Part shown: positions 1-27,737 of the stretch, piece after piece
Position numbering within the stretch: the first letter of the stretch is position 1
Layout: each line of letters starts with the position of its first letter
IMG/VR virus record: IMGVR_UViG_3300036398_001725
Location: 1-27,737 of that record
Origin: a virus
Reading direction: 5' to 3' (one strand)
Length of the DNA: 27,737 nt
The notes under the pieces: generated by a model
Database searches by the model: none
Told to the model about the DNA's origin: nothing
Seen by the model: the letters and a program-made list of their open reading frames with translations, nothing else
Program-made: the position numbers and the translations under genes

Positions 1-1262
1 GGTGAACCGGATGATTCATTGTCCAGAACGCGGGTCGATAGCGCAGCAAGTTTGCCGTTGATGGCAGAGGCCGATGACGCGATGGCCGACGTATCGACCT
101 CGACGGCTGCCAAAGTGGTTTCGGTGGCAGCACCAGACGGCAGTGCGCTGGAAACAACGTCAACCTGAAGTTCCCCGTTTGAATCGGTCTTAAGAATTCG
201 GAGATTTGTGCCGTCGCTTCCGCCAACCTGAGTCGCCTGAGAAAGGGCTGGGAAACCGATAGCGCCAGTCGATGGGGTGTTGGCGGTAACGGTTCCGGTT
301 ATCGGAACATCTGATGCACGAAGCTGCGCGTCGGTCAAAGGCCCAGTCACAGCAACCGATGCCGCAATGCTGACCGGTTGAGTGGCTTGAAAAAACGTGC
401 CACTGACCGGAACAGCCGTTCCGCTGACAGTGCCTTCAATTTGAATCGCAGTGGCGCGAAGTTGCGTGTCGGTAAGAGGCTGAGTAAGTCCGGTGTTGGC
501 GGTAACGGTTCCACTTATTGGAACAGCAGAAGCACGAAGCTGAGCGTCTGTCAGTGGTTGGCTCAACCCAGTGTTGGCTGTTACCGTTCCAGAAATCGGA
601 ACATCTGATGCGCGAAGCTGCGCGTCGGTCAACGGACCTGTAACAGGAACAGACGATGCGATGCTGACAGGTTGAGTCGCTTGCCAAAACGTGCCAGAAA
701 CTGGCTGAGTTACACCACTTCCATCAACAGGCACGCGGCTAGAAACAAGCGCCGGAAGTTTGCCGTCGATGTTGCTTAGCGAAGTATTTCCAGTCGTTTG
801 AAGTGCTGACGTAGATGCACCTGTCGGAAGCGCAATGGAACCGACTGAAACAGGGACAGCGCTTGCGCGAAGTTGAGCATCAGTGAGAGGCTGACTCAAC
901 CCAGTGTTTGCCGTCACAGTTCCGCTTACCGGCTGCGTTGCTTGGAAGAACGTGCCACTAACCGGAACGGCTGCGGCTCGAAGCTGGCTATCCGTAAGAG
1001 GTTGAGACAGGCCGGTATTCGCCGTCACCGTTCCAGAAATTGGAACTGTAGCCGCTCGCAGTTGTGCATCAGTCAATGGCTGAGACAACCCAGTGTTAGC
1101 CGTAACGGTTCCCGTAACCGGCATCGGGTTGCTTGACGAGACATCGGTAGCAGAGCCATCGGTTCCAATGCCGATCTTAACGCGCTGATGCAAAACGCCT
1201 GCGATTTCGTCAGCAGCCACTGTTGCACCCGTTCCAGGTGTATATCCTACGTTGTCTGCCAT
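1..1262 (-). CDS. Fibre-like virion protein with internal repeats (3' end outside window)
   Basis: An open frame starts at ATG 1262 and stays open to position 1, so about 420 residues are visible and the C-terminus is missing. After an N-terminal segment beginning MADNVGYTPGTG, the protein carries at least five copies of a unit close to GTVTANTGLSQPLTDAQLRA (plus-strand blocks near 453-511, 532-590, 867-922, 975-1034 and 1053-1111). Shorter variants read PVTGPLTDAQLRASDVPI, and spacers read PVSGTFFQATQPVS. Such Thr/Ser/Gly/Val-rich repeats are typical of extended phage fibre or appendage proteins; that role is inferred. The gene starts three bases after the stop of the gene at 1266-1616, so the two are probably cotranscribed. 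No Shine-Dalgarno sequence is evident. Confidence 0.85.
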   Translation of the reverse strand, partial: MADNVGYTPGTGATVAADEIAGVLHQRVKIGIGTDGSATDVSSSNPMPVTGTVTANTGLSQPLTDAQLRAATVPISGTVTANTGLSQPLTDSQLRAAAVPVSGTFFQATQPVSGTVTANTGLSQPLTDAQLRASAVPVSVGSIALPTGASTSALQTTGNTSLSNIDGKLPALVSSRVPVDGSGVTQPVSGTFWQATQPVSIASSVPVTGPLTDAQLRASDVPISGTVTANTGLSQPLTDAQLRASAVPISGTVTANTGLTQPLTDTQLRATAIQIEGTVSGTAVPVSGTFFQATQPVSIAASVAVTGPLTDAQLRASDVPITGTVTANTPSTGAIGFPALSQATQVGGSDGTNLRILKTDSNGELQVDVVSSALPSGAATETTLAAVEVDTSAIASSASAINGKLAALSTRVLDNESSGS

Positions 1263-1265
1263 AGA

Positions 1266-1616
1266 TTAGATGTATTGAAGGTAAATATCCCCATCAGATC
1301 CGCCAGATGGTGATGACGTTCCGCTTGTTATGGTTTTTTGAGCGACAAGATTTGACCGAGCGGAATCGGCTGTAATTGCACCAGTTCCTCCACTTGCGAC
1401 AGCGAGAGTTCCTCCGATGGTCATCGTGCCGCTTGCCGTCAACGGGGAGTTGGCCACGGTCAAACCTGTGCTTCCGCCTGAAAGCCCGATGCTCGAAATT
1501 GGAGGAGTTGAATAGACTACGTTTACGAGGTTGAGCGTGTAATCCAGCTCGTTCTCGGAAATCGTTGATACGACTCCAGCTCCGTCAAATTGGATGGAGA
1601 TGTCGTAGCTGCTCAT
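1266..1616 (-). CDS. Short fibre or adhesin-like protein
   Basis: 116 residues. The middle (about residues 45-85) is Gly/Ser/Thr-rich and contains the pattern SGGTGAITADSARSNL, which resembles the SGGTG-x-A-x-x-A-x-x-NL segment common in phage tail-fibre and receptor-binding proteins. The C-terminus ends in SGGSDGDIYLQYI, also common at the ends of short fibre proteins. Its ATG overlaps the stop of the upstream gene by four bases (ATGA, 1613-1616), and the repeat-fibre gene follows after three bases, so the three form one transcription unit. A structural, surface-exposed role is inferred from composition and context; no enzymatic motif is visible. Confidence 0.75.
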   Translation of the reverse strand: MSSYDISIQFDGAGVVSTISENELDYTLNLVNVVYSTPPISSIGLSGGSTGLTVANSPLTASGTMTIGGTLAVASGGTGAITADSARSNLVAQKTITSGTSSPSGGSDGDIYLQYI

Positions 1617-2038
1617 GGCGCGACTGTGATTCCGTCACAGACGATGAGTTTGTAGGTTCCAGTCGTTTTCGGGCCGAACGTGCCGACAACTTCGAACGAA
1701 AAATCAACGTAATAAGTGCCAGCAGCCCAATTTGCCGTTGCAGAACCGGGAGCGATAAACAGGATCGTAGCGTTTCCGCTTCCATCGATTGCACCTGAAA
1801 TGGTTCCGAAATCGTAAAGCAGCACCCCAGACGAATCTCTGATCTGAGAATACCCAACAATGCCGGTCCAGGAAATCGGAGGATTTGCGGGAACAAAAAG
1901 AGAAACGGAGTATTCCTCGCCAATTTTGATGGTCATCACGCCGATTACAGCGCAATTATCACCGGAAGGTTGGCAATCGGTTGCCGTTGTCGCGCATGGC
2001 GACGAGCAGGATGAACCGAAGTATGGTTGCGAAGGCAT
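1613..2038 (-). CDS. Small beta-rich virion protein, function unknown
   Basis: 141 residues and the first gene of the leftward fibre operon. The N-terminus is rich in Ser, Pro and Cys; the rest alternates hydrophobic and polar residues as in a beta sandwich (IKIGEEYSVSLFV, NATILFIAPGSATANW, TYYVDFSFEVVGTFG). It could be an Ig-like or baseplate/fibre accessory domain, but I do not recognise a named family. An AGGAAGG sequence lies 2-3 bases before the ATG at 2038, a Shine-Dalgarno-like site though very close. The next gene overlaps it by four bases. It is transcribed divergently from terL, with only 47 bp between them. Confidence 0.7.
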   Translation of the reverse strand: MPSQPYFGSSCSSPCATTATDCQPSGDNCAVIGVMTIKIGEEYSVSLFVPANPPISWTGIVGYSQIRDSSGVLLYDFGTISGAIDGSGNATILFIAPGSATANWAAGTYYVDFSFEVVGTFGPKTTGTYKLIVCDGITVAP

Positions 2039-2055
2039 AACCTTCCTAAAACTCT

Positions 2056-2068
2056 GAATCCATGATTC
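2056..2068. promoter_or_regulatory. GAATC-CAT-GATTC dyad between divergent genes
   Basis: A perfect 5-bp inverted repeat with a three-base centre lies in the 47-bp gap between the leftward fibre operon (start 2038) and terL (start 2086). A divergent gap must supply at least one promoter unless transcription enters from inside the neighbouring genes. The same GAATC/GATTC arms occur at the other divergent junction (16938-16952) with a one-base centre. A binding-site role is inferred. I could not find a convincing -35/-10 pair here. Confidence 0.35.
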
Positions 2069-2085
2069 TTTAACGCAAGGTCAAA

Positions 2086-3771
2086 ATGGCGGATCAAACC
2101 ACAGAGCATCCACTTATTCAGCACAAGTATGGAATTCGTTCTCCGGTCAAGATTCCTGACCTTGAGCTAGAGCTTTACGCATTCCGAAACCGACTCCAGC
2201 CCAATGAGGGCGGACTAGGTACTTTCAACCATTTTGTTAACGCCACCAAAATGCTCTGGCCAAAGATGAGCTGGAATCCGTGGCTTGAAAATCAAGCAGA
2301 AGACCTATGTGAGCATGACTACGTTGGGTGGGCAGGATGTGGCGCGTCCGGCAAGACCTTTGGGGCAACACTTTTCGCTACCGTCTGGTGGTTGGCCAAC
2401 CCTGCCAAGTCAACGGTTGTCCTGACATCGACGACCGCGAAGATGATCCGAAAGCGTATGTGGGCCAATCTTCAGGATCTTGTTCGGAAATCGCGCGGAT
2501 TTCCCGGCAACATGGTCGATTCGAAAATGGCGCTTCAGGCTATCAAAGGTGACGACCGTCATTCGATTTCAGCTATTGCCGTCGCCGAAGGCAACACTTC
2601 GAAGGCGGTGGCCAACATTCAGGGTATTCACGCCGAGCGGGTGATGGTCATCATCGATGAGGCGACGGACACGCCCGAAGCAGCTTTCGAGGCTTGTACC
2701 AACCTTTCGAAGGGTTGCCGCGAGTTCAAGATGTTGGTTATCGGTAATCCGGCATCGAAGTACGATCCACACGGTCGATTCTGCACACCGGCAAAAGGTT
2801 GGCGCAGCGTAACGATTGAAGATCAGCATTGGCTGACCGAGCGCGGCATGTGCCGACGATTCGACGGCATGAAGTCGCCCAACATCAGCGAAGGGCGAAC
2901 GAAGTACCCATACCTTATAACGCATGATCAGGTGTTATCCGCTATGCGACATGAGGGTGAGCAAAGCCCTACGTTCTGGAAGTACACGCGCGGATTCTGG
3001 AGTCCTGACGGCATGGTCAAGACGGTGTTGTCCGAATCACTGATCGAGACGCACACACCTACAAGAAAGTTGACGTTTACCACAAATGTCCAAGTCGTTG
3101 CCGGTCTTGACCCAGGCTTTGGTGGCGACAGATGCGTTCTTCGCTTCGCCAAGGTTGGCACAGCAAACGACAAGGTGAGCATACTTTTTCAGGATATCGT
3201 CCAGATATCCCCAAACGCTCAGCTAACGGAACCAGTTCACTACCAGATAGCCAACCGCGTCAAAGAGGAGTGCAGCAAGCGCGGCGTGTCGCCCGATAGG
3301 TTCGCTCTCGATTCAAGCGGTGAGGGTGGTGGTCTTGCAGATATTCTGACCCGCGAATGGGGCGTCGTTCATCGCGTTGAGTTTGGCGGCTCTCCGTCAG
3401 CCATTCCGGTCAGCGATGAAGACAGTCGGCCATGCAATGAGGCATACGACCGCAAGGTGACTGAACTATGGTTCTCGATGCGTAAATGGGTTGTCGAGGA
3501 GCGTGTTGGAGGAATGGACATCGAGACTCTTCAGGAGTTCTGCGCGCGCATGTTCGACGATTCCAAGCGGAAGATATCGGTCGAATCCAAGACCGTGATG
3601 AAGCAGCGAACCGGCAAATCGCCTGACTTGGCCGACGCAGCTACAGTCTTGCTTGATCTAGTCCGAAAAACCGCTGTCCTCGAACCGCGAGCAACCAGAA
3701 TGGATAAAGTCTGGGAAAAGCTCGTTCGGGATGCCGATTCAATCTACCACGACGAAACTATCGAAGAATGA
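2086..3771 (+). CDS. terL: Terminase large subunit (packaging ATPase and nuclease)
   Basis: 561 residues. The N-terminal ATPase has a Walker A GCGASGKT at residues 84-91, a Walker B VMVIIDEAT at 186-194 (D191, E192) and a motif-III-like MLVIGNP at 216-222. The C-terminal RNase H-fold nuclease shows its acidic residues in GLDPGFGGD (D342), FALDSSGEGGG (D409) and SPDLADA (D514/D517). The protein pumps DNA into the prohead through the portal and cuts the concatemer. Length and motif order fit full-length TerL. The start is preceded by AAGG about six bases upstream. The next gene overlaps its stop by four bases and the portal follows. The small subunit candidate lies far away on the other strand (16383-16826). 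Confidence 0.95.
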   Translation: MADQTTEHPLIQHKYGIRSPVKIPDLELELYAFRNRLQPNEGGLGTFNHFVNATKMLWPKMSWNPWLENQAEDLCEHDYVGWAGCGASGKTFGATLFATVWWLANPAKSTVVLTSTTAKMIRKRMWANLQDLVRKSRGFPGNMVDSKMALQAIKGDDRHSISAIAVAEGNTSKAVANIQGIHAERVMVIIDEATDTPEAAFEACTNLSKGCREFKMLVIGNPASKYDPHGRFCTPAKGWRSVTIEDQHWLTERGMCRRFDGMKSPNISEGRTKYPYLITHDQVLSAMRHEGEQSPTFWKYTRGFWSPDGMVKTVLSESLIETHTPTRKLTFTTNVQVVAGLDPGFGGDRCVLRFAKVGTANDKVSILFQDIVQISPNAQLTEPVHYQIANRVKEECSKRGVSPDRFALDSSGEGGGLADILTREWGVVHRVEFGGSPSAIPVSDEDSRPCNEAYDRKVTELWFSMRKWVVEERVGGMDIETLQEFCARMFDDSKRKISVESKTVMKQRTGKSPDLADAATVLLDLVRKTAVLEPRATRMDKVWEKLVRDADSIYHDETIEE

Positions 3772-4397
3772 GCAAGGTTACTGGATACAAGGTTCTCAAC
3801 GAACACATGGTCATCCCCGGCGGATGGCATTACCGAGTGCCAGAGACGGGCATCGAAATCATGGGAGGATCATGGCCGCAGCTCCATGAGTTCGTTCGCA
3901 ACCATTACACAGCGAACGCCATCGCCGTACCGATCAACCTTGACACTTTAATCACCGAATATGCGTGTCGCAACGGTGCGGATTGCGCCTACAACGAGGT
4001 TGAACTTCCAAAACCAGAAGGCCGCAAATCGCTGCAAATTGGAGATGTCATCCGATTCAGCATGAGTTTGCTTCATGGACTGACCGTCGGCGGCGGAAAA
4101 GTCGATCAAGCGGAGGCAAATCGACGCGCAAGCATCTGTTCAGGATGCCGTTTTAATCGTAAGCCGCTCGGATGCACTGGATGTAATGCTCGCGTTCTAA
4201 AAGACGCCGTAAAAACCTTCTCACAACACGGAAATACGCCGTATGATGAGCAGGTTCAGAGCTGTGAATTTTGTGGTTGCTTTATCAGAAGCATGGTGTG
4301 GTTTCCCATTGAAACACTCCATAAATTTACGGACGCTACAGAGAACGAAAACCTTCCGGCTCACTGCTGGAAAAAACGACCATGTACGGAAACCTAG
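3768..4397 (+). CDS. Cysteine-rich, probably zinc-binding protein between terL and portal
   Basis: 209 residues. The C-terminal half holds a cysteine array: C124-x2-C127, C136-x2-C139, C166-x2-C169-x-C171 and C200, enough ligands for two zinc sites. Two further cysteines (C67, C73) lie upstream in YACRNGADCAYNE. The N-terminal 60 residues have no recognisable motif. It overlaps terL by four bases and the portal gene by sixteen, so it is embedded in the packaging operon. A role in packaging or head completion is suggested only by position; nucleic-acid binding through a zinc ribbon is a plausible alternative. No named family is recognised. Confidence 0.85.
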   Translation: MSKVTGYKVLNEHMVIPGGWHYRVPETGIEIMGGSWPQLHEFVRNHYTANAIAVPINLDTLITEYACRNGADCAYNEVELPKPEGRKSLQIGDVIRFSMSLLHGLTVGGGKVDQAEANRRASICSGCRFNRKPLGCTGCNARVLKDAVKTFSQHGNTPYDEQVQSCEFCGCFIRSMVWFPIETLHKFTDATENENLPAHCWKKRPCTET

Positions 4398-6631
4398 CCC
4401 AACTGCCGCTTGAAACCATCAACGAAAACGGCAAAGCGCCTGAAACGCGCATAGCCGATGCGGCATCAGCTCGCGAAATTTTCCAGAAGCTGATCATGGC
4501 CGATCAGTTGCGGAACGTGACGCGCGCCAAGTTGCGCGGTCTTGTTGATGGTAACCCTCCGTACAATCCCGCTGAACTGCGCCGTAACAACCAAGCGTTC
4601 CGAACCAATGTGAACTTCCGCGAGTCGGAAGCATTCCTCACGTTGGCCATGTCTGCCTTCTACGATGTGTTCGCCGAGGTTCCGACCTACGCCAACATTC
4701 GCACCGCTTACGGCAACGACATGGATAAGCGGGAGGAATGGTCGAAGATCATTACCGAGGAATTCGACCGTCTCCAGAAGATGGACAAAGACTTCGACTA
4801 CCTCATGCAGCTCTCGCAGCGTGAGATGGTCCTCATTGGTGATGGCCCGTTGATTTTCGAGGACAGCACCGATTGGCGGTGTAAGGCCATCATGGCAACG
4901 GATCTTCTCGTTCCAGATGGAACCAAGTCGAACGTCAGCGACTGGAAAGTGGCTGCTGTCCGAACCCGCATGGGTGTCGATGATCTTTTCGAGAAGATTC
5001 AAGATGAAGGGGCAGCTCGCGCCGCCGGTTGGAACGTGGACTACGTTCGCCAGCGTATTCGCGCCGCGATGCCCGAGCCGTATCGCTCCGGCGTTCAGTA
5101 CGATTGGGAGTTCTTCCAGCGTCAGCTTCGCTCGAACGACATCACATTCTCGGCTCGCTCCGAGGTGGTCTTGATGTGCCACATCTTCTACAAGGAGTTC
5201 GATGGTCAGATCAGCCATGTCATCATCGATGAGCGTGACAGCGAGGACTTCATGTACAAGAAGCTGCGTCGCTTCGGCCGGTGGGAGCAGGTTATCCATC
5301 CGATGTACTACGACCGTGGCGATGGCGAGCATCATGGTGTAAAAGGCTTGGGCATCAAGATGCTCCAGGCGATGGAACTGAAGAATCGTCTGCGTTGCTC
5401 GATGGTTGATAGCGCATTCGCTCGCACCCAGATTCTCTTCCGACCTCTCAACCCGAACGCTCTAAACAAAACGAGCGTCGTTCAGCAAGGACCGTATGCT
5501 ATTCTCCCGCCCGACTACGAAGTCATTCAGCAGAACATTGCTGGCGTTCTGGACGCTCCTATGGCGGTCAACGCTGACCTTGAGAATGTTCTTCAAGGCA
5601 ACCTCTCTCAGTATCGCCAATCGCTCAACAAGCCGTCGGGCAATCCTCGTACTGCCACCGAAGTCCAAGCCATCGTGGCACAGCAGTCAGCAATCGGTAA
5701 GACGCAGTTGAGCCGGTATTACAACCAGTTAGATTCTTTCTTTGAGGAACGGTACAATCGCGCCTCAAACCCCAACCTTAACCCAATTACCAAGTCGGAC
5801 AAAGACGCCATCGAGTTCCAGCGTCGGTGCAAGGAGCGTGGTGTTCCTGTTCAAGCGATGATAGACATCGATTACGTCGAGGCGACTCGCACGGTCGGCC
5901 AAGGTTCTCAGTTCGCTAAGCAACAGCTTCTTGGAACTTTGCTCGGGCTTTCCGGTTCTCTTCCCGAAGGCGGAAAGATCAACCTGCTCAAGGACTACAT
6001 CGCCGCTCAGGTTGGCCAACAAATGGTTGATCGTTATTTGCCGACTCAGATGCAGTCTGCTCGCGTTCAGGATCAGGCTGCTCTTGCTGTTCTGGAGCAT
6101 TCATCGTTGCGCCAGGGCAACATGCCAATCGTCACCGACACGCAGAGCCATATCATTCACATCGACACACATCTGGCGGCTGCAAACGAGGCTGCTGCAT
6201 CGCTTCAACAGGGTGGAAATCCGCAGGAGATTGTCCTCTTCCTCCAAGGCATAGGTCAACACGTTCAGGATCATCTCCAGCGCCTGTCCACCGATCCTAC
6301 GCGCAGGCCGCAGGTTGAGGCTTATACGCAGCAGTTGCAGATGCTTAGCCAGACGATTGAACAGCTTGGTCAGTTGATTCAGGAACAGCAGCAAGCTCAG
6401 ATGCAGATGCAGCAAGCTCAAGCGATTCAGCAGGGTGTTGATCCGAAAACGGCGATGATGAATGCGGAGGTTCAGTCAAAAATCGCTCGCCAGAACGCCG
6501 AGACTATGGCCAACATTCAGCGTCAGAACACGAAGGCGATGGCAGATCTGTCACGCCGGAATGCGAAGACCACCGCTGATATTCAGCGAGCGAATGCAAC
6601 TGCCGAGTCCAACTTGGCGCGTCAGGGATAA
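4382..6631 (+). CDS. Portal protein (podovirus-type head-tail connector)
   Basis: 749 residues, in the size range of large podovirus-type connectors. The N-terminal and central region contains segments typical of this family, such as MVLIGDGPLIFED, the HPMYYDRGDGEHHG-VKGLGIKMLQAMELKNRLRC region near 305-340, and TATEVQAIVAQQSAIG before a long helical part. The C-terminal quarter is Gln-rich and helical and ends in four 11-residue repeats (residues 703-746). The dodecameric portal sits at one capsid vertex, docks TerL during packaging and later the tail. Gene order terL, small gene, portal, then scaffold supports the call. The start overlaps the previous gene by 16 bases; no clear Shine-Dalgarno sequence is seen. 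Confidence 0.9.
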   Translation: MYGNLAQLPLETINENGKAPETRIADAASAREIFQKLIMADQLRNVTRAKLRGLVDGNPPYNPAELRRNNQAFRTNVNFRESEAFLTLAMSAFYDVFAEVPTYANIRTAYGNDMDKREEWSKIITEEFDRLQKMDKDFDYLMQLSQREMVLIGDGPLIFEDSTDWRCKAIMATDLLVPDGTKSNVSDWKVAAVRTRMGVDDLFEKIQDEGAARAAGWNVDYVRQRIRAAMPEPYRSGVQYDWEFFQRQLRSNDITFSARSEVVLMCHIFYKEFDGQISHVIIDERDSEDFMYKKLRRFGRWEQVIHPMYYDRGDGEHHGVKGLGIKMLQAMELKNRLRCSMVDSAFARTQILFRPLNPNALNKTSVVQQGPYAILPPDYEVIQQNIAGVLDAPMAVNADLENVLQGNLSQYRQSLNKPSGNPRTATEVQAIVAQQSAIGKTQLSRYYNQLDSFFEERYNRASNPNLNPITKSDKDAIEFQRRCKERGVPVQAMIDIDYVEATRTVGQGSQFAKQQLLGTLLGLSGSLPEGGKINLLKDYIAAQVGQQMVDRYLPTQMQSARVQDQAALAVLEHSSLRQGNMPIVTDTQSHIIHIDTHLAAANEAAASLQQGGNPQEIVLFLQGIGQHVQDHLQRLSTDPTRRPQVEAYTQQLQMLSQTIEQLGQLIQEQQQAQMQMQQAQAIQQGVDPKTAMMNAEVQSKIARQNAETMANIQRQNTKAMADLSRRNAKTTADIQRANATAESNLARQG
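6488..6619 (+). repeat. Four 33-bp (11-residue) repeats at the portal C-terminus
   Basis: The repeats translate to RQNAETMANIQ, RQNTKAMADLS, RRNAKTTADIQ and RANATAESNLA, followed by RQG at the end of the protein. The period is exactly 11, as in hendecad coiled coils. The copies differ in DNA sequence, so they are not recent duplications. They probably extend the portal's internal helical barrel; that is inferred. Confidence 0.7.
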
Positions 6632-6636
6632 AATTT

Positions 6637-7257
6637 ATGAGCCAAAACGAAGAACTCGTTTCTCAATTCATCGCAGAGCAGTTTCCCAAAATGGGCGGCT
6701 GGTGCGACGTTAAGAAAGGTTTGGAAATCGCCAAACTTGTCCTTGAAACCAAACCGCAGCGCATCGCTGAAGTTGGCGTTTTCGAGGGCAAGTCAACGCT
6801 CGCCCTGGCCTACGCCTGTAAGCTGAACGGAAGTGGCACGGTTTACGCCATTGACTCTTGGAAGAAAGAGGACTGCATCGACGATGAAAATGCAGTCAAT
6901 CAAGAATGGTGGGCGGCGCTTGATTTGGACGGCCATTACGAGGCTTTCGTTCGCCACTGTGTCCGTGCAGAAGTTGTTCGCCATATCCAATTCTGCCGCA
7001 TGTCGTCGTGGGACGCGTCGCGATTCCTGCCCGAGGTAGACATGGTTCACATCGATGCCAATCACGCTGAATGGCCGTCTACGAGCGATGTCGTCAACTG
7101 GCTTCCGAAGCTCAAGGTTGGCGGTTACATCGTGATGGACGATGTGAACTGGGAGTCCACACAGACTGCGCTGAAGTTTGTTCTGAAACGCTGTGAATTT
7201 GTTGCGCGTTTCGATCTGAACGAAAGCTGCTTTGCCATCTATCGTAAGTTAAAATAA
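6637..7257 (+). CDS. Class I SAM-dependent methyltransferase
   Basis: 206 residues with a Rossmann methyltransferase fold: glycine-rich SAM loop EVGVFEGKST (45-54), acidic ribose-binding position in AIDSW (71-75), MVHIDANH (136-143) and a post-motif strand LKVGGYIVMDDVNW (159-172). The HIDANH and DD pattern resembles the sugar or small-molecule O-methyltransferases of the Methyltransf_24 type more than DNA methylases: no NPPY or PC motif is present. It begins five bases after the portal stop and is followed by a glycosyltransferase gene after two bases. The likely substrate is a sugar, perhaps one added by the neighbour; this is inference. Confidence 0.85.
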   Translation: MSQNEELVSQFIAEQFPKMGGWCDVKKGLEIAKLVLETKPQRIAEVGVFEGKSTLALAYACKLNGSGTVYAIDSWKKEDCIDDENAVNQEWWAALDLDGHYEAFVRHCVRAEVVRHIQFCRMSSWDASRFLPEVDMVHIDANHAEWPSTSDVVNWLPKLKVGGYIVMDDVNWESTQTALKFVLKRCEFVARFDLNESCFAIYRKLK

Positions 7258-7259
7258 CC

Positions 7260-7862
7260 GTGAAAACGGTCGTCATTACGATGCGCGGTTCGCCACGCAT
7301 CCCGCGCTTAAAAGAGAACCTGAATGCTTTCAGCATTTTGGACTACCGGATTTTCTATGGACTAAATGGAAAGAAGTCTGGTCTGAAAGCAAGCATTCCG
7401 TACGAGGTTGATAATCCCGGCTCCGGTTATTTAATCTGCCATAAGCATGTCGGATGCACCATGTCTCATTGGATGCTGTGGAATGCTCTCGATTTTGATC
7501 CATCAACACCTGACATGGTGATGATTCTTGAGGACGACGTTATTTTTCGTCCGCACTGGAAAGAAACGGTTGAACGCGCACTGACAAAACTACCAGAAGA
7601 TTGGGACATTCTCTATCCTGGATCTTGCTGCGCGCACGGAAAGATGTCCCGAGAGCTGGATTCCAACCTTTTTGAGGGAATGCCGCTTTGCACCCACTGT
7701 TACATAGTACGCAAGAAGGCTCTCAAGACGTTGATTGAGACGAACGAGGAGATTTTTGCGCCTATCGATTTGCAAATGTACCTCAACAGTCGCCATCTCC
7801 TGAAATGCTTTACCATTTTTCCAAGGGTCGTTGACCAAGATGGAACCGATCTTTCAGACTGA
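7260..7862 (+). CDS. Glycosyltransferase family 25-like protein
   Basis: 200 residues. The N-terminus MKTVVITMRGSPRIPRLKEN matches the usual start of GT25 (LPS biosynthesis type) enzymes, followed by GCTMSHWMLW (65-74, the G-C-x-x-SH segment), the acidic metal-binding stretch MILEDDV (88-94), LCTHCYIVRKKAL (143-155) and a terminal D-x-DGTDLSD. GTG at 7260 is preferred over the ATG at 7281 because it restores the conserved first strand. GT25 enzymes transfer a hexose from a nucleotide sugar, usually to lipooligosaccharide or a protein hydroxylysine. Tight spacing (two bases on each side) to a methyltransferase and a glycosidase-like gene suggests a glycan-modifying unit. The acceptor is unknown. 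Confidence 0.85.
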   Translation: MKTVVITMRGSPRIPRLKENLNAFSILDYRIFYGLNGKKSGLKASIPYEVDNPGSGYLICHKHVGCTMSHWMLWNALDFDPSTPDMVMILEDDVIFRPHWKETVERALTKLPEDWDILYPGSCCAHGKMSRELDSNLFEGMPLCTHCYIVRKKALKTLIETNEEIFAPIDLQMYLNSRHLLKCFTIFPRVVDQDGTDLSD

Positions 7863-7864
7863 AA

Positions 7865-9208
7865 ATGAAAGACATAATCCGCAGCATTTCACTTAAGGCT
7901 CTCAAACGATTTTCTAACGGAGGAGATGGCCACGCGGATCTTCTCATGCAGATCGAGGATCTTCGCAAGACAATCGAAATACGGACCAAAGAAAACGAGG
8001 AGCATCTGACAGAAGTTCGCGAGGAGCGTGACTATTGGTTGGCTCAATACGATGAGGTCAAATTTGCCGCTGAATTTCTTATGAGTTACGCAAAAAACGA
8101 TGTTCCAATTCTGGCGGACCAAGTGGATTGGGAGGTAGGCAAGATTGGACTTCCGAAAGAAGCCGGAACGTACTACTTCAACCCTGCCATCACGCAGGAG
8201 CCTGACGGAAAGATTCTGCTTTTTGCACGGCGATGCCGCAACAAGCGCGAAAGGGATGAGGATGTCTACATCGAGAAGAATGACATCGCTGTTTTCGAGC
8301 TGAACAACGATTTGCGCGCCACAAAAAAGGCTCTCATTCAGCTCAATTCCAACTATCCGAACGAGCAATTCGAAGATCCTCGCGTCGTAAAGTTTGGCGA
8401 CAAGTATGGGCTAAGTTGCTGCTCATACGTTCCACTAAAATCATACGCGCATCAGGCGATGTTCCTGCTTGATGCCCAGTTTTCAAACGTGGCCAGATTC
8501 GATCCGATCTACGGAAACAATTTGGCTCAGGCGATGGTGAACGATGGCCATGAGAAGAACTGGCTCTACTTTGTCCACGACAACGCGCCACATCTGGTGT
8601 ATTCGGCCAATCCTCATGTCGTAGTGCGCCTTAATGGGCGTCTTGAGAGTGAAACGAAATACATCACAGACGAGTTCAATCCGCTCTGGAAGTTTGGTGA
8701 AGTTCGAGGAGGCTCAAATCCAATCCTTGTCGATGGCTTGTACTGGACCTTCTTCCACAGTTCTCTGCCGTGGATAAACAAGAAGCGTCGTTACTACATG
8801 GGCGCGTACGCATTCGAGGCAAAAGCTCCATTCCGAATCGTCCGCATGACGACTTTGCCGATCCTGACTGGAACAAATCAGCAAGACTGGTGGCCAGGAC
8901 TTCCGGCTGTTGTGTTTCCATGTGGAGCATTCTTTGACATCGCAAAGAATCAATTCGTCGTATCGTACGGCATCAACGATGTTGATTGCGGCTACATCAA
9001 GCTGCCGCTGGGCGACATGCTTGAAATCACCAAGGTCATCCGACCGAATCGCGATGTCGTCAACAAAGAGAATCCAATCCGATTGGATGAGGTTCTCGAC
9101 CCAATTCCCCCAAAGCACAAACTGAAACGAAACACAAAGACAAGATATGATGAACTGGCTAAGAGGCTTGAAGAACGAGAACCCGAAGAACCTGCTGGAG
9201 TTGCCTGA
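7865..9208 (+). CDS. GH130-like beta-propeller protein with N-terminal coiled coil
   Basis: 447 residues. Residues 25-70 form a charged helical, probably coiled-coil segment. From about 104 the protein resembles the five-bladed propeller of GH130 mannoside phosphorylases and related glycosidases: FNPAITQEPDGKILLFARR (105-123), FEDPRV (169-174), HEKNW (229-233), RGGSNPI (281-287), FFHSS (296-300), VVFPCG (349-354) and SYGINDVD (367-374). In GH130 the blades surround a site that phosphorolyses or hydrolyses beta-mannosides. Whether this copy is catalytic cannot be judged by eye. The helical N-terminus may attach it to a partner or particle. It ends inside the next gene (62-bp overlap at 9147-9208). 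Confidence 0.75.
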   Translation: MKDIIRSISLKALKRFSNGGDGHADLLMQIEDLRKTIEIRTKENEEHLTEVREERDYWLAQYDEVKFAAEFLMSYAKNDVPILADQVDWEVGKIGLPKEAGTYYFNPAITQEPDGKILLFARRCRNKRERDEDVYIEKNDIAVFELNNDLRATKKALIQLNSNYPNEQFEDPRVVKFGDKYGLSCCSYVPLKSYAHQAMFLLDAQFSNVARFDPIYGNNLAQAMVNDGHEKNWLYFVHDNAPHLVYSANPHVVVRLNGRLESETKYITDEFNPLWKFGEVRGGSNPILVDGLYWTFFHSSLPWINKKRRYYMGAYAFEAKAPFRIVRMTTLPILTGTNQQDWWPGLPAVVFPCGAFFDIAKNQFVVSYGINDVDCGYIKLPLGDMLEITKVIRPNRDVVNKENPIRLDEVLDPIPPKHKLKRNTKTRYDELAKRLEEREPEEPAGVA

Positions 9209-9470
9209 CGTAAATGTATCTGACTGGCAGACTGATGGCCAACAGGCTGAACTCGCTCAAATTCTGCAAAATCCGATTCTTCGGATGGCTTTACGCATCG
9301 TGGCTGAATCAATGCCAGTTCCGATGCCGTCTCATGGCAGCAAGGAATCGGACATTATTTTCGCTGCCGGTGTAACCGCTGGCTACGCGCATTGTCTTGA
9401 AAACCTTCGTAAATTGGCGGTAATTGAAACAGCGAAAGAACCAGAAGCGACATTCGATAAGCAATACTAA
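9147..9470 (+). CDS. Small protein between propeller and scaffold genes
   Basis: 107 residues, unknown function. The C-terminal half is helical (IIFAAGVTAGYAHCLENLRKLAV) and resembles small helical proteins often found just before the scaffold gene in podovirus head operons, but I cannot assign a family. The two possible starts are ATG 9147 and ATG 9150; both lie inside the end of the upstream gene, so translation is probably coupled. An internal start at 9285 would avoid the overlap but would lose most of the N-terminal half. The scaffold gene begins six bases after its stop. Confidence 0.7.
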   Translation: MMNWLRGLKNENPKNLLELPDVNVSDWQTDGQQAELAQILQNPILRMALRIVAESMPVPMPSHGSKESDIIFAAGVTAGYAHCLENLRKLAVIETAKEPEATFDKQY

Positions 9471-9476
9471 CAAATT

Positions 9477-10661
9477 ATGGAAGAACCACTGAACTCACCT
9501 CTCACCAACAACGGAACAACCCCCGACTTCGGCAGCTCGTTCATCGACGCTTTCAAGGCAAGTGGCATTGATGATGCCGCATTGGCTGATGAGTCGGCCA
9601 ATTCTGCCTCGCAGATTACGGAAGAGCCGAAAGCTAAAACTCAGAAGCCAGCCGCAAAGTCCGCAGACGCTTCCAAGCTCAGCAAGGCTGAGATGGATAT
9701 TGAGCGGATGTTTGGTACGAAAAAGCAGCAGGCCGAGGCTCCGACTTCTACGGACGCTGATTCCGATATTCCAGAGACGATCAAGTCTACGAAGGCCGCT
9801 GATGCTTTCCGCAAGATCAAGGAAGAGAAGGCTTTGCTGGCCAAGCAGTTGGATGAGCTGAAGTCTGGAAAGACTGCCAATCCGAACTACGAAGCGCAGC
9901 TCAAGACCTTGCAGGAAGAGCGTGACGCGCTTTCCGAGCGTGTTCGCATCCTCGATGTCGAACGTCACCCTGAGTTCGTCAAGAAGTACGAAGGCAAGAT
10001 TAGCGGCGTCTTTGATTCCGTGAAGAACCTTGTTGGAACTGACGGCGAGCGACTTGTTGATTTGCTCAAGTCTCCTGAGAGCGACTATCGCAACTCGCAG
10101 ATCGACGACATTGTTGAGGGTCTTTCTCCGTCCAAGAAGGCAAAGCTCGGCGCGCTGATTGTGAAGTACGACGAAATCAATGGCGAACGCGCGTCAGAGA
10201 TTTCCGAGGCGAAGGCTGATTACGACGCCGTCATCTCGAAATACCAGCAGGACAACGAGGAGGGTACTAAGGCTGCACTGGAGTCGGCCACCAAGACCTG
10301 GGCTAAGGTGAGCGAGAATGCTCGCGCACTTGAAATCTTTGAACCGCGCGAAGGCGATGATGAGTGGAACACCGAGTTGAATGGCCGACTGAGTCTCGCC
10401 CAGCAGATCTTTAATGGCGAGAACAGTGAAGAGGACTTGGCTAAGGCTGCTCTGTGGGCCGCTGCTGCGCCGAAGTACCGCGAACTGCTCTATGCTCAGG
10501 TTGAGGTGAACAAACGCCTGCAAGCTGAACTCTCCAAGTATCGCGGAAGCGAACCTGGAGTTACTTCGAAAGCGACATCTGGCGGTTCTCGCCCCTCGAA
10601 CGCGAACACCGCGAAGAGCGAAGACTTTGTCGCCAGCGTGATGAAGTCGTTAGGACGCTGA
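9477..10661 (+). CDS. Probable capsid scaffolding protein
   Basis: 394 residues. It is acidic, rich in Ala, Glu, Lys and Ser, and mainly helical, with a disordered N-terminus and a coiled coil at about residues 105-160 (KEEKALLAKQLDELKSG, LKTLQEERDALSERVRIL). The C-terminus is Ser/Asn-rich and ends in a short basic helix, FVASVMKSLGR. Those traits fit phage scaffolds, which template prohead assembly and bind the shell through a basic C-terminal helix. It follows the portal block as expected for podoviruses. Unusually, the probable major capsid gene is not next but 3.6 kb away on the other strand. The leader is AACAAATTATG, without a Shine-Dalgarno sequence. A terminator follows directly. Confidence 0.75.
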   Translation: MEEPLNSPLTNNGTTPDFGSSFIDAFKASGIDDAALADESANSASQITEEPKAKTQKPAAKSADASKLSKAEMDIERMFGTKKQQAEAPTSTDADSDIPETIKSTKAADAFRKIKEEKALLAKQLDELKSGKTANPNYEAQLKTLQEERDALSERVRILDVERHPEFVKKYEGKISGVFDSVKNLVGTDGERLVDLLKSPESDYRNSQIDDIVEGLSPSKKAKLGALIVKYDEINGERASEISEAKADYDAVISKYQQDNEEGTKAALESATKTWAKVSENARALEIFEPREGDDEWNTELNGRLSLAQQIFNGENSEEDLAKAALWAAAAPKYRELLYAQVEVNKRLQAELSKYRGSEPGVTSKATSGGSRPSNANTAKSEDFVASVMKSLGR

Positions 10662-10681
10662 CACCACTCTCCGAAACAATT

Positions 10682-10717
10682 ATCCCCCGATGGTTTTCAT
10701 TACCACCGGGGGATTTT
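10682..10717 (+). terminator. Rho-independent terminator after the plus-strand head operon
   Basis: ATCCCCCG at 10682-10689 pairs perfectly with CGGGGGAT at 10707-10714, followed by TTTT. It lies 20 bases after the scaffold stop and separates the two converging operons. The minus-strand side has no T run, so it should work mainly rightward. Confidence 0.8.
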
Positions 10718-10729
10718 CGTTTGAATTAG

Positions 10730-10960
10730 TTACTCTTTCGGGAGTGCGTACCAACCATCATGTATCGTAATCCGGTTCTGGCTGCGAACCGATTTGCCAC
10801 TCGCGTCAACGACCCAAACCTTAGCCTTAACGTCCTCAGCAAGCCTCACCGGCTCACCGTGGGGGACGTAAATCACTCGGCTCGCGCAGCTCACGCTCAT
10901 GCTCGCGCACACGATCAAGAAGACCGCGCTTAAGATCAGGTTGTTTCTTGGCGTCTTCAT
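10730..10960 (-). CDS. Small lipoprotein, probable outer-membrane spanin
   Basis: 76 residues. The N-terminus is a signal sequence: basic MKTPRNN, hydrophobic LILSAVFLIVCASMSV, then a Cys at residue 25 in VSCAS that could be lipidated, though the lipobox is weak. The mature part (VPHGEPVRLAEDVKAKVWVVDASGK) resembles small lipoproteins found in many phages of Gram-negative hosts. Its start lies inside the upstream spanin-like frame (10854-11033) in a different reading frame, the layout typical of Rz/Rz1 pairs. In that model it spans the periplasm with its partner and fuses the inner and outer membranes at lysis. It is the last gene of the leftward late unit. Confidence 0.75.
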   Translation of the reverse strand: MKTPRNNLILSAVFLIVCASMSVSCASRVIYVPHGEPVRLAEDVKAKVWVVDASGKSVRSQNRITIHDGWYALPKE

Positions 10961-11033
10961 TTGTTGTGTCCTGCTTGGTCAGCGCATGAAGCCAGATGAC
11001 CAGCTTCATAACGAGGTCGGCCAGGAAGTTCAT
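10854..11033 (-). CDS. Probable inner-membrane spanin
   Basis: 59 residues starting MNFLADLVMKLVIWLHAL, a single N-terminal membrane segment, followed by a charged helical tail (GLLDRVREHERELREPSDL). The ATG at 11033 overlaps the holin stop by four bases (ATGA), which decides this start over a longer reading from 11090. Its last 107 bases overlap the lipoprotein gene in another frame. Small size, N-terminal anchor, charged periplasmic helix, overlap with a lipoprotein and position after a holin together support an i-spanin. The ectodomain is short for the class, so the call is moderate. Confidence 0.65.
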   Translation of the reverse strand: MNFLADLVMKLVIWLHALTKQDTTNEDAKKQPDLKRGLLDRVREHERELREPSDLRPPR

Positions 11034-11224
11034 TCCGTCTGTTTGGCGGGTGCAGCAGCGGCTGATTGCTTGTTCTTCCACATAGACCAAGCGACGCCAG
11101 AAATGCTGACAGCAGCACCGGCCAATTCGGCAACCTGATCGGCACTAGCCAACCCTTTAGCAACGATGAATCCACCGGCAGCGGTCAGGATATGGCGGAG
11201 AAGAGAGGAGATATTAGCGTTCAT
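11030..11224 (-). CDS. Holin-like small membrane protein
   Basis: 64 residues starting MNANISSLLRHILTAAGG. It has two hydrophobic segments (HILTAAGGFIVAKGLA and ELAGAAVSISGVAWSMW) separated by a short polar turn, and a polar C-terminus. The RHILTAAGG-F-x-V-x-KG pattern resembles phage holins in which LTAAGG begins the first membrane helix. ATG 11224 overlaps the previous stop by four bases, so the longer reading from 11272 is rejected. A holin forms inner-membrane holes that start lysis. The cognate muralytic enzyme may be the transglycosylase at 20909-21265, far away on the plus strand. Confidence 0.75.
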   Translation of the reverse strand: MNANISSLLRHILTAAGGFIVAKGLASADQVAELAGAAVSISGVAWSMWKNKQSAAAAPAKQTE

Positions 11225-11415
11225 TTGTCGTTTTTGAGTTTGCGATACAGTTCCACTGCTTTCACGACGCAAGTAAGAAGCGCGGCGAACGCGCCAAGTG
11301 CCAATGACGCAGTCTTGAGATGAGGATCGGAGAATACCGCGTTCCCCAAAATGCCGATGGCCGGACCACCGACGCCGATTGAGATGTCTCTTAAAAAGGC
11401 GTGGTGGTCCGTCAT
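11221..11415 (-). CDS. Second holin-like or antiholin-like membrane protein
   Basis: 64 residues with two probable membrane helices (ISIGVGGPAIGILGNAVF and ASLALGAFAALLTCVVKAVELY) and a basic tail KLKNDK. It lies directly before the holin and overlaps it by four bases. Two adjacent small membrane proteins in a lysis cassette are often a holin and an antiholin or two holins; which is which cannot be told from sequence. It starts nine bases after the stop of the 52-residue gene upstream. Confidence 0.65.
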   Translation of the reverse strand: MTDHHAFLRDISIGVGGPAIGILGNAVFSDPHLKTASLALGAFAALLTCVVKAVELYRKLKNDK

Positions 11416-11423
11416 CGTGGTGG

Positions 11424-11582
11424 TTAGTTAGTGTCCGCCTGCGATTGCTTTGCAGCTTCCAAAATCAGTTCGGCCAATGGAACTCCTACCTTTGCATTCT
11501 GGAAACCGCCAGCTTTGATGGCGATGTCGATGAGTTGGAGGAGTTGATTGGCCTGCTCAGTGGTAAGTTCGATTGTAATCAT
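11424..11582 (-). CDS. Small protein of 52 residues
   Basis: The reading frame runs from ATG 11582 to TAA 11424-11426. It starts MITIELTTEQANQLLQLIDI and looks like one or two amphipathic helices (QANQLLQLIDIAIKAGG and VPLAELILEAAKQSQAD). Its ATG overlaps the stop of the upstream gene by four bases (ATGA, 11579-11582), and the holin-like gene begins nine bases after its stop. It fills a gap that would otherwise interrupt an otherwise gapless operon. The function is unknown. Confidence 0.75.
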   Translation of the reverse strand: MITIELTTEQANQLLQLIDIAIKAGGFQNAKVGVPLAELILEAAKQSQADTN

Positions 11583-12025
11583 GCCGTCGGAGCATCCGAA
11601 ACAACCGGCTGTTCGTCAACAGCGGCGACAGGAGTTTCCGCATTGACGAGCGGCGGCTCCACCTGCGGCTCCATCGGAGGAACGATTTCCACCGGCGGCG
11701 ATGAAGGCTGCGCCGCCCACGGCAGCGGCGGAGCGATAATCGGCGGGTTGATCTGGTCGTTGATCTGCTGCGTCACGTTCGCTTCGATGGCGGTCTTATC
11801 GACGCCATTGGCGAAGCACCAGCTCAAGACTTGAGCTTCGGTCAGATCCTCGTAAGGCGTGAACGAACCACTCGGCGGAGCGAATGAAGCGCTGCCGTAG
11901 CAAGTGCCGCTGTACTGATCCTGCGAGCCGTTGCAACGCCAGTCGGCGGTGATGACGACATCGGTGAGTGAGCCTTCGGTCGGCTTAACGAGAAGGCGTT
12001 CGATGATCCAAGAGAGGGTAATCAT
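11579..12025 (-). CDS. Conserved-looking phage virion-region protein with Pro-rich tail
   Basis: 148 residues from ATG 12025. The folded part (ITLSWIIERLLVKPTEGSLTDVVITADWRCNG ... FTPYEDLTEAQVLSWCF) resembles a small protein seen beside fibre genes in many marine and freshwater phages: W-R-C-x-G, then a Gly/Ser loop, then TPYEDLTEAQV. The C-terminal 50 residues are a Pro/Glu/Val-rich, disordered tail. I prefer ATG 12025 to 12073 because it starts four bases after the fibre stop, and its leader is CTAATCCCATG, the same start motif used by the plus-strand early genes. The function is unknown. Confidence 0.75.
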   Translation of the reverse strand: MITLSWIIERLLVKPTEGSLTDVVITADWRCNGSQDQYSGTCYGSASFAPPSGSFTPYEDLTEAQVLSWCFANGVDKTAIEANVTQQINDQINPPIIAPPLPWAAQPSSPPVEIVPPMEPQVEPPLVNAETPVAAVDEQPVVSDAPTA

Positions 12026-12029
12026 GGGA

Positions 12030-13034
12030 TTAGGGAGCGAGAGTGATGTTGGCGGTACGAGTAGTGCCATCATTGCATTTTACCGTGATTCGTAGGTTAG
12101 TGTTGCTGGTCAAATTGAACACCATGTAACCATTATCACTGAGAGTTGGAGCTGTAGTGGTGAGCCTCGAAATCAGGTTTCCAGATGTGTCAGCAATGAA
12201 GTTATTAACACCACCTCTAGTTGCTACAGCAAGACCATCTGCAAGAATAACCATTCCAGCCGCAACAGTCGCATACAAACTAGCAGAACCGGAAACGGTG
12301 TCTCCGTTGAATGACCCAGTTCCAATGGTCAGCTTGTTAGTCGGACTCCCCCCCACGCCCAGCCCCGTGGAGTTCAGGGTCATGGCGGTGGAGCCGCCTA
12401 CGGACCAAGTGCTAACACCAGTCGAGTTGATGTTGTATCGCTCGACGTTGTTGGTGTAAATCTGAACAGTGTTTGTGGCATTTGAACCAGCCACAGAATT
12501 GGTGCTTCCTCCAAATTCAAGCTGAAATCCATCATCCAATCGGATGTTGCCGCTGGCCACATGAAGCGCCGCAGCGGGAGTTGCCGTCTTGACACCCACC
12601 CGATTGTTCACCGAATCCACCTTCAGGGTGCTGGTATCCACCGTCAGATCGCCGGTGATGGTGGCGGAGCCAGTGGTAGTTACTCGGCTAGCAATTCCGT
12701 CAATGTTTAGAACATTAACACCATCCACAGCTATGCCGATGTTTTTTGACGATGGCAGATAAATTCCATTGGTAGGAATTGCCGAAGCCGTGGGGTTAAA
12801 CGAACCAGCAGTCAGAGCATCAGTTGCGCTACTGTAAATCAAACCTCCGTCGCCAGCCAGATTGGTTCCGTTGTTGAAGATGACCTGATTGGTTGCGCCA
12901 GGAAGTCCAACACCTCCACCAAGAGCATTATACAGCTCGGTGAAGTTCTGGTTGGTGTAATCGAACGAAGTGCGAAGCGGAGTTCCCGTTCCGTCGTTCG
13001 GTGCTGCGCCGATGTTAATGGTCTGTTTTGCCAT
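12030..13034 (-). CDS. Tail-fibre-like protein
   Basis: 334 residues. The N-terminus TINIGAAPNDGTGTPLRTSFDYTNQNFTELYNAL is a common opening of phage tail-fibre proteins. The body is rich in Gly, Ser, Thr and Asn with short beta repeats (SKNIGIAVDGVNVLNI, NNRVGVKTATPAAALHV, NIRLDDGFQLEFGG), typical of trimeric fibre shafts. The C-terminus SDNGYMVFNLTSNTNLRITVKCNDGTTRTANITLAP probably forms the tip. It likely contributes to host recognition. It lies between two short GCRSPWE-module proteins and the gene at 11579-12025. No Shine-Dalgarno sequence precedes ATG 13034. Confidence 0.8.
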   Translation of the reverse strand: MAKQTINIGAAPNDGTGTPLRTSFDYTNQNFTELYNALGGGVGLPGATNQVIFNNGTNLAGDGGLIYSSATDALTAGSFNPTASAIPTNGIYLPSSKNIGIAVDGVNVLNIDGIASRVTTTGSATITGDLTVDTSTLKVDSVNNRVGVKTATPAAALHVASGNIRLDDGFQLEFGGSTNSVAGSNATNTVQIYTNNVERYNINSTGVSTWSVGGSTAMTLNSTGLGVGGSPTNKLTIGTGSFNGDTVSGSASLYATVAAGMVILADGLAVATRGGVNNFIADTSGNLISRLTTTAPTLSDNGYMVFNLTSNTNLRITVKCNDGTTRTANITLAP

Positions 13035-13062
13035 GTTGGGTGTTAAATGGTTTTACCGTAGA

Positions 13063-13284
13063 TTAAAATTGAGTCTCATCCGCAGTTATCGTCGTTACGT
13101 CAGCCGTAATGGACGTCAAATCCGCCGTAAGCGGAAATCCGACCGCGCCGCCAGCGGAATCCGAAATACGATTCAAAAGCGCCAACTCAAGCATGCCCAC
13201 CTCCCACGGAGAACGACATCCAGTTGCCGAAACCTCGGCGATAAGCTGAGCAGCTTCGGTACAGGTTATGGATGAGTCGGCCAT
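13063..13284 (-). CDS. Short GCRSPWE-module protein (copy 2)
   Basis: 73 residues. The first 42 are a clear paralogue of the gene upstream: T-C-x-EAA-x-L-x-x-EVS, then GCRSPWE, then M-x-x-LALLNRI. After it comes GGAVGFPLTADLTSITADVTTITADETQF, in which TSITADVTTITAD is a repeat of about seven residues. This is probably a small virion or fibre-attachment protein; the shared module may be a docking domain. It begins four bases after the stop of the other copy. The longer C-terminal domain of the first copy is missing here. Confidence 0.7.
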   Translation of the reverse strand: MADSSITCTEAAQLIAEVSATGCRSPWEVGMLELALLNRISDSAGGAVGFPLTADLTSITADVTTITADETQF

Positions 13285-13288
13285 ATTA

Positions 13289-13729
13289 TTAGTCTGCTAC
13301 AATGAACCACGCCGTTCCATTGCTGATGATCGAAACTTTGGACCAGTGCGTCGTCAAAGAATAAGTTGCCGTTCCGTCAATCGTTTCGGAACCAAACGGA
13401 TCGACAGTGACATGGTTCGCGCCAGCATTCACTCGCTTCACAAAGAATATCCGCCCATTGGCCGCTGCCGCCGGGGGAAGCGAAACCGTAATCGCTGCCG
13501 CTGTTGAATTGGCGATAATCGCGAAATCACTCGAAACGATTGAAGTGGATGCCGTAACCGAGCGAACCGTTCCAAACGAAGCAGCATTTGCCGCAGCCGT
13601 TCCAGATCCGTCGGCAATGCGGTTCAAAAGCGCAAGCTTCGCCATATCACGCTCCCACGGCGAGCGGCAACCAAGAGGGCTAACCTCGCTTAGCAGCGTT
13701 GCCGTTTCAGCGCATGTAATGTCAGCCAT
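13289..13729 (-). CDS. GCRSPWE-module short fibre protein (copy 1)
   Basis: 146 residues. Residues 1-40 form the GCRSPWE module shared with the downstream gene (MADITCAETATLLSEVS, GCRSPWERDMAKLALLNRI). Residues 55-146 resemble the terminal domain of many short fibres: SDFAIIANSTAAAITVSLPPAA, GRIFFVKRVNAGANHVTVDPFG, ETIDGTATYSLTTHWSKVSIISNGTAWFIVAD. It likely combines an attachment module with a surface tip. The tandem copy right behind it suggests gene duplication followed by loss or replacement of the C-terminal domain. The start is ATG 13729 without a Shine-Dalgarno sequence. Confidence 0.75.
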   Translation of the reverse strand: MADITCAETATLLSEVSPLGCRSPWERDMAKLALLNRIADGSGTAAANAASFGTVRSVTASTSIVSSDFAIIANSTAAAITVSLPPAAAANGRIFFVKRVNAGANHVTVDPFGSETIDGTATYSLTTHWSKVSIISNGTAWFIVAD

Positions 13730-13747
13730 ATCGTTTTAGCGTTTCGG

Positions 13748-14041
13748 TTATCGTGCCATCGGACCAGCGCCGCGCTGCATCACCTCGGCGATGAAACCGC
13801 CACCACCAGGAGTGGACCCCCCCTCCATCTCCTCGCCCTCCTCATACTCCTCCTCGCCTCCCTCGGCCATCTTCTTACCCTTAGACTTCTTCTCGTAACC
13901 GGGGATAGCCATGCCATCAATCTCGATGACCTCCGCCTTTCCGTTCTTACCAAGAACGATAGTCGCCATTGTTTGGAAAGCCTCGCCTTCCTTCAAGTTC
14001 TCGGGGATTTCGACGCCTTTGGGAATGGTAAATACCGGCAT
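13748..14041 (-). CDS. Small acidic protein, unknown function
   Basis: 97 residues. The N-terminal part (FTIPKGVEIPENLKEGEAFQTMATIVLGKNGKAEVIEIDG) looks like a small beta domain. It is followed by a Lys-rich stretch and a run of Glu and Gly (EGGEEEYEEGEEMEGG), then a Gly-rich segment and a helical tail. This may be a capsid-associated or disordered assembly protein; no family is recognised. It is the first gene after the two terminators that follow the major capsid gene, so its expression depends on readthrough or a promoter between 14042 and 14182. Confidence 0.7.
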   Translation of the reverse strand: MPVFTIPKGVEIPENLKEGEAFQTMATIVLGKNGKAEVIEIDGMAIPGYEKKSKGKKMAEGGEEEYEEGEEMEGGSTPGGGGFIAEVMQRGAGPMAR

Positions 14042-14077
14042 GAAGCGAGCATCAGACTCATGGCATGTATGTCAATC

Positions 14078-14113
14078 AAAAACCCCCCACCAGCCTTTCG
14101 GGCCGATGAGGGG
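14078..14113 (-). terminator. Second terminator downstream of the major capsid gene
   Basis: On the minus strand a 13-bp stem (14101-14113 with 14083-14095, including G-U pairs) closes a CGAAA loop and is followed by TTTTT (14082-14078). A small hairpin, GCTCC/GGAGC with a six-base loop, lies just upstream at 14116-14131. Together with the terminator at 14183-14215 it forms a tandem block between the capsid gene and the genes downstream. Confidence 0.75.
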
Positions 14114-14182
14114 CTGCTCCAACAACGGAGCTGTGAGACAAACAACCTATGAGATAATCCGGTGGCTACAATCGCCGAAAAG

Positions 14183-14215
14183 AAAAAACCCGCAAGCATT
14201 TTCACGCCTGCGGGT
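14183..14215 (-). terminator. Terminator directly after the major capsid gene
   Basis: On the minus strand ACCCGCA (14215-14209) pairs with TGCGGGT (14194-14188), followed by a run of T residues (14188-14183). It begins 20 bases after the capsid stop at 14235. Partial termination here would keep capsid transcripts more abundant than those of the genes behind. Confidence 0.8.
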
Positions 14216-14234
14216 CTGTGAATTATTAGCTCGA

Positions 14235-15482
14235 TTACGAGCAGATGATGGTGGTCAAAGCGCCGGTGCAACGACGGAAGATGATCGTCATGCCCTGGTT
14301 AGTGAAAATGGGTTCCGGCGCATGAATGAACTCAGCGTAGTGCTGACCCTTCTTCTCCAGAGGATCGGCGCAATCCACATCGAGCTTGTACGCACCAGTC
14401 ACCCACTGCCACTCGCCCATGTAGTTGGTCGGCATCCAGCTCAAATCACCAACACGGTTCACAGGACGCACAATGTGCGACTTGAACACATACGGGGTGA
14501 CAACGAACGCAGCCTCGAACGGAGCAGTCACCCAGCTTGAGTTGACGCTGAACACCGTACCCTTCGTGCCATTGGCGCTGGTAAACGGCTGAACCAACGT
14601 GTACTTGCCACCAGCGTAGGTGTAGCGGGGCGGGAACAGATTCGGAACATGCCGGAAGTTCTTAATCACCCGATTCGCGCCAATGCGCTTGAGCAACTCA
14701 GCGCCGCTGCCGCTGCCCATATCAGCCTGACGCAGGTCCTCACGGAACGCGGGGTTGTTCTGAGCGATGCGCTGAGAAGCTTCCAGACCGATGTAGAGCG
14801 GGAACACCGGGCCGTCGCTCGAATAGCTGATGAAGCCAGAGCTATCAGGATTGGTAGCACCGTTACGGATCAGCGTGGCGGCGGCGACATCGAGCATCTC
14901 CTGCGTAAGCTCGGAGGTGGACTGATTCAGCGCCTGACCAGCGGAGCCGGTCTGAATCCAAGGCAACTCATTCACGCCAGACGGAATCGTCTCAACCTGA
15001 GTGAAGGACGAGTCGGCCACAGCCTTGATGGCATACTTGGCGAACATGTTCTGGTAACGGGTTTCCCAAGAACGCTGAGCGCGGATGGAGAGCTTCTCCA
15101 AGTACACTCGCAAGAACGCCTCGACGCGATGATCGAAGGTCAGATCGTCCTTACAGAGGAGCGGACCTTTGAGGGCGAAACGCTCAGGACTCCAAGTAAC
15201 GGCATTGTAGCCGACCGGAACGTCATTGTAGGTGACATCGCAAGCGCCACCGTTATCGCCGGGATTGCCGCTGGCGAGCGTGATGGCCGACCACTCCTCA
15301 GCCGCAGTCGGCTCGATAGAGGTGGTGGTGAACGAGGTCTGGGTCAGACCAGTACCTTGAGGATACTCGCCGCGCTCAATCATGTTGAGCCACATCGAGC
15401 GGTACGAGGCGCGTTTGTAAACGTCCTGCGCAAGCGACTCAGTAGCCACCGCGAAGGCGTTGAAGACATTAGGACAAGCCAT
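14235..15482 (-). CDS. Probable major capsid protein
   Basis: 415 residues, a typical size for an HK97-fold major capsid protein. It starts MACPNVFNAFAVATESLAQDVYKRASYRSMWLNMIERG and is a mix of helical and beta segments without enzyme motifs. LKGPLLCKDDLTFDHRVEAFLRVYLEKL could form the long spine-helix region, and PFEAAFVVTPYVFKSHIVRPV the P-domain-like strands; these placements are inferred. Support also comes from a dedicated 197-bp leader, tandem terminators behind it, and the absence of any other capsid candidate beside portal and scaffold. The leader TTCATAATCTCATG has no Shine-Dalgarno sequence. Unusually for a head gene it is on the strand opposite to portal and scaffold. Confidence 0.75.
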   Translation of the reverse strand: MACPNVFNAFAVATESLAQDVYKRASYRSMWLNMIERGEYPQGTGLTQTSFTTTSIEPTAAEEWSAITLASGNPGDNGGACDVTYNDVPVGYNAVTWSPERFALKGPLLCKDDLTFDHRVEAFLRVYLEKLSIRAQRSWETRYQNMFAKYAIKAVADSSFTQVETIPSGVNELPWIQTGSAGQALNQSTSELTQEMLDVAAATLIRNGATNPDSSGFISYSSDGPVFPLYIGLEASQRIAQNNPAFREDLRQADMGSGSGAELLKRIGANRVIKNFRHVPNLFPPRYTYAGGKYTLVQPFTSANGTKGTVFSVNSSWVTAPFEAAFVVTPYVFKSHIVRPVNRVGDLSWMPTNYMGEWQWVTGAYKLDVDCADPLEKKGQHYAEFIHAPEPIFTNQGMTIIFRRCTGALTTIICS

Positions 15483-15679
15483 GAGATTATGAAATTAAAC
15501 CGACGTTATCTGCGTTATGGTTGGCCATCTATCCACCACACGGTGGCTGATTATCCAACCTGCTGAATGCGGAGTGTCATTGCCGCTTAGACGGTTTTGC
15601 GATGGCTGACCAAGCCTCCGCATTGCTTAAGGTCGTTACGCGCACTGACGCACAAGGGCGACTAAAGTGTCAATCACAA
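15483..15679 (-). promoter_or_regulatory. Leader region upstream of the major capsid gene
   Basis: This 197-bp gap lies between the nuclease stop and the capsid start. It contains two small hairpins: CCACC/GGTGG with a four-base loop at 15533-15546, and GGCT/AGCC extended by GCG/CGC at 15599-15621. A TTGACA hexamer occurs on the minus strand at 15673-15668, but no good -10 box lies 16-18 bases further. A 42-codon minus-strand frame (ATG 15623 to TAA 15495) fits the gap but has no start signal and no recognisable product. A strong capsid promoter probably lies here; its exact position is not visible. Confidence 0.4.
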
Positions 15680-16204
15680 TTAGTAATTGGCCGCAAACTC
15701 ATCGGTCAGCTCCGACTGCTCCGCCATGTAGCTCTTGTATCCACAGAGTAGGCCAAGTTTATGGGGTTGGATAATATGCTCCTTCGCGATGACTCCACGG
15801 AATGTGTACGGACCTGGGAAGATTCCCGTCATCAGAGCGTAGAAGTCCACTCCGTCGGTTTTCGATCCTTTGCGCGCATCGACCAATAGCTTTCCATTGT
15901 CATACTTGGTCGTTTTAACATCGATGCAAAATCCCGGTGGTGGCGGGACAATCGCGTCATAGAGCGGATGCGGAGGATTACGATCCGTATCCAGATCAGG
16001 ATAAACATTGAACAGCTTGCAGAAAGCTAACTCGCCGCAGATTCCCTCAAGATCGACCGTATGCGGATCTTCCGCACTGATTTTTAGGTTCACCACGTTG
16101 AAATATCGATTCTTACCATTTCGATTCTTGGCCACGAAATGGGCGAGCTTACGCTCCGCTGTTGATAGAGAAATACTTTGACCAATTTTGATTTTGTTTA
16201 ACAT
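15680..16204 (-). CDS. PD-(D/E)XK-type nuclease-like protein
   Basis: 174 residues from ATG 16204. The catalytic pattern is readable: DLEGICGE with E53/E58, then D83 in LYDAIV and D95-x-K97 in FCIDVKTTK, matching the E...D...DxK order of PD-(D/E)XK nucleases. The following VDARKGSKTDGVDFYALM and RGVIAKEHII resemble the later strands of restriction-endonuclease-like folds. An upstream in-frame ATG at 16297 would add a Pro/Gly-rich segment from a G-tract leader and is rejected. The gene lies between the terS-like gene and the capsid gene, so roles in packaging, genome processing or host-DNA degradation are all possible. Confidence 0.7.
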   Translation of the reverse strand: MLNKIKIGQSISLSTAERKLAHFVAKNRNGKNRYFNVVNLKISAEDPHTVDLEGICGELAFCKLFNVYPDLDTDRNPPHPLYDAIVPPPPGFCIDVKTTKYDNGKLLVDARKGSKTDGVDFYALMTGIFPGPYTFRGVIAKEHIIQPHKLGLLCGYKSYMAEQSELTDEFAANY

Positions 16205-16382
16205 GGTCAAAAAGGCGGAAAATTTTTGAGGGGGGTATCGTAAACGAAGCCCACCCGCAAAAGGGGGGGCCACCCTGCCAGTCAAAAAGTGTGCCAATCC
16301 CTAGGAAAAACAATCCTTTTCTACCATAAGTAAATCTTATCCTAACTATCAGTCCGTCTGCGCTGTACAATCACTGTTATAT
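16205..16382 (-). promoter_or_regulatory. Gap between terS-like and nuclease genes with G/C tracts
   Basis: This is a 178-bp non-coding gap. On the plus strand it has a run of six G (16230-16235) and a run of seven G (16263-16269) opposite C-rich stretches (CCCACCC just before), so the minus-strand RNA could form a GC-rich hairpin ahead of the nuclease start. On the minus strand TTGGCAC and TTGACTGG could serve as -35 elements, but no matching -10 is convincing. A promoter for the nuclease gene is possible, not shown. Confidence 0.3.
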
Positions 16383-16826
16383 TCACTTGGTTTCGGATTC
16401 GCTCACGACTTGCACCTCCGCGATTCTGTCAGGCATCGATCCGAGTAGATTGATTGAGACGGACGCTTGTTCCCCTTGTTCGCTCCATCCGAATACCAAC
16501 GCACTACGCTTCGCCACGCTCCCAAGGATTTGCTCCCGTGTGGATTCATCACGAATACCGTCCAATGCGTAGCTATCGATCCTTTCCAACGTGCTGGCGG
16601 CATCAGCCGCGAGCTTAGAGCGGACAAGCGCAGACAGACTTTCCAATGAAACACTTTCCTTTGAGGAAATAGTGTTTCGCATTTCCCGTCTCACCTTGGT
16701 GATTCCTTCCTTGCTCGCCTTGCTTGTCAGCGTTGCGAAATTTAGCTTTAACTCCGCTCCAATCGCTTTCCACGTCTTACCTGACAGGTAAAGAGCTTTT
16801 GCTTGGTTCCATTGGTTTTCTGTCAT
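16383..16826 (-). CDS. terS: Terminase small subunit-like helix-turn-helix protein
   Basis: 147 residues from ATG 16826. Residues 3-45 (NQWNQAKALYLSGKTWKAIGAELKLNFATLTSKASKEGI) form a helix-turn-helix of the kind found at the N-terminus of phage small terminases, with the pattern W-x-x-I-x-x-L-x-x-x-x-x-T-x-x-x-x-x-x-x-GI. A long helical region follows (SKESVSLESLSALVRSKLAADAASTLERI), then a beta-like C-terminus (ASVSINLLGSMPDRIAEVQVV) suitable for oligomer or TerL contact. TerS recognises phage DNA for packaging. It is not adjacent to terL, which is 12 kb away, so the assignment rests on domain order and should be treated as probable. The in-frame ATG at 16889 would add an unsupported extension. 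Confidence 0.55.
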   Translation of the reverse strand: MTENQWNQAKALYLSGKTWKAIGAELKLNFATLTSKASKEGITKVRREMRNTISSKESVSLESLSALVRSKLAADAASTLERIDSYALDGIRDESTREQILGSVAKRSALVFGWSEQGEQASVSINLLGSMPDRIAEVQVVSESETK

Positions 16827-16937
16827 GCAAGGTACTTTGCTTGGCAAGGTAGATGTCGGCAACGCCAGTTTTCCGCCAGTTTTTTCCACCCCATGGGCTT
16901 CAACCAGGTTTCAAAAAAAAGTTGAAAAAAGTTTGCA

Positions 16938-16952
16938 CGGAATCGGATTCCG
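16938..16952. promoter_or_regulatory. 15-bp palindrome in the divergent promoter region
   Basis: CGGAATC-G-GATTCCG is a perfect inverted repeat between the leftward terS-like gene (start 16826) and the rightward early genes (start 16999). It lies within the 17-base spacer between TTGCAC (16933-16938) and CATTCT (16956-16961), a weak -35/-10 candidate for the rightward operon. TTGAAA also occurs upstream at 16922-16927 within an A-rich stretch. An operator covering the spacer is a reasonable reading, but it is inferred. Confidence 0.45.
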
Positions 16953-16998
16953 TCGCATTCTCTCCCCGTCAGCAGCGCCAAAACGAACAACTCACGCC

Positions 16999-17259
16999 AT
17001 GAAATTCACTCTGAAAACCGCCAAAACCGCCGACGGAATGGTCTATCTGGACATTGCCGAACTCGAAGCTTTCGCGGTTGAAAACTCCGATTCCGACGCC
17101 AAGCGCAACGGATTTCCCCGGTTCAGCGTTCACGTCGACGGGGAGATTCTGAAGCTCAACACCAAACAAGCGTTGCGTAAGCTCTTCAACACGGTGTCAG
17201 GCCCGGTTGGTGTTGATGCGTTCCGGAACGCTGGTCATGGCGTGACAATTAAATTCTAA
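16999..17259 (+). CDS. First small gene of the rightward early operon
   Basis: 86 residues from ATG 16999 (MKFTLKTAKTADGMVYLDIAELEAFAVENS). A mixed alpha/beta protein, Phe- and Lys-rich, without recognised motifs; the end (NTVSGPVGVDAFRNAGHGVTIKF) may form a strand pair. A longer frame from 16825 would read through the palindrome and promoter region and is rejected. The start is preceded by CTCACGCCATG, a C-rich leader without Shine-Dalgarno sequence. It is followed after 13 bases by a gene with the AAATCCCATG leader. The function is unknown. Confidence 0.65.
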   Translation: MKFTLKTAKTADGMVYLDIAELEAFAVENSDSDAKRNGFPRFSVHVDGEILKLNTKQALRKLFNTVSGPVGVDAFRNAGHGVTIKF

Positions 17260-17272
17260 GCTCTTAAATCCC

Positions 17273-17545
17273 ATGCAAACCGAATCCCATCGAATCCTCA
17301 CCGCAGTCGCCGACAGCGCGGCAACGGCTCTTCCCATCGATGTTCCGATTTCATTCGCCGACGTTGACGCTGCAATCGAATTTCTCCGCTCCCGTTTCAT
17401 GGACGTTGATTGGGACGGTTTCCCCAATCGAGTCACAATCTTTGGTGATGATCAACGCATCGAAGGCGACGAAGACGAAGGCCTTTGGGTTCTCAACCTC
17501 GTTTTCGCTCCCGCTCCCGCTCGTTTCGGCGACGTCACCGCTTAA
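17273..17545 (+). CDS. Small acidic early protein
   Basis: 90 residues, unknown function. It has a helical N-terminus (QTESHRILTAVADSAATALPI) and an acidic centre (DDQRIEGDEDEGLWVLNLVF). It starts directly behind the leader CTTAAATCCCATG, the first clear case of the start motif repeated in this operon. Codons ending in C are common. The next gene starts after four bases. Confidence 0.65.
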   Translation: MQTESHRILTAVADSAATALPIDVPISFADVDAAIEFLRSRFMDVDWDGFPNRVTIFGDDQRIEGDEDEGLWVLNLVFAPAPARFGDVTA

Positions 17546-17549
17546 TCCC

Positions 17550-17657
17550 ATGAAACGCTCAACCCTCAAACGCATCGCCATCGCCGCCTTCATTATCCTT
17601 TCAATCCTTGCAATCGGCATCGCCGAATCCGTTCTCAATCTCACCCCAAACCACTAA
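17550..17657 (+). CDS. 35-residue single-pass membrane peptide
   Basis: The frame from ATG 17550 to TAA 17657 encodes a basic N-terminus (MKRSTLKR) followed by one hydrophobic helix of about 19 residues (IAIAAFIILSILAIGIAES) and a short polar tail. It has the leader GCTTAATCCCATG and fills the space between two genes with the same leader, which supports it as a gene. The orientation is probably N-in. Small membrane peptides in early phage operons can act on host membrane proteins or exclude other phages, but nothing here shows which. Confidence 0.65.
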   Translation: MKRSTLKRIAIAAFIILSILAIGIAESVLNLTPNH

Positions 17658-17667
17658 TCCAAATCCC

Positions 17668-18039
17668 ATGAATTATCCCGAAACTATCCCCGCTTCCTTC
17701 GCCTCCGATTCAACCTTAGAGCGCGCCTATCGAATGGGCTGGAATCACGGCCATGGAATCGCTTGCCATAATGTCCCATCAATCGGCGACGCCATCGATC
17801 GATCGATCGATTGGATTGGACTCGGGAAAACCGTCACGCCGGAAAATATCGCCGAGTACCATGAATTGCTTTGTTTCGCCGCCGAATCAAATTCCCGAGA
17901 CTATTCCCCATTCGAATTTACCGCCCATGAACTCAACGAGTCCGACGATTCTGAATCCCTTTGGGAGGCATTCGAATCAGGGATTGCCGATTCGATTCGA
18001 GAGGACTTGAAATCCTATTCCTACGCCGAATTGGTTTGA
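17668..18039 (+). CDS. Acidic early protein, unknown function
   Basis: 123 residues from ATG 17668, behind the leader CCAAATCCCATG. It contains LERAYRMGWNHGHGIACHNVPS near the start and ends in acidic helices (ESLWEAFESGIADSIREDLKSYSYAELV). The RMGWNHGHG segment resembles a motif in uncharacterised phage proteins with a His/Gly cluster. The stretch ATCGAT...CGAT (17794-17811) encoding IDRSID is an 18-bp run of CGAT repeats with four GATC sites. GAATC and GATTC words are especially dense at its 3' end. An upstream in-frame ATG at 17608 overlaps the membrane peptide and is rejected. Confidence 0.7.
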   Translation: MNYPETIPASFASDSTLERAYRMGWNHGHGIACHNVPSIGDAIDRSIDWIGLGKTVTPENIAEYHELLCFAAESNSRDYSPFEFTAHELNESDDSESLWEAFESGIADSIREDLKSYSYAELV

Positions 18040-18110
18040 TTCCCGATACCCTGCCCATCGGCAATCGGTGGGCAGCAATCGGCAATTACGCCGAATCCAA
18101 ATCAAATCCC
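18040..18110 (+). ncRNA. Two-hairpin leader element A (untranslated)
   Basis: This gap between two early genes holds a 10-bp hairpin (18051-18060 with 18066-18075, one T-G pair, loop GCAAT), a second hairpin TCGGC/GCCGA (18079-18083 with 18090-18094, loop AATTAC), then the start leader TCAAATCCC before ATG 18111. There is no T run after either hairpin, so termination is unlikely. The order strong hairpin, weak hairpin, leader recurs at 18694-18758 and 19104-19178. Confidence 0.6.
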
Positions 18111-18353
18111 ATGAAAGCAAACTGTTACCTCGCCCCCGGTTCAAAGGTTCGTCGAACCTTTCCCCGTTCCCATGAAGCCTCTTTCTATGTTTCCGGGGAT
18201 TCCCCGGAACCCATCGTGAAGGTTTACGGTTCAATCGAGCGTGGTCAATGCCATGCCGAATTGGTCAATGGCGAATACCTTACGGTTCCGACGGGCAAAG
18301 GATTTATCCTATCGGCCCATGAAGTCGAAACGTCCGCCATGCTCGCCGCTTGA
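18111..18353 (+). CDS. 80-residue early protein containing two palindromes
   Basis: 80 residues from ATG 18111 (MKANCYLAPGSKVRRTFP), behind the leader TCAAATCCCATG. Predicted mostly beta (EPIVKVYGSIERGQCHAELVNGEYLTVPTGKGFIL) with a short C-terminal helix. The function is unknown. Its first third encodes two perfect 19-bp palindromes (18143-18161 and 18191-18209) that would fold the 5' part of the mRNA. The longer frame from 17961 runs through leader element A and is rejected. The next gene follows after 22 bases. Confidence 0.65.
   Translation: MKANCYLAPGSKVRRTFPRSHEASFYVSGDSPEPIVKVYGSIERGQCHAELVNGEYLTVPTGKGFILSAHEVETSAMLAA
18143..18161. repeat. Perfect 19-bp palindrome inside the gene at 18111-18353
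   Basis: AAAGGTTCG-T-CGAACCTTT. As RNA it can form an 8-bp hairpin with a three-base loop. Its centre (18152) is the third base of a codon and lies exactly 48 bp before the centre of the next palindrome. Confidence 0.8.
18191..18209. repeat. Second perfect 19-bp palindrome in the same gene
   Basis: TTCCGGGGA-T-TCCCCGGAA, with the same 9-1-9 geometry and the same codon phase as the one at 18143-18161 but unrelated arm sequence. As RNA it gives an 8-bp GC-rich hairpin with a three-base loop. Confidence 0.8.
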
Positions 18354-18375
18354 TAATTTCAACGCATCAAATCCC

Positions 18376-18693
18376 ATGATCCTAATCTCCCGCACCTTCG
18401 AAGTCGTCACGCCCGAATCCGCTGAATTCGGCGAATCCGACGACGCCGGATTTATCTCTCAATCGGAACCCGTCACGTTTCGCGAGCTAGTGTCCCTCAT
18501 GCGCGAGCATCCCGTCCCTTCGTCCTATCCCTGCGGCGGCTCCCGATGGGATTGGCTTTCGTCCTATCCCGAAGAAAACTTTCGCGACTGTTCGAACCGG
18601 ACCGAATCCCTTCACTTTGACAATTCAAACCCGCCGTCGCGTGACAAGTACTGGCGGAAGGCAATGCGCGCCGCCGGAATCCGAGTTCGCTGA
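18376..18693 (+). CDS. Conserved-looking phage protein (SYPEE...YWRKAMRAAG type)
   Basis: 105 residues from ATG 18376, behind CATCAAATCCCATG. The C-terminal half contains WDWLSSYPEENFRDCSNRTESLHF and PPSRDKYWRKAMRAAGI, a pattern I recognise from small uncharacterised phage and plasmid proteins: W-x-SS-x-PEE, then S-L-H-F/Y, then YW-x-KAMRAAG. The N-terminal half (FGESDDAGFISQSEPVTFRELVSLMREH) also fits. Its role is unknown. It belongs to the small-gene early operon and is followed by leader element B. The longer frame from 18241 lies over the previous gene and is rejected. Confidence 0.75.
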   Translation: MILISRTFEVVTPESAEFGESDDAGFISQSEPVTFRELVSLMREHPVPSSYPCGGSRWDWLSSYPEENFRDCSNRTESLHFDNSNPPSRDKYWRKAMRAAGIRVR

Positions 18694-18758
18694 TTCCCCG
18701 CGCCGCTTCATGGGAAACCGTGGAGCGTGGCGGCGAATCAATCGCCGAATCAAATCCC
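18694..18758 (+). ncRNA. Two-hairpin leader element B with GAAA tetraloop
   Basis: The main hairpin spans 18698-18733. CCGC/GCGG forms the outer stem, a 2x2 internal loop follows, then CGC/GCG and a 7-bp inner stem TTCATGG/CCGTGGA closing a GAAA tetraloop (18714-18717). A second hairpin, GGCGA/TCGCC with loop ATCAA (18732-18746), shares two bases with the first, so the two may compete at that edge. It is followed by GAATCAAATCCC and ATG 18759. It is a homologue of element C by sequence and structure. Confidence 0.65.
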
Positions 18759-19103
18759 ATGAAATCCAAGTCAGAAGAAATCCAAATCCTTTCCGCCGCC
18801 GCCAATAGTCTCGGCTCCGGTTCCTATTGTGGCGATTGGCTCCGCGAACAAATCCCATTCATCGAATCCGACATTCGCTCGGACTTCGCGCCTGGAATCC
18901 TAGCCTCCGCCTCAATCCAAGATTGCGCGCGCCGTTGCGCGGAAATGCGCGCCGATGCCATGCGTGAGCGTGACAAGATTATCTTGGATGCGCGCAACGA
19001 ATCGGAGCGAATCATGGATTCCGCATTGAAACTCGCCGATTCGATTCGGTCCGGCCTCCGGCGTGACATTGAATCCGCATTGCATCAAATCACCAAGTTC
19101 TGA
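18759..19103 (+). CDS. Conserved-looking phage protein (GSYCGDWL...DIRSDF type)
   Basis: 114 residues from ATG 18759, leader TCAAATCCCATG. The N-terminal third SLGSGSYCGDWLREQIPFIESDIRSDF matches a pattern common in small uncharacterised phage proteins (L-G-SGSY-x-G-x-WL then D-I-RSDF). The remainder is a long helix with many Arg and Glu (DCARRCAEMRADAMRERDKIILDARNESERIMDSALKLADSIRSGLRRDIESALHQI), probably a coiled coil. The function is unknown. The frame contains many GAATC/GATTC words in the Glu-Ser and Asp-Ser codon pairs. The upstream ATG at 18720 lies in the hairpin of element B and is rejected. Confidence 0.75.
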   Translation: MKSKSEEIQILSAAANSLGSGSYCGDWLREQIPFIESDIRSDFAPGILASASIQDCARRCAEMRADAMRERDKIILDARNESERIMDSALKLADSIRSGLRRDIESALHQITKF

Positions 19104-19178
19104 TTCCCCGCGAGACGCTATGGGAAACCGTAGCCTCCGGCGGCGAATCATTTCCGATTCCCGATTCAAATCCAATCC
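19104..19178 (+). ncRNA. Two-hairpin leader element C with GAAA tetraloop
   Basis: The main hairpin spans 19108-19143: outer CCGC/GCGG, then GAG/CTC, then a 7-bp stem GCTATGG/CCGTAGC closing a GAAA tetraloop (19124-19127). Compared with element B, three inner pairs change on both sides at once (T-A to G-C, T-G to C-G, C-G to T-A), as expected for a selected RNA stem. A second hairpin GAATC/GATTC with loop ATTTCC (19145-19160) follows, then a CAATCC leader and ATG 19179. Confidence 0.65.
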
Positions 19179-19496
19179 ATGAAAACCATCGTCACAGAAT
19201 ATCAATTCATCGAAGCGTTTCGCCTATGCGGACGCGAAAGTCAATTCAGCGTCCCCGCTCGCCGCGCCTTGTTCGAATATTTGGAAGAATACGAAAACTT
19301 TTGCGGAACCGAACTCGAACTAGATCCTATCGGCATCTGCTGCGAGTGGGCAGAATATCCTTCCGCGCTGAAAGCCGCGAACGACTACGGCTTCAAAGGA
19401 AACGAGAACGACACTGAGGAAGCCGCGCTTGAATGGCTTGAAAACCGGACGCAAGTCGTCGAATTCGACGGCGGACTGGTCATTCAGTTGTTCTAA
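19179..19496 (+). CDS. Conserved-looking phage protein (ALFEYLEEYE...IGICCEWAEY type)
   Basis: 105 residues. It matches a widespread uncharacterised phage and plasmid protein pattern: RRALFEYLEEYENFCGTELELDPIGICCEWAEY, an acidic linker, then ALEWLENRTQVVEFDGGLVIQLF at the C-terminus. That whole order and length fit the family, so the gene is complete. No enzymatic residues are obvious, and the role is unknown. The start follows leader element C and the motif CCAATCCATG. GAATC density falls after this gene. Confidence 0.8.
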   Translation: MKTIVTEYQFIEAFRLCGRESQFSVPARRALFEYLEEYENFCGTELELDPIGICCEWAEYPSALKAANDYGFKGNENDTEEAALEWLENRTQVVEFDGGLVIQLF

Positions 19497-19499
19497 ATT

Positions 19500-19550
19500 C
19501 CTGACCCATCCTCCGCGCGCCATGCCGCAAGCGTGACGCGAAAGGGTAGG
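19500..19550 (+). ncRNA. Composite hairpin in the gap before the 200-residue gene
   Basis: The outer stem is CCT-ACCC (19500-19507 with a bulged G at 19503) pairing GGGTAGG (19544-19550). The inner stem is CATGC/GCGTG (19521-19525 with 19531-19535, loop CGCAA) flanked by CGCG/CGCG. No T run follows. It sits at the same operon position as leader elements A-C but differs in sequence. The gap continues with CAATCCAAAGC to ATG 19583. Confidence 0.5.
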
Positions 19551-19582
19551 CCAATCTATCCGCAACAAATCCAATCCAAAGC

Positions 19583-20185
19583 ATGAAAACCATTCACCAA
19601 GTCATTCAAGAAATCCAATGTTTCGACCCTGCAATCCGCGCATTTGACGCGCATGATCTACCGCAATCCGTCCGCGCGTACCTGCACCATAACTACCGCA
19701 TGGACGCGCGCCTGACGGAGGAAGAGCAACAACTTGTTGAAACCTCATTCGAGCATTTCGCCGACAACATCCGCGAAGCATTTCAGGACGATCCAAGGCC
19801 TGACGCAACTCGGTTTTATCTGTTCGACGACCTCAGCCTGTACGTCAGAACCAACGCAGGACCTGAACTATGGGCCGACGCGCAAGTGTTCGTCGTGGAG
19901 CGAATCCTTCCAGCTATGCGCCTTTCGCGCCTGGAGGCTGATTTGATGCGTGAAATCGGCATGGACGATCAAGTCAACGAGGTTCGCGATGATTTCTATT
20001 CCTCCTTCGCGCATGTGCTGCACCGCGACTGCGGCATCCCGCATTGCGACGCGCGGAATCACTGGAACGCCTGGAGCCGTCAAGCTCCCGATTCGCTGAC
20101 AGAAAGCCTAGAGCTAGGCGGCGGCGAATCAGGCCGCGCGGAGGGCATTCGTTTCGCGTCGGAATACAGTGTCACAAACGCCTGA
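19583..20185 (+). CDS. 200-residue early protein, unknown function
   Basis: Starts MKTIHQVIQEIQCFDPAIRAFDAHDLPQSVRAYLHHNYRMD. It is mostly helical with a central beta segment (TRFYLFDDLSLYVRTNAG) and a His/Cys/Asp-rich stretch near 145-165 (HVLHRDCGIPHCDARNHWNAW) that could bind a metal. The C-terminus is acidic and disordered. No family is recognised. The leader is CAATCCAAAGCATG, a variant of the repeated start motif with the C run displaced. The following gene begins after six bases. Confidence 0.75.
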   Translation: MKTIHQVIQEIQCFDPAIRAFDAHDLPQSVRAYLHHNYRMDARLTEEEQQLVETSFEHFADNIREAFQDDPRPDATRFYLFDDLSLYVRTNAGPELWADAQVFVVERILPAMRLSRLEADLMREIGMDDQVNEVRDDFYSSFAHVLHRDCGIPHCDARNHWNAWSRQAPDSLTESLELGGGESGRAEGIRFASEYSVTNA

Positions 20186-20191
20186 AAACCC

Positions 20192-20428
20192 ATGAAATAC
20201 AAAATCGGATACAACCATACCTCGCCCGAGTTTGCGTCTTCCTATGCTGACGCGCGGAAAGCGGTTCGGCGTGAGGCTCGGACGCGCCGCATGATCGGCA
20301 TGACGATCCGCCTCCGCTCGGTCAAATGCGACGACGGCGAATACCTCTACCTATCAACCGCCGATCTTCGCCAAGATTGCGACGGTTCGCGCGCCTTCGC
20401 GGTCATCTCCGAAAACCCCAACGATTGA
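20192..20428 (+). CDS. Small basic early protein
   Basis: 78 residues (MKYKIGYNHTSPEFASSYADARKAVRREARTRR). The basic helix ARKAVRREARTRR could bind nucleic acid; the rest, MIGMTIRLRSVKCDDGEYLYLSTADL, looks beta. The function is unknown. The leader is TGAAAACCCATG, immediately after the previous stop. Confidence 0.65.
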   Translation: MKYKIGYNHTSPEFASSYADARKAVRREARTRRMIGMTIRLRSVKCDDGEYLYLSTADLRQDCDGSRAFAVISENPND

Positions 20429-20441
20429 AATAAAACACCCC

Positions 20442-20753
20442 ATGAAATCCCATACCCCCGCCCCTTGGATTGTCCGATTCGATGAAGATCGATTCGACTC
20501 GAAACTGTCTGTTCTTGAGGTCATCGATGGAAGCGATGCGTCATTGAGTCATCCGCAGGGCGAACTTGTTCTTGCGCGAGTCAATGTCAGCGCGTTTGCG
20601 CCGCACATGGACGAACCGCTCGCCAACGCTCGCCTAATCGCCTCCGCACCCGATCTTCTCGCCGCCCTCGAACGCCTCGCGCACCCTATGGCCGACGACG
20701 AGGACTTGGACTACGCGCGCGAAATCATCAAGAAAGCGAAAGGCCAGCTATGA
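20442..20753 (+). CDS. Phage protein of the ANARLIASAPDLL type
   Basis: 103 residues. The segment EPLANARLIASAPDLLAALERL near residues 65-86 is a very common signature in small uncharacterised phage and prophage proteins, usually preceded by an N-terminal HTPAPW as here (SHTPAPWIV). The function of this family is unknown to me. The C-terminus YAREIIKKAKGQL is helical. The leader is AAACACCCCATG. The next small gene overlaps its stop by four bases. Confidence 0.8.
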   Translation: MKSHTPAPWIVRFDEDRFDSKLSVLEVIDGSDASLSHPQGELVLARVNVSAFAPHMDEPLANARLIASAPDLLAALERLAHPMADDEDLDYAREIIKKAKGQL

Positions 20754-20887
20754 AAGTCTATTGGACGGCATTTTACGGAAGGAGTGAATACACGTTTCAA
20801 GGTCGCAACGCCAAGCGTGACGCGTATCGACTGGTCAAACGATTCGGTGGGCGTGTGGTTCGTGAAATCATCAAATCCCACGAATAA
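20750..20887 (+). CDS. 45-residue basic protein
   Basis: The frame from ATG 20750 to TAA 20887 overlaps the previous stop by four bases (ATGA). The product starts MKVYWTAFYGRSEYTFQGRN and is strongly basic (KRDAYRLVKRFGGRVVREIIKSHE), so nucleic-acid binding is possible. Its last codons contain TCAAATCCCACG, one base from the operon's start motif AAATCCCATG, which may be a decayed or coincidental copy. The transglycosylase gene starts 21 bases later. Confidence 0.65.
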   Translation: MKVYWTAFYGRSEYTFQGRNAKRDAYRLVKRFGGRVVREIIKSHE

Positions 20888-20908
20888 ACCGCATCCGCGC
20901 ATCAAATT

Positions 20909-21265
20909 ATGCATCCATTGCTTTTATCCGCTCTCATTCAGGTCGAATCCGGTGGAAACGATCAGGCCCGAGGCCGTCATGGCGAGCTTGGCGCGCTTCA
21001 AATCAAATCGATCATGGTCCGCGACGTGAATCGGATCATGGGGACGCACTACGCGCACCAACAGGTAACGAACCGCGCCATCTCGATCTTCATCGCGGAA
21101 AGCTATTTCGCGCACTATGGCCAGCATCTCAGCGACGAATCTTTAGCTCGGCTCTGGCAAGGTGGGCCAAAAGCCCTTAAAAGATCATCCACGCGCGCGT
21201 ATGGAAAACGGGTTATGCGCGAACTGGAAATGCAACTCGCAGGTATAAATAAAACTCGACAGTAA
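20909..21265 (+). CDS. Lytic transglycosylase (SLT/lysozyme-like fold), possible endolysin
   Basis: 118 residues. The N-terminus LLLSALIQVESGGNDQARG contains the catalytic Glu in the V-E-SGGN motif of SLT-type transglycosylases. GELGALQIKSIMVRDVNRIMG matches the following G-x-x-G-x-x-QI motif, and ARLWQGGP near residue 90 corresponds to the A-x-x-WN/QGG-P motif. These enzymes cleave the MurNAc-GlcNAc bond with anhydro-ring formation. There is no signal peptide, so release by a holin would be required if it serves in lysis. The holins lie 10 kb away on the minus strand. The leader CATCAAATTATG lacks a Shine-Dalgarno sequence. Confidence 0.8.
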   Translation: MHPLLLSALIQVESGGNDQARGRHGELGALQIKSIMVRDVNRIMGTHYAHQQVTNRAISIFIAESYFAHYGQHLSDESLARLWQGGPKALKRSSTRAYGKRVMRELEMQLAGINKTRQ

Positions 21266-21273
21266 AAACCCTA

Positions 21274-21292
21274 TTTTCACCGCACGGTAAAA
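21274..21292. promoter_or_regulatory. Dyad TTTT-C-ACCG-CA-CGGT-AAAA before the gene at 21305
   Basis: An 8-bp interrupted inverted repeat centred on CA in the 39-bp gap after the transglycosylase gene. The two-base centre is too short for a good RNA hairpin, so a protein-binding site is more likely. It could control the four-gene overlapping cluster that follows. No clear promoter hexamers are seen. Confidence 0.3.
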
Positions 21293-21304
21293 CAGCAGAA
21301 ACCA

Positions 21305-21550
21305 ATGAAACTAACCATCCAATCGAAACAGAACGCCCAGACGATTGTCGATCTGTTCAACGCAATCATCACTGGCGAATGCGAAACTCAGGGCGTCAAA
21401 CCGCTCTCAATTTACGATGAGGATAAGCATATCTGCTCCATCACGGACGCGGACGGCAATCAAATCCTTGAGCTGATCATCGAGCGCGAGCAGGGCGACA
21501 AGTTGTGTCCTGCATTCGAAGGCAACCCTGATGAGGAGAAACTGCCATGA
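21305..21550 (+). CDS. Small protein, first of a four-gene overlapping cluster
   Basis: 81 residues (MKLTIQSKQNAQTIVDLFNAIITGECETQGVK). An amphipathic helix near the N-terminus is followed by strands (SIYDEDKHICSITDADGNQILELIIER) and an acidic tail. The function is unknown. The next gene overlaps by four bases and has a GAGGAGA Shine-Dalgarno sequence within this gene's last codons. Confidence 0.65.
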   Translation: MKLTIQSKQNAQTIVDLFNAIITGECETQGVKPLSIYDEDKHICSITDADGNQILELIIEREQGDKLCPAFEGNPDEEKLP

Positions 21551-21810
21551 GCCGCAACATCCCGCTCAGTGAGCTTATAACGACGCTCGAAAGCCTGTCG
21601 GACATGATGCAATCGCCTATGCTTATAGAGGCATCCTATCGACTCGACACTGCCAACAGCGCGCTATGCTGCCTTGAACACGCGCTGTTTTACGTCCGCA
21701 TGTATCGATCAGCCGATAATACAGGCGATGGCGAGAAGCGACGCCAAGAACTCATCGACGACTCGGAATCGATCATCAACCTGATTCGCACCGGAGGACT
21801 GTATCCATGA
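21547..21810 (+). CDS. Small helical protein
   Basis: 87 residues (MSRNIPLSELITTLESLSDMMQS), largely helical, with LCCLEHALFYVRMYRSADNTGDGEKRRQELIDD in the second half. Unknown function. ATGA overlaps on both sides (21547 and 21807) indicate translational coupling. A CGGAGGAC Shine-Dalgarno sequence for the next gene lies in its last codons. Confidence 0.65.
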   Translation: MSRNIPLSELITTLESLSDMMQSPMLIEASYRLDTANSALCCLEHALFYVRMYRSADNTGDGEKRRQELIDDSESIINLIRTGGLYP

Positions 21811-22052
21811 GCCGCAATCTATTCGCCCCGCCCCGCTTCAAAGTTCAGATCAGCGGCGCGATTGGCTGGTCCGATCTAAAGGAACGGGTCGTTCGTTTCG
21901 AAACGCTCGAATACCCCACGCGCAAGGATGCTGAAGTGACGGCCAGGGAACTCAACCCCGGCGAATACACTCAGGGACGGATCCGCGTCGTCCCGGTCGA
22001 AGTGCCGGAGGATTATGATGTGTATCCCACGCCCGAGCGGACCAAGCCATGA
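21807..22052 (+). CDS. Small protein, unknown function
   Basis: 81 residues (MSRNLFAPPRFKVQISGAIGWSDLKERVVRF). Mixed beta and helix; it may be a small domain with strands KVQISG and GRIRVVPVEV around a central helix (RKDAEVTARELNPG). It overlaps both neighbours by four bases. It shares the first four residues, MSRN, with the preceding gene, but no further similarity is visible. Confidence 0.6.
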   Translation: MSRNLFAPPRFKVQISGAIGWSDLKERVVRFETLEYPTRKDAEVTARELNPGEYTQGRIRVVPVEVPEDYDVYPTPERTKP

Positions 22053-22306
22053 GCGACATTCGAGATGAACTGGCCGAAATCGATCCTGACCTGCTTCTCA
22101 TGGATGGATTCGATGACTGCATCATTGGCATCTGCGAGTCGTTCGGAAGCGTCCCGGTTGTCGCCTACGATTACGACAGGGTGCTGGCCAATCTTCAGGC
22201 AAGCGGGATGACCTACGAGGAAGCGGTCGAGTACCATGAATTCAATCAAGCCGGAGCATACGTCGGCGAGCGGACTCCGGTGTTCATTCGGCGGATAGAA
22301 AGTTAG
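22049..22306 (+). CDS. Conserved-looking phage protein (DGFDDCIIGICE...EFNQAGAYVGE type)
   Basis: 85 residues. It matches a pattern common in uncharacterised phage proteins: MDGFDDCIIGICESFGSVPVVAYDYDRVLANL, then GMTYEEAVEYHEFNQAGAYVGERTPVF. The whole protein corresponds to that family's length. No catalytic motif is known to me. It is the last gene of the overlapping cluster and is followed by a 73-bp gap before the possible gene at 22380. Confidence 0.8.
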   Translation: MSDIRDELAEIDPDLLLMDGFDDCIIGICESFGSVPVVAYDYDRVLANLQASGMTYEEAVEYHEFNQAGAYVGERTPVFIRRIES

Positions 22307-22379
22307 ATGCACCGTCGGCCACCATTCCACAGTCAAAACTAGGTTATCCGAACGATTCGATTCTAGCGCATCCAAACCC

Positions 22380-22550
22380 ATGTCCGCTGTCATCACACCA
22401 TCCAGCAATCAAAACGCATCAGCGCGTCGTTTAGAGCGTTTGCGAGGCATTCAAGTCGAGCGATTGAGCGACGCATCTTTATCTTTTTCATCCCGAACGG
22501 TTGCGTCCGCCCCGTCAGGAGGCGGTGCAAGCATACCGGTTTCGGGATGA
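22380..22550 (+). CDS. Possible 56-residue protein ending in a terminator-linked hairpin
   Basis: The open frame runs from ATG 22380 to TGA 22550. Its leader GCGCATCCAAACCCATG closely resembles that of the gene at 18376 (AACGCATCAAATCCCATG), which is the main support for translation. The product is Ser/Ala/Arg-rich (ASARRLERLRGIQVERLSDASL, then SSRTVASAPSGGG) and looks partly disordered. The last 60 bases coincide with a large hairpin (22489-22549), so the stretch could instead be a non-coding RNA. The ATG lies 73 bp after the previous gene. Confidence 0.45.
   Translation: MSAVITPSSNQNASARRLERLRGIQVERLSDASLSFSSRTVASAPSGGGASIPVSG
22489..22549 (+). ncRNA. Large multi-stem hairpin preceding a terminator
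   Basis: CATCCCGAA (22489-22497) pairs perfectly with TTCGGGATG (22541-22549). Inside, CGGT pairs with ACCG, TGC with GCA, and CCGCC with GGCGG, giving a nearly continuous rod of 61 bases. It ends seven bases before a strong terminator stem. It could be the body of a small RNA, a processing signal or a 3' stabiliser of the early operon transcript. Confidence 0.5.
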
Positions 22551-22556
22551 AACCAC

Positions 22557-22595
22557 CCCTCCTTGGGTTTTTAATCCCAAGGGGGGTTTCATTTT
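22557..22595 (+). terminator. Rho-independent terminator at the end of the early operon
   Basis: CCCTCCTTGGG (22557-22567) pairs with CCCAAGGGGGG (22576-22586) through 11 bp including one T-G pair, followed by TTTCATTTT. The flanking GAAAC/GTTTC can extend the stem with a bulge. It separates the early small genes from the recombination block. Confidence 0.8.
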
Positions 22596-22679
22596 AGTGA
22601 AATAGATGATGAGTGTAGCTAACCGTGGAAGAGTTGAATCTAACCGAGAAAATGGAAATCTAACTTCTGGGTCTTGACA

Positions 22680-23219
22680 ATGGTCGGTATGAACCGCAGA
22701 CTAGAGTTCGTTATGAGCTATTTGCCATCAGGAAAAACACCAAGAACGATGTTCAGCCAGATGCCACCAAAGCGGCACGATCTGGACCCGAGTAAGTCGG
22801 AAGTTCTGGCCTACATCGGACAGGAGATGGGTTGCGACTTGGCGGCGGCGATACGGGCGTTCAATTCGATGCGGCATCCGAAGTGTCGGGTGCTGGTGTT
22901 CGACAAGATTGAGCGGCAGTGGAAGGGTTGCGAGTTTCGGCCAGCCGACGCTGAGACAAGCGAGTTGTCGATCATCCGTGAGCATCGCGCTTTTGAGCGG
23001 CAGTTGGCCGTTCTGAAGTCAACCGTGCGCCGGTTGCAAGATGATGTTGAAGACCTCAAGCGGAAGACTGCAAAGCGAACCAAGGGCAAAAGGGGCGATG
23101 ACAGGAAAGTGGGTGAGCCAGCCGATGAACCACCCGCTGAAGTTAAGCCAACAGAGCCAGACCGCCCATCACTGTCCGAGGAATTCGCCAAGTTGTTCCC
23201 TGAATTAACCGACAAATAA
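22680..23219 (+). CDS. Coiled-coil protein of the recombination block
   Basis: About 179 residues from ATG 22680; later in-frame ATGs at 22689 and 22713 are also possible and no Shine-Dalgarno sequence decides between them. A compact N-terminal domain (DLDPSKSEVLAYIGQEMGCDLAAAIRAFNSMRH, KCRVLVFDKIERQWKGCEF) is followed by a coiled coil (REHRAFERQLAVLKSTVRRLQDDVEDLKRK), a basic stretch, a Pro/Glu linker and a C-terminal helix SLSEEFAKLFPELTDK. The function is unknown. Its 130-bp upstream gap after the terminator probably contains the promoter of this block; TTGACA at 22674-22679 has no matching -10. Confidence 0.65.
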   Translation: MVGMNRRLEFVMSYLPSGKTPRTMFSQMPPKRHDLDPSKSEVLAYIGQEMGCDLAAAIRAFNSMRHPKCRVLVFDKIERQWKGCEFRPADAETSELSIIREHRAFERQLAVLKSTVRRLQDDVEDLKRKTAKRTKGKRGDDRKVGEPADEPPAEVKPTEPDRPSLSEEFAKLFPELTDK

Positions 23220-23228
23220 CTGATTACT

Positions 23229-23675
23229 ATGGAAACCGAAAAATCATCCGTGTTGAAAGAACAGTTGGAAAAAACCGCCACGATGTTCAAGCGAATATCT
23301 GAGAGCGTTGATCGGATCGAAAAAACCTTGAAGGAGCATGAACGCAAGATCGATGAAGCGTTGAAGCGTTCGTCCTATCAGGACACCGACATCGACACCT
23401 GGGAAGGCTTCGGGCCGAAGCCAGAGTGTCAGCCGTTCAATCCGAACGCCGAAACGTACACCCTGGAACTCCATCACGGCCAATACACAATCCGACGCGA
23501 CGACGGCGAATCCGACAAGGAATGGCAACGGCGCAAAGATCATCTCATGGACCAGCGTGTCACGTTCCTCAATGGCAGCGGACAGAACGGAACGCCAGAG
23601 CAAGTGGCCCACCTTCAGAGAATCGAGACACGACTAGGACGAAAAATTTTCAAATATCCTCTTGCAACGACTTGA
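23229..23675 (+). CDS. Coiled-coil protein, unknown function
   Basis: 148 residues. The N-terminal 50 are a heptad-like coiled coil (SSVLKEQLEKTATMFKRISESVDRIEKTLKEHERKIDEALKR). The rest is a small mixed domain with YTLELHHGQYTIRRDDGESDKEWQRRKDHLMDQR and RIETRLGRKIFKYPLATT. It could partner the coiled-coil protein encoded nine bases upstream. No family is recognised. Confidence 0.65.
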   Translation: METEKSSVLKEQLEKTATMFKRISESVDRIEKTLKEHERKIDEALKRSSYQDTDIDTWEGFGPKPECQPFNPNAETYTLELHHGQYTIRRDDGESDKEWQRRKDHLMDQRVTFLNGSGQNGTPEQVAHLQRIETRLGRKIFKYPLATT

Positions 23676-23714
23676 GACAACTGCAACACTACGTCCGCAA
23701 CAATGACCAATTTT

Positions 23715-23798
23715 CTGCAATCGGGAATAGTGCGCGAAGAGAACTCGCGACGGGGTTTTTAATTGGATTTTTATCCCTGATTAAACACCCGATTGCAG
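23715..23798 (+). promoter_or_regulatory. 11-bp inverted repeat framing nested hairpins before the HTH gene
   Basis: CTGCAATCGGG (23715-23725) and CCCGATTGCAG (23788-23798) are perfect inverted repeats 62 bases apart, the second ending 11 bases before ATG 23810. Between them are CGCGA/TCGCG with a seven-base loop (near 23734-23750) followed by ACGGGGTTTTT, and a small GGAT-TTTT-ATCC hairpin (23765-23776). The first could terminate or attenuate; the outer repeats could be operator sites for the DNA-binding protein encoded next, or pair in RNA to mask its start. Confidence 0.5.
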
Positions 23799-23809
23799 TC
23801 GATTTTTGA

Positions 23810-24115
23810 ATGAAAGCTTATACGGCCAAACAAACGGCAGCGATGCTTCAAATTTGCACCGAGACGCTAAGGCGAATCGTTCGCAATGACGGCATCCAGC
23901 ACAGGAGAATTGGCCGACGAATCCTTTTCACGGAAGCCGACATCGCGGCGATTCTTGAGAGTCGAGCAATGACCGGAGCTGTGAATCCGTACGCAAAGAA
24001 GACAAACAAACAACCGCAGATAGAGAATACAACCTATGAGCAACCAAGCAGCCACACTGACGGTAGCAGTACCGTCCCAGCAAGCACCGCAAGCCCTGAC
24101 TCCAACCAGTCCTGA
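23810..24115 (+). CDS. Helix-turn-helix DNA-binding protein (MerR/excisionase-like)
   Basis: 101 residues. Residues 3-50 (YTAKQTAAMLQICTETLRRIVRNDGIQHRRIGRRILFTEADIAAIL) form the winged helix-turn-helix of the HTH_17/excisionase type: T-x-x-QTA-x-ML, a recognition helix ETLRRIVRN, then a wing IGRRILFTEADI. The remainder is Ser/Thr/Asn-rich and disordered; its last 80 bases overlap the recT-like gene in another frame. Such proteins bind short DNA sites as repressors, activators or excision factors. With no integrase in view, a regulator of the following recombination genes is more likely, possibly through the inverted repeat just upstream. Confidence 0.8.
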   Translation: MKAYTAKQTAAMLQICTETLRRIVRNDGIQHRRIGRRILFTEADIAAILESRAMTGAVNPYAKKTNKQPQIENTTYEQPSSHTDGSSTVPASTASPDSNQS

Positions 24116-24866
24116 CTTCTACGACCGCATCGACAGTCCGATGGATGCGGTGAAAACGATGGGCGACTGGATTAGCCACTCCGGCATGTTCGGATGCGTC
24201 AAGCCTGAGCAGGGCTACGTCCTCGCTCTGGAATGCATCGCAAGCCGAATGACTCCGCTCTCATGGAAGCGCGAGAATCATTTGATCAATGGCAACATCA
24301 CGATGAAGAGCGAATCGATGCTCTCCGGTCTGATGAATGCCGGATGGGATATCGACTGGGTGCAGTTCGACATTCAGGCCGCAATCGCCGACTTCAGTAA
24401 GGGTGCGAAGAAGGTTCGCGTCTCATTCACCGCAGATGATGCGAAGCAAGCTGGACTTATCCCCGCAAAGCCAGGAAGCGGCTGGGCAAAGTTTCCTGCT
24501 GAGATGCTCCGCGCGCGTCTGATCAGCAAGGCGACTCGCATGCTCGATCCGCGAATCACGCAAGGCCGCTACACCCCCGAGGAGGTGGCAGACTTCTCCG
24601 CCACCCCATCAGCACCCGCTCAACCCGCTCCGACGCGCCAGACGGTCAATGTGACGCCGGAATCAACCTTCTCGCTTGTAGAGAAACTGGAGCAGATTCT
24701 TGAGCCACATTCCGAGACAGCGAATGCGTTTCTCATCAGCAAGAACCTCATCAAGGAAGGTCAGAACTTCCGCGATGTCAGCACCAAGGTGGCCAACATG
24801 ATCATCGCCGATGCGGATGGTTTCATCTCCAAGGCTAAGGCGTTCTCAGCTCCCACACTCGAATGA
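24036..24866 (+). CDS. RecT-like single-strand annealing protein
   Basis: 276 residues. The central part resembles the RecT family: GYVLALECIASRMTPLSWKRENHLINGNITMKSESMLSGLMNAG (60-103), a beta part with VRVSFTADDAKQAGLIP (128-143), then SGWAKFPAEMLRARLISKATRMLDPRITQGRYTPEEVADF (148-187), where FPAEMLRARLISKA-R and G-x-YTPEEV are characteristic. RecT proteins bind single-stranded DNA and anneal complementary strands in phage recombination and repair. The PD-(D/E)XK exonuclease gene follows with a four-base overlap, the usual pairing. The N-terminal 25 residues are a Gln/Pro-rich extension overlapping the helix-turn-helix gene. Confidence 0.8.
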   Translation: MSNQAATLTVAVPSQQAPQALTPTSPDFYDRIDSPMDAVKTMGDWISHSGMFGCVKPEQGYVLALECIASRMTPLSWKRENHLINGNITMKSESMLSGLMNAGWDIDWVQFDIQAAIADFSKGAKKVRVSFTADDAKQAGLIPAKPGSGWAKFPAEMLRARLISKATRMLDPRITQGRYTPEEVADFSATPSAPAQPAPTRQTVNVTPESTFSLVEKLEQILEPHSETANAFLISKNLIKEGQNFRDVSTKVANMIIADADGFISKAKAFSAPTLE

Positions 24867-25657
24867 ACATTCTAAACCGCCACGTTAATTTGGACATGCC
24901 AGCCGAGAAGTATCACGCCGTTGATGCGCTGAGCAAAAGCATGATGACCAAGATCCTCAAGTCACCGGCCCATTACAAAGCCGCGCTGGATGAGCATCAG
25001 GAGCCGAGCAAGGCGATGCAGCTTGGTACGGCGATTCATACCGCTGTTCTCGAACCGCACCTGTACTCGCAGGTTGTCGCCGTGATTCCGCCGGATATCG
25101 ACGGTCGGACGAAGGAAGGCAAAGCGTGGAAGGAGCAGCACAAGAGCCGCATTCACCTGACTCATGCTGAAGACATCGATGTGCAGGGCGTGGCCAACTC
25201 TGTTCGTCGCCATCCGTTCTGGGACATCACGCATCTCGACAACAAGATCGAGGCATCGGTATTCGCTCAAGATGAGGAGACTGGCCTACCTCTCAAAGCG
25301 CGTCCCGACATGTGGGTCGAGGATCATACCCTCGTCGATGTGAAGACGACCGACGACGCGACACCCGAGGGTTTCAGTCGCACCGTGACGAGCTTCGGCT
25401 ATCACATTCAGGCGGCACACTACCTTGCCATGACCGGCGCGGAGAACTTCGTCTTCGTCGCCGTTGAACGCAAAGCACCATACGCAATCGGAATCTATCG
25501 TCTGGACGCCGAATGGCTTCAGGCCGGTGAGAACCTTCGCAGGAAGGCTATCTCGACGCTGCATGAGTGCCGCGCACTGGACAGTTGGCCAGCCTATCCC
25601 ACGGCAACCATCACACTTTCATGCCCAAAATGGGTGCTGAATAAATCGGAAAACTAA
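24863..25657 (+). CDS. RecE-like PD-(D/E)XK exonuclease
   Basis: 264 residues. The N-terminus SKSMMTKILKSPAHYKAAL (24-42) and MQLGTAIHTAVLEP (52-65) is typical of the RecE C-terminal/YqaJ-type exonucleases. Catalytic residues are visible as E130, then KARPD (145-149) and VDVKTT (158-163), followed by the conserved HIQAAHYLAM (181-190, the Q-x-x-x-Y motif). These enzymes resect 5' strands of double-stranded DNA to supply RecT with single strands. The four-base overlap with the recT-like gene supports joint function. Length is close to the catalytic core alone. Confidence 0.88.
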   Translation: MNILNRHVNLDMPAEKYHAVDALSKSMMTKILKSPAHYKAALDEHQEPSKAMQLGTAIHTAVLEPHLYSQVVAVIPPDIDGRTKEGKAWKEQHKSRIHLTHAEDIDVQGVANSVRRHPFWDITHLDNKIEASVFAQDEETGLPLKARPDMWVEDHTLVDVKTTDDATPEGFSRTVTSFGYHIQAAHYLAMTGAENFVFVAVERKAPYAIGIYRLDAEWLQAGENLRRKAISTLHECRALDSWPAYPTATITLSCPKWVLNKSEN

Positions 25658-25680
25658 ACCAAAATCGAAGCCTAACAATT

Positions 25681-26103
25681 ATGTTCAAAGTCAATCGTAA
25701 GGACGCCGGAGGCAGCTACATCAATGCTGAAGGCGAGTACACTGTCACCGTGATGAAGGTCGAGGAAACGCTCGACGCCAAGGGCCGCGAGGTCTGCAAG
25801 GTGACGTTCGCAACCGAAGACGGATCGAGCATCGCCGACCGCTTCATCAACCAGGAGAACGTCTGGTTCCGCGTCAACCAGTTGGTTGCCGCCACCAACC
25901 ACAATGTGCCGGATGGAACCGAGGTGGACTTCCTTGGCAAGAAGGGCAGCTACGCCAACTTCCTCAAGTCGATGATCGGTCTTGAGCTTACCATCGTCGT
26001 TCGCGCTGAAGAGTACGACCTGAATGGCGAGAAGAAGAAGGCGTTTCGCATCAAGGCGATGAAGCCTGCTGTGGCCACGGCCCCAGAAGAAAAGCCGTTC
26101 TAA
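25681..26103 (+). CDS. SSB-like single-stranded DNA-binding protein
   Basis: 140 residues. The body is beta-rich (YTVTVMKVEETLDAKGREVCKVTFATEDGSSIADRFINQENVWFRVNQLVAA) and resembles phage DUF669/OB-fold-type proteins that accompany recombination and replication genes. The last residues, APEEKPF, end in acidic residues plus Pro-Phe, like the C-terminal tip by which bacterial SSB recruits partner proteins. It is therefore a likely phage SSB that works with the RecE/RecT pair upstream. The leader CTAACAATTATG has no Shine-Dalgarno sequence. A possible pseudoknot follows its stop. Confidence 0.65.
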   Translation: MFKVNRKDAGGSYINAEGEYTVTVMKVEETLDAKGREVCKVTFATEDGSSIADRFINQENVWFRVNQLVAATNHNVPDGTEVDFLGKKGSYANFLKSMIGLELTIVVRAEEYDLNGEKKKAFRIKAMKPAVATAPEEKPF

Positions 26104-26110
26104 TCCAAAA

Positions 26111-26142
26111 CAGGGAGGGGTGCGTATTCCCTGATAACGCAC
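26111..26142 (+). ncRNA. Possible H-type pseudoknot upstream of thyX
   Basis: Two 6-bp stems interlock: CAGGGA (26111-26116) with TCCCTG (26128-26133), and GTGCGT (26120-26125) with ACGCAC (26137-26142). Connecting loops are three, two and three bases. The two stems can form together as a compact pseudoknot or one at a time. It lies seven bases after the SSB-like stop and 30 bases before ATG 26173 of thyX, so it could affect thyX translation or protect the upstream message. It does not match a riboswitch class I can name. Confidence 0.5.
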
Positions 26143-26172
26143 AACCAATTCTAACGCATCCAATTCGTATCC

Positions 26173-26820
26173 ATGAAAGTCAAACTTGTAGCTATCACAA
26201 AACCCCTTGTCGGCGACGGGACAATGACCGCGTCCGATTTCATCACGTTCGCCGCCCGTGTCAGCAATCCGAGCAATCAGATGAGTCTGCTCACCGCTCC
26301 GAAACTACTGGCCTACTGCATCAGGCATGGCCATTGGAGCATCTTCGAACAGGCGTCGATGACAGTCGAGATTCAGACGAGTCGTGCTATCTCCGCCCAG
26401 ATCATTCGCCATCGCAGCTTCTGCTTCCAAGAGTTCAGCCAGCGATATGCGCCGACCGATACTGCCGAGCTGGTTGAGCTTCGCACCCAGGACCGTGTTA
26501 ATCGACAGGGAAGCGGAGAGGTTTATCCGCAAGAGTGGGCCAATGAAGTTGTCGCCAAGTCGGTCGATCTGGCTTTCAGGACATATCGAACGCTGATCAA
26601 TGAGGGCGTGAGCCGAGAGACTGCTCGCATGGTTCTTCCGCTCTGCACGCAGACGACGCTGTACATGACCGGCAACATCCGCTCATGGATTCATTACTTC
26701 GAACAGCGTTGCGCCAAGGGTACACAGAAGGAGCATCGCGACATCGCCATTGCCATTCGCGACACGATCTTCGCCATTGAATTCTCGCACATTCACGCGG
26801 CATTGGAGGAATCGAAATGA
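26173..26820 (+). CDS. thyX: Flavin-dependent thymidylate synthase
   Basis: 215 residues, the normal length. The ThyX signature RHR-x7-S is present as RHRSFCFQEFSQRY (79-92), which binds dUMP and FAD. HWSIFEQASMTVEIQTSRAISAQIIRH before it and RETARMVLPLCTQTTLYMTGNIRSWIHYFEQR after it are also typical. The enzyme makes dTMP from dUMP using methylene-tetrahydrofolate and FADH2/NADPH, supplying thymidine for phage DNA synthesis. The leader AACGCATCCAATTCGTATCCATG repeats the CGCATCCAA segment found before the genes at 18376 and 22380. The last codons carry the GAGGAATCG Shine-Dalgarno sequence of the next gene. Confidence 0.95.
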   Translation: MKVKLVAITKPLVGDGTMTASDFITFAARVSNPSNQMSLLTAPKLLAYCIRHGHWSIFEQASMTVEIQTSRAISAQIIRHRSFCFQEFSQRYAPTDTAELVELRTQDRVNRQGSGEVYPQEWANEVVAKSVDLAFRTYRTLINEGVSRETARMVLPLCTQTTLYMTGNIRSWIHYFEQRCAKGTQKEHRDIAIAIRDTIFAIEFSHIHAALEESK

Positions 26821-27011
26821 GCGACAACAAATTAGAGACTGTACGTCTCACGTTCAAAGGACTGCTGTCTCTCTACCTGCCCGAGAAGACGATGATTGAG
26901 GTCTACAACGCCATCGAACTGTCCTGCCGTCGCAACGGCTGGGGAATAGCAATCGACGAGAGCAACAGTCTGGATTTTGTTCCGATGGTTAAAGTAGAGG
27001 AATCGAAATGA
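26817..27011 (+). CDS. Small protein with EESK C-terminus
   Basis: 64 residues (MSDNKLETVRLTFKGLLSLYLPEKTMIEVYNAIELSCRRNGWGIAI). Helical; function unknown. It overlaps thyX and the next gene by four bases each. Both thyX and this protein end in EESK, encoded by an identical 17-base string that also supplies a GAGGA Shine-Dalgarno sequence and ATGAGC start for the following gene (26806-26822 and 26997-27013). Confidence 0.7.
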   Translation: MSDNKLETVRLTFKGLLSLYLPEKTMIEVYNAIELSCRRNGWGIAIDESNSLDFVPMVKVEESK

Positions 27012-27259
27012 GCAACCAACCAATCAACGACGGAGGACCGGCGTTTCCACATACAACGCAATGGGACGGAATTACTCCAGCAATCAATTACCATGGTATT
27101 TCAATGCGCGACTACTTCGCAGCGGCGGCGTTGCAGGGGAACCTAGCATCACAGTCAATCGATGTTGGCTATTACGACGGCGAAGATGCGTGGAATAAAG
27201 CGGCTAAAGATGCGTACAAAGCAGCCGACGCGATGCTCAAAGCGAGGGAGGCGAAATGA
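27008..27259 (+). CDS. Conserved-looking phage protein (DGGPAFPH...GISMRDYFAA type)
   Basis: 83 residues. It starts with INDGGPAFPHTTQWDG and continues GISMRDYFAAAALQG, a pattern found in many small uncharacterised phage proteins: GGPAFP near the N-terminus, then G-x-S-x-RD-x-FA-x-x-AL, then a C-terminal helix AWNKAAKDAYKAADAMLKAREAK. The role is unknown. The ATG has a GAGGA Shine-Dalgarno sequence eight bases upstream within the previous gene, and the last codons hold one for the next. Confidence 0.8.
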   Translation: MSNQPINDGGPAFPHTTQWDGITPAINYHGISMRDYFAAAALQGNLASQSIDVGYYDGEDAWNKAAKDAYKAADAMLKAREAK

Positions 27260-27507
27260 GCGACACCCCAATATCAGACAGCACTCCGCACAACGTAGCC
27301 GATCTTGGCATGCTGTGCAGGAGGTTGGAACGCGGACTCAACGAAGCCAACTCAATCATCCGGCAGCAGCAATTGTTGGATGAAGAAAACCTGCGGTTAA
27401 AAGAGCGCATCAAGCGGTTGGAGGAGGCGGGGGATGAAGCAATCTACCCCTTTGAATATGCGGCCAGAGTGAGAATTTGGACAGAAGCCAAGGAGGCCAA
27501 GCTGTGA
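27256..27507 (+). CDS. Small coiled-coil phage protein
   Basis: 83 residues. A central coiled coil (LCRRLERGLNEANSIIRQQQLLDEENLRLKERIKRLEEAGD) follows a Ser/Pro/Asp-rich start; the end reads WTEAKEAKL. Unknown function; oligomerisation is likely. The start overlaps the previous gene by four bases and is preceded by GGGAGG. The final codons contain AAGGAGG, a strong Shine-Dalgarno sequence for the GTG start that overlaps its stop. Confidence 0.7.
   Translation: MSDTPISDSTPHNVADLGMLCRRLERGLNEANSIIRQQQLLDEENLRLKERIKRLEEAGDEAIYPFEYAARVRIWTEAKEAKL
27485..27507 (+). repeat. 23-bp direct repeat at gene ends (copy 1; copy 2 at 27715-27737)
   Basis: An identical 23-base string occurs here and at 27715-27737, 230 bp apart. 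It encodes the shared C-terminal residues KAKEAKL or EAKEAKL and the stop, contains AAGGAGG, and ends in GTGA, so it is both a gene end and a ribosome-binding/start cassette. Confidence 0.85.
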
Positions 27508-27737
27508 GCGCAATGAATTGTATTGGAAAGATACTCAAACGGTTTCTTGGAATTGCGTGTTCTCATTATTGGCAACCGCTAAACGACAGTTTCCATGGCT
27601 CACATTCTCACTGGGACGTTGCATTCAATGTTAAAAGAAAATGGAAATGCATCCATTGCGGTAAGCAGACGCTTTCAGCAAATCCAATTAGCTTCATCAA
27701 TCAAAATAGAAACAAAGCCAAGGAGGCCAAGCTGTGA
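27504..27737 (+). CDS. Small protein with a CxxC motif
   Basis: 77 residues from GTG 27504 (ATG 27513 is the alternative). GTG is preferred because AAGGAGG at 27490-27496 is seven bases upstream and GTGA overlaps the previous stop. The sequence contains FLGIACSHYWQPLND, several His residues (SFHGSHSHWDVAF) and KWKCIHCGKQTL, suggesting a small zinc site built from two Cys pairs or His. The C-terminus KAKEAKL is shared with the previous gene. The stop coincides with the last base of the window and another GTGA, so a further gene probably begins there. Confidence 0.7.
   Translation: MSAMNCIGKILKRFLGIACSHYWQPLNDSFHGSHSHWDVAFNVKRKWKCIHCGKQTLSANPISFINQNRNKAKEAKL

Follow-up and report, generated by a model that had tools for sequence, protein, structure and literature searches.

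Stop-codon-anchored RNA hairpins of constant architecture after particular genes in one operon of an uncultivated phage group

Results

The window (the whole stretch of DNA analysed, 27,737 nt) is a 27.7-kb record of an uncultivated phage. Within one same-strand gene block of this record, four intergenic gaps carry RNA hairpins of a common build (Table 1), and all copies of the element lie within intergenic gaps of such a block. No promoter-like or terminator-like sites were found in the gaps of the block in the window, and the terminator-like hairpin at the probable end of the block provides a model of the terminator of this genome. Most block genes between 17266 and 20194 start with AAATCCCATG or close variants, without a Shine-Dalgarno sequence, and a Shine-Dalgarno sequence is present at several later genes (21547, 21807, 26817, 27008 and 27256). 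Downstream of the block, genes for a ThyX-type thymidylate synthase (26173-26817) and a DUF3799 (PDDEXK-like) protein (24863-25654) were also observed.

Table 1. Features of the gene block and its surroundings in the window. Bit scores of hairpins 1-3 are not independent, since the training set of the family model includes these three copies.
Feature	Positions	Strand	Description
Gene of 415-aa protein	14238-15482	-	
ORF upstream of hairpin 1	17668-18039	+	123 aa, no Pfam match
Hairpin 1, class A2	18037-18088	+	UGAUUCCCGAU..AUCGGCAAUUA foot, 10-bp upper stem, GCAAU loop; 56.5 bits to covariance model R1; holds UGA stop 18037-18039 of ORF 17668-18039
Start context of next gene	18104-18113	+	AAATCCCATG
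ORF upstream of hairpin 2	18376-18693	+	105 aa, no Pfam match
Hairpin 2, class A1	18691-18740	+	UGAUUCCCCGC..GCGGCGAAUCA foot, 10-bp upper stem, GAAA loop; 68.1 bits; holds UGA stop 18691-18693 of ORF 18376-18693
Start context of next gene	18752-18761	+	AAATCCCATG
ORF upstream of hairpin 3	18759-19103	+	114 aa; in Pfam only weak coiled-coil matches, below cut-off
Hairpin 3, class A1	19101-19150	+	foot as hairpin 2; 9 pairs and one C x C mismatch in upper stem, GAAA loop; 67.7 bits; holds UGA stop 19101-19103 of ORF 18759-19103
Hairpin 4, class B	19502-19553	+	UGACCCAUCC..GGGUAGGCCA foot; 12.7 bits to R1; in gap 19497-19582
Terminator-like hairpin	22557-22596	+	T-rich tail; probable end of gene block

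The strong hairpins that a first-pass annotation had placed in three gaps were borne out both by model scores (Table 1) and by folding without the stop codon (z = -3.3, -2.6 and -3.4 for hairpins 1-3), and the phenomenon is larger than that annotation claimed. The three gaps were placed correctly, but each element starts 3 nt earlier than stated, at the paired stop codon. When the family model was applied to the rest of the window, hairpins 1-3 remained the only strong plus-strand matches. A fourth long gap, which had been left off the list, carries the related hairpin 4; this hairpin is not stop-anchored, as the UAA of ORF 19179-19496 is located 8 nt upstream of its first base. The kinship claimed for the second and third hairpins is correct, as they are similar over 51 nt and both have GAAA loops, but their inner stem comprises 10 bp rather than the 7 bp described. 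Three inner pairs had been described as compensated: counted from the loop, pairs 5, 7, 9 and 10 have indeed changed on both sides, but pair 6 has changed on one side only and pair 8 has become C x C.

Many copies of these hairpins were observed in related viral contigs. One operon protein used as query led to 40 related loci and its neighbour protein to 77, and a simple pattern combined with folding gave 62 candidate sites, nearly all with this layout. Searching related phages with a covariance model, as the first-pass annotation had suggested, was productive: the model, built from 46 distinct copies, had matches in all 25 related records, with the strong matches clustered in one gene block per record, and 186 distinct elements were obtained after duplicates were removed. 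A search with a degenerate main-class pattern yielded 69 viral stretches and no match among 84,980 prokaryote genomes.

The architecture of the family is highly constant. The hairpins are about 50 nt long (range 48-55 nt) and have about 19-20 pairs, corresponding to about two helical turns. The foot consists of UGAUU paired with AAUCA or AAUUA, followed by a 1x1 mismatch and a further 4-5 bp, so that it totals about 10-11 bp with one mismatch and includes the stop codon. Above the foot come an internal loop (2x2 or 3x2), a stem of exactly 10 bp and, at the top, a GNRA loop; the upper stem has exactly this length in 126 of 128 copies, and 14-15 nt separate its start from the first stop-codon base. 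In 112 of 120 distinct copies, U-G occupies the third pair position below the loop, which is notable because U-A or C-G would pair better there. In other words, the loop type and the U-G pair are nearly invariant, while the remaining stem is free to vary. Hairpins of the same build with different foot sequences were observed in other gaps (classes B, C and D). Class D hairpins follow GP88/DUF7227 genes, and class C is an alternative hairpin after the 123-aa gene. Class B (88 distinct loci) is mostly found just upstream of a 200-aa gene, and the stop codon is offset from the hairpin by 0, -4, -7 or -8, and once by -13; therefore, the architecture is kept in this class without exact stop anchoring. 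Some class B copies have non-GNRA loops, indicating that GNRA is not absolute in class B. At loci L048-L123, the class B hairpin precedes the 200-aa gene in nearly all relatives and the genes before it differ, as if the hairpin marked the end of a variable gene region.

Conservation of the structure by compensatory change, which the first-pass annotation had proposed, was strongly supported. In the seed alignment, 95.7% of the cells are paired, compared with 78.8% after shuffling, and the covariation score is 0.49, compared with 0.17 for shuffled alignments and at most 0.09 for a slid structure. Because the kinship of sequences can mislead shuffles, a tree-based null was added, in which parsimony substitutions are replayed on the tree at random columns (written for this study after the R-scape idea, and distinct from R-scape itself). 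With this null, 7 of the 20 proposed pairs were significant at E < 0.05, and no covarying pair outside the proposed structure was significant. The structure is selected as RNA rather than DNA: G-U greatly outnumbers A-C among the non-Watson-Crick cells (175 vs 8), the GNRA loop sits on the sense strand, and the third pair is U-G, which together indicate selection on the transcribed strand. Taken together, these data show a structured RNA that acts in cis, keeps one architecture throughout and follows particular genes of a single operon.

The anchoring on the stop codon is equally strict. Of 110 UGAUU-type elements, 107 begin precisely where the upstream stop codon begins. The stop codon and the foot covary: UGA:UCA (91), UGA:UUA (21) and UAA:UUA (12) were all observed, and UAA:UCA was never found (Fisher p = 2e-8). 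In the stop-anchored classes, the stop codon is therefore base-paired. The element had been named a leader of the downstream gene, a description that is rejected for these classes, as they track the family of the upstream gene together with its stop codon while the downstream genes change. A hairpin follows 32 of 32 genes of the 123-aa ORF family (upstream of hairpin 1), 20 of 20 genes of the 105-aa family (hairpin 2) and 38 of 39 genes of the 114-aa family (hairpin 3); two further upstream families have a hairpin after 22 of 24 and 19 of 25 members. These five families are unrelated to one another, and two of them are GP88 and DUF7227. No hairpin follows 50 of the 66 families with at least 6 members. 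We also considered whether the hairpin might be a general property of the GP88/DUF7227 families. Among seven named phages with such genes, five (Roseobacter, Pseudomonas, Xanthomonas, Pelagibacter and Mycobacterium phages) have their next annotated gene 1-48 nt beyond the stop codon, too close for the element to fit; the gaps of the Curvibacter and Prochlorococcus phages could accommodate it. This result argues that the hairpin is an addition of the present phage group rather than an intrinsic property of these proteins.

The second small stem-loop that had been described as part of the layout proved to be less constant. It takes up bases from the 3' side of the main hairpin's foot, so that the two structures compete, and roughly one third of the relatives have it only weakly or not at all (at most 3 pairs in 30 of 103 copies). 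Window copy 1 folds partly in this manner, and the second stem-loop may be an alternative fold in some copies; a conserved two-hairpin layout is rejected, being present only in sub-classes. The AAATCCCATG-like start that was assigned to the same unit is indeed enriched, with 13 matches with at most one mismatch compared with 2.5 expected. However, it also precedes genes whose gap is free of hairpins (17266, 17661 and 18369) and is therefore not part of the hairpin unit.

Discussion

In the present study, a family of intercistronic hairpins has been characterized in an uncultivated phage group, and we consider it almost certain that these RNAs form a genuine family, under selection and anchored at the stop codon. 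Several points make this family of interest. First, it clearly exemplifies an RNA structure that pairs a stop codon, is maintained by compensatory change and recurs after phage genes unrelated to one another. Second, it is an RNA family without a counterpart in Rfam, for which a usable covariance model is now available. Rfam had no match at gathering score across the window and, over the elements, none up to E = 10 except a sub-threshold tRNA-Sec match (17963-18055) that ends inside element 1; likewise, no matching description of phage stop-codon hairpins was found in the literature searched, the main subscription papers being outside that search. The first-pass annotation, for its part, knew of no described phage RNA family with this layout. 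Third, it offers a ready test of single-gene dosage control by a phage within one message in which most genes are without a Shine-Dalgarno sequence.

The hairpins look like a series of signals, built into one long message, for cutting or protecting it. Herein we favour, with confidence a little short of even, the reading that they are intercistronic processing and 3'-end hairpins working like the RNase III sites of phage T7, because the fixed length of about two turns, the small internal loop and the intercistronic placement are features of those sites. Of the functions guessed earlier, a processing site or a stabiliser thus still leads. The T7 site R1.1, which lies between early genes 1.0 and 1.1, is a 60-nt RNA whose internal loop measures 4/5 nt (PMC6121014). 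Like the present elements, such sites are hairpins of about two turns with an internal loop, lie between genes of a phage operon and have no U run; the double strand of about 20 or more base pairs with an internal loop that characterizes them is also found here, although the internal loop is smaller than that of R1.1. The present elements differ in that they start at a stop codon, have an exact 10-bp upper stem, a GNRA loop and the U-G pair, and occur as covarying copies after specific unrelated genes; cleavage here is only predicted. Under this reading, the double-strand-specific RNase III of the host would recognise the hairpin of about 20 bp and cut at or near the internal loop, which would split the polycistronic message into segments. 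The hairpin remaining after the stop codon would keep exonucleases from attacking the upstream message at its 3' end, and the dosage of each gene could be set separately. A ribosome terminating at the stop codon in the foot would be expected to cover the 5' strand of the foot, so that the full double strand, and hence cleavage, might be available only between ribosomes. The preservation of the architecture in class B copies with the stop codon 4-8 nt upstream is what would be expected if the length of the double strand is measured and the stop codon is not merely masked. No phage-encoded RNase III was found in 17 records, so the host enzyme would have to act.

The main reason for caution concerns the loop and the U-G pair. 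To our knowledge, bacterial RNase III needs neither a GNRA loop nor a U-G third pair, and the conservation of both suggests a second, more specific reader. Moreover, RNase III alone does not explain the strict register with the stop codon. This register, together with the association with the upstream gene and the strong fold, speaks for a pure 3'-end stabiliser, an appreciable but clearly less probable explanation, in which the message is cut elsewhere (e.g. in the A-rich leader), 3' exonucleases trim to the foot of the hairpin and so leave the shortest 3' end possible at the stop codon, and RNase III takes no part. A mere roadblock, however, needs no fixed 10-bp upper stem, fixed total length or conserved U-G pair. 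REP elements and puf-type intercistronic hairpins are 3' stabilising hairpins of bacterial operons, and they resemble the present elements as hairpins after a stop codon inside an operon; the present elements differ in that our searches found them in viral contigs only, in their fixed geometry, in the stop codon within the stem and in matching no Rfam family.

The near-invariance of the loop type and the U-G pair, against stem positions that change freely, would be accommodated if a host or phage protein reads the GNRA loop on a YAUSS-GNRA-SSGUR stem (with U-G as the third pair) and thereby acts on the upstream gene by controlling its termination, ribosome release or stability. We give such a protein-binding element a somewhat lower probability than the stabiliser; the reader protein is purely hypothetical and some class B loops are not GNRA. 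A broader proposal, to which we give a low probability, is a translation-gated marking of mRNA ends: a standard RNA module would be placed on the stop codons of selected genes, where a hairpin-reading factor (RNase III or a specific protein seeing GNRA and U-G) would compete with the terminating ribosome for the same bases, setting the dosage of each gene within one transcript.

The remaining explanations fare less well. In a translational switch, the terminating ribosome would open the foot and the freed 3' strand would pair before the next start codon as the second stem-loop. The shared bases and a complementarity between strands 2 and 3 slightly above that of permuted pairs (4.36 vs 4.03, maximum 4.23 in 300) are in its favour, but the shortness of this pairing in many copies and the constancy of the upstream gene when the downstream gene changes make it improbable. 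The downstream start region is moreover mostly unpaired (mean pairing probability 0.18), which speaks against a switch that would conceal the start codon. A DNA-level element (a repeat, a gene-cassette recombination site or a methylation site) might be suspected from the several copies beside genes that change partners; the G-U over A-C bias and the one-sided GNRA loop, together with the lack of matches among the prokaryote genomes searched, render it very improbable. The same bias and loop argue for RNA rather than for an attC gene-cassette site, a single-stranded DNA hairpin whose conserved core boxes serve an integrase. Readthrough of the stop codon or selenocysteine insertion, with the hairpin acting on a UGA that is its first codon in most copies, is largely refuted by an in-frame stop within the hairpin in 105 of 158 copies and by the replacement of UGA by UAA with compensating change, and has almost no chance of being correct. 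The resemblance to bacterial SECIS, in which the hairpin likewise includes or follows UGA, does not extend further: here UGA is a true stop, UAA also occurs and in-frame stops follow, and a SECIS was rejected. Intrinsic terminators were rejected as well, in agreement with the earlier remark that a T run is missing. The terminators that these phages carry after the 415-aa gene and at 22557 are also GC-rich hairpins near a stop codon, but they have a T-rich tail (T fraction 0.81) and no fixed foot, whereas the T fraction in the 10 nt after the element is 0.21.

Cultivated relatives were found neither by DNA nor by the 200-aa, 749-aa and 415-aa proteins; only distant terminases were obtained. The 415-aa protein, possibly the major capsid protein, is conserved in the relatives, and intrinsic terminators follow its gene in most of them. 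It has a 94% match on a small contig (L184) of an Akkermansiaceae MAG, suggesting a Verrucomicrobiota host on the strength of one 4.5-kb contig; by this sequence match, the phage group probably infects Verrucomicrobiota. Between the terminase and tail genes of the window, a Glyco_hydro_130-matching protein (7865-9205) is encoded beside methyltransferase-like and glucosyltransferase-like genes. Finally, GANTC sites reach 15.8 per kb at 16901-19500, two to three times their density elsewhere in the window (4.6-7.2 per kb), and this holds within genes as well.
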